A stretch of 40,606 nt of DNA from Lachnospiraceae bacterium. GTDB taxonomy: Bacteria > Bacillota > Clostridia > Lachnospirales > Lachnospiraceae. The DNA lies in the NCBI GenBank assembly GCA_017399885.1, contig JAFQAU010000178.1:1-40606 (forward strand). The letters run 5' to 3'. Below, piece after piece: positions 1-40,606 of the stretch (its first letter is position 1; each line of letters begins with the position of its first letter). The notes beneath the pieces are model-generated. The model worked only from the letters and a program-made list of their open reading frames with translations. It did not search any database and was not told the DNA's origin. The translations under genes were made by a program, and so were the position numbers.

Positions 1-60
1 GTCACCCAAAAGCAAATCCAGAAGAAAGCCTAAGAAAAACGCTGATATATGATATTTCAT
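1..60 (-). CDS. cbiB: Adenosylcobinamide-phosphate synthase CbiB, N-terminal 20 codons (runs off window)
   Basis: Only the first 20 codons are inside the window. They start at an ATG at position 60 and read MKYHISAFFLGFLLDLLLGD. The pattern of a hydrophobic segment ending in LLDLLLGD is the usual opening of CbiB/CobD, an integral membrane protein that attaches the aminopropanol arm to adenosylcobyric acid. A GAGG ribosome site sits 6 bases upstream, within the end of cobC, and the two genes are 8 bases apart, so this is the next gene of the cobalamin operon. An ATG five bases upstream opens a different frame that does not look like CbiB. The call rests on a short match plus context. Confidence 0.7.
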   Translation of the reverse strand, partial: MKYHISAFFLGFLLDLLLGD

Positions 61-68
61 TCATTTCC

Positions 69-698
69 TCACAATCTATCTTGTCCTATTTTCTTAACAT
101 CTATCAATTGAGGATATCCCTGTATCTCGTTAAGCGTGCAGATATATCCCTGTCCATTGGCTACCTGAAAATTAAAATATTTACCACCGTAAAAAGTACT
201 CAGCAAAGACATGATGGTTCCACCATGTATCACTAACCCTGCTGTCATAGCACTGGTCATTTGATGCCGACTTTTCAGCTGTAACAACATTTTTTGAAAT
301 CCTTGTTTACATCGTTCTATAAAAACTTCTCTGCTCTCTCCATTTGGAAAAGGCAATGTGCCATTACTGTCAATCCACCTCTGATAGTATTCATTTGCCT
401 TTAATTCCATATAATTCTTTCCTTCAAAATCTCCAAAATCCATTTCTACCCATTCCGGTATCACTAAAATTTCTTGCTTAGGATAGAGTATCCGGGCAGT
501 TTGCATACAACGCTTCATAGGACTGGTAAAAAGATAATCGATAGAAGGATAGGCGTTTTTTGCTTCTTGTAATGCCCACTCTCCCTCCATGCTTAATCCT
601 TCATCTGTTCTACCAAGGTATCTATGCTCTTTATTGGAAGGCGTAGCACCATGACGAATCATCACTAATTTTATTTGATTCTCTGACCGATTCCACAT
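69..698 (-). CDS. cobC: Alpha-ribazole phosphatase CobC (histidine phosphatase family)
   Basis: This 209-residue protein is a histidine phosphatase. The phosphohistidine motif appears as MIRHGATPSN at residues 13-22, and the second active-site histidine lies in VIHGGTIMSLL in the C-terminal third. In the cobalamin pathway CobC removes the 5'-phosphate of alpha-ribazole phosphate or of adenosylcobalamin phosphate in the cytoplasm. The family also contains phosphoglycerate mutases and other phosphatases; the choice of CobC rests on its position between CobU-like, CobS and CbiB genes. The start overlaps the end of the upstream CobU-like gene by 28 bases, which fits translational coupling. The nearest good ribosome site, GAGGTGG, is about 10 bases from the ATG. 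A start at residue 13 cannot be excluded, but it would begin directly at the catalytic motif. Confidence 0.85.
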   Translation of the reverse strand: MWNRSENQIKLVMIRHGATPSNKEHRYLGRTDEGLSMEGEWALQEAKNAYPSIDYLFTSPMKRCMQTARILYPKQEILVIPEWVEMDFGDFEGKNYMELKANEYYQRWIDSNGTLPFPNGESREVFIERCKQGFQKMLLQLKSRHQMTSAMTAGLVIHGGTIMSLLSTFYGGKYFNFQVANGQGYICTLNEIQGYPQLIDVKKIGQDRL

Positions 699-1069
699 AT
701 CACTCGTACCACCTCATCTGCTTGCTCCGCCAGCTTTACCATAATTCTTCCTGTTCGCTCTCTGTATTCCCGTTCAAAACTGTCTATAGGCACAATTCCA
801 TTTCCAATCTCATCACTAATCACAATACAACCAGGAGCATTGCTTATAAATTCTAGTATTTCCTGCTCTGCATTCTTACCCTGCCTAATGCTTGCTCTCA
901 TCCACTCATGAAAGTGATTCACAATTACTGTTTTTCCATTGTCTTTTGACTCTTGTAATTGTTCTGCATTAGGAAGTTCACCATCTACAATACAAAAATC
1001 CGTTAACATATTCCCACCAAGCACATAATCCAATTTCCCTTGGAAGTATCCACCAATTACCAGCTTCAT
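671..1069 (-). CDS. Short CobU-like protein (cobinamide kinase/guanylyltransferase family)
   Basis: This 132-residue protein resembles a shortened CobU. Its C-terminal half carries SDEIGNGIVPIDSFEREYR followed by a GRI motif and an AEQADEV tail, which is the standard end of CobU. The N-terminal phosphate-binding loop is altered: GGYFQGKL at residues 6-13 keeps the Gly-x4-Gly-Lys pattern but has Leu where Ser or Thr should bind magnesium. The Arg-His segment that is guanylylated in full CobU is not recognisable. A normal 182-residue CobU is encoded two genes upstream, so this is a second, reduced copy. It may be a partner or regulatory subunit, or a GTPase-like protein with changed specificity; its activity cannot be read from the sequence. 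AGAGG lies 9 bases before the ATG. The stop overlaps the start of cobC. Confidence 0.75.
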   Translation of the reverse strand: MKLVIGGYFQGKLDYVLGGNMLTDFCIVDGELPNAEQLQESKDNGKTVIVNHFHEWMRASIRQGKNAEQEILEFISNAPGCIVISDEIGNGIVPIDSFEREYRERTGRIMVKLAEQADEVVRVICGIGQRIK

Positions 1070-1085
1070 CTAATATACCTCTATC

Positions 1086-1853
1086 TTACATCCATACTAT
1101 ATTAATTACTGCTACCGCAACCACCATACTACATTCACACAAAATCAAAAAATATCCTGCCGTATCCCCAGTAATTCCACCTAATTCTTTCTTACTGCGA
1201 TAATAGTAATAAACAAATGCACTAAGCGCTGCTATTACTACAATCATTCCGGCAAATAACGAACACCATAACATAAACAACATACATAATGTCCCTTGCA
1301 AATAAAGAGATACCTTCACAATATTCTTCCCCGCCTTGTTAGCAAAAGAATAAAGCAAGCCTTCCTTCTTGGCTAGCGGAAATGATACCACACTGATTCC
1401 ACTTAGACATCTGGATAAGAAAAATCCAGCACAAACAATCTGCAATAAATTCTTATCCCCTATTTCAGAAAAAGCTGCCATATACAATAATCCATAAACA
1501 CCTAACATAATAACTGCAAATGCGCCAATATGGGAATCTTTTAATATTTCCAATTTTTTCTCTGTAGGCTGATAAGAACCAAAAGCATCCATGGTATCCA
1601 TAAATCCATCCACATGAAATCCCCCTGTAATCAATAAAGGAATTGCTGTTCCTATCAATGTATAGCACAACAGACTAATTACATATTTTTCACAAATTAT
1701 TCCCCAAAAATAAACACAGCCACCGATCACCGCTCCTATCCACGGAAAAAAACAAAGCATATATTTCATATCCTCATCCTTCCACTGAAACTGTGGCATA
1801 GGAATTTTGGAATACATTGAAAATGCGATTATTATTGCTTTTACAATACGCAT
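1086..1853 (-). CDS. cobS: Adenosylcobinamide-GDP ribazoletransferase (cobalamin synthase) CobS
   Basis: CobS joins adenosylcobinamide-GDP to alpha-ribazole or its phosphate, the last assembly step of adenosylcobalamin, in the cytoplasmic membrane. The 255-residue length and several hydrophobic segments fit the family. The diagnostic acidic motifs are present: GGFHVDGFMDTMDA at about residues 77-90 and ILKDSHIGAF at about 103-112, which bind metal and substrate. The start ATG follows the cobU stop codon after one base, and the ribosome site GAAGGAAG lies inside the end of cobU, so the two genes are tightly coupled. A gap of 16 bases separates its stop from the next gene, the short CobU-like protein. 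Confidence 0.95.
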   Translation of the reverse strand: MRIVKAIIIAFSMYSKIPMPQFQWKDEDMKYMLCFFPWIGAVIGGCVYFWGIICEKYVISLLCYTLIGTAIPLLITGGFHVDGFMDTMDAFGSYQPTEKKLEILKDSHIGAFAVIMLGVYGLLYMAAFSEIGDKNLLQIVCAGFFLSRCLSGISVVSFPLAKKEGLLYSFANKAGKNIVKVSLYLQGTLCMLFMLWCSLFAGMIVVIAALSAFVYYYYRSKKELGGITGDTAGYFLILCECSMVVAVAVINIVWM

Positions 1854-1854
1854 A

Positions 1855-2403
1855 TTATCTTCCTTCTTTCACTATAATCGGAATTCCAACAACCACCTCA
1901 ATCACTTTATCTGCAATCTTAGCCAATTCCTGATTGATTTCCCCCATAGCCCTAATGTAATTCGTGGTTGTTTCATCATAAGTAATTCCGTCTTCAAACA
2001 CATTGTTCGTAACAATAATGAAATCCTTTATCGTTTTTAATAACTCTTCTATTCCACCAATAATACTTTTCTTTACCAATGCGCAGTTCCTTATCTGACC
2101 CGCACAGAACATCTCATTTGCCACCAAATTGGATATACACTCCAGTAAAGCAATATTTTCAACTGTGGTATTCTTTTCCATTTTATCCGCAACCTGATGA
2201 ATATCTGTTGACTGCTCAATAGTTATAAAACCTTTGCCTTGCCGCATTTTTTGATGCCTACAGACCCTTTCCTGCCCTTCCTCATCATATACCTGCATAG
2301 TGGCAATATAATATTTTCTATAATCTTTGGAAAGTTTCGTAATATAATCCTCTGCATAAGCAGACTTACCACTTCCGCTTCCTCCTGTAATCAATACCAA
2401 CAT
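1855..2403 (-). CDS. cobU: Bifunctional adenosylcobinamide kinase / guanylyltransferase CobU
   Basis: This is the full-length CobU of 182 residues. It phosphorylates adenosylcobinamide and then transfers GMP to give adenosylcobinamide-GDP, the substrate of CobS. The P-loop GGSGSGKS is at residues 7-14. The segment VCRHQKMRQGKGF around residue 50 supplies the histidine that carries GMP in characterised CobU proteins. The later acidic stretch LLECISNLVANEMF and the end IVTNNVFEDGI are in the expected places, although the usual VSNEVG motif is changed to VTNNVF. The ATG follows the cobT stop codon with no gap. The coexistence with the short CobU-like paralogue at 671-1069 is unusual. Confidence 0.93.
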   Translation of the reverse strand: MLVLITGGSGSGKSAYAEDYITKLSKDYRKYYIATMQVYDEEGQERVCRHQKMRQGKGFITIEQSTDIHQVADKMEKNTTVENIALLECISNLVANEMFCAGQIRNCALVKKSIIGGIEELLKTIKDFIIVTNNVFEDGITYDETTTNYIRAMGEINQELAKIADKVIEVVVGIPIIVKEGR

Positions 2404-3498
2404 TTAATTCAGCCTTTCATACTGCTCTATCCTCATATCATTAAAGGTTGTTTTTCCCTGATAGATACTTAGAGCCACATCCAATAATGCAAACATCATT
2501 ACTGCACCGGTCCCTTCACCTAATGCCAGATTTCCATCAATTACCGGCTCTAGCTCCAATTCCTTTGTAAGCATTGCGATAGCCGGCTCCTTTCCCTTAT
2601 GAGAAGGAATATAATACTCTTTTATTCCCGGAACCAATCGTTCTGCCAATAAAGCTGCTATCATACTAATGACTCCATCCAAAACAACAGGCAGATGACA
2701 CATTGCTCCACCAATACAAAGTCCCACAAGACCTGCAATATCAAAACCGCCTACTGTCTGGAGTACCGTTAAGGCATCTGCATGATACAAATCATATTTC
2801 TGAATTGCTTCTTCAATTACCTTCTGCTTCCTAGCAAGGCCGGTATCATTTAATCCGGCACCTCTTCCCGTTACTTTTTGTACTTCGCTCTTTAACAAAG
2901 CCGCAGCAATCGCACTGCTGGTCGTGGTATTGCCAATCCCCAATTCTCCAGTGGCAAGAATTTGGTATCCTCTGTTTTTACACCGGAATGCTATCTCTAT
3001 TCCTATCGCTATGGCACGGAGGGTTTCTGTTTCTGTCATAGCCGGCTCTTTCCTAAAATTTCTGGTACCACATCGTACTTTTCTAGAAATAACTCCCGCA
3101 ATAGATTCTTTTGAATTGATACCAATATCTATCGGAATGGTATCCGCTCCCACTGCCTTCGACATCTGCCCTACACAAGACTGCCCTTTTCCCATGGCTT
3201 TTGCAATCGCTACTGTAACCTCTTGCCCGGATTGACTAACCCCTTCCTCTACAATTCCATTATCCGCACACATAATGACTACAGCCTTCTTGGTAATATC
3301 AATTTCTTCCGTTCCTGTAATGGCACCTATCTTTGCAATAAGCGTTTCAAATTTTCCCATTCCATCTAAGGGTTTTGCAATGGCATCCCAATTCTTCAGT
3401 ACGTTTTTTTTGCATTTTTCATCCGGTTCATCAACCTTCAACTTTCTCAATTCTTCTCTTGTATAATCATTCCAGATGGGATTCTCCAAGCATTTCAT
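2404..3498 (-). CDS. cobT: Nicotinate-nucleotide--dimethylbenzimidazole phosphoribosyltransferase CobT
   Basis: CobT activates the lower-ligand base by exchanging it with nicotinate on nicotinate mononucleotide, giving alpha-ribazole phosphate for CobS. The 364-residue length is typical. Family motifs include PLDGMGKFE near residue 45, [16 protein letters not shown] in the middle, and GEGTGAVM near the C terminus, where Glu at about residue 328 corresponds to the catalytic base. The ATG lies 32 bases inside the end of cobQ in another frame, with GGAGG 6 bases upstream, so start choice is well supported. The lower-ligand base cannot be inferred: no BluB or bza genes for making dimethylbenzimidazole are visible in the window. 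Confidence 0.95.
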
Positions 3499-4933
3499 AG
3501 ATTTCCTCCATATTCAGATACATACGCAGAGTATCTGCCAACTTGTCATACTGCTTATCTTTAAAAGTCTGATAATCCTCAAACTCTCCATTTTCTATCT
3601 CAATTCCCTTTTTCTCTGCAAGTGCCTGTACCATTGTATTTGCAATAATTCCTTCATCAAACAATCCATGCACATAGGAACCATAAATGTTTTCATTCAT
3701 GTCTGATGTCACTACAATCTTTTCTTCTGTCCCCGACCTTCCCATATGTATTTCATAGCCTTTGAAAGTACAATCAGAAAGTACATGGAACAGTCCTCTT
3801 AATCTTTCAATCTTGCCCTCAACCTGACAACGTTTTTTTTTTGCCTCCAGTATGGTTGACACGGGGAGTAATTCCATCCCTCGCATTTGTCCACCTTCTT
3901 CCACACCTTCCGGGTCAAAAATCTCCTGACCTAACATTTGGTAGCCACCACAAATTCCAAACACCGGAATATCTTCTGCCAACTTCTTAACAGCAGCTTC
4001 CAAGCCATTCTGACGCATCCACTTCAAATCACCCATGGTATTTTTACTTCCGGGCAAGAAAATCATATCCGGATGGTGTAATTCACTGATGGATGTCACA
4101 TATCGCACTGTCACTTCAGGCATTTGTTCAAAAACATTCAAATCCGTAAAATTGGAAATTCTGGGATATCGGATTACGGCAATATTAATTAAACCTTCGC
4201 TTTTTCTGTCAAACCTCTCCGTCAGACTGTCCTCATCCTCCAAAGACAACTCCATGTATGGGATAACTCCTACCACCGGAACATTCCCCTTTTCTTCCAG
4301 CATTTCAATTCCCGGATCAAGAATGGATTTATCTCCACGAAACTTATTAATAATAAGTCCCTTTACTCTCCTTTTTTCTTTTTCCTCAAGCAACATCAAA
4401 GTTCCTAAAAGCTGTGCAAACACCCCGCCTCTGTCAATATCTCCCACCAAAAGAACTGGTGCGTCCACCATTTCAGCCATTCCCATATTTACAATGTCAT
4501 TCTGTTTTAAATTAATTTCCGCCGGACTTCCTGCTCCTTCAATTACAATAATATCCGCATATTCTTCCAACTTTTTAAAAGCCTTTTTAATATCGGGAAT
4601 CAATTTCTTCTTAAAGGCAAAGTAATCTCTGGCACTCATATTCCTGAGTACCTCACCATTTACAATTACCTGTGAGCCTGTATGATTGGTAGGTTTTAAT
4701 AAAATAGGATTCATACATACCATCGGCGGGGTTCCTGCTGCTTCCGCCTGCATAACCTGCGCTCTACCCATTTCCAATCCTTCCGATGTAATAAAGGAAT
4801 TTAACGCCATATTCTGGGATTTAAAAGGAGCCACCCTAAACCCGTCCTGTTTAAAAATTCTACACAAACCGGCTACCAGAAGGCTTTTTCCTGCATTAGA
4901 CATAGTTCCCTGTACCATGATTACCTTTGCCAT
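3467..4933 (-). CDS. cobQ: Cobyric acid synthase CobQ (CbiP)
   Basis: This glutamine-dependent amidotransferase amidates four carboxylates of adenosylcobyrinic acid a,c-diamide to make cobyric acid. The 488-residue protein has an N-terminal DTBS-like ATP-binding domain starting [14 protein letters not shown], with the MNPILLKP and [13 protein letters not shown] segments typical of the family. A C-terminal class I glutaminase-like domain carries the nucleophile Cys328 in [11 protein letters not shown] and the histidine in SYVHGLFD near residue 420. It lies 25 bases after the ABC ATPase gene and overlaps cobT by 32 bases. Its presence implies that the cell can start from cobyrinic acid a,c-diamide; corrin ring genes are not in this window and may lie left of position 1. 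Confidence 0.96.
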
Positions 4934-4958
4934 AGATTCTTCATGCCTTTCTTCATCA

Positions 4959-6062
4959 TTAACAATTCATTTCTATTTCCTTACCGGATTCTTTTGCAAA
5001 TTCCAACAATTCCATATTTGCCTGCTCCAATGTTCCAAAAGTTTCTTTACAGCAGATAATTTTATCACAGGCAGCCAACCTCTTTCGTGCCTTACGTATT
5101 TGTTCTTCCGTAATTGGCTCAAATGCCTCTGTAACAATTACATCTGTTGCCAGTACCCTTGCTACCGGATAGTCCAAATCATTTTGTGGTAAAATACCTG
5201 TTATAAAAGGAACGCCTTGTCTTTGTAATCTGCGGTATACATTTCTTCCGGTTCCACCACTCGCTATAACAAATACCTTTACTTCCCCTTTTGCAGGTTC
5301 TAATTCCATGCTTCCGTTCTCTTCATCAAAACTACCTGATTCTATAGAAAACAGCTTTGATATGTATCCCTGCTCAAAAACATCCTCCGGTTTTCCAAAA
5401 CGATCTACACGCTTTCCATCAATGCACAAAATTTTGTCAGATACTCTTTCTGCCAGATCTAATTCATGAAGAGACATAATTACTGTCAATCCCTTTTTCT
5501 TCCTCATTTCCTGTAAAATAGAGAGAAATTCCAGCTTATACTTTACATCCAGATAAGAGGTCGGTTCGTCTAAAATAATGATTTCCGGCTCCTGGCAAAT
5601 CGCTCTGGCAAGCATCACACGCTGCCTCTGCCCGTCACTAATGCGAGTAAAGTCCTGTTCCTTAATGGCAGTCACATGCACCAGCTCCATTGCTTCTTTT
5701 ACTACATGACGATCCGACTCAGACAAAATACCAAATCGTCCGGTATAAGGATATCTTCCGGTTGCCACCACATCTTCACAAGTCATCATTTCCGTTCGTA
5801 GTCTCTCCGTCAACACCACTGCCATATTCTGTGACAACTCTGTCCCCGACATATTTTCCACACTCTGCTCATCCAGATAAATTGTTCCGGCAATGAGTGC
5901 TAATTGCTTTGCAATGCTTTTTAAAACCGTGGATTTTCCCGCACCATTAGGACCTATCAGAGTCAATATTTCACCTTTTTCTAAACCAATTTCAATATCT
6001 TTAATAATTGGCTTATTATGATAACCTACACTTAAACTCTCTGTCTTGAAATAATATTTCAC
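4959..6062 (-). CDS. ABC transporter ATPase (cobalamin/iron-siderophore type) with extra C-terminal domain
   Basis: The first 250 residues form an ABC ATPase of the BtuD/FepC type that powers uptake through the adjacent permease. Walker A is GPNGAGKST at about residues 37-45, the signature is ISDGQRQR near 140, Walker B is [12 protein letters not shown] near 160-171, and the switch histidine is in MSLHELD. A further domain of about 105 residues follows, beginning [19 protein letters not shown]; it looks like a Rossmann-type alpha/beta fold and is absent from ordinary BtuD. I chose the GTG at 6062, which overlaps the permease stop (TAG) by one base and is preceded by GGGAGAAGG. A GTG at 6101 would add 13 residues but lacks a well-placed ribosome site. 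Substrate specificity is inferred from the cobalamin operon and its riboswitch. Confidence 0.9.
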
Positions 6063-7078
6063 TATGCCACCTTCTCCCTGCTTCGCCTTATCATAACCCA
6101 CAGCACTACCGGGGCTCCAAACACCGCTGTAACAGTACTGATACTAAGTTCTGTTGGAGCAAACATGGTTCTTGCCAACAAATCACAGAACAAGCAAAAT
6201 ACACTTCCGCCAAGGAAACAAGCTGGTATCATTAGAATCGGCTTTGCACTTCCCAAAAGGCTTTTTACCAAATGAGGTACTGCAACTCCTACAAAGGAAA
6301 TGGGACCTGCAAATGCTACAATACAAGCAGACAAAATACTGGATAAAATGACCAATGCCACCCTAAGAACCCTAATATTCACTCCCATATTTTGTGCATA
6401 AGATTCTCCTAACTGATAGGCATCAAGTGGCTTTGCCATAAAAAAGACAATAACAAATGTTAGTGCTATCACTACTGCCATAACAAGCACATTGTCCCAT
6501 GTCATTCCGGAAAAGCTACCTCTTGACCAATTGTGCAAATTTACAATTTCTGCATCATTTGCAAAGGTCACTACCAACTCTGTAACAGCCGAACAAATAT
6601 AACCAATCATCACACCACTTACTACCAGCATGGACATATTCTTCACCTTACGGGACATCAAAAGAACAAATCCCATGGATATCATAGCCCCCAGAAAAGC
6701 CGCGGCAATCAATGTCACAGAACTGACTCTGATAGCCTGTCCCATCAAAAATACCATAACAAGTGCTACAACCATTTTGGCTCCTGAAGAAATTCCTAAC
6801 ACAAAAGGTCCAACTATAGAATTGTGAAAAAAGGTCTGTAATAAATATCCTGCCAAAGCCAATGCTCCACCCAAAATCATTGCAGCCATGGTTCTGGGCA
6901 TTCGAATATCCCACAAGATTCTGCTATTGTTGATTTGCTGACCACCTATAGATACCATGATATCTTCCAAAGAAATTTTCACAGTTCCAATACACACATT
7001 CATGGCTACAAAAACAAGTACACTAATGCCAAGCAAAAGAAATGCAATGACATACCTTATTTTCCTACTATGCTGCAT
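6062..7078 (-). CDS. FecCD/BtuC-family ABC transporter permease
   Basis: This 338-residue integral membrane protein belongs to the FecCD/BtuC family and should form the homodimeric channel of the importer. The family signature is clear: RMPRTMAAMILGGALALAGY near residue 60, followed by NSIVGPFVLGISSGA. Around nine or ten hydrophobic helices are visible, as is the cytoplasmic coupling segment FAGPISFVGVAVPHLVKSLL, which contacts the ATPase. The ATG has a strong GAGGAGG ribosome site 7 bases upstream and lies 12 bases after the binding-protein gene. Family members carry cobalamin, cobinamide, heme or ferric siderophores; riboswitch control and the cob genes favour a corrinoid, but heme-like tetrapyrroles remain possible. 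Confidence 0.93.
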   Translation of the reverse strand: MQHSRKIRYVIAFLLLGISVLVFVAMNVCIGTVKISLEDIMVSIGGQQINNSRILWDIRMPRTMAAMILGGALALAGYLLQTFFHNSIVGPFVLGISSGAKMVVALVMVFLMGQAIRVSSVTLIAAAFLGAMISMGFVLLMSRKVKNMSMLVVSGVMIGYICSAVTELVVTFANDAEIVNLHNWSRGSFSGMTWDNVLVMAVVIALTFVIVFFMAKPLDAYQLGESYAQNMGVNIRVLRVALVILSSILSACIVAFAGPISFVGVAVPHLVKSLLGSAKPILMIPACFLGGSVFCLFCDLLARTMFAPTELSISTVTAVFGAPVVLWVMIRRSREKVA

Positions 7079-7090
7079 ATAATGCCTCCT

Positions 7091-8296
7091 CTACTCTAAG
7101 CGGAACAAATATTCCATTTCTGCTTCATCTTCACCTTGAAGCATGGAATGTATCTCTTCAATCAAATAGCCAATGGACATAGACTGCTGATACATATCAT
7201 TGGTGGTACACCATACATTACCATTCTGTACTGCTTTAAAATCTTTCAACACAGTACATTTATCCAGCAATTCTTCTATGGAATTCACCCCACCATCAAT
7301 AGAACTGTTGTAAATGATATAATCCACGTCCTTTGCACTGTTATAGAACTCTTCTACCTGCATATTCATGGTAGAGCGGCTTGACTCCGGATCACCTAAA
7401 TTCTCAAATATATACTTGCCACCTGCCAATTCAATCATTTTAGGTACATAGTCTGTACTTTGTCTTACCTGTACCAAACCATTGGACGTAATAAAGAAAA
7501 AAGCAACCGTCTGATCTGTTTTTTCATCCGCGGTTACTTTTTCCAAAATAGCCGCTTGTTTTACAAATGCTTCTTCTGCCTCAGCTTCTTTGCCTACCAA
7601 TGCTCCAAAAAATTTAATCCATTCCACTCTACCAAGAGGATGAGATTCATAACTGGAATACTCTATCATGACCGCTATCCCAAAATCCTCCATCATTTCA
7701 ATTACCTCTGGCGAATGAGAAATCATCGTATTCTCGATGGCAAGAGAACAATTCTCAGAAACAATTAACTCATAATCCGGTTTATTGTATTTTCCGGCAT
7801 ATAACATATTCCCATTAGCCATAGCTTCATTTGCAGCTTCAATATACCAATTACCTTCCTTTTGTCCCGAAAGTCTGATAGTATCAACTGCATCCAAGGA
7901 GTCAAACATATCCATTGCCGCAGTTGCCACCAAATACAGGTTTTCTATAGGCTGTTGCATTATGTACACATCCTCTTCTAAATCTTCCGGAACCGATTTT
8001 CCTTCCGGGACAACCAAAAGTTTTGTACCATCCTTTACCGTTAAAAGTTTGTATCCGCCGACATAATAGTCCACGGAGAAATTCTCTGCATATTTCAATT
8101 CCATGCTGCTTTCATATACAAGCTTTTCATTATTCTCTTCCGTGTTTTCTGTTTGTTCCAATACCGTGAAATTCTCACTTGTATCGGATGAAGTATTTTT
8201 TACAGAATCGGAAGAAGGACTGCCACAGCTACACAGCCCAAGCAGTCCCATCAAAAGTAAACAGCATATTGTTATTATCTTTTTTCTTCCTGTCAT
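7091..8296 (-). CDS. Substrate-binding lipoprotein of the corrinoid/iron-siderophore ABC importer
   Basis: The 401-residue protein begins with a lipoprotein signal: a charged start, a hydrophobic run and the lipobox LGLCSC (lipidated Cys at 22 or 24). A linker of about 40 residues rich in Ser, Thr, Asn and Glu follows, then a class III periplasmic-binding-protein fold. The segment GIAVMIEYSSYESHPLGRVE, followed by FFGALVGKEAEAE and the long interdomain helix, is characteristic of the BtuF/FhuD/FepB group. It should be anchored on the outer face of the membrane and deliver substrate to the permease encoded next. AGAGG lies upstream of the ATG. Ligand identity is inferred from the cobalamin operon only. 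Confidence 0.9.
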   Translation of the reverse strand: MTGRKKIITICCLLLMGLLGLCSCGSPSSDSVKNTSSDTSENFTVLEQTENTEENNEKLVYESSMELKYAENFSVDYYVGGYKLLTVKDGTKLLVVPEGKSVPEDLEEDVYIMQQPIENLYLVATAAMDMFDSLDAVDTIRLSGQKEGNWYIEAANEAMANGNMLYAGKYNKPDYELIVSENCSLAIENTMISHSPEVIEMMEDFGIAVMIEYSSYESHPLGRVEWIKFFGALVGKEAEAEEAFVKQAAILEKVTADEKTDQTVAFFFITSNGLVQVRQSTDYVPKMIELAGGKYIFENLGDPESSRSTMNMQVEEFYNSAKDVDYIIYNSSIDGGVNSIEELLDKCTVLKDFKAVQNGNVWCTTNDMYQQSMSIGYLIEEIHSMLQGEDEAEMEYLFRLE

Positions 8297-8308
8297 TTAT
8301 CCATCCTC

Positions 8309-9196
8309 TTATTTAACCGCCTCTATTGTATCCGAGCAAAAAGTAATTGAATACTCTATCTCATGCGGTCTACTCATTGCCACAGTATCACCTATAACAC
8401 TTATCGCTTCATCAAAAACTGTAACAGGAATTTCAAATACCGAATCTCCTTCTTTGTTAACAGGTAGATATTTTTCATCTCCAACAATCATATAATCATA
8501 ATACGGACTACTCCACTTCAAAGTAGCAATTACCGCATTACCTGATACCGTAATAAAAGCTGGCGATAAAATCTCAGCCTTTCCACTCCCACCTTCAAAG
8601 ATAATATCAATTGCATAACTGCCATCTTCTAAATCTATCTGTGTTTCCTTAACATTCACTATGGATGTATCTGCGGAATCTAAAGGCTGTGGATTAGAAA
8701 CAACTACTTTATGGTCATACCATTTTCCTTTTTTTCCAATTAAAGCAACATCAAATTCCTCTCCAATTATCGGAACAGGGATATCAAAACCATATACCTC
8801 ATCTGTCCATCCATCACTATAAGTAACACTATCCACCGTCGGTTCTAAAAGTATGGCATTTTCTTTCTTGGCATCCTCCGAAAGTCCCGGATAGAGGTTT
8901 ACAATATTCTGAGAACCAAGTGAAACATGAATTGTCATTTTCCCATCTTCCACTGTTAACGTTCCTTTACCATCATGGGCTTCATTTACTCGAAACATGG
9001 AACTGTCGGTATTAAACTCCGCCATATAAATTCCATCCGGCAGTACGTTTTCTTCTACTTCTGTTACTAGTTCTGTGTAAACAGCAGATCCGGTAACAGA
9101 AGCAGACTCCCTTTCACTGTCCTTATCGGAACATCCTCCAAATATAATACTTGTTAATATCAGTATTCCTATTATCAAAATGTGCTTTTTCTTCAT
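8309..9196 (-). CDS. Lipoprotein with two related beta-sandwich (NEAT-like) domains
   Basis: The 295-residue product is a lipoprotein: MKKK, a hydrophobic helix, then FGGC with the lipidated Cys at 22. Two domains of about 115 residues follow. Each begins with a DG-x-Y strand (DGIYMAEFNTDSSMFRV and DGSYAIDIIFEGGSG) and ends with a V-[YF]-x-[IF]-P-V segment (VYGFDIPVPII and VFEIPVTVFD) and a terminal strand. This layout resembles NEAT-type heme-binding domains and related extracellular beta-sandwiches, but I cannot confirm the family. It lies 13 bases after the chelatase gene and 13 bases before the binding-protein gene, so it is co-transcribed with them. A role in capturing tetrapyrrole or corrinoid at the cell surface is an inference from context. 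Confidence 0.7.
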   Translation of the reverse strand: MKKKHILIIGILILTSIIFGGCSDKDSERESASVTGSAVYTELVTEVEENVLPDGIYMAEFNTDSSMFRVNEAHDGKGTLTVEDGKMTIHVSLGSQNIVNLYPGLSEDAKKENAILLEPTVDSVTYSDGWTDEVYGFDIPVPIIGEEFDVALIGKKGKWYDHKVVVSNPQPLDSADTSIVNVKETQIDLEDGSYAIDIIFEGGSGKAEILSPAFITVSGNAVIATLKWSSPYYDYMIVGDEKYLPVNKEGDSVFEIPVTVFDEAISVIGDTVAMSRPHEIEYSITFCSDTIEAVK

Positions 9197-9208
9197 ACTA
9201 CATCCCTA

Positions 9209-10429
9209 TTATTTTAATACTGCTGCTGTATGATCTACATATATCTGCTGAATTGCTTCAATCTGACCAAGACCTTTAATCTGCGTGTCCACACTTTCAA
9301 ATTTTCCTGATGCAGTAAACATCGCATACCATGCATCTTCTTCTGTCCCTGCCATATCGTTATTCGCATGGTCTCCTGCTACTACCATTAAAGGACGTAG
9401 TACTACTTTTGTATAACCTGCCGCTGCAACATTTTCAATAATTGCATCTGCTAAAAATGCTTCATCACCTTCTACAGTTCCGATAAATACGTTATCATAA
9501 CCAAGCTCATTCATCTGAGTCTGCATCTGGCTATATGTAACCATTGCTGTATGATGTGTACCATGTCCCATAAATACAAATGCTGTCTTATCTTCCTTTG
9601 CCGCTTCAATACTGTCATAACCAGCATCTTTTACAACTTCGGCAGTAATAATTTCAGCAACTGCTTTCTTATCTTCGTTAATTACAGTTGCATCACTTCC
9701 CACTTCACCAAGTAAAGGTTCAGCAACACTTACAGACTCAAATTTGTCCTTATAAGTTTCTACAATTTCCATTAGTTCATCATATTCTGCCCCATGCATT
9801 AAATGAGTGGGCTGAATCACAAGATTTCTTACTCCGTTAGCAACCGCACGTTCTAATGCCTGCTCTACATTATCAATACATGCTCCTTCACGTGCTTGAA
9901 TATGGTTAATAATAATCTGTGCTGTAAATGCTCTTCTTACAGACCAATCCGGATATGCTGCCTGCAATGCATCTTCTATTCCCTTAATATCCGCAACACG
10001 ACTGTCATTAAATGATGTACCAAAGCTAACTACTAAAATTTCATTTTCTCCAATTTCATCCTGATTACGCACATCATCCTTAGAAGCATCACCTGTATCT
10101 CTTCCGAAATAATCAGGGTCAGCATTCTCACCTGCAACAAGTTCTTTCTGTGCATCTGTCAATGCATCCCAAGCTGCTTTTGCATCTGCACACTGCTTAT
10201 CTGTTTCATCAGTTCTTTCTTGTACATAAATTGCATCAATAAGGGCTGCAACCTCGTCTGCTGCTGCCTGATCATTATTTTCTCCTTCTGTTCCTTCTGT
10301 TTCCACATCTACCTGATTACTTTGCTCTGTCGCTGTTCCAGTTGTTTCTTCTACGTTGTTTCCGCAGCCGGTTACACATACGGCTACCATAAGTCCTGTC
10401 ATTAACATTGCCACTAATCTTTTTTTCAT
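9209..10429 (-). CDS. cbiK: CbiK-family sirohydrochlorin cobaltochelatase, exported as a lipoprotein
   Basis: CbiK-type chelatases insert cobalt into sirohydrochlorin in the anaerobic B12 pathway. The chelatase part (about residue 130 onward) keeps both metal-binding histidines: His209 in QPTHLMHGAEY and His354 in VAGDHANNDMAG; FMGHGTHH is also typical. Unlike cytoplasmic CbiK, this 406-residue protein starts with a lipoprotein signal (lipobox VTGC, Cys22), an acidic linker, and a helical segment WDALTDAQKEL at residues 87-97, so it should sit on the outer face of the membrane. It is the first gene after the B12 riboswitch and precedes a second lipoprotein and an ABC importer. Desulfovibrio vulgaris has a periplasmic relative (CbiKP), so export has precedent. 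A role in binding or carrying tetrapyrrole or cobalt, not synthesis, is possible. GAGG precedes the ATG. Confidence 0.9.
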   Translation of the reverse strand: MKKRLVAMLMTGLMVAVCVTGCGNNVEETTGTATEQSNQVDVETEGTEGENNDQAAADEVAALIDAIYVQERTDETDKQCADAKAAWDALTDAQKELVAGENADPDYFGRDTGDASKDDVRNQDEIGENEILVVSFGTSFNDSRVADIKGIEDALQAAYPDWSVRRAFTAQIIINHIQAREGACIDNVEQALERAVANGVRNLVIQPTHLMHGAEYDELMEIVETYKDKFESVSVAEPLLGEVGSDATVINEDKKAVAEIITAEVVKDAGYDSIEAAKEDKTAFVFMGHGTHHTAMVTYSQMQTQMNELGYDNVFIGTVEGDEAFLADAIIENVAAAGYTKVVLRPLMVVAGDHANNDMAGTEEDAWYAMFTASGKFESVDTQIKGLGQIEAIQQIYVDHTAAVLK

Positions 10430-10439
10430 ATTATCCTCG

Positions 10440-10623
10440 TTTCTGCTGTTCCCAGCTTATTATTTATTAAATATGTGGCACTGCCAAAAACGAGAATTTC
10501 CCCATAAGCTACTGTAAATTTCTTACATGCAAAACGATGAGAAACTCGCCTTGCATGTTTCTCACGTTCGCGTGCGTCGTCAAATTGGAATGTAAACATT
10601 ACAGCTTGACTCGTGCATTTACG
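10440..10623 (-). other. Structured leader between the attenuator and cbiK, possible interspersed repeat
   Basis: About 185 bases between the terminator and cbiK contain several inverted repeats and no convincing gene. ACATGCAA (10525-10532) pairs with TTGCATGT (10551-10558), GAGAAAC (10539-10545) pairs with GTTTCTC (10557-10563), and CACG-TTCG-CGTG forms a compact hairpin at 10563-10574. The first two stems interleave, so they are either alternatives or an H-type pseudoknot. A 66-codon open frame here has low-complexity, unnatural composition and overlaps the start of cbiK by four bases; I do not treat it as a gene. The region may be a second control element or an inserted repeat. Confidence 0.4.
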
Positions 10624-10663
10624 CAAAATAAAAACCCTTTCCTAAATTACAGGTAAAGAGTTT
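10624..10663 (-). terminator. Intrinsic terminator downstream of the cobalamin riboswitch
   Basis: Read on the minus strand, AAACTCTTTACCT and AGGAAAGGGTTT form a 12-pair stem with one G-T pair and one bulged A around a 7-base loop, followed at once by a T-rich run (TTTTTATTTT). It lies about 115 bases after the B12 box and before the first gene, as expected for the off-switch of a riboswitch that acts by premature termination. Confidence 0.75.
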
Positions 10664-10778
10664 GCACACAAAATAAATCTATCGGATTTTTTATCTTTAC
10701 AAATAAAAAATAAATCCAACAAATCATAACGTACAACCTTTTTACTCGTGGCTTGAAACAATCGTTTCTGTACAGCAT

Positions 10779-10944
10779 TCAGGCAGGTCTCCCGGCTTAA
10801 AGATCATCGCATTGGCCATCTTCCCAGTTTCCCAGTGATATCGCGGCTTCTACTCCCTAATTACGGTGACGAGTTCGCACAGGATTTGCACCTGTTTCCC
10901 TTTTCACCGGAGCCAGTCTTATATAAAACTGCTCCGACACCTGA
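10779..10944 (-). promoter_or_regulatory. Cobalamin riboswitch
   Basis: The minus-strand transcript contains the B12 box AAGCCGGGAGACCTGCC (10782-10798), the conserved core element AGGTGCAAATCCTGTGCG, and the GTCACCGTAAT and GGGAG-x-AGAAGCCGC segments in the canonical order. The closing P1 stem is TCAGG (10940-10944) with CCTGA (10779-10783). This class binds adenosylcobalamin and usually turns downstream genes off when B12 is plentiful. It controls the operon that begins with cbiK at 10429. The metY gene ends only 59 bases upstream with no terminator seen between them. Confidence 0.96.
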
Positions 10945-10967
10945 TTACTACATATTCAATTCTATCT

Positions 10968-10996
10968 AATATATCATATTACTACAAAATATTCAA
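10968..10996 (-). promoter_or_regulatory. Promoter of the cobalamin operon
   Basis: On the minus strand, a -35-like TTGAAT (10991-10996) and a -10 TATATT (10968-10973) are separated by exactly 17 bases. Transcription would begin near 10960, about 15 bases before the riboswitch P1 stem. The -35 box matches the consensus in four of six positions. Confidence 0.5.
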
Positions 10997-11002
10997 TCCT
11001 TT

Positions 11003-12274
11003 TTACGCCAAAGCCTGCTTTAAATCATTAATTATGTCATTAACATCTTCTATACCTACTGATAATCGAATTAAATCCGGAGCAATACCAGCCTCTTCTA
11101 ACTGCTTATCTGTTAACTGACGATGAGTATGACTTGCGGGATGGAGTAAACACGTCTTAGCATCTGCTACATGAGTAACAATGGATACTAATTTTAATTT
11201 ATCCATAAAAGCTATAGAAGCACCCCTTCCTCCCTTAATACCAAACGCTAATACCCCGCATGTTCCATCCGGCATATACTTCTTTGCTAAATCATAATAT
11301 TCATCTCCCTCAAGGTCAGCATAATGTACCCAAGCTACCTTATCCTGCTCTTTTAAGAAATTTGCCACTGCAAGTGCATTTTCACAATGTTTTTTCATTC
11401 TTAAATGCAATGTTTCTAAGCCAATATTCAAATAGAACGCATTCTGTGGCGACTGAATCGAACCAAAGTCACGCATTAACTGAGCAGTTGCTTTTGTAAT
11501 GTAAGCTCCCTTACCAAATTTTTCTGCATACGTGATTCCATGATAAGACTCATCCGGTGTAGTAAGTCCCGGAAATTTATCTGCATATTTCGCCCAAACA
11601 AATTTACCGCTGTCTACAATACAGCCACCTACTCCGACACCATGCCCATCCATATATTTTGTTGTAGAATGTGTCACAATATCTGCTCCCCATTCAAATG
11701 GTCTACAATTTACAGGGGTAGCAAAAGTATTATCCACAATCAAAGGCACTCCATGAGAATGTGCAAGTCTGGCGAACTTCTCAAAATCAAAGATAGACAC
11801 TGTCGGATTGGTAATTGTTTCTCCGAATAATGCTTTGGTATTTGGCTTAAAATATTTTTCCAATTCTTCTTCTGGTAAATCCTGATCTACAAAAGTACAT
11901 TCAATTCCCATCTTCTTCATGGTAACACCAAACAAATTGTAGGTTCCTCCATAAATAGATGATGAGGCAATGAAATGGTCTCCAGCTTCGCAAATATTAA
12001 AAATCGCATAGAAATTTGCTGCCTGACCAGATGATGTAAGCATTGCAGCCACACCGCCCTCTAAAGCACAGATTTTTGCTGCTACTGCATCGTTGGTTGG
12101 ATTTTGCAATCTTGTATAAAAATATCCATCTGCCTCTAAATCAAATAATTTTCCCATTGCATCGCTGGTATCATATTTAAAAGTAGTGCTTTGGTATACC
12201 GGTAATTGTCTCGGCTCTCCCTGTGAAGGCTTCCATCCTTCATGAATACATTTTGTTTCAATTCCTGTTGACAT
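11003..12274 (-). CDS. metY: O-acetylhomoserine aminocarboxypropyltransferase (sulfhydrylase) MetY
   Basis: MetY is a PLP enzyme of the Cys/Met metabolism family. It converts O-acetylhomoserine and sulfide (or methanethiol) to homocysteine (or methionine) in the cytoplasm. The 423-residue length and sequence are typical: the N-terminal KCIHEGWKPSQGE, YTRLQNPTNDAVAAKI at about residues 53-68, and the PLP lysine Lys206 in THSTTKYMDGHG. The C-terminal TCLLHPASHTHRQL is also a MetY hallmark. A strong GAGGAGA ribosome site precedes the ATG. It has its own promoter at about 12324-12352 and is separated from the MATE gene by a terminator. MetA at 28117-29025 should supply its substrate. No S-box or T-box leader is visible upstream. 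Confidence 0.95.
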   Translation of the reverse strand: MSTGIETKCIHEGWKPSQGEPRQLPVYQSTTFKYDTSDAMGKLFDLEADGYFYTRLQNPTNDAVAAKICALEGGVAAMLTSSGQAANFYAIFNICEAGDHFIASSSIYGGTYNLFGVTMKKMGIECTFVDQDLPEEELEKYFKPNTKALFGETITNPTVSIFDFEKFARLAHSHGVPLIVDNTFATPVNCRPFEWGADIVTHSTTKYMDGHGVGVGGCIVDSGKFVWAKYADKFPGLTTPDESYHGITYAEKFGKGAYITKATAQLMRDFGSIQSPQNAFYLNIGLETLHLRMKKHCENALAVANFLKEQDKVAWVHYADLEGDEYYDLAKKYMPDGTCGVLAFGIKGGRGASIAFMDKLKLVSIVTHVADAKTCLLHPASHTHRQLTDKQLEEAGIAPDLIRLSVGIEDVNDIINDLKQALA

Positions 12275-12323
12275 AGTTGGTCTCCTCTTCTTTATTTTAC
12301 AAATGATTTTTTACATCGGTAAT

Positions 12324-12352
12324 AGTATAACGGTCACATCTGCATTTGAAAA
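12324..12352 (-). promoter_or_regulatory. Probable metY promoter
   Basis: On the minus strand TATACT (12324-12329) is preceded after 17 bases by TTTTCA (12347-12352). The -10 box is good and the -35 box weak (four of six). The leader of about 40 bases contains no obvious riboswitch. Confidence 0.4.
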
Positions 12353-12363
12353 ATACAAAAAGC

Positions 12364-12400
12364 AGAGGTTTGACATAGCTTTAAACTATATCAAACCTCT
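12364..12400 (-). terminator. Intrinsic terminator of the MATE gene; palindromic repeat copy
   Basis: AGAGGTTTGA (12364-12373) and TCAAACCTCT (12391-12400) pair perfectly, with a further inner ATAG/CTAT stem. On the minus strand the hairpin is followed by GCTTTTTGTATTTTT, giving a terminator 19 bases after the MATE stop codon. The inner 27 bases (12369-12395) closely match the palindrome at 17522-17548 (22 of 27 identical). Confidence 0.8.
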
Positions 12401-12418
12401 ATCTTTCATCCTCTTTAA

Positions 12419-13753
12419 TTATACAAGTTCTTTTTCTTTCCACGCCCCGTTCCTATAAAACCAAACCGATAATACCGTTGCAATTCCCCAACCAATCGGC
12501 CATGAAAGCCATATGCCGATATAACCAAATTGCATAGATAATAAAATCGCAAGAACCACTCTTAACACCAAATCTGTAAAGGTAGCAATCATAAACTGAT
12601 TCATCATACCAGCCCCTCGCAGAATACCGTCTGCTACCAGTTTCACTGAAATAACAAAGTAAAATGGGGATACTATCTTCAAAAACTGAACACCGGATAA
12701 TAGTACAAGTTCTGATGGTTCATCCATGAAAGCTTCTATCAATTCATTACTTGCCACCAGATATAATGCAACAATCGGTATGCAGATAATCCATACCATC
12801 TTTACCCCTGCCTTAAATCCTGACTTTACCCGTTTGGGAATACCTGCACCAAGGTTTTGTGCTGTATAGTTAGAAATACCATTACCCAAAGTAGTAAAGG
12901 ATGTAATTACAAGATTATTCAGTTTCACTGCTGCGGAATAGCCTGCCATAACACTGGAACCAAATCCATTGATAACGCCTTGAATGATAATATTTCCTAC
13001 AGAAATAAAACTTTGCTGTAAAATACTCGGTATGGCAATAACAGCGATCTTTCGGAATAATTCATTTGAAAACACCTGTATTTTTCCCTCTGTCTTAATC
13101 TTAGATAAGCGTCTAAATACCACAACCACCGCCAGCACACAATTTATTCCCTGACACAAAAAGGTTGCCCATGCCACGCCCGCAACTCCCATATGAAATA
13201 CTGCTACAAACCAAATATCCACTGCCACATTGGATGTAGATGAGATTGCCAGAAAAATAAAAGGTGTCTTGGAATCTCCCAATGCCGAAAAAAAACCGGT
13301 TGCCACATTATAGAAAAGCAAGAATGGAAATCCCCATATATAAACATCCAGATACAACTTAGAATCTTCAAAAATTTCTTCCGGCGTATTCGTAATATGT
13401 AGTAGCCAACTACAGCTTAAAATACCAACCAACATTAGGAAAATACATAGCATAGCACTGGCAATTAGTGTTGTATACACTGCGGTTTTCATCCGGTTAT
13501 AATCTTTCGCACCAAAGAGCTGAGATACAATAACTGAACAACCTATATTGCATCCGAAGGCAAATGCAATGAATATCATAGTAATACCATAGCTCTCACC
13601 AACTGCTGCCAGTGCATTCTCTCCGATAAATTTTCCTGCCACAAAGCTGTCTGCAATATTGTATAACTGTTGAAAAATGATACTGCCAAAGAAAGGCATA
13701 CAAAACTTCCACAAAACCGTTTCCGGCTTACCTACTGTCAAATCCTTATTCAT
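12419..13753 (-). CDS. MATE family multidrug/toxin efflux transporter
   Basis: This 444-residue membrane protein is a MATE exporter, which uses a sodium or proton gradient to expel small organic molecules. It has about twelve hydrophobic segments in two homologous halves. The first half begins NKDLTVGKPETVLWKFCMPF followed by FQQLYNIADSFVAGKFIG, a hallmark of the clostridial DinF/NorM-like group, and the second half carries the matching QQSFISVGNIIIQGVING. Its start has AGGAGGG upstream. It is divergent from a LysR regulator gene at 13891 and shares its control region, so that regulator is the likely controller. Substrate unknown. Confidence 0.92.
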   Translation of the reverse strand: MNKDLTVGKPETVLWKFCMPFFGSIIFQQLYNIADSFVAGKFIGENALAAVGESYGITMIFIAFAFGCNIGCSVIVSQLFGAKDYNRMKTAVYTTLIASAMLCIFLMLVGILSCSWLLHITNTPEEIFEDSKLYLDVYIWGFPFLLFYNVATGFFSALGDSKTPFIFLAISSTSNVAVDIWFVAVFHMGVAGVAWATFLCQGINCVLAVVVVFRRLSKIKTEGKIQVFSNELFRKIAVIAIPSILQQSFISVGNIIIQGVINGFGSSVMAGYSAAVKLNNLVITSFTTLGNGISNYTAQNLGAGIPKRVKSGFKAGVKMVWIICIPIVALYLVASNELIEAFMDEPSELVLLSGVQFLKIVSPFYFVISVKLVADGILRGAGMMNQFMIATFTDLVLRVVLAILLSMQFGYIGIWLSWPIGWGIATVLSVWFYRNGAWKEKELV

Positions 13754-13796
13754 ATTGCCACCCTCCTACATGATGTTGCATTTTTTTCCATTTGGT

Positions 13797-13825
13797 ATTA
13801 TACTTTTCACTTAAAGATATGTAAA
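13797..13825 (-). promoter_or_regulatory. Promoter of the MATE gene
   Basis: On the minus strand TTTACA (13820-13825) and TATAAT (13797-13802) are 17 bases apart, a near-consensus housekeeping promoter. Transcription would start near 13790, leaving a leader of about 36 bases before the ATG. Confidence 0.6.
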
Positions 13826-13835
13826 ATATATGTTT

Positions 13836-13852
13836 GATATCGTTGTTATATC
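13836..13852. promoter_or_regulatory. Candidate LysR-type operator between the MATE and LysR genes
   Basis: GATAT and ATATC form an inverted repeat with a 7-base spacer, centred about 54 bases upstream of the predicted MATE transcription start and 47 bases before the LysR start codon. This size, the T-rich dyad and the position next to the -35 box fit a LysR-type recognition site that could activate the exporter and repress the regulator. Inference only. Confidence 0.35.
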
Positions 13853-13890
13853 GTTTTTATATATCTACTTCATTCTACAGGAGAATCGCT

Positions 13891-14802
13891 ATGAATATAA
13901 GCTATGAATATTATCGCATTTTTTATTATGTTGCCAAATATAAGAACCTGACTACTGCTGCTGAATCATTACACAGTAATCAGCCAAATATTTCCCGTAC
14001 CATTAAACTGTTAGAGCATGAATTAGGCTGTCAGCTTCTTATCCGTTCCAATCGTGGAATCTCGTTAACACCAGAAGGAGAGCAGCTTTTTTCTCATGTT
14101 AAAATAGCAGTTGAACAGCTCCAAACCGCAGAAGAAAAAATAAAAATGCTTACCGGATTGCAAAAGGGCTTAGTTTCCATTGGCTCAAGTGAAACAGCTC
14201 TGCATCTTTTGCTTCTTCCTGTTTTAAAAGAATTTAAAGAAACGCATCCGAATATTCGTATCCGTATTCAAAATCATCTCACAAGTCAGGCAGTTGAATC
14301 TGTAAAACAGGGGCTTGTTGATTTTGCAGTAGTTGCCTCTCCTGCCGATATACCTGCTTATTTGAAAGTATATTCTTTGATGCAGTTTCAGGATATTCTT
14401 ATTGGTGGGAATTCTTTTAGCAACTTATCTTATGAATCTCTTTCCATCAAAGATATTTATTCATATCCTCTTGTGTGCTTAGGAGAAAGGACCATGACTT
14501 ATCGCTTTTATGACGAATTCTATCGTTCTAATCACCTCATTTTGAAACCGGAATTTGAAGCGGCAACTACAGATCAAATTCTTCCTATGGTAAAAAACAA
14601 TTTAGGTCTGGGATTTTTTCCCGAAAAAATGGCAAGACAATCCCTTGCTTCTGGCGAGATCTGTCAGATACACTTACATGAAACCATTCCGTATCGTGAA
14701 ATATTTCTTGTGGAGAATAAAGAACGCTCCTTACCGATTGCGGCAGAAGCGTTAAAAGAAATCCTTATTCAATATTCTGAGAATTCTCTTTTGCCCGGTT
14801 GA
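13891..14802 (+). CDS. LysR family transcriptional regulator (divergent from MATE gene)
   Basis: The protein has an N-terminal winged helix-turn-helix (FYYVAKYKNLTTAAESLHSN, then QPNISRTIKLLEHELGCQLL) and a C-terminal effector-binding domain of the periplasmic-binding-protein type. I placed the start at the ATG at 13891, giving 303 residues and the canonical opening MNISYEYYRIFYYV; AGGAG lies 7 bases upstream. An upstream in-frame start at 13834 would lie inside the predicted operator and lacks a ribosome site. LysR regulators commonly control the divergent neighbour, here the MATE exporter. Its 3' end overlaps the convergent small HNH-repeat gene by 38 bases. The effector cannot be inferred. 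Confidence 0.93.
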   Translation: MNISYEYYRIFYYVAKYKNLTTAAESLHSNQPNISRTIKLLEHELGCQLLIRSNRGISLTPEGEQLFSHVKIAVEQLQTAEEKIKMLTGLQKGLVSIGSSETALHLLLLPVLKEFKETHPNIRIRIQNHLTSQAVESVKQGLVDFAVVASPADIPAYLKVYSLMQFQDILIGGNSFSNLSYESLSIKDIYSYPLVCLGERTMTYRFYDEFYRSNHLILKPEFEAATTDQILPMVKNNLGLGFFPEKMARQSLASGEICQIHLHETIPYREIFLVENKERSLPIAAEALKEILIQYSENSLLPG

Positions 14803-15091
14803 TTGTGTCCAACCGTTTTCTTTTTTGCTCCGGATCATTCCTTGAGGGAAGTCCGGCAGCAAGGAGAATATTATTCCATGTTCTAAATCTTGATTTTAAC
14901 TTTTGGACATTTGATATTTCTTTCATAATTGGCACATATCCCTTTTGACAATAGAATGCTTTTACTTCTTCTAATATTTTTAAATCTTCATCCGTTACCG
15001 GCATTCCGGGTTTCCAAAATTTATCAAAATCATAATGTTTACGCATTGAAAAACATTTATTTTTTTTTTTTCTCTTTGCATCGTTTTCCAT
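14765..15091 (-). CDS. Small protein with homing-endonuclease-associated (HNH) repeat
   Basis: This 108-residue basic protein contains one copy of a helical repeat, ILEEVKAFYCQKGYVPIMKE followed by RFRTWNNILLAAGLPSR, which resembles the repeat seen next to HNH homing endonuclease domains and in short stand-alone proteins. No nuclease motif is present. The N terminus is Lys-rich and is encoded by a run of 12 A residues (15060-15071) near codons 7-12, a likely slippage site. AAAGG lies 8 bases before the ATG. The 3' end overlaps the convergent LysR gene by 38 bases, and the LysR gene at 15106 lies just upstream in the same direction. A DNA-binding role is plausible but unproven. Confidence 0.65.
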   Translation of the reverse strand: MENDAKRKKKNKCFSMRKHYDFDKFWKPGMPVTDEDLKILEEVKAFYCQKGYVPIMKEISNVQKLKSRFRTWNNILLAAGLPSRNDPEQKRKRLDTINRAKENSQNIE

Positions 15092-15105
15092 TTATTTTAC
15101 CTTTT

Positions 15106-16008
15106 CTACTGCTTAATATATTTTTGCAATGCCTCAATATATAATACTCCATATCTGCTTAAAGGCATATTTTTTTGTCTAATAATACCTATTCGCATAT
15201 ATTCATCTACGAGCAATGGCTTTGCAATAATATTTTCTCCATTCAGTTCTCTACTAATAACACCCGAACTAACCGTATAACCATTCAACCCAATCACCAA
15301 GTTAAACAGTGTAGCTCGATCCCGGACTTTGATATTCTTCTTTCGGTCCAAAGTACTTAATATTTCTTCTGAAAAATAAAAAGAATTATACTCCCCCTGT
15401 TCAAAAGAAAGATACGGATATTCTTCCAGTTCTTCTAACGCAATACTCTCTCTTTCTGCTAATGGATGCTTTGAACAAATAAATACATGAGGTTTAGCTA
15501 CAAAAAGTTCTTGAAATTCCAAGTCATTTTGCTTTAACAGTTTACCTATAATCTCTTCGTTCTTTGAAGAAACATACAATATACCTATCTCACTTCTAAG
15601 CTTACTCACATCCTCAATAATTTCATATGTCTGCGTCTCCCTTAATGTAAAATCATATTGATTCGCATCAAACAATTTAATAACATCGACAAAAGCGTTT
15701 ACAGCAAAAGAGTAATGTTGACAGGACACTGAAAATCTTGGACGCCTCTCTTTGACATTCAAATATTTCTCTTCCAACAAACCTACCTGCTCCAATATTT
15801 GTCTTGCATAGGAAAGAAAGACATCTCCCTCATTTGTCACAACAACGCCTTTATTGGTCCTGTTGAATATTGTTACCTGCATTTCGTTTTCCAGTTCTCG
15901 AACAGCATTTGTAAGACTCGGCTGTGATATAAACAATCTTTTTGCCGCCTCCGTAATATTCCCTGTTTCTGCCACCGTTACTATGTATTTTATTTGTTGT
16001 AAAGTCAT
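15106..16008 (-). CDS. LysR family transcriptional regulator
   Basis: A second LysR-type regulator of 300 residues. The helix-turn-helix is MTLQQIKYIVTVAETGNITE followed by KRLFISQPSLTNAVRELENE at the N terminus; the rest is a two-lobed effector domain with the typical FICSKHPLAERESIALEEL segment. AGAGG lies just before the ATG. It begins 19 bases after the DUF512 gene and is probably co-transcribed with it. The sequence resembles the CysB/CysL-like group of clostridial regulators in general form only, and no target can be assigned. It is not closely similar to the other LysR protein in this window. Confidence 0.92.
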   Translation of the reverse strand: MTLQQIKYIVTVAETGNITEAAKRLFISQPSLTNAVRELENEMQVTIFNRTNKGVVVTNEGDVFLSYARQILEQVGLLEEKYLNVKERRPRFSVSCQHYSFAVNAFVDVIKLFDANQYDFTLRETQTYEIIEDVSKLRSEIGILYVSSKNEEIIGKLLKQNDLEFQELFVAKPHVFICSKHPLAERESIALEELEEYPYLSFEQGEYNSFYFSEEILSTLDRKKNIKVRDRATLFNLVIGLNGYTVSSGVISRELNGENIIAKPLLVDEYMRIGIIRQKNMPLSRYGVLYIEALQKYIKQ

Positions 16009-16027
16009 CTTAGCACCTCTTCATAAT

Positions 16028-17458
16028 TTATCTGTCATAGGCTTGTATATATACAAAATTTCCATTATCTCTGTTAATACTATAATCTGGATTAATGATT
16101 GCTTCAATAAACTCTTTTCCTCCAGACTCTACCGGAACCAGCTTCATCCCCAATTTCGTTTCCACCTCTGCAACAGTCATATCATCTAAAAATACCTGTT
16201 CCCCAATTCGTAACATATTTGAAGGAATATTCAAAATTCTACCTAATTCTTCTCCATTGTCTTGTCTCTCTTTAATTTGCTTTACCAAATCCTGCCCTGT
16301 AATCAAACCGGAAACAGTTATTGTTTCACCAAAGAAGTCATTTCTAATATAAAATATATTAATTGTTAATCCCGGAAAAAGTATTTCCATCTGATCTGTG
16401 AATTTTTTCATTGTTGGATAAGTTAATTTGCCAACAGCAATGGTTACCACTCTTTGAAGTTTCTCTCTTAATTTCGGATATTCCTTACTATTTGTTAACT
16501 GCTCTAATGCATCTTTAAACTCATCTATAAAAATACGCATCATCCCTACACCATTTTCCAATTGAACATACCCATCATATCTATCTTCCTCCGGGAATTC
16601 TCTTTCTGCATTAATATACCATTCATCGCTGGCATGAACAAAATGAATTCCGTATTCCTTATAAAATTGCCTCTGATAACCTTCAATAATATCTATTACT
16701 TCCCCAGCTTCTTCCCTATTAAATATTTCTATAGGGTAAAGACCTTCTCTATACTTTGTAATCCCCGCCGGAACTACTGATACACTTTGCATATATGGCA
16801 TATATTTCGATAAATCACTAATGGTTCTTCTCAACTCTACTCCGTCATTAACATTTTTGCAACAAACAATCTGACCATTCATTTGTACTTGACCATCGTA
16901 TAATCTTTGCAAATATTTCAATTTTTCTCCTGCAAATCTATTATTTAACATTTTACAACGCAATTCCGGATTTGTCGTCTGTACGGATATATTTATCGGT
17001 GACAGGTGCATCCGAATAATTCTGTCTATATCTTTTTCTTTCATATTTGTCATCGTAATATAATTTCCCTGCAAAAATGAAAGTCTTGAATCATCATCCT
17101 TAAAATACAGTGTTTCTCGCATTCCCGGCGGCATTTGGTCAATAAAACAAAAAATACATTTATTACAACAAGAGCGGTATTCACTCATTAAAGAATTTTC
17201 AAATTCTAATCCTAAATCTTCGTCAAATTCCTTATCAATTTCTAAAACCCATTCCTCTCCGTTCTTCTTACGAATGGCAACTTCTAAATATTCATCTTTT
17301 ATAATAAAACGATAATCAAATATATCTTCTATCTCTTCGCTATTAATTGACAGCAATATGTCTCCCGGCTCTAATTCCAATTCTTCAGCTATCGAACCTG
17401 ACTCTACCGTCTTTATGATGTGTTCCTTCATTTTGTGTTTCCCATGTTTACCTTTCAT
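16028..17458 (-). CDS. DUF512 protein with PDZ-like and radical-SAM-type regions
   Basis: The 476-residue product starts with a PDZ-like segment (VESGSIAEELELEPGDILLS), followed by the cysteine cluster CCNKCIFCFIDQ, with Cys97, Cys101 and Cys104 in the CxxxCxxC spacing of radical-SAM enzymes. A large C-terminal DUF512 region follows, ending in FVYIQAYDR. Family function is not established; members are conserved across Clostridia. The ATG at 17458 has no clear ribosome site; an ATG nine codons in (17431), with GGGAAA upstream, is an alternative. A TATAAT box lies at 17476-17481 with only a weak -35. In many Clostridia this gene sits beside the GTPase gene der; here it is followed by a LysR gene. 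Confidence 0.88.
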   Translation of the reverse strand: MKGKHGKHKMKEHIIKTVESGSIAEELELEPGDILLSINSEEIEDIFDYRFIIKDEYLEVAIRKKNGEEWVLEIDKEFDEDLGLEFENSLMSEYRSCCNKCIFCFIDQMPPGMRETLYFKDDDSRLSFLQGNYITMTNMKEKDIDRIIRMHLSPINISVQTTNPELRCKMLNNRFAGEKLKYLQRLYDGQVQMNGQIVCCKNVNDGVELRRTISDLSKYMPYMQSVSVVPAGITKYREGLYPIEIFNREEAGEVIDIIEGYQRQFYKEYGIHFVHASDEWYINAEREFPEEDRYDGYVQLENGVGMMRIFIDEFKDALEQLTNSKEYPKLREKLQRVVTIAVGKLTYPTMKKFTDQMEILFPGLTINIFYIRNDFFGETITVSGLITGQDLVKQIKERQDNGEELGRILNIPSNMLRIGEQVFLDDMTVAEVETKLGMKLVPVESGGKEFIEAIINPDYSINRDNGNFVYIQAYDR

Positions 17459-17521
17459 ATTGGCATTTAACTTTTATTATACTTCTCCTTCCAACTATTA
17501 CAAAATACTTTTGTCAAGCCT

Positions 17522-17548
17522 TTTGCCATAGTTTCAAACTATGGCAAA
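17522..17548. repeat. 27-bp near-perfect palindrome, copy of the element at 12369
   Basis: TTTGCCATAGTTT and AAACTATGGCAAA flank a single C, giving 13 perfect pairs. On the plus strand it is followed by a short T run (GCTTTTTT at 17552-17559), so it could terminate transcription in that direction; on the minus strand there is no T run. It is 22 of 27 bases identical to 12369-12395. It sits about 40 bases upstream of the DUF512 -10 box, so an operator role is also possible. The rest of 17459-17686 shows no gene. Confidence 0.6.
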
Positions 17549-17686
17549 TACAGCTTTTTTCCTATTAAATTTCTAAAATATAAGAAGCATACACTCTATG
17601 ACAATTAAAGTGAAAACAGAGATTTTTAGATATTGTTAGTTGAATATAGTACCTTACCACAAATGAAATATTCCTATTGGCTCAAA

Positions 17687-18752
17687 TTACAAAGCCCTTG
17701 CCATTTCTTTCTTCTTACCGCCTTGCTCCTTACCATTCCTCTTCATCTGTGCAGCTACAGACTCTAGTCTCATAAATTCATCCAACATATCATCACTATA
17801 CCGATAAACAACACCGATGGAATTGAGCTTGCTTATAAATCTCTGAATAGCATCCTGCACACTGTATTCTGCTATTCCAAGCCATTCCACCTTCTCCTTA
17901 TCCGTAAGTATTTCGTAGTGTTCCTTTGTCATAGCAGGTGTAGCAAAATTCTGTAACTCTGTATATGCTTCATCTACAGCTTCATGGGATTTGTTTACTA
18001 GCTCATAAGGCAGTTTGACTGCCACCGACTCATTGCCATCACAGCAAATTTCTTCTGAAATCATATTCGTTTCTTCCTGTGATGCTTCTGCTACAACCGG
18101 CTCCGGTTCCGCAACATCGATTTTAGGCAGCTCAGCAACAATATCAACCAACTCTGTCCCAGAAATTCCTTCTTCGATATATGACTCTATATACTCACCT
18201 GAATCTGCTGATTTATACTCTATACCCTCATCATAAACCTCGCTTCCCGCATAAGAAATCTCATTTCCTTCAAACTCCGGCACATCCACCATATAAAGAT
18301 TTTCCACGTCCACATCAAGTGGTATTTCCATATGAGCAAAGGTACTTTCGCTGATACAGCGGTTAATGGTTGCACACTCCCTCTTTACTTCCTTCCGCCT
18401 CTCCTTAAGCTCCGCCAACTGTTCCCTATAATGCGCCTCGTGATACAGATAAACAGTCACATCTCCATCCTTTTCATACTGATACTTATAACGGGCATGC
18501 TCCTTATAAAGCTCCTTCTTTTTTACATCAATATCCGCAATCTTCTGTTCCGCCGTCTGCTTTGCACGGAATACATCCTCCCAGCCGTTTATGCCCTGAC
18601 GGTTTAGGAAAAGATATTCCTCCTGCAACTCCTTCATACGGATAAGATCCTGCTGATACCTTGTGTATTTGTATTGAAATCGACATTTCTGCACCACACA
18701 CATACGATACAGCTTCCCATAATACCGTTGCTGATACTGAAATGCATTAGAC
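17687..18752 (-). pseudogene. 3' remnant of a relaxase/mobilisation protein gene
   Basis: About 355 codons are open, but there is no proper start: the frame begins at a TTG inside the neighbouring methyltransferase fragment and no ribosome site is present. The sequence resembles the C-terminal half of relaxases of integrative elements of Clostridia: YYGKLYRM, DLIRMKELQEEYLFLNRQGI, a coiled Lys/Glu/Arg-rich stretch with LKERRKEVKRECA, an acidic spacer, and a basic tail. The N-terminal nuclease domain, with its catalytic Tyr and His triad, is missing. The break lies at about 18750-18755, exactly where the methyltransferase frame ends. I infer a deletion or recombination scar left by a mobile element. 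The relaxase assignment is by resemblance and could be wrong in detail. Confidence 0.6.
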
Positions 18753-19022
18753 ACACCCAAGATTAACAATGGTTGCTTTCGGGTGTTCTTTTAAATATTC
18801 CTTTGCTTTATCACAGAGCATCTTTTTCCTTAATGCCCACGTTATCATGGTAAACTCTTTATAATTAAGAGCTGAAAAATCATAATCCAGACACTCCACG
18901 ATACGTTCTGCTTCCGGTTCAAAAAACACTTCCGAATATTTTTTCGAACAATGTGCACGTCCGTAAAGTGGTATGATTAAAGTTTCTGAAACCGTATTAT
19001 TTTCAATCTTGATCTTTTCCAT
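18747..19022 (-). pseudogene. 5' fragment of a class I SAM-dependent methyltransferase gene
   Basis: The 91 codons begin with a proper ATG and AAAGGTG ribosome site. The protein matches the start of the LCMT/PPM1-like methyltransferase family: SETLIIPLYGRAHCSKKY, then FSALNYKEFTMITWALRKKM, and it reaches the SAM-binding motif as ATIVNLGC. In intact proteins this motif continues as GCGLDT; here it changes to GCV and stops at a TAA. A complete enzyme is about 250-280 residues, so the SAM site is cut and the product cannot be active. Downstream sequence is the relaxase remnant, so the gene was truncated by recombination with mobile DNA. Confidence 0.75.
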
Positions 19023-19038
19023 TACCTATACACCTTTC

Positions 19039-19128
19039 CTAAAACATCAATACTATAATTCCGGCAACAACCGTAGCACCCAAAAACCATATCAATGTTG
19101 CTACCATCACCACATAAGACAAGATCAT
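19039..19128 (-). CDS. 29-residue hydrophobic membrane peptide
   Basis: A short frame encodes MILSYVVMVATLIWFLGATV and nine more hydrophobic residues, ending VLMF. It is a single membrane-spanning segment with no charged residue. AAAGGAA lies directly before the ATG, closer than ideal. The stop is 16 bases before the start of the methyltransferase fragment, so the two were probably one transcript. The even hydrophobic composition argues for selection, but I do not recognise a family. Between 19129 and 19260 I see no gene. Confidence 0.4.
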   Translation of the reverse strand: MILSYVVMVATLIWFLGATVVAGIIVLMF

Positions 19129-19260
19129 TTCCTTTACAATGTCTTTTGTTATAATGCTAGTTAGTCTCCACTAACATCTTATTATATAGTTCTTTTTTTG
19201 ATATGTAAAGCAGATTTCAACTAACTTTCCTTATCAATTCCTTTCACACCAATTCATGCG

Positions 19261-19318
19261 CATCCTCGGGTCGCGTTTTTTTGCTTTATAGGACGAACTT
19301 TCCTATAAAGCAAAAAAA
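19261..19318 (+). repeat. Interspersed hairpin element, copy 1
   Basis: The element begins CATCCTCGGGTCGC and continues into a hairpin with 18 perfect pairs: a T7-GCTTTATAGGA arm at 19276-19293, loop CGAACTT, and the complementary arm at 19301-19318. A second copy in the same orientation is at 40399-40445. The long stem bordered by T and A runs could stop transcription from both sides. It lies between the mobile-DNA scar and the pyr operon. Confidence 0.7.
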
Positions 19319-19348
19319 GAAGTTTCAGACCCATAAGTCCGAAACTTC
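19312..19348 (-). terminator. Intrinsic terminator of the lepA-to-pyrD gene set
   Basis: On the minus strand GAAGTTTC-G-GAC and GTC-T-GAAACTTC form a stem (19319-19348) followed immediately by seven T residues, 76 bases after the pyrD stop codon. The T run is shared with the repeat hairpin at 19276-19318. Confidence 0.8.
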
Positions 19349-19424
19349 CGAATAAATCTTACTTTCATAATATTGCACTACTTTTTGTATTTTTAAATAC
19401 AATATCCTATTTTAGATTAAACCC

Positions 19425-20330
19425 TTATTTTACACATCCTACTAAATCATTAATATCTTTTATGTTATTTTCTTTCATAAAACTTTCAATTCCAGCAATT
19501 ACTTCTTCTGTAACCTTCGGATTATGAAAATTTGCTGTACCTATGGAAACTGCATTTGCACCAGCCATAATAAATTCCAGTGCATCTTCTGCATTCATAA
19601 TTCCGCCCATTCCAATAATTGGAATACTAACCGCTTGTGCAACCTGATATACCATTCGAACAGCAACCGGCTTTATTGCAGGACCAGATAATCCACCTGT
19701 TTTATTTGCCAATGCAAAGGTTCTACGATTAATATCTATTTTCATTCCAGTTAAAGTATTAATTAAGGAAAGTGCATCCGCTCCACCAGCTTCTGCCGCT
19801 AATGCCATCTCCGCAATATTAGTTACATTTGGGCTAAGTTTCATAATAACAGGCTGTTTTGCCCTTTTTTTCATTTCTTTTGTTATAGCTTCCACTGCTT
19901 TTGGATCTTGCCCAAATGCAATTCCACCTTCTTTTACGTTAGGACATGAGATATTTATCTCTAACATATCTACTTTTTCATCTGCCAAACGTTCTACTAC
20001 TTCACAATAATCCTCAGTGCTTTTACCACAAACATTTACGATAATTTTAGTATCTGCAAATTTCTGCAAATATGGAATATCCCTTTGACAAAATAGATCA
20101 ATTCCAGGATTCTGTAATCCAATGGCATTTATCATTCCACCGTATGTTTCTGCAATTCTTGGCGTAGGATTACCAGGCCATGGAACATTTGCTACTCCTT
20201 TTGTTGTAATCGCACCTATTTTATTTAAATCCACAAATTCACCATATTCTTTTCCGGAACCAAATGTTCCAGATGCAACTGTAACCGGATTATTCCACTC
20301 TACTCCGGCAATATTCACTTTCATATTCAT
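19425..20330 (-). CDS. pyrD: Dihydroorotate dehydrogenase, class 1B catalytic subunit PyrD
   Basis: PyrD oxidises dihydroorotate to orotate with FMN; class 1B enzymes pass electrons to NAD+ through PyrK. The 301-residue protein has the class 1 features NPVTVASGTFG at the N terminus, the catalytic Cys129 in NISCPNVKEGG, VIMKLSPNV, and the C-terminal GMGGIMNAEDALEFIMAGAN that holds the FMN phosphate. A cysteine base and a partner pyrK gene just upstream distinguish class 1B from class 2 enzymes. The ATG overlaps the pyrK stop by one base. It is the last gene before the terminator at 19312-19348. Confidence 0.97.
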   Translation of the reverse strand: MNMKVNIAGVEWNNPVTVASGTFGSGKEYGEFVDLNKIGAITTKGVANVPWPGNPTPRIAETYGGMINAIGLQNPGIDLFCQRDIPYLQKFADTKIIVNVCGKSTEDYCEVVERLADEKVDMLEINISCPNVKEGGIAFGQDPKAVEAITKEMKKRAKQPVIMKLSPNVTNIAEMALAAEAGGADALSLINTLTGMKIDINRRTFALANKTGGLSGPAIKPVAVRMVYQVAQAVSIPIIGMGGIMNAEDALEFIMAGANAVSIGTANFHNPKVTEEVIAGIESFMKENNIKDINDLVGCVK

Positions 20331-21100
20331 TATAAATCAATCTCCTCTACGTAGAATACTGGTCCATCTTTACAAATACGTTTGTTATTAACATTGGTAT
20401 GAGAATCTTTTTCTTTCGACTTACATACACATGCCAAACATGCCCCTATACCACACGCCATTTTTTCCTCTAAAGAAATCTGTGCTTTTATACCATTTTT
20501 CATGGCATATGCCTTTACACCTTTCAACATAGGTGTAGGACCACATGAAAATATCATATCTGCCTCTAAATTATTTTCATTTATGGCATCAATTACATTT
20601 CCTTTTGTTCCCACGCTACCATCCTCTGTGGATACATAAACTGTTCCATAGGGTTCAAACTCTTCTTTTAGGAATAAATCGCCATCACGATATCCTAGTA
20701 CAACTTGCACATTGGCATCTAAACTCTTTGCAAGCTCTAACATGGGTGGAATTCCTATTCCACCACCTATTAAAATAACTTTCTTTCCTTCTAAGGTAAA
20801 TCCATTTCCAAGTGGTCCCATTATTTTTATAGAATCACCTGCCTGCATATTGGAAAATTCTAATGTTCCCTTTCCGGCAACTCGATATACCAGACGCACT
20901 AGCCCCTGTTTCTTATCTATTTCACATATACTAATAGGTCTTGGTAATAGCTGACTTCCTTCCTTACAATACAAGGATACAAATTGCCCCGGCTTTGCAG
21001 CTTTGGCAATTTCCTCTTCTTTTAACCACATACTGTATATACCTTCCGACATTTTCACACTACTGGTGATAATTGTATCTTTAATTACTTTATCCGACAT
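20330..21100 (-). CDS. pyrK: Dihydroorotate dehydrogenase electron-transfer subunit PyrK
   Basis: PyrK carries FAD and a [2Fe-2S] cluster and passes electrons from PyrD to NAD+. The 256-residue protein has an N-terminal beta-barrel with the FAD motif RPISICEI, a nucleotide-binding GGGIGIPPMLELAKSL, and a C-terminal cluster motif with Cys216, Cys221, Cys224 and Cys243 (spacing x4, x2, x18), as in other PyrK proteins. AGGAG precedes the ATG. It lies 58 bases after pyrF and overlaps pyrD by one base. Confidence 0.97.
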   Translation of the reverse strand: MSDKVIKDTIITSSVKMSEGIYSMWLKEEEIAKAAKPGQFVSLYCKEGSQLLPRPISICEIDKKQGLVRLVYRVAGKGTLEFSNMQAGDSIKIMGPLGNGFTLEGKKVILIGGGIGIPPMLELAKSLDANVQVVLGYRDGDLFLKEEFEPYGTVYVSTEDGSVGTKGNVIDAINENNLEADMIFSCGPTPMLKGVKAYAMKNGIKAQISLEEKMACGIGACLACVCKSKEKDSHTNVNNKRICKDGPVFYVEEIDL

Positions 21101-21158
21101 ATATTTCTCCTTTTACTTATAGAATTAGGTGCCAAAGAAATTCCCTGACACCTTGTTA

Positions 21159-22085
21159 TTACTTTCTAGCCAATGCACCATTAATATCCTGACACATATC
21201 TATAACCGCTTGTCTGGAGGCATCTGCAAAATTTACACTTCCAAACTTACTATATTTCTCCTGTTTATATGCCGCAATAATACCTCTTGAAGAATTAATA
21301 ATTGCGCCTAACCCATCCTCATTAAAATATGGTACAAGATCCTCTGCTTTTCCACCTTGTGCCCCATAACCAGGAACTAATATAAACGTTTTTGGCATTA
21401 TTTTTCTTAAACGTTTTCCCATCTCCGGATAAGTTGCTCCAATTACGCATCCAACATAACTATAAGAATCTCCCATATGAGATTCACCCCATTGTGCTAC
21501 TTTCTCCCCTACTAATTCATATAAAGGTCTTCCATTTACCAACTGATCTTGGAACTCTCCACTAGATGGATTGGACGTTTTTACCAATACAAAAATTCCT
21601 TTGCTCTCTTCCTTACAAACCTCAATAAATGGTTTGATACCATCAGATCCCAAATACGGATTAACTGTAACAAAATCTTCATCAAATGCAGCATATTTTT
21701 TTGTACCGACCTGCACCTTTCCAATATGTCCCACTGCATAAGCGGTTGATGTGGAACCTATGTCACCACGTTTAATATCTCCGATTACTACCAAATCTTT
21801 CTCTTTACAATAGTCTACGGTCTTCTTAAAAGCAATCATCCCAGGGATTCCAAACTGCTCATACATTGCAATCTGGGGTTTTACCGCAGGAATCAAATCA
21901 TATGTGGCATCAATAATTGCCTTATTGAATTGCCAAATAGCCTCTCCTGCACCTTCTAAGTTTTCTCCATATTCTTCAAATGCAAGCTTTTTTACTTCAT
22001 CTGGCACATAATCTAGCATTGGATCTAATCCAACTACTATAGGCGCCTGTAAATCTGAAATTTTACTTACTAATTTGTTTATCAT
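21159..22085 (-). CDS. pyrF: Orotidine-5'-phosphate decarboxylase PyrF (long, type 2)
   Basis: PyrF converts OMP to UMP, the last step of de novo pyrimidine synthesis. The sequence belongs to the longer type 2 group: IVVGLDPMLDYVP near the N terminus, catalytic Asp103, Lys105 and Asp108 in GDIKRGDIGSTSTAYA, and a C-terminal ILVPGYGAQGGKAEDL phosphate-binding region. I chose the ATG at 22085, with a GGAAGGAAGGA ribosome site 6 bases upstream, giving 308 residues. An upstream in-frame ATG at 22124 lacks a ribosome site and would add a non-conserved extension. The 167-base gap to pyrC holds a repeat half-site at 22202 but no clear attenuator. Confidence 0.96.
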   Translation of the reverse strand: MINKLVSKISDLQAPIVVGLDPMLDYVPDEVKKLAFEEYGENLEGAGEAIWQFNKAIIDATYDLIPAVKPQIAMYEQFGIPGMIAFKKTVDYCKEKDLVVIGDIKRGDIGSTSTAYAVGHIGKVQVGTKKYAAFDEDFVTVNPYLGSDGIKPFIEVCKEESKGIFVLVKTSNPSSGEFQDQLVNGRPLYELVGEKVAQWGESHMGDSYSYVGCVIGATYPEMGKRLRKIMPKTFILVPGYGAQGGKAEDLVPYFNEDGLGAIINSSRGIIAAYKQEKYSKFGSVNFADASRQAVIDMCQDINGALARK

Positions 22086-22201
22086 GGTATCCTTCCTTCC
22101 TTTTAACCTAGTATTTATTAACATTGTATCTCAAATGTTAGATGCCGCATCTATCTGATATGCATTCCACGAAAATACACAAGAATTCATTAAGGAATTG
22201 G

Positions 22202-22212
22202 TAACAGTTCAG
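22202..22212 (+). repeat. TAACAGTTCAG half-site of an interspersed palindrome
   Basis: This 11-base sequence recurs in inverse orientation at 24625-24635 and as the right arm of the hairpin at 32847-32857. Here only one arm is present. All copies lie between genes. Confidence 0.45.
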
Positions 22213-22252
22213 CGGGCTGGCCTATTACAAGAATTGGCTTAATAAAACTATT

Positions 22253-23542
22253 TTATTGCTCCTTATCATAATCATATACAACTTTCCCAGCAACAATAGT
22301 CTGATATATTCTTCCCTTTACTTTCTTTCCATGGAATGGTGTATTTTTCCCCTTTGATGCGAAAGTATTTACATCAATTAAGTATTCTTCCTCAAAATCT
22401 GCTATAACCAAATCTGCTACCTTTCCCTCTACAATCTGTCCTTTATCTATACCGATAATACGTGACGGATTATAGCTCATCTTCTCTACCAGTTCCATCT
22501 TTGTTAAATATCCCTGTTCCACCAACTCTGTTACTGTAAGACAAAAAGCTGTCTCAAGTCCCACTATTCCAAATGGTGAATCAACCATAGACTTTGACTT
22601 CTCCTCTGCACCATGGGGAGCATGATCTGTAGATATAACATCCATAATCCCGGATTTTAATCCATTTTTTAAAGCCAGAACATCCTCTTTGCTTCTCAAT
22701 GGCGGATTCATTTTATAATTACTGTCATCGCATGGAATATCTTCGTCACACAAAGTAAAATGATGCGGACAAACCTCACCTGATACTTGATATCCTGCTT
22801 TTTTTGCCAGTTCTATTAAAGCTACGCTATCCTTTGTAGAACAATGACATAAATGTAATTTCGCTCCTGTTTCATTTGCAAGAAAAATATCCCTGGCTGT
22901 AATAACATCCTCTACTGCGTTAGTAATTCCTTTTAGTCCCAACTCTTGTGACTTTTTTCCAGCATTCATTACACCACCACGAACTAAATTCTTATCTTCG
23001 CAATGTGCTAATACAACAAGGTTACTCTCCTTTGCCTGTTTCATGCCTTCTACATACACATTTACATCCATTACCGATTTACCATCTTCACTGATTGCTT
23101 TTGCACCAGCCTGTGCCATTCCTTTAATATCAGCTAAATCTGTTCCATTCTGACCTTTTGTTATTGCACCAACCGGTAAAATGTGTACCAAAGATTCCTC
23201 TTTTTCTTTTTTTGAAAGCCACTCTATCATTTCCTTACTATCTATTACAGGATTTGTATTAGGCATTGGACAAACTGAGGTATACCCACCTCTTGCAGCT
23301 GAACGGGACCCCGTCTCTATTGTCTCCTTATATTCAAATCCTGGTTCACGAAAATGTACATGTAAATCTATAAATCCTGGCATTACATATCTTCCTTCTG
23401 CCATAATAACCTGATCTATATCTGCATCATTTATTTCATCCTCTATTTTCTCTATTATTCCATCTACAATTAAGATATCTGCTACCTTGTCCATTTTAGT
23501 AGAAGGATTTAAAATATGCCCTTTTTTTATAATTGTTTTCAT
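22253..23542 (-). CDS. pyrC: Dihydroorotase PyrC
   Basis: PyrC closes carbamoyl aspartate to dihydroorotate at a zinc site. The 429-residue protein is a class I dihydroorotase: His61 and His63 in FIDLHVHFREPGFE bind metal, AHCEDKNL and LCHCSTKDSV carry the other ligands, and STDHAPH near residue 305 supplies the catalytic Asp. GGAG lies 5 bases before the ATG, and the gene begins 25 bases after holA. With pyrF, pyrK and pyrD downstream it forms most of a pyrimidine operon; pyrB, pyrI, pyrE, carA and carB are not in this window. Confidence 0.97.
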   Translation of the reverse strand: MKTIIKKGHILNPSTKMDKVADILIVDGIIEKIEDEINDADIDQVIMAEGRYVMPGFIDLHVHFREPGFEYKETIETGSRSAARGGYTSVCPMPNTNPVIDSKEMIEWLSKKEKEESLVHILPVGAITKGQNGTDLADIKGMAQAGAKAISEDGKSVMDVNVYVEGMKQAKESNLVVLAHCEDKNLVRGGVMNAGKKSQELGLKGITNAVEDVITARDIFLANETGAKLHLCHCSTKDSVALIELAKKAGYQVSGEVCPHHFTLCDEDIPCDDSNYKMNPPLRSKEDVLALKNGLKSGIMDVISTDHAPHGAEEKSKSMVDSPFGIVGLETAFCLTVTELVEQGYLTKMELVEKMSYNPSRIIGIDKGQIVEGKVADLVIADFEEEYLIDVNTFASKGKNTPFHGKKVKGRIYQTIVAGKVVYDYDKEQ

Positions 23543-23567
23543 TTTAGCTCCATTCTATATTTTATAT

Positions 23568-24551
23568 CTATCTTCGTTTTTTACTGAACTCCACTATCAA
23601 CAATTCTACACCGATCTGATCCAAAAGTAAACCCGTTTTCACCCCTTCTTCTACCTCCACAGAACGTCTTAAAATACTTTTTAACCCACCCATGGAGAAG
23701 TTTTTTGCCTGTGATAAATATTTTTTTACTGTAAAAGGTGGAATTCCTACTTTGGATGCCATCTGTCCACTTGGTACTCCTAAACGCTCTAGTTCTTTTA
23801 CCTGTAACAGTATATTAAAGTGACGTATTAACAAAAATAAAATAGACATAGGTTTTTCCCGCAATGCAAGCAAATCATAATACAAATCCAAAGCAATTTC
23901 CTGCTGCTGCATACCAATGGCATCAATCATCTGAAAAATTTTTCCCTCTGTTTGTACAACGCATACCTCATCTATTACTTTTTTATTAACAATATTTTCC
24001 TCTCCCAGATAACAAATTATTTTCTCTAATTCATTCTCTAGATTCTTCATATCTGCACCAGTTTTTTGCAGCATATAGGAAATATCCTGCTCCGTAATTT
24101 TTTTATTTTCTTTTCCTAAGATAGTTGCAATCCAAACCTTTAGATCCTGTTCTGATAGTCCATTTAGCTCCGTTATCGTTCCCAGTTTTTGTACAGCTTT
24201 GTACATGCGATTCCTCTTATCTACCTCACGCTCTATAAACACTAAAAACGTGCTTTTGGGAAAAGATTCTATCTCATCTGCTAATTCACTTTGATTTTTA
24301 AAGCATCCACTATTTTCTACTATTATCAGTCTTCTCTCCCCAAAAAAAGGAACCGTGTGTGCAATGGAAATCAAGCCATGCATATCAAAATCTTTTCCTT
24401 CAAAATAGGAATAATTCATAGTATCTTCTAGAGGTATCATTGTTCCTCGAAGCTTATCTCGATACATTTTTTTCAGGTAATCTTCCTGTCCGTAAAGTAA
24501 ATATATTTGTGAAAAGTTACCTTCCTTTATATGACTTTTTATAGTTTGCAT
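23568..24551 (-). CDS. holA: DNA polymerase III subunit delta HolA
   Basis: HolA is the clamp-opening subunit of the replicative clamp loader. The 327-residue length and order of motifs fit: IYLLYGQEDYLKK near the N terminus, RLIIVENSGCF, FLVFIEREVDKR, and the C-terminal helical domain with LALREKPMSILFLLIRHFN and KVGIPPFTVKKYLSQAKNFS. The Walker motif is degenerate, as is normal for delta. AGGAG precedes the ATG. A gap of 117 bases to hemW contains a repeat half-site; pyrC follows after 25 bases. Confidence 0.95.
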   Translation of the reverse strand: MQTIKSHIKEGNFSQIYLLYGQEDYLKKMYRDKLRGTMIPLEDTMNYSYFEGKDFDMHGLISIAHTVPFFGERRLIIVENSGCFKNQSELADEIESFPKSTFLVFIEREVDKRNRMYKAVQKLGTITELNGLSEQDLKVWIATILGKENKKITEQDISYMLQKTGADMKNLENELEKIICYLGEENIVNKKVIDEVCVVQTEGKIFQMIDAIGMQQQEIALDLYYDLLALREKPMSILFLLIRHFNILLQVKELERLGVPSGQMASKVGIPPFTVKKYLSQAKNFSMGGLKSILRRSVEVEEGVKTGLLLDQIGVELLIVEFSKKRR

Positions 24552-24624
24552 ATTACTTTCTCCTATCAGAATACCTATCTTCTTATTACCCTTTACATTC
24601 CAATATCATAGTTTAGACACCCAA

Positions 24625-24635
24625 CTGAACTGTTA
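24625..24635 (-). repeat. TAACAGTTCAG half-site (inverse orientation)
   Basis: CTGAACTGTTA on the plus strand is the exact complement of the site at 22202-22212 and equals the right arm at 32847-32857. It lies in the holA-hemW gap. Confidence 0.45.
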
Positions 24636-24668
24636 CGCTTATACAACATTAGTAAAATACCATACAAA

Positions 24669-25835
24669 CTAAAGTAAAAATTTAGAAAATACATAGTTAC
24701 TAACATCTATTCCATAATCTGTAAGATATATTTTCTCATCTTCATAAATTAAAAGCTTTTGCTCAGCTAACTCTCTTAGCAAATCACCATATACCTCTTC
24801 CATGGATATTTGGAATCTCTTAAAAAATTCTTTCTTTGATACTCCACACATTCTTCGTAATCCCAAAAACATAAATTCACTTATCATATCCTCTTTACTT
24901 AGCACTTCTATATCGCATATCCGTTTTTCTCTAAAACCGGCATAAAGAATATATTGTTTTATATCACGTTTATTTTGGTATCTCTGATTATCAAGATAGG
25001 AAGAAGCACCAACTCCAATGCCAATATAGGGGACCCCCGTCCAATATGATGAATTGTGTTTGGACTCCATCCCATTTTTTGCGTAATTTGAAATTTCGTA
25101 TCTGCTATAGCCACTTTTCTCTAAAACTTCCTTGGTAAGCAGATACATTTTTCTCTCTGTCTCTTCATCTGGCAATAGGTGAAACATCTTTCCTCCTTCC
25201 CTATAATCCTCCCAAAATCTAGTTCCTTCCTCTACAATCAAACTATAAGAGGATATGTGTTCCGGTGATAAGTTAACTACATTTTCCAAGGACTTTTTAT
25301 AGTTTTCCAATGTTTGACCAGGTAACGCAGACATAACATCCACGTTAATATTATAAAATCCAACTTCTCTGGCCATTTTAAAACTATTCAAAAATTCTTC
25401 ATACGTATGTATCCTGCCTAAAACCTGTAATTCATCATTGTCTGTAGATTGTAAACCCATGCTTATTCGATTAATTCCAAACATTTTATAGGACATCCAT
25501 TTTTCCATTGTTACAGTTCCTGGATTTACCTCTAGTGTTATTTCTAATAACTCCTTATTTTGCACCTGAAATACATCATAAATAGCATTTAGAATATGTT
25601 CTATGTGCCCAGCTTCTAGTATAGAAGGTGTACCGCCACCAAAATATATGGTTTGTACTTCATAATATTTTGCATCTGTCTTATAACTTTCTATTTCTCT
25701 TATTAATGCTTCTACATATTCTTTTTGCACTTCTAGGGTTGCTGGCATAGACAAAAAATCACAATATGCACATTTTTTTATACAAAAAGGAATGTGTATA
25801 TAAATACCTAATGATTTTTTCATTGCTCCATGCAT
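24669..25835 (-). CDS. hemW: Radical SAM protein HemW
   Basis: HemW resembles oxygen-independent coproporphyrinogen oxidase but is a heme chaperone in studied bacteria. The [4Fe-4S] cysteines are in PFCIKKCAYCDF (C-x3-C-x2-C, about residues 18-25), followed by the SAM-binding YFGGGTPSIL and the conserved EVNPGTVT and ISMGLQS segments. The Cys in CxxxCxxC followed by Asp, not CxxxCxxCxC, favours HemW over HemN. I set the start at the ATG at 25835, which has GAGG 8 bases upstream; an ATG at 25859 lies inside the end of lepA, and one at 25823 gives the shortest conserved form. The gene follows lepA, a common arrangement in Firmicutes. Confidence 0.93.
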   Translation of the reverse strand: MHGAMKKSLGIYIHIPFCIKKCAYCDFLSMPATLEVQKEYVEALIREIESYKTDAKYYEVQTIYFGGGTPSILEAGHIEHILNAIYDVFQVQNKELLEITLEVNPGTVTMEKWMSYKMFGINRISMGLQSTDNDELQVLGRIHTYEEFLNSFKMAREVGFYNINVDVMSALPGQTLENYKKSLENVVNLSPEHISSYSLIVEEGTRFWEDYREGGKMFHLLPDEETERKMYLLTKEVLEKSGYSRYEISNYAKNGMESKHNSSYWTGVPYIGIGVGASSYLDNQRYQNKRDIKQYILYAGFREKRICDIEVLSKEDMISEFMFLGLRRMCGVSKKEFFKRFQISMEEVYGDLLRELAEQKLLIYEDEKIYLTDYGIDVSNYVFSKFLL

Positions 25836-25848
25836 GCCTTCAACCTCT

Positions 25849-27657
25849 CTATTCTTCATCCAGCTTTAATACACTCATAAATGCCTGTTGTGGTATTTCT
25901 ACATTTCCAACCTGACGCATACGTTTCTTTCCCTCTTTTTGCTTCTCTAGCAGTTTCTTTTTACGGGAAATGTCTCCACCATAACATTTTGCCAACACAT
26001 CCTTACGCATAGCCTTTACTGTTTCTCTGGCAATAACCTTACTTCCAATTGCCGCCTGAATTGGTATTTCAAATAAATGTCTTGGAATCTCAGTTTTTAA
26101 TTTTTCACACATTTTCCTTCCACGTTCATATGCAGTATCTGCATGTACAATAAATGATAATGCATCTACTTCTTCTTTATTAATTAGAATATCTAATTTT
26201 ACTAACTGGGAAGGCTCATAGCCTTTCATTTCATAGTCAAATGAAGCATATCCTCTAGAACGCGATTTTAAAGCATCAAAGAAATCGTATATAATTTCAT
26301 TCAGTGGCAAATCATATTTTAATAATGCTCTTGTAGTCTCTAAATATTCCATACCAAGATATACTCCACGCCTTTCCTGACACAAATTCATTATAGAGCC
26401 TACAAATTCTGTTGTAACCATAATTTCCGCTGTAACAATCGGCTCTTCCATATGATCAATTTCTGAAGGATCTGGTAGATTAGATGGATTCGTAATCTCA
26501 ATCATCTCACCATCCGTCTTATATACATGATAAATAACACTAGGCGCTGTTGTTACAATATCTAAATTATACTCACGCTCCAACCTCTCTTGGATAATTT
26601 CCAAGTGCAATAAGCCTAAAAATCCACATCTGAATCCAAAACCTAATGCGATAGATGTTTCTGGCTCAAACTGTAAGGATGCATCGTTTAATTGTAACTT
26701 TTCTAATGCATCTATTAAATCCGGATACTTTGCTCCATCTGCCGGATACATTCCACAGTAAACCATAGGATTCACTTTCTTATAACCTGGAAGTGGTTCC
26801 ATACATGGATTCTTTGCATCTGTAACCGTATCACCAACACGAGTATCCTTAACATTCTTCAAACTAGCTGTAATATACCCAACCATTCCGGCAGTTAATT
26901 CATCACATGGTATAAACTGACCTGCACCAAAGGTTCCAACTTCTACTACTTCTGCCTCTGCACCTGTTGCCATCATACGTATCTTGGTTCCCTTTCCTAC
27001 GCGACCATCAAAAACACGACAAAATACAATTACACCTTTGTAGGCATCATATAATGAATCAAAAATCAAGGCCTTAAATGGTTCGTCCAGCTCACCGCTT
27101 GGTGCTGGAATCTGTGCCACTATCTGTTCTAATACATCTTCAATGTTTAGCCCTTGTTTTGCTGAAATTAATGGTGCAAACTCTGTATCTAACCCTATAA
27201 TATCTTCTATTTCTGCTTTCACACGTTCTGGATCTGCACTTGGTAAATCAATCTTATTAATAACCGGTAAAATCTCTAAATTATGATCCAGTGCCAAATA
27301 ACAATTTGCCAGAGTCTGTGCCTCTATCCCCTGCGCTGCATCTACAATTAAAATTGCCCCTTCACAAGCGGCTAGGCTTCTTGACACTTCATAGTTAAAA
27401 TCTACATGTCCCGGTGTATCAATCAAATTAAATATATACTCTTCCCCATCCTTAGCTCTATATACAATTCTAACAGTTTGCGCTTTAATGGTAATTCCTC
27501 TTTCACGCTCCAACTCCATATTATCAAGAACCTGTGCCTGCATTTCTCTACTAGTAAGCAATCCTGTTTTTTCTATAATTCGATCTGCCAAAGTTGATTT
27601 TCCATGATCGATATGGGCTACAATACAAAAATTACGAATTTTACTCTGTTCTATCAC
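25849..27657 (-). CDS. lepA: Elongation factor 4 (LepA), ribosome-associated GTPase
   Basis: LepA is a translational GTPase that acts on paused or mis-translocated ribosomes. G1 is AHIDHGKST near residues 14-22, then [13 protein letters not shown]3 DTPGHVDF and G4 NKIDLP. The C-terminal LepA-specific domain ends with [21 protein letters not shown] start at the GTG at 27657, preceded at 7 bases by AAAGGAG, giving 602 residues, the usual LepA length. A TTG at 27690 would add 11 residues but places the ribosome site inside the gene. A good promoter is at 27767-27795. hemW follows directly. Confidence 0.97.
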
Positions 27658-27766
27658 ACTTTTCTCTCCTTTATGACTTTTTTGTTCCAATGTACCTGCG
27701 AGCTTTACTACATTAAACTGGTTTCAAAGCAAGCTTTCTGTAACTTTTCGGACACAATCTTTCCCT

Positions 27767-27795
27767 ATTATATCATATTTCCCTTATATAAACAA
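27767..27795 (-). promoter_or_regulatory. Promoter of lepA
   Basis: On the minus strand TTGTTT (27790-27795) and a perfect TATAAT (27767-27772) are 17 bases apart. Transcription would begin near 27760, about 100 bases before the GTG start of lepA, and could run through hemW, holA and the pyr genes to the terminator at 19312-19348. Confidence 0.65.
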
Positions 27796-27916
27796 GAATG
27801 GCCAAATAAGCATCACTGTTCAGATAGGGTTAATATAACTATTCATTGACAGGCTATGTGCTAGAAGCAAAAATGTGTGGGGCATCCAACCTAGCCGACC
27901 TGCTACGTTCAAAAAG

Positions 27917-27960
27917 AAAAAGGGTAGTTGAGAATTTATAAGATCCCTTCTACCCTTTTT
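27917..27960 (-). terminator. Intrinsic terminator downstream of metA
   Basis: AAAAAGGGTAG and CTACCCTTTTT form 11 perfect pairs around a 22-base loop. On the minus strand it is followed by CTTTTTG, and on the plus strand the T run is part of the stem, so it may act in both directions. It closes the transcript coming from ftsK through ligA and metA, about 160 bases after the metA stop. Confidence 0.75.
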
Positions 27961-28116
27961 ATTATAATAAATGAACAGTTCTGCTAACATAAACACCACC
28001 ATGCATGAAGCTTGCGTGTTTTCTATGGGGTGACGTCTTTTCGCAAAAAACGCTCAATGACATACTATAGGGCTAAGGGACTACCGCACCCAAATCGGGC
28101 TTGTATTCCCTAAGTT
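27961..28116 (-). other. Structured untranslated region between metA and its terminator
   Basis: No gene is supported here. On the minus strand CTTAGGGA and TCCCTTAG enclose an inner GCCC-GATTT-GGGT hairpin (about 28078-28115), and TTTTGCGAAAA forms a small hairpin near 28045. A 60-codon open frame at 27820-28002 runs straight through the terminator stem and is not credible. The stretch could be a 3' untranslated RNA, a small RNA ending at 27917, or an interspersed repeat. Confidence 0.35.
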
Positions 28117-29025
28117 TCATAGTAAATCGTAAGGTGTGACCTGATATACAAAATAATTCAACCAATTGGTATACAATGCGTTTGCATGGGAACGCCATGT
28201 AAGTTTAGGCTGATTATTACAATTATCATCAGGATAATAGTTCTTTGGAATAGCAATCTCAAGTCCTTTTCCCTTATCTCTTTTGTATTCCTCATCAAGT
28301 GTCAGCCTGTCATACTCCGGATGCCCCATCAAGAATATTTGCTTCCCTGTTTGATCAGAAACAATCAAGGCACCTGCTTCCTCGGAATCTGCCAGGATTA
28401 CCAACTCTTCTTTCTCCTTTATCTTATCAATTGGCGCTTCCGTATGTCTAGAATGTGGTGCCAAAAAACAATCATCAAAACCTCTTAGCAAAGGACTCTT
28501 TCTTTGCTTTACCTGATGCCAATATATTCCAAACATTTTATTTTCTAAATCTCTTTTTTCTATACCATAATGGTAATATAATCCCGCTTGTGCACCCCAA
28601 CATATATGCATAGTAGACGTAATGTTACTCTTTGACCACTCCATAATCCTGGTTAATTCCTCCCAATACGTTACATCTTCAAATTTCATTTGTTCTACTG
28701 GCGCACCTGTAATTATTAATCCATCAAACTTTTGATGCTTCACATCTTCAAATGTCAAATAAAACTTATCCAAATGACTTGCCGCCGTATTTTTCCCTAC
28801 ATAACTTGCTGTTGTCAAAAATGTGACATCAACCTGCAATGGTGTATTCGACAAGCTTCTTAATAGCTGTACTTCTGTTATCTCCTTTAATGGCATTAGG
28901 TTTAATATTACAATCTGTAGTGGTCGAATATCCTGTTGAATTGCACGTCCCTCATCCATTATAAATATATTTTCATTCTCCAGCACCTTCTTAGCTGGCA
29001 AGTTACTCTGTACTTTTATAGGCAT
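28117..29025 (-). CDS. metA: Homoserine O-acetyltransferase MetA (Glu111 type)
   Basis: MetA acylates homoserine at the entry to methionine synthesis. The 302-residue protein has the nucleophile Cys142 in HICWGAQAGLYYHYG, APHSRHTEAP with the active-site histidine, and MGHPEYD. Residue 111 in TGAPVEQMKFEDVTYW is Glu, which in the studied Bacillus cereus enzyme selects acetyl-CoA; succinyl-CoA enzymes have Gly there. So the product should be O-acetylhomoserine, the substrate of MetY (11003-12274). GGGGAG precedes the ATG. It has its own promoter inside the end of ligA (29059-29087). No S-box or T-box leader is visible. Confidence 0.95.
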   Translation of the reverse strand: MPIKVQSNLPAKKVLENENIFIMDEGRAIQQDIRPLQIVILNLMPLKEITEVQLLRSLSNTPLQVDVTFLTTASYVGKNTAASHLDKFYLTFEDVKHQKFDGLIITGAPVEQMKFEDVTYWEELTRIMEWSKSNITSTMHICWGAQAGLYYHYGIEKRDLENKMFGIYWHQVKQRKSPLLRGFDDCFLAPHSRHTEAPIDKIKEKEELVILADSEEAGALIVSDQTGKQIFLMGHPEYDRLTLDEEYKRDKGKGLEIAIPKNYYPDDNCNNQPKLTWRSHANALYTNWLNYFVYQVTPYDLL

Positions 29026-29058
29026 AATTACTCCCCACCTTTTTTGTTATGTTTTTTC

Positions 29059-29087
29059 ATGATACCATGTTACTATTTAAAAATCAA
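29059..29087 (-). promoter_or_regulatory. Probable metA promoter
   Basis: On the minus strand TTGATT (29082-29087) and TATCAT (29059-29064) are 17 bases apart. The -35 box overlaps the ligA stop codon. The resulting leader is about 27 bases, too short for a riboswitch. Confidence 0.45.
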
Positions 29088-31060
29088 CCAAACAATTCTA
29101 AAAACTGTTCCTCCGTAAGAACAGACACACCAAGCTCTTTAGCCTTTTTATTCTTAGATGAATTTGACTGACTATCATTATTTATTAAATAATTAGTTTT
29201 AGAGGATACCGTTCCTGTAACCTTTCCCCCTCTATCTTCTATATAAGCTTTTAACTCTTTACGATTACTAAATTTTTCCACAGACCCAGTTATTACAAAC
29301 TGTAATCCCACCATAGATTGTTCTTCCTCATTTACTTCTACATTCTTAAATTGCATCTCTTTTCTTAAATTGTTTATAATTTTAATATTTTTTTCCTTAG
29401 ACATATATGCACAAAAAGTTTCAGCAATAACCTGTCCAATTCCGTCAATCTCTATTAATTCTTCTATTTTTGCATTTATCATCCTATCTAAATCATTTTC
29501 ATAAGCTTTGCAAATTAGTTTTGCATTAGATAAACCAATATTGGAAATTCCAAGACTATAAATAAATTGTGGCATAGAAACTGTCCTGGCACGCTCAATG
29601 GATGCAACCATATTTTCAAAGGATTTATTTCCAAATCCTTCCATCTCTACTATTACATCCTTATAATTTTGCAAAGAGAATAAATCAGCCAATTCTTTTA
29701 CAATTCCTTTTCCAATCAACTTCTCTATAGTTGCCTCTGATAATCCTTCCACATTCATCGCATCTCTACTCATAAAATGAACAAAGGTTTTTACCTGCTT
29801 TGCTTGACAATCGGGATTATTGCAAACTAATACCTTTACTTCATTCTCCTGCTTTACACAAGTATTGGCACTACATACAGGGCATTTCTCAGGACAAGGT
29901 ACCATACCACTTCTTGTTTTATTTTCTGCAATTTGAGGAATAATCATATTTGCTTTGTATACAGTAATTTCATCCCCCAACCCCAATTCTAGTTTTTCCA
30001 TAATACTAATATTATGAAGGCTTGCTCTACTAACTGTAGTTCCTTCTAATTCTACAGGTGAAAATACTGCAATAGGATTAATAAGACCAGTTCTAGAAGC
30101 ACTCCATTCTACCTCTAATAATTTCGTTTCTGCAATTTCATCCTGCCACTTAAACGCAATGGAATCTCTTGGATATTTTGCAGTTGTTCCAAGACTTTTT
30201 CCATAAGCAATATCGTCATAGAGTAATACCAATCCGTCTGATGGTATATCATTTTCTGTTATTTGCTTAGAAAACCATTGTACCCCTTTTTCCATTGTCT
30301 CTCTAGTTACTATTTTTCTTTCTACTACATCAAATCCTTGTTTTTCTAACCATAACAATTGTTTCTTTCTAGAATTTTCAAAATCAGGTAAGTCTTCTCC
30401 TTGGTAGCTTACAAGAGAAAATGCGTAAAATTTTACATTTCTTTCCGCTGTTATTTGATTATTTAACTGTCTCACAGAACCACTACATAAATTTCTTGGA
30501 TTTTTATATTTTGTATTTGTATCCTTAATCTGCTCATTTATTTTTTCAAAGTCAGAATATGATATTACTGCTTCTCCTCTTAAAACCAAATCTCCCTTAA
30601 ACGGAATCTCTAATGGTAGATTTTTAAATACTTTTGCATTGTTTGTTATTACTTCTCCAATTTCCCCATTTCCTCTTGTTACAGCCTTTTTCAAACTTCC
30701 GCCTTCATAAGAAAGGACAATTGTTAACCCGTCCAGCTTCCAAGATAAAACCCCTTCTTTCTCTCCAATCCAACTCTCTAAGTCTGCTATTTCCTTTGTT
30801 TTATCTAACGAAAGCATTCTACTTGCATGTGCCTCTTTGGGTAGCTCACTTAATACCTCATATCCTACATTTTGTGTAGGACTATTTGCCAAAATAATTC
30901 CTGTCTCTTTTTCTAAAGCCACTAAATCATCATATAATTTATCATATTCATAGTTACTCATAATTTCCTTAGCATCTTGATAATAAGCTTTGGATGCCCT
31001 ATTTAAAAGTTCAACTATTTCTTTCATTTTTTTTCTTTTTTCTTCATATTGCTTTTCCAT
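29084..31060 (-). CDS. ligA: NAD-dependent DNA ligase LigA
   Basis: LigA seals nicks in DNA during replication and repair. The 658-residue protein has an N-terminal Ia domain (YYQDAKEIMSNYEYDKLYDD), the adenylated lysine at Lys108 in SWKLDGLTIVL, an OB fold, a zinc finger (CPEKCPVC and CNNPDC), helix-hairpin-helix repeats (IDGIGQVIAETF) and a C-terminal BRCT domain (GLQFVITGSVEKFSNRKEL). It departs from common LigA at motifs usually strict: KLDG replaces KIDG and TRGNGEIGE replaces TRGDGTTGE. It may be a lineage-specific form. A ribosome site AGGAG lies 9 bases before the ATG. The gene sits between rluF-like and metA genes. Confidence 0.95.
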   Translation of the reverse strand: MEKQYEEKRKKMKEIVELLNRASKAYYQDAKEIMSNYEYDKLYDDLVALEKETGIILANSPTQNVGYEVLSELPKEAHASRMLSLDKTKEIADLESWIGEKEGVLSWKLDGLTIVLSYEGGSLKKAVTRGNGEIGEVITNNAKVFKNLPLEIPFKGDLVLRGEAVISYSDFEKINEQIKDTNTKYKNPRNLCSGSVRQLNNQITAERNVKFYAFSLVSYQGEDLPDFENSRKKQLLWLEKQGFDVVERKIVTRETMEKGVQWFSKQITENDIPSDGLVLLYDDIAYGKSLGTTAKYPRDSIAFKWQDEIAETKLLEVEWSASRTGLINPIAVFSPVELEGTTVSRASLHNISIMEKLELGLGDEITVYKANMIIPQIAENKTRSGMVPCPEKCPVCSANTCVKQENEVKVLVCNNPDCQAKQVKTFVHFMSRDAMNVEGLSEATIEKLIGKGIVKELADLFSLQNYKDVIVEMEGFGNKSFENMVASIERARTVSMPQFIYSLGISNIGLSNAKLICKAYENDLDRMINAKIEELIEIDGIGQVIAETFCAYMSKEKNIKIINNLRKEMQFKNVEVNEEEQSMVGLQFVITGSVEKFSNRKELKAYIEDRGGKVTGTVSSKTNYLINNDSQSNSSKNKKAKELGVSVLTEEQFLELFG

Positions 31061-31177
31061 TGTTATAACTCCTATCTCCTTCCGTTTTTCCCGCCAAAAA
31101 TTCAGAATATCCTATGAAAAAAAACGTTACCACTACTAACATACATTATATAAATGCTGCTGTAGTGAAACGTCTTA

Positions 31178-31876
31178 TTATAGTAATTTCATTAGCTCTT
31201 CCAGTTCTGTACCCACAATTCTACGGTAAGTTCCTAACTTTAATCTCCCTAATCTTATATTCATAACACGAACTCGTTGCAATTCAACTACCCGATAATC
31301 AAAATATTCACACATTCGTCTAATCTGTCTGTTTAAGCCTTGGGTTAAAATAATACGAAATGTTCGATTTCCAATAGCTTCAATTTGACAGGGCCTTGTT
31401 ACCACATCCAAAATAGGGACGCCTTGCCCCATTGCACGTATAAACTCCGGTGTTATTTTTTTATTTACTGTAACAATATATTCTTTTTCGTGGTAATTAC
31501 TTCCACGCAGTATTTTATCCACCAATTCACCTTGATTGGTAAGTAAAATTAAACCTTCAGAATCCTTATCCAGCCTTCCTATAGGATAAATGCGCTTTCC
31601 ATAATTCAAATAATCAACAATATTATCCTTATCCTTCTTACTAGTTGTACACACAATTCCCTTAGGCTTATTAAAAGCAAGAAGAACTTTTTCCTCTTCT
31701 CTTTTTATATTTTTCCCATCGATCTGTATATTCTGTGTTGACAGTATTTTTTGTCCCATAAGAGCAATTTTCCCATCTATACTTACTCTTCCTGCCTCTA
31801 TTAGTCTATCCGCTTCTCTTCTTGAACATACGCCCACATCACTTAAATACTTATTCAAACGTATCTCCTGACACAT
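31178..31876 (-). CDS. 23S rRNA pseudouridine synthase, RluF/RsuA family
   Basis: This 232-residue protein has an N-terminal S4 RNA-binding domain (IRLNKYLSDVGVCSRREADR) and a pseudouridine synthase domain with the catalytic Asp103 in GRLDKDSEGLILLTNQGEL. The end TQGLNRQIRRMCEYFDYRV, with the Arg-Met-Cys order, resembles RluF (23S rRNA position 2604 in E. coli) more than RluB or RsuA, but the site is not certain. AAAGG lies 9 bases before the ATG. It follows the anchored protein gene by 35 bases and precedes ligA by 117 bases. Confidence 0.9.
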   Translation of the reverse strand: MCQEIRLNKYLSDVGVCSRREADRLIEAGRVSIDGKIALMGQKILSTQNIQIDGKNIKREEEKVLLAFNKPKGIVCTTSKKDKDNIVDYLNYGKRIYPIGRLDKDSEGLILLTNQGELVDKILRGSNYHEKEYIVTVNKKITPEFIRAMGQGVPILDVVTRPCQIEAIGNRTFRIILTQGLNRQIRRMCEYFDYRVVELQRVRVMNIRLGRLKLGTYRRIVGTELEELMKLL

Positions 31877-31911
31877 ACTTTCATACCTTTCTTCTATTCT
31901 TGTGTAATTTC

Positions 31912-32682
31912 TTATTCTATAGTAGACTCCTCTGTATCCGTTGTTTCTGTTTCTTCTTCTGAACCTTCTACTACTTCCTCTGTTGCCTCGGTATCTACCT
32001 GATCACTTCCACCATTTAAATTAGAATAAAACTCACGAAGCTCTGTATCCTGGTTGATTGCCTCTTCTAGCTTTCTATTTACTGTATCTATAATCTTTTT
32101 CACTTCTTGACTTTCATCTGCCTTTGAGATGAAATCATACATTTCCTGACTCATAGGACTCAAATCTATCTTTAACTGATTATTTTCATCTGTAATTATA
32201 TATAAACGATTTAAGCCTGGAGCTGCTGTTTCAATTCCTGTAAATTTCAATTCACAATATACATAAACTAAATAGCTCCCCTTCTCAAGCCCGTCAATAG
32301 TATAACTTTCCACATTCTTATACTCAGCAATTAATCTTTGTTTTGCCTGTAATTCTTCTATATCTATACTTTCCACATCTGTTACAATTTTTTCTAATTG
32401 TTGCAAATCACAAGTTAAAGTACTGCTTAAGTAACTTGCTACTAACTGACTTATCTCTTCTTGATTTGCCTCAAACTCACTAGCTTCTTCTTCTATTCCT
32501 GCATCTTCAATCAATGATGCCTCGTCATTTAATTCTGTAAACACATAAGGGTTCTCTGTAGCTTCCACTTTTTTAGGACCCTTATTTTCATTGGTAGGGG
32601 GCATTAATGATAGAGTTACCATTCCAATACACATAGTAAACATGGTAATTATAATTATAATTTTTTTATATTTGAATTTCAT
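31912..32682 (-). CDS. Membrane-anchored protein of unknown function
   Basis: The 256-residue product has one N-terminal hydrophobic segment after a KFKYKK start (residues 8-27) and no lipobox, so it is probably anchored with the bulk outside. A folded region of about 150 residues (SQLVASYLSSTLTCDLQQLE to VNRKLEEAINQDTELREFYS) has a helix-then-strand pattern like NTF2-type or related extracytoplasmic domains. The C-terminal 40 residues are almost entirely Glu, Thr, Ser and Asp. I do not recognise the family. GAGGAG precedes the ATG. It lies in the ftsK-to-metA transcription unit, between a DUF6472 gene and the pseudouridine synthase gene. Confidence 0.75.
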   Translation of the reverse strand: MKFKYKKIIIIITMFTMCIGMVTLSLMPPTNENKGPKKVEATENPYVFTELNDEASLIEDAGIEEEASEFEANQEEISQLVASYLSSTLTCDLQQLEKIVTDVESIDIEELQAKQRLIAEYKNVESYTIDGLEKGSYLVYVYCELKFTGIETAAPGLNRLYIITDENNQLKIDLSPMSQEMYDFISKADESQEVKKIIDTVNRKLEEAINQDTELREFYSNLNGGSDQVDTEATEEVVEGSEEETETTDTEESTIE

Positions 32683-32828
32683 CTATTTTCTCCTCGTCTT
32701 GTATTTCCTTTGGTTCTTCCGTACATCTTCCCGTGTATCATAACTTATTATAATTTTAGCACTGCCTTTTATTCTAACAAAAAGCCTACAACATTGCAAT
32801 ATCCTATTACCTTCCTTTGTTGTAACCG

Positions 32829-32857
32829 TAACAGGTCAGTCCACGGCTGAACTGTTA
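32829..32857. repeat. Complete copy of the TAACAGTTCAG interspersed palindrome
   Basis: TAACAGGTCAG (32829-32839) and CTGAACTGTTA (32847-32857) pair with one mismatch around the 7-base loop TCCACGG. The right arm is identical to the half-sites at 22202 and 24625. It lies 10 bases after the DUF6472 stop codon and has no T run, so it is not a classic terminator. Confidence 0.6.
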
Positions 32858-32867
32858 TGCAACCTTT

Positions 32868-33050
32868 TTACATTTGTTTTCTAACTATCTTGTATTCGTC
32901 CCCCATCCTAAAATATGGACATTCATAAAATGTGTCCGTCAAAAATCGCCCCATCTCATCCTGATCCAAATCAACATCACAGAAATAAGTTTCATATTCT
33001 TCATCATAAATATAATTCATGCATATATCACAATTTGTTTGTGCCACCAT
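32868..33050 (-). CDS. DUF6472 family small cysteine protein
   Basis: The 60-residue acidic protein contains CDICMNYIYDEEYETYFCDV, then LDQDEMGRFL, CPYFRMGDEY and a KIVRKQM tail, matching the DUF6472 family of short proteins common in Lachnospiraceae. Four cysteines (positions 7, 10, 24 and 44) could bind a metal ion. GGAGG lies 5 bases before the ATG. It is 36 bases after the second ATP-grasp gene and in the same transcription unit. Function unknown. Confidence 0.85.
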   Translation of the reverse strand: MVAQTNCDICMNYIYDEEYETYFCDVDLDQDEMGRFLTDTFYECPYFRMGDEYKIVRKQM

Positions 33051-33086
33051 TTTTTCCTCCTACATCAATTACAAAACATTTTTCTT

Positions 33087-33950
33087 TCAATGAATTTTAT
33101 TTAATATATAGCCCAAATATTCACCAACTAAATTTATGTCCATACACTTATATAACATTCTTGCACCAACAACATCCTCTATCTCGTTTAAAATAAACTT
33201 TCCATCATCACCTATTAAAAAATCAATTCCAACCAAATCAAAATCAAATTCTTTTACAATTCGGTAAACCAATTGTTCTTCTTCGTTATTTAAAGAATAA
33301 AGCGCAATATCTCCCCCTAATGAATAATTGGATTTAAAACCGGTTTTGGCTGTCCGACACACTGCTGCTATAATTTTATTTCCCATTATATAAACTCGCA
33401 CATCTTTTGATAAACTTCCAGTCAATTTTTGAATAATTACATTAGATCGCCCAATCCCTTTTATGATTTTTTCATTTTGTTCATTACTTTCTTTTAAAAA
33501 AACCTGTTCTCCACCATGTCCATCCACAGCCTTTATTACCGAATGAATGGGGACTTCTTCTATATTTTGAACAAATTCTTGATTTGTCAAAAATATTGAC
33601 TCAATTAAGGGAATTCCTTTTCCTGCCAAATATGCATAAGTTTTCGCCTTGTCGTTACATATTTCTGCTACCTTAGAATTATTAAACACCATTATACCTG
33701 CTTTTTCAAGACATTTGGATAAAAACGGATAAATCGTTCGACATATAACAAAATCGGGAAGTTGCTCTTTTTTATTTTGGTATAGAACCAATAACTGATC
33801 CTGGTGAATCCCAAAAGTAAAATCTTCTGCATACTTTAGAATTACATGGATGCCAAGTTTTTTCCCTTCCTCTTGGTGCATTTTAATATAGGACTGATTC
33901 CTGACAGCCCCATTTTTATCATATATAAGCCATGCAACTATTTTGTCCAT
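33087..33950 (-). CDS. RimK-like ATP-grasp ligase (second of a tandem pair)
   Basis: The 287-residue protein has the ATP-grasp fold: SVIKAVDGHGGEQVFL as the nucleotide-binding lid, DVRVYIMGNKIIAAVCR, GFKSNYSLGGDIA, and FILNEIEDVVGARMLY with the metal-binding Glu and Asn-like positions. The family adds an amino acid or acid to a carboxylate at the cost of ATP (RimK, LysX, glutathione synthetase). The ATG at 33950 shares one base with the stop of the preceding paralogue, and AAGGGG lies 8 bases upstream, so the pair is translationally coupled. It is clearly diverged from its neighbour, suggesting a two-enzyme or heteromeric system. Substrate unknown. Confidence 0.85.
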   Translation of the reverse strand: MDKIVAWLIYDKNGAVRNQSYIKMHQEEGKKLGIHVILKYAEDFTFGIHQDQLLVLYQNKKEQLPDFVICRTIYPFLSKCLEKAGIMVFNNSKVAEICNDKAKTYAYLAGKGIPLIESIFLTNQEFVQNIEEVPIHSVIKAVDGHGGEQVFLKESNEQNEKIIKGIGRSNVIIQKLTGSLSKDVRVYIMGNKIIAAVCRTAKTGFKSNYSLGGDIALYSLNNEEEQLVYRIVKEFDFDLVGIDFLIGDDGKFILNEIEDVVGARMLYKCMDINLVGEYLGYILNKIH

Positions 33951-34870
33951 CAAAATCCCCTTTTCTGTAACAGTTCTACTTCACGCAGAGCCATCTTATG
34001 CATAATATAGTCCATTATTTTTTCCGCCACATTGACACCTGTACAATCATATATATTTTTAAAATGCCCGTTAGAATTCACTTCACAAACCAAAGGTGAA
34101 TCATCCTCTTTAAATAACAAATCGACCCCAGCAAAATCTACACCAAGAATTTTACAGACCAAAACCGCTAACTCCTCTTCCTTTTTCGATGGCTCATATT
34201 TTCGCATAGTTCCACCATTTGTGATATTAGCTCTAAAATCTCCTTCTTTTGCAAAACGCTCCATCCCAGCTACTACTTTATCACCTACTACCTGTAAGCG
34301 TACATCCCTTCCCTTGGTCTCTTTTATAAACCTTTGAAACAAAAAAGAGGTTTTTTCTAATTCCTTAACCTTCTGTATCACTTCCTGAGAATTTTCACAC
34401 AAATACACCTGTTGTCCAAATGAACCATAATTTTCTTTTATAACTAGTGGAAGTCCTAATTTTTCAATTACACATTTAATAAATTCTTTTTCTGTATAAC
34501 CAACATTAGGAAAAGTCATGGGTGCTAAAATGGTGTCAGGCATTGGAATGCCCTCTTTTGCTAACAACAAATGGGTTAATCCTTTATCATCGCAATTTTC
34601 TATGGCTTTAGATGAATTTATAACAAAAAATCCCTTGCTTTCCAGTATTTTTGCCAATCTAATATCTTTATCCCAAAATAAAACGAAATCTACTTCCCTT
34701 TCTTCCCCTAAAACACGTAACCCCTGTTCGCTACACCACCCTAGCAATTCTTGATTTGTCTTTATACTTATCTGAACACCTTTTTTTTCACCTGCTCTAC
34801 ATAACCATTGATGTATTTCTTGAAATTTTCTGGTTTGTAAAAAAGCATTTACAACTAACCACGCCTTCAT
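33950..34870 (-). CDS. RimK-like ATP-grasp ligase (first of a tandem pair)
   Basis: This 306-residue ATP-grasp protein has the layout of RimK/LysX-type ligases: an N-terminal alpha/beta domain with VDFVLFWDKDIRLAKILESK, the ATP-binding LPLVIKENYGSFGQQVYL, RDVRLQVVGDKVVAGMERF, DFRANITNGG and the metal-binding PLVCEVNSNGHFKN. The Glu-x-Asn-x-Asn pattern is the standard magnesium site. It begins 31 bases after ftsK with AGGAG upstream, so it is likely co-transcribed with it. Known relatives make peptide bonds or modify amino groups; no lysW-like carrier or peptide substrate was found nearby, apart from the small DUF6472 protein. Confidence 0.88.
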   Translation of the reverse strand: MKAWLVVNAFLQTRKFQEIHQWLCRAGEKKGVQISIKTNQELLGWCSEQGLRVLGEEREVDFVLFWDKDIRLAKILESKGFFVINSSKAIENCDDKGLTHLLLAKEGIPMPDTILAPMTFPNVGYTEKEFIKCVIEKLGLPLVIKENYGSFGQQVYLCENSQEVIQKVKELEKTSFLFQRFIKETKGRDVRLQVVGDKVVAGMERFAKEGDFRANITNGGTMRKYEPSKKEEELAVLVCKILGVDFAGVDLLFKEDDSPLVCEVNSNGHFKNIYDCTGVNVAEKIMDYIMHKMALREVELLQKRGF

Positions 34871-34901
34871 CCTTCCAATCTCCTTAACACAGAACTATTC
34901 A

Positions 34902-37523
34902 CTAAGAATTTAACATAGTTTCTTCAAACTCTTCCATTGTCATAAGAATTTTTCTTGGCTTCGTTCCTTCCTCCGGACCTACAACACCTGCTGCACAGAG
35001 CTGGTCCATTATTCTTGCTGCCCGGTTAAATCCAATTTTATATACACGTTGTAACATACCTATAGATGCTTTATTTTTTTCAATTATAAATTTTCCAGCC
35101 TCAAAAAAATAATCATCATTACCATCATTAGAAGCTCTTTCTTCCTCCGCACAAATTGCTTTATTTTCTGCAATTTGTGCATCAATCTCCTGGTCATACT
35201 GGGCCATATTTTGCTTCACAATAAAATCAACTACTGTATTCACTTCTTCATCGGATACAAATGCCCCCTGTACACGTACTGGCTTTGGAAATCCAGAAGG
35301 ATAAAATAACATATCCCCTTTACCCAATAATTTTTCAGCACCACCACCATCAAGAATAGTCCTTGAGTCTATGGCCGAAGAAACCGCAAATGCTATTCGT
35401 GATGGAACATTTGCCTTAATTAGCCCTGTAATAACATTAACAGATGGTCTTTGGGTAGCAATCACCAAATGTATTCCTGCAGCTCTTGCAAGCTGTGCCA
35501 AACGACATATTGCATCTTCCACCTCTTTAGAAGCAACCATCATCAAATCTGCCAACTCGTCAACGATAATTACAATCTGTGGCATTTTTCTAAATCGTTC
35601 GTCATTGGCATATTCTACTGTTTTTATCTTATCGTTATAGCCTTTCATATCTCTCACAGATAATTCAGCAAATTTTTTATATCGCTCAGTCATTTCCTGT
35701 ACAGCCCATTGTAAAGCCGCAGATGCTTTTTTTGCCTCCGTTACAACAGGAATAAGTAAATGCGGAATTCCATTATAACAGCTTAACTCAACAACCTTTG
35801 GGTCTATCATAATAAGCTTAACATCATCTGGATGCGCCTTATATAAAATACTCATAATTAATGTATTTATACAAACTGACTTTCCGGAACCTGTTGCTCC
35901 TGCAATTAATAAATGTGGCATTTTCGCTATATCTGTGACTACAACCTGTCCACCGATATCTTTTCCAACTGCAAATGCAATATTAGATTTATGTGTTTTA
36001 AACTGCGTATTCTCTACCAAATCCCGTAAGTGTACCATAGCTGTAGACTGATTTGGCACTTCAATTCCAACTGCTGCCTTTCCTGGAATAGGCGCTTCTA
36101 TACGAATCTCCTCTGCTGCCATGTTCAGCTTTATGTCATCTGCCAGAGCCGTTATTTTACTTACCTTTACCCCTTGTTCCGGCTGCAATTCAAATCTTGT
36201 GACAGCCGGCCCACAGCTTACATTTATTACCTTAGCCCCTACACCAAAGCTTTCTAAGGTTTCTTGCAATTTTCTTGCCTTTTCTTTTAATTCTTCATCA
36301 GATATTCCTACATTTTCTCGTTTTGGTTTCGTAAGTAGATCAACTGTTGGAAATTCATATTTTTTTTCAATCTCTATTTCCTTTATTTCAATAAGTTCTT
36401 CAGAAGCATCCTTTCTATCTTCTGAATTATTTTTCATTACCATCTGCCCATCTGCTTCTGTTTGTAGAACTACATCTTCAGGAAGAGGTCCTGATTCACA
36501 ATCCACTGCATCTAAGACAATACCTTCTCCTGTTTCTTCTTTGGTAATCACTACTAAATCTGTGTCTTCTGTTTCTGAGCTTATCTCTTTTGTTTCTATG
36601 CTTGTCTCTTCCAATGAAAACTTTCTATCTATCTCCTGTTGATAAATTGGACTACTTTCTTCAATTGTTAATGCCACTTCCTTCGCAAGATGTTCCTCCA
36701 TACTTTCCTCATTTTTTTCTTCTTCTCCTCTTTGTATGGTTATTTCATCAATATTGTCTTTTTCCTCAATATTTTCATCTACAACAATTTCTTCCATTTC
36801 TGATGGAAGCTGGTCATCTACATGAGAGGAAACACTTCCTTTATCTCTTTTAAAGCTAAAAAATCTTGCTTTACGGGGCTTCTCTTCTTCCAAATCCTCG
36901 ATTGCCTGCAGTTCCTCTTTCTCAATGCGCAGAGCCTCTTTTTCCTCTGCAAATAAAGCAGCCCTTTCTTTTGCTTTCCTATAAGCTACTTTTCCTTTTC
37001 TTCCTAGATGGGCAAAAACAAATTTCTCTGTTAAAAACATATAACCCAATATTAATAAGGCAAACAATATCACATACGTTCCCCATTTTCCAACACAAAA
37101 TGTTAAAAACTCCGCAATCATCGCTCCTATTAAACCACCACCGCTTCTATTTGTGGCTGTATTGGTAAAAAATTCTGTTACATTAAATTTATTATGTACA
37201 TATGGCATATGTAAGATAGTAATCAATACTATAACCATAGCATAAATACACATTATCCGCCTTTTTACAATCTCATTTTCAGGATTTGCCAATAAAAATG
37301 CGTAAGATATTACCATAATAAATGGAAAAAAATACGCCATAAAACCCATACTTCCAAAACATATACTACTTAATAGTCTCCCTAAAAGTCCAGCTGCATT
37401 GGCATAACTCAATAATAAAATACAACCAAATACTAAAAAAATTAGTACCTTTATTTCTCTCATCAAAGGATTATTTTTTTTAGTCTGTTCTCCCTTATTC
37501 TCCTTCTTCTTATCCTTTCCCAT
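34902..37523 (-). CDS. ftsK: DNA translocase FtsK/SpoIIIE
   Basis: FtsK/SpoIIIE pumps chromosome DNA through the closing division or sporulation septum. The 873-residue protein has four or so membrane segments in the first 170 residues, a long acidic linker from about 190 to 390, then the motor: alpha domain [20 protein letters not shown], Walker A GATGSGKS at 542-549, Walker [14 protein letters not shown], and a C-terminal gamma winged helix ([20 protein letters not shown]) that reads oriented DNA sites. AAGGAG precedes the ATG. tepA lies upstream, as in Bacillus (ymfB-ylzJ-spoIIIE), but here a sugar symporter gene stands between. Confidence 0.97.
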
Positions 37524-37579
37524 ACTTCTTCTCCTTAACTTCTACTTCATACAATCTTTAAGCCTACAGAATCATAAGC

Positions 37580-39058
37580 CTAATTTTTTCCCATATTTTT
37601 TTTATGTATTTCAATCATTTTTGTCTTATCTAATTCATAAAAATACATAGCTATCAAGGTTATTAACCATCCAATAATTGGAACAACGCAATATAAAAAT
37701 AATGTTGTTTTTACAATTGTAGGAGTAACCACATCAGAAACCTGTGGTAATACCTTTCCAAAACCAATAAAAGTTAATATTCCCCCTACAAAGGCCGTTC
37801 CAAATGCAGATACTGCTTTTTCAATAAAAGAAAATAACGCTCCCATTAATCCTGGTACATACTTCCCACTACGCACCATTTCATAGTCACAACAGTCCGC
37901 TATCATTGGTACAACCATATTATTTATAATGGATTTGCATCCATTAAGCATGGTAAATATGAAAACAAAGATTATTGTAATAGCATTTAACCCAGAAATT
38001 TTAAATGTAATTTCCGTAATATTTCCAAAATACAACACCAGTATCATTATCACTTGAAATACAATAGCAAAAAAAGTTGCAATCATCAAAGCTCTACGTT
38101 GTCCAAAGCGCTGTGCAATACGTATTCCAATGGTAACTACAAGCAAGGTTGGTAGAGCAGTCACAATTCCAATTAACCCACATATTGAATAATCTTTCAT
38201 CATTATGCCATACAACATTACACTTACCGTTGTATGACCATATACCATTGCCACAAATTGATTAGAAGCGGACGCTATTGTTAACATTCGAATCGGTTTA
38301 TTATGCAACAAAATTTCAACATAATCCTTTTTGCGAACCTTTTTCTTCTTCCCATTTGAAAATCCGTAAAACTTTTTTTGATCCTTTTCCCAAATTCCTA
38401 TAATTGCCAATCCCGTACAAACCATACTAATTCCTGCTATCACAAGGACAAATTCCTGAAATAACTGTGGATTCAAAAAATCTTTATATTTAGGAATTAG
38501 GTAATTGGATACATATAAAGATGTCCCTCCATATGCAGCCATTATAAACATAGAATCAAAATATGTAGCAAGGGGTCTCTGCCTAGGATTGTTCGTTATT
38601 ATAGTTTGACCCGATTTAGCAACAACTGTTTGAAATGTATACCCTATCACATAAAAACCATACACCACTATAAAGTATGGCAATCGAAACCCTTTTGGAA
38701 CCAAATAATTGGTAAAGAACAAAACAATACAACTACAGGCAAGTAATAAGTTTCCTATAGCTAAAAACGGACGAAACTTTCCATATCTGCTTTCTGTTTT
38801 ATCTAAAAGAAATCCGATTATAGGATCTGTCAACCCATCAAATATTCGCATACTAGTTAAAATTATGGATAAAACAAATACACCTAATCCTACAATTCCA
38901 TTTGCATAATAGGATACATATCCCATAAGCGCCAAATACAAATTAGTGGCTGCATTGTTTAAAGAAAAAAAAGCTAACTGCCACAATTTAGCATTGTTAT
39001 ATTCACTTTTTAAATTTATTTCTTCCTCTTTTGTATCTTCGTACTGCTCTTCTTCCAT
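37580..39058 (-). CDS. GPH-family (MelB-like) sugar:cation symporter, MFS
   Basis: This 492-residue transporter has about twelve membrane helices and the hallmark of the glycoside-pentoside-hexuronide group, GLTDPIIGFLLDKT followed by RYGKFRPF near residues 75-100. Such proteins import sugars or glycosides with sodium or protons. Both termini are charged and cytoplasmic; the first 20 residues are rich in Glu. An AAGGTGAG ribosome site is upstream. No glycosidase or sugar regulator lies beside it, so the substrate cannot be named. It sits between tepA and ftsK and probably has its own promoter at 39175-39203. Confidence 0.9.
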   Translation of the reverse strand: MEEEQYEDTKEEEINLKSEYNNAKLWQLAFFSLNNAATNLYLALMGYVSYYANGIVGLGVFVLSIILTSMRIFDGLTDPIIGFLLDKTESRYGKFRPFLAIGNLLLACSCIVLFFTNYLVPKGFRLPYFIVVYGFYVIGYTFQTVVAKSGQTIITNNPRQRPLATYFDSMFIMAAYGGTSLYVSNYLIPKYKDFLNPQLFQEFVLVIAGISMVCTGLAIIGIWEKDQKKFYGFSNGKKKKVRKKDYVEILLHNKPIRMLTIASASNQFVAMVYGHTTVSVMLYGIMMKDYSICGLIGIVTALPTLLVVTIGIRIAQRFGQRRALMIATFFAIVFQVIMILVLYFGNITEITFKISGLNAITIIFVFIFTMLNGCKSIINNMVVPMIADCCDYEMVRSGKYVPGLMGALFSFIEKAVSAFGTAFVGGILTFIGFGKVLPQVSDVVTPTIVKTTLFLYCVVPIIGWLITLIAMYFYELDKTKMIEIHKKNMGKN

Positions 39059-39134
39059 GCACTCACCTTCCCTTTCGGTAAGTTTTTTCTAACTGTTCAC
39101 TGTGTTTAAGTAGAACCTTGGTAATGATTCATAA

Positions 39135-39147
39135 AGCACCAAGTGCT
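39135..39147. promoter_or_regulatory. Short inverted repeat, possible operator of the symporter gene
   Basis: AGCAC-CAA-GTGCT is a perfect dyad between the predicted promoter (39175-39203) and the symporter start at 39058. Its position just downstream of the transcription start suits repressor binding. It could equally be a small RNA hairpin. Confidence 0.3.
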
Positions 39148-39174
39148 ATTTTTACACAGAATTTGCTCTCATTT

Positions 39175-39203
39175 AGTATAACATATTTTATGCTTTCATA
39201 CAA
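39175..39203 (-). promoter_or_regulatory. Probable promoter of the symporter gene
   Basis: On the minus strand TATACT (39175-39180) follows TTGTAT (39198-39203) after 17 bases. The -35 box is weak. The leader would be about 110 bases and includes the dyad at 39135-39147. Confidence 0.4.
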
Positions 39204-39230
39204 AATAAACTATAAGAAAACTTGCATACA

Positions 39231-39413
39231 TTAACCAAGATTATTTTTTTCTTCTTTTCGTTTTTCATTTATTTTTCTTCCTAAAAAATCTCCAGTACTT
39301 AACTGTGATTTATTTCTTATATTCTTCTCCCATTTTTCATTGATTCCCTCTTCTTTTAGTTCCTCTACACATTTCATTTCACAATAGCTATCCCTATCTA
39401 TATATTTTTCCAA
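39231..39413 (-). CDS. Possible small basic protein (TTG start)
   Basis: A 60-codon frame starts at a TTG 15 bases after the tepA stop codon, with an AGAGGGTGAGG sequence just upstream that could be its ribosome site. The product is hydrophilic and rich in Lys, Glu and Asn, with two cysteines (CEMKC) near the start. It does not resemble YlzJ, the small protein that follows tepA in Bacillus. I do not recognise it. Position and ribosome site favour a gene; composition is neutral. Confidence 0.35.
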   Translation of the reverse strand: MEKYIDRDSYCEMKCVEELKEEGINEKWEKNIRNKSQLSTGDFLGRKINEKRKEEKNNLG

Positions 39414-39428
39414 GTCCTCACCCTCTTT

Positions 39429-40160
39429 TTATATTTTAGAGCCTTTTTTTATCATTTTCTTTAGCATATTTAACGCCTCCTTTATGCCCCCCACTTCGTT
39501 TATTATCCCTTTTTCTACTGTCTCTGTTCCACTTAAAATAGAACCTACATCTTTTACCAATTGTTTTGTATCAAGCATTAGGCTTTTTAATTCATCATAA
39601 GAAATTTCTGAATGTTCCACTATAAATCCTAAAATTCTATCCTGAATCTGCTCTAAGTAGGTAAATGTCTGTGTAACACCAATTACCATTCCATTCATAC
39701 GAACAGGATGAACTATCATTGTACCAGATGGCACAATAAAGCTATAATCTGCAGATACTGCTAGTGGAACACCTATGGAATGACTTCCCCCAAGAACCAA
39801 AGAAACTGTTGGTTTGCTTAACGAAGCAATCATCTCTGCAATAGCCAAACCTGCTTCTACGTCACCACCTACTGTATTTAAAATAATTAATACACCATCC
39901 ACCTCTTTGCTATCCTCTATAATCGCAAGTTGAGGTAAAATATGTTCATATTTTGTTGTTTTGTTGGCAGATCCTAAATTTTCATGTCCTTCTATCTCTC
40001 CAATAATAGAAATTAATTGAATTTTAGTATTTGTTTCTTCATTTTCCAATGTTACCTGTCCATATTCAGATATCTTTTCATCTCTTAATTTTTCATTTTC
40101 CCTCTTAGTATTTTCTTTCTCTACAAGACTTTGGTTTTCTTGTTTTACTTCTTCCCTCAT
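39429..40160 (-). CDS. tepA: ClpP-class serine protease TepA (YmfB-like)
   Basis: TepA belongs to the ClpP/crotonase fold and in Bacillus was linked to protein export and removal of signal peptides in the cytoplasm. The ClpP-like core spans about residues 45-230: LNTVGGDVEAGLAIAEMIAS, the nucleophile Ser128 in GGSHSIGVPLA, and the catalytic His151 in GTMIVHPVRMNG. The N-terminal 40 residues are charged and helical. I chose the ATG at 40160 with AAGGAG 8 bases upstream (243 residues); an ATG at 40193 lacks a ribosome site. A 20-codon frame overlaps this region just upstream. Confidence 0.9.
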   Translation of the reverse strand: MREEVKQENQSLVEKENTKRENEKLRDEKISEYGQVTLENEETNTKIQLISIIGEIEGHENLGSANKTTKYEHILPQLAIIEDSKEVDGVLIILNTVGGDVEAGLAIAEMIASLSKPTVSLVLGGSHSIGVPLAVSADYSFIVPSGTMIVHPVRMNGMVIGVTQTFTYLEQIQDRILGFIVEHSEISYDELKSLMLDTKQLVKDVGSILSGTETVEKGIINEVGGIKEALNMLKKMIKKGSKI

Positions 40161-40186
40161 ATAAATGTCTCCTTCTCTTCTCATAT

Positions 40187-40339
40187 TTACCATTTTTTAT
40201 TTAATTTGAAGCCAGATCGCTTCTTTACTATACTCCGTGCTTGCATCATTTGGCACCCTCTTAGCTACAATGCTTCAAATATATTTTCTCATATAATATT
40301 GGTCATTCTTTCATATTTTATACTTGTCTCCTTACGCAT
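40187..40339 (-). pseudogene. Possible decayed short ORF or leader peptide upstream of tepA
   Basis: In a single frame, MRKETSIKYERMTNII is followed by a TGA, ENIFEAL, a TAG, LRGCQ and then MMQARSIVKKRSGFKLNKKW before a TAA. The last 20 codons (40187-40249) have their own ATG with GAGGGTG 8 bases upstream and could be translated as a leader peptide. The peptide-like composition across the two stops suggests a decayed gene, but the evidence is weak. Confidence 0.25.
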
Positions 40340-40398
40340 CTACTTTTTACGCTATTTTAGTAAAACTCGTACCTCCTTAAGTAAAATATGTGTATAAA

Positions 40399-40445
40399 CA
40401 TCCTCGGGTCGCATTTTTCTCTATAGGACGAACTTTCCTATAAAG
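40399..40445 (+). repeat. Interspersed hairpin element, copy 2
   Basis: The sequence begins CATCCTCGGGTCGCATTTTT and contains TATAGGA-CGAACTT-TCCTATA, then AAAG, matching copy 1 at 19261-19318 over nearly its whole length. The stem is shorter (7 perfect pairs) because the outer T and A runs are not paired. Orientation is the same as copy 1, 21 kb away. Confidence 0.7.
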
Positions 40446-40606
40446 ATTAGGGTGTCAAAAGCACAAAACCTAAATTGCACTTGTCAAATTGCACAACAAT
40501 AAGATAACAATTTGCAGATGGTGTCCGTGCCAGACAAACACAAGCAGACGATAGGAGATTTTTGCCCAATTTTGTGAGTAAGCGCAAATGTTGGAGCACT
40601 GTTTGA
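40446..40606. other. Right-edge sequence without a recognised gene
   Basis: About 160 bases run to the window edge. Two minus-strand frames are open for 40-45 codons to the edge, but both products are rich in Cys, Leu and Ile without family features, so I do not call a gene. The stretch directly adjoins repeat copy 2 and may be the body of a longer repeat element. Confidence 0.3.

Follow-up and report, generated by a model that had tools for sequence, protein, structure and literature searches.

A cobalamin riboswitch-led run in Lachnospiraceae encodes a predicted exported CbiK-type chelatase, a NEAT-fold lipoprotein and an ABC importer that may deliver a cobalt-loaded ring for B12 synthesis

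What does a chelatase of the CbiK type do when it is predicted to be a surface lipoprotein? The question arises from the window, by which we mean the whole stretch of 40,606 nucleotides analysed here. The original prediction placed three lipoprotein genes, for a CbiK-type chelatase, a two-domain protein and an ABC binding protein, after a B12 riboswitch, and this was confirmed: a cobalamin riboswitch (RF00174, 10765..10959; 101.7 bits, gathering threshold 31.5, E 1.8e-24) lies 5' of the run and, like all features given below, on the minus strand. The first genes encode the predicted exported CbiK-type chelatase, a lipoprotein of 406 aa named by profile, sequence and structure comparison (9209..10429), a tandem NEAT-fold lipoprotein of 295 aa whose fold was assigned by model (8309..9196), and an ABC substrate-binding lipoprotein of 401 aa (7091..8296; PF01497, E 2.5e-26). 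These are followed by an ABC permease of the FecCD/BtuC type (6062..7078; PF01032, 1.6e-79) and a corrinoid-importer-like ABC ATPase extended at its C terminus by about 115 aa (4959..6101; PF00005). Next come cobyric acid synthase CobQ/CbiP (3467..4933; NCBIfam 632 bits, cut-off 273), a CobT-like protein (2404..3498), a CobU-like protein (1855..2403), a CobS-like protein (1086..1853), a second, partial CobU-like protein (671..1069; PF02283, 3.5e-13, profile positions 63-167) and a CobC-like phosphatase (69..698). The CobT-, CobS- and CobC-like proteins and the first CobU-like protein were named by eye from their translations, the CobT-like gene also having a matching place in the closest relative, G111. 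In G111, the CobC-like gene is directly followed by cbiB, cobD, cbiC, D, F, G, H, JET and A, and surface, nucleotide-loop and corrin genes form one run. This gene order suggested contig C131 as the neighbour of the window's left end; a sequence overlap was not found, and the join was rejected.

Two samples that share genomes, and are not independent, were compared with the window: 80 named loci found via two peptide patterns, one containing H354 of the chelatase, and a survey of 200 genomes of the family (120 cbiD-positive, 80 cbiD-negative). A surveyed CbiK was called surface when a NEAT match overlapped it or lay within 2 kb on the same strand, and CbiK counts from the survey are among the matches listed, with the weakest matches outside them. 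Among 68 surface copies, the one in G193 (C46:94334) had no signal, so 67 exported copies in 65 genomes were used.

The window chelatase comprises an N-terminal helical extension (about 10061-10288) and a CbiK chelatase domain (about 9218-10039), both within 9209..10429. It matched PF06180 at 235.7 bits, above the curated cut-off of 26.2, and the equivalog model for B12-pathway CbiK (NCBIfam NF047852) at 176.5 bits, below the cut-off of 400. A Foldseek search with its AlphaFold model returned 1qgo (9.9e-19), FetB of Porphyromonas gingivalis (4.2e-16) and CbiKP of Desulfovibrio vulgaris (1.2e-15); FetB, which we take to be IhtB, was also the best solved match by sequence. The metal-binding site, whose two histidines had been noted as intact, proved so: its His/Glu/His is H289/E320/H354 in the window and is complete in 68/68 exported copies from the survey genomes. 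The second copy in locus L111, without a metal site, was the sole exception among the pattern-found loci, where the H354 count is biased because a search pattern contains that residue.

The export signal of CbiK, which had been set as a refutation test, was near-universal by prediction. The window protein carries a lipobox and does not qualify as cytosolic; in the pattern-found loci, a lipobox pattern was present in 71 of 81 long CbiK copies and another hydrophobic signal in 8 more. Exported copies formed one branch (support 100/99) in the main CbiK tree, which gave long-branch warnings on cytosolic rows. No creditable export signal was found in 30 NEAT-free CbiK proteins inspected: some begin at the chelatase core or close to it, some have an upstream start that is doubtful, and others follow another domain in a fusion. 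The lipobox-like pattern in G182, a control genome, lies in such a doubtful upstream stretch.

By structure modelling, the two-domain lipoprotein has two NEAT-fold domains in tandem, like proteins that relay haem. Both domains, N1 (about 8684-9043) and N2 (about 8321-8632), lie within 8309..9196. The window protein itself scored 14.7 bits (E 0.043) against PF05031 (NEAT), below the cut-off of 32.8, and 26 of 29 relatives matched at E<=0.01. In known NEAT domains a haem-ligand tyrosine sits in the beta7-beta8 hairpin; here W159, Y160 and Y282 were invariant across 29 rows, in a part that alignments to a known ligand position do not reach.

The predicted co-occurrence of exported CbiK with the two-domain lipoprotein and the ABC set was strong, and neither of the two refutation tests set originally went against the prediction. 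Among the 80 pattern-found loci, N1 was present in 78, N2 in 75, the binding protein in 68, the permease in 66 and the ATPase in 63, with all five partners in 61. Neighbours were also fused, as CbiK-N1 (19 cases), CbiK-N1-N2 (4), N2-binding protein (17) and N1-N2-binding protein (4); a CbiK-N1-CbiK fusion was seen as well. Together with these fusions and the association with corrin genes described below, the conserved neighbourhood supports, at the level of sequence, the proposed joint function of the three lipoproteins. The run also occurs in genera with cultured members, namely Faecalibacterium, Gemmiger, Eubacterium ramulus, Butyrivibrio and Kineothrix.

We then examined which genomes carry the set. 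Among the matches listed, a CbiK adjacent to NEAT domains, or fused with them, was found in 65/200 genomes; cbiD was present in 65/65 of these, and the set was found in 0/80 cbiD-negative genomes. Two further genomes, G047 and G104, had an exported CbiK without a NEAT neighbour within the limit and stand outside the 65. A riboswitch lay 5' of 58 of the 67 exported copies. Since the set was not found in any of the 80 genomes without cbiD, in which one would expect corrinoid salvage, the label "corrinoid importer" given originally fits less well, and plain corrinoid salvage, our first reading, was demoted to a rival. In its developed form, the NEAT and binding proteins would deliver cobinamide or cobalamin to an importer of the BtuCD type, with exported CbiK only binding corrinoids or their degraded forms. 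The cobalamin riboswitch, the nucleotide-loop genes next in the run and the best-scoring models agree with this: the permease scored best against BtuC among NCBIfam models (215 bits, short of the cut-off at 334), and the ATPase against the corrinoid ATPase PRK09536 (222.6 bits, short of the cut-off at 537). However, besides the cbiD pattern, it leaves unexplained the fully conserved metal-insertion site and the retention of corrin ring genes where ring-making genes were not found, and we consider it rather unlikely.

The same distribution bears on iron or haem acquisition, in which exported CbiK would strip iron from haem or sirohaem and the NEAT domains would relay haem. The NEAT domains of Isd bind haem, the haem-binding FetB is the solved protein closest in sequence, and IhtB of P. 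gingivalis is thought, in a passage of one report, to remove haem iron (PMC10913741). Against this stand control by B12 rather than iron and occurrence only with cbiD (0/80 cbiD-negative genomes, among the matches listed), which lowered our estimate to very improbable.

The reading we prefer, at about an even chance on sequence evidence, is that the run inserts cobalt, at the cell surface, into a scavenged ring of the sirohydrochlorin type and imports the cobalt-ring for B12 synthesis. A sirohydrochlorin-type tetrapyrrole from outside would be captured, and exported CbiK would insert Co(II) by analogy with cytosolic CbiK. Once metallated, the ring would be taken up by N1 and then N2 and delivered to the binding protein, much as in the NEAT haem relay of Isd, and the permease and ATPase would import it. 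The corrin genes would complete cobalamin, whose build-up would shut off the run through the riboswitch. Among the explanations originally offered for an external chelatase, the two in best agreement with the genome survey are metallation of scavenged tetrapyrroles and capture of cobalt.

The 65 genomes comprised 43 without any other CbiK (surface-only) and 22 with another CbiK, among the matches listed. We compared the surface-only genomes with 36 of the 49 cbiD-positive genomes that have only NEAT-free CbiK, the export signal being checked in 19/36; strong matches meant E<1e-15 for PF13241, <1e-46 for CbiL, <1e-50 for CbiM and above the cut-off for CobA. HemC was found in 12/43 surface-only versus 35/36 control genomes, CobA in 14/43 versus 35/36, precorrin-2 dehydrogenase in 15/43 versus 35/36, and strong CbiM, the cobalt importer, in 7/43 versus 26/36. 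Fisher p values for these differences ranged from 5e-11 to 7e-7, ignoring the kinship of the genomes. A second CbiK match, beyond those listed, exists in G042, which is among the 43; without this genome, the counts were 11/42 for HemC, 13/42 for CobA, 14/42 for the dehydrogenase, 24/42 for CbiL and 7/42 for CbiM. HemC was present in 12/13 of the remaining genomes with NEAT-free CbiK only (G006 weakly) and in 22/22 genomes with both exported and other CbiK. Among the 120 cbiD-positive genomes, surface CbiK occurred in 31 of the 38 lacking HemC; the other seven had none. The counts against NEAT-free controls indicate that the exported chelatase goes with corrin synthesis in genomes that do not make the ring themselves.

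Of 40 cbiD-negative genomes tested (of 80), 36 likewise gave no HemC; loss of the ring pathway is therefore common in the family rather than peculiar to the surface set. HemC presence was scattered over the exported-CbiK tree (FastTree, 67 rows; 18 changes); only 3 changes are required by its strongly supported branches, and 19/500 shuffles were as low as 18. Salvage of ALA or porphobilinogen was rejected as a full explanation, because it would not serve the 31/43 surface-only genomes in which HemC was not found. The other 12/43 carry HemC, CobA and precorrin-2 dehydrogenase, so these cells produce the ring internally, and the one kind of CbiK seen in them is external. There, a cytosolic chelatase of the Met8/CysG type could serve, or the surface set could do something else; absence of a cytosolic chelatase refers here to CbiK, and chelatases of the CbiX or Met8 type may be present.

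The low CbiM count favours a further rival, in which exported CbiK works with the importer to scavenge cobalt ions and the ring comes by another route. Most surface-only genomes, however, show no other ring source, and in known systems the ligands of NEAT domains and FecCD permeases are ring-sized; we regard cobalt capture as improbable.

Surface metallation itself leaves a gap. A pathway fed with Co-sirohydrochlorin needs the CbiL step, and CbiL was not found in 19/43 surface-only genomes, including that of the window. Three of the 19 (G022, G042, G161) have HemC, pointing to a possible unrecognised CbiL replacement. We considered a CbiL hidden in the corrin cluster, and none was recognised among ORFs of stretches from G111, G003, G034 and G132; in six other genomes, CbiL stands alone among unrelated genes. 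The window genome has cbiD and other corrin genes, whereas HemC, CobA above its cut-off, strong PF13241 and CbiL were not found; at 83% completeness these absences are weak evidence, and G111 (98% complete) shows the same pattern. A wider and more tentative proposal, which we hold at somewhat below even, is that these Clostridia, making neither the ring nor a cytosolic CbiK nor the usual cobalt importer, have shifted the cobalt insertion of anaerobic B12 synthesis to their surface, using other organisms' rings and NEAT-ABC import; in genomes without CbiL, the ring would arrive already C20-methylated.

If true, surface cobalt loading would explain B12 synthesis in relatives without ring-making genes, and the run provides a concrete, deletable ring-importer candidate for bacteria that keep the corrin pathway without ring synthesis. 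The passages of a gut survey on B12 prototrophy count CbiK/CbiX in the producer rule (PMC6593275); reconstructions that credit CbiK could misjudge organisms with exported CbiK and missing ring genes.

Among open-licence literature, we found no paper joining NEAT domain, cobalamin and riboswitch, and an exported CbiK-NEAT-ABC system was absent from the titles and abstract openings of the best matches listed. The nearest known parallel is the Iht (Fet) system of P. gingivalis (IhtA-E), which, as far as the relevant passages describe it, likewise sets a CbiK-family lipoprotein with a binding protein, permease and ATPase (PMC10913741), in an organism that, in a passage elsewhere, also lacks precorrin-2 synthesis (PMC6461909). 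Iht has a TonB receptor, which one would not expect here if the organism is Gram-positive, and an assumed haem-iron role, whereas the present run has NEAT domains, a cobalamin riboswitch and corrin genes. A passage in a review from 2026 assigns to FetB the insertion of manganese into protoporphyrin (PMC13402209). The periplasmic CbiK of D. vulgaris (2xvx-2xvz) is exported, like the window protein. D. vulgaris also has a cytosolic CbiK. In Desulfovibrio, a single B12 element is described as controlling cbiK-cbiL and btuCDF, and the passages concerned mention no NEAT partner for the D. vulgaris enzyme (PMC545781), whereas one is present here. Tetrapyrrole precursor salvagers, as outlined in passages by Shelton et al., are mostly Firmicutes that keep the corrin pathway and have lost early ring synthesis, similar to most of the surface-only genomes here; ALA dependence was tested in three species, little other work on the class is noted, and those passages name no whole-ring importer (PMC6461909), for which the present run is a candidate. 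The Isd relay shares with the window run NEAT-fold surface proteins that feed a PF01497-type binding protein and a FecCD-type permease. In Isd, these are the haem-binding NEAT proteins, IsdE and IsdF. Unlike Isd, the run is headed by B12 rather than iron control, adds a chelatase, and has a candidate ligand other than haem.

A cobalamin riboswitch (10765-10959) heads the gene run on the minus strand of the window. It is followed on the same strand by genes for a CbiK-family lipoprotein (9209-10429), a lipoprotein with two NEAT-fold domains, N1 and N2 (8309-9196), and an ABC binding lipoprotein (7091-8296), then by a FecCD permease and an ATPase with a C-terminal extension. Downstream of the ATPase lie cobQ, cobT, cobU, cobS, a partial cobU and cobC (cobT, U, S and C named by eye). 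The coding end of the ATPase (4959-5310) holds about 115 residues past the ABC domain and partially matches a corrinoid ATPase model. Another contig of the same genome, C131, carries cbiA, a cbiJ-E-T fusion, cbiH, cbiG and cbiF, with cbiD, cbiC, cobD and cbiB at its end (the last three assigned by eye), and in the closest relative, G111, the corresponding surface, cob and cbi genes form one continuous run. Methionine genes near the B12 run were also recognized by eye: an O-acetylhomoserine-lyase-like gene (11003-12274) directly upstream of the riboswitch and, farther off, a MetA-like gene (28117-29025).

The window CbiK matches Pfam CbiK (E 7.5e-70) and scores 176.5 bits, below the 400 bits required by the NCBIfam model of the B12-pathway enzyme; its structure model (mean pLDDT 69) matches Salmonella CbiK, FetB and periplasmic D. 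vulgaris CbiK. Each of the 68 unnamed exported copies that we compared retains an intact metal site, H289/E320/H354. R165 (68/68), H176 (62/68) and M211 (68/68) mark the exported copies, versus Y in 27/30, K in 27/30 and I in 24/30 of the NEAT-free copies. In a tree of 99 CbiK rows, some cytosolic ones carrying long-branch warnings, the 69 exported rows formed one side of a branch with support 100/99. Among 81 long CbiK copies in 80 named loci, 71 had a lipobox by our own sequence pattern and 8 a hydrophobic signal of another kind; in the remaining 2 the upstream start was doubtful. In the window (10061-10288) and relatives, a helical N-terminal extension with a TGDAS..NQD motif precedes the chelatase domain, and its cysteine C80 is conserved in 133 of 149 exported copies. 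In one named locus (L111), a second CbiK-like ORF at 20196 (347 aa) lacks the His/Glu/His site; an intact exported copy lies about 10 kb away.

Around the 80 named CbiK loci, several of which stop early, N1 was nearby in 78 and N2 in 75; in 61 both were present along with the binding protein, the permease and the ATPase. The domains are also shuffled and fused, as CbiK-N1, CbiK-N1-N2, CbiK-N1-CbiK, N2-binding protein and N1-N2-binding protein. Because N1 fuses to CbiK and N2 to the binding protein, the fusions suggest a relay from CbiK through N1 and N2 to the binding protein. A single 934-aa protein (L064:8962-11766) places N1 between two exported-type CbiK domains. Large proteins of 906-1701 aa (L067:5392-9180, L068:4826-9931, L066:1695-4415, L255:2388-5324) contain one to three N1 domains plus N2, with an end that resembles a binding protein, and behind every one of them lie genes for a binding protein and a permease of the importer type seen in the surface set; in genome G101 a riboswitch lies immediately upstream of such a gene. 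A riboswitch preceded 58 of 67 exported CbiK copies (42 among the matches listed and 16 more in 24 loci searched afterwards); the 9 without one include the second CbiK domain of an already counted protein (G192) and a copy with <200 bases upstream in its sequence (L207).

Our survey covered 200 genomes of the family (199 genera by tool tally; completeness >=90% except the window genome), of which 120 had CbiK, 93 NEAT-like matches, 120 cbiD and 172 a cobalamin riboswitch. CbiK adjoined NEAT in 65 genomes, all with cbiD, and in 0 of the 80 cbiD-negative ones. Named carriers (80 listed of 592 confirmed stretches) include Faecalibacterium, Gemmiger, Fournierella, Pseudoflavonifractor, Eubacterium ramulus, Roseburia, Butyrivibrio and Kineothrix. 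NEAT-free CbiK is in places the rear part of a fusion, preceded by an ABC-ATPase-like domain judged CbiO-like by eye (L011, L021, L024, L027, L030; G015, G198, G019, G021, G150) or by a methylase-like domain (L026, genome G048); such fusions would supply cobalt within the cytosol, opposite to the surface set.

Among the matches listed, 43 of the 65 carriers had no other CbiK (surface-only), counting G042, which has one additional CbiK outside those matches. Compared with 36 cbiD-positive genomes having NEAT-free CbiK only, surface-only genomes less often had HemC (12/43 vs 35/36), CobA over the cut-off (14/43 vs 35/36), or strong matches to precorrin-2 dehydrogenase (15/43 vs 35/36), CbiM (7/43 vs 26/36) and CbiL (24/43 vs 36/36). 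HemC was present in all 22 genomes with both CbiK kinds. It was missing in 38 of 120 cbiD-positive genomes, 31 of them with the surface set, and likewise in 36 of the 40 cbiD-negative genomes (out of 80) that were tested. Ring loss by itself is therefore frequent in the family; the special feature is ring loss with cbiD retained. On a quick 67-row tree of exported CbiK, the HemC label changed 18 times versus 22.4 in shuffles, suggesting that HemC was lost in a scattered way, although branches with good support force only 3 changes. The 19 surface-only genomes without strong CbiL (the window genome and 18 others) retain CbiD; wherever their corrin cluster was inspected, CbiF, G, H, JET and C were kept as well. 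In six surface-set genomes (G007, G142, G151, G065, G136, G160) CbiL is isolated from the corrin cluster, G065 having two copies. In genomes with the surface set, CbiL lies by itself amid unrelated genes at L249:5463-6143, L250:6112-6927, L251:5571-6257, L252:5771-6451, L253:5635-6291, L254:5533-6267 and L256:6003-6701.

The explanation that fits the surface set best is a device that charges a scavenged sirohydrochlorin-type ring with cobalt and imports it; from the loading step onward, this is what we infer. Exported CbiK would insert the cobalt outside the cell, and the NEAT domains and ring-sized importer would bring the loaded ring in. We favour this reading because the chelatase site is intact, the enzyme is external and tied to corrin synthesis, because genomes whose sole CbiK is the surface one mostly lack both ring-making genes and the usual cobalt importer, and because the chelatase comes as one assembly with NEAT domains and a ring-sized importer. 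Chief among the weak points of this reading, 12 surface-only genomes do possess ring genes and 19 of the 43 miss CbiL.

Among the literature matches listed, no title or abstract start links NEAT domains, exported CbiK and B12. In Desulfovibrio, cbiK-cbiL and btuCDF are under control of a B12 element (PMC545781), and a review attributes Mn-protoporphyrin formation to FetB (PMC13402209). Shelton et al. list 180 tetrapyrrole precursor salvagers, with ALA dependence verified in three species, and the same study gives P. gingivalis as being without precorrin-2 synthesis (PMC6461909). The Iht system of P. gingivalis, whose IhtB is thought to strip iron from haem, has the same core set as the surface run of the window (PMC10913741).
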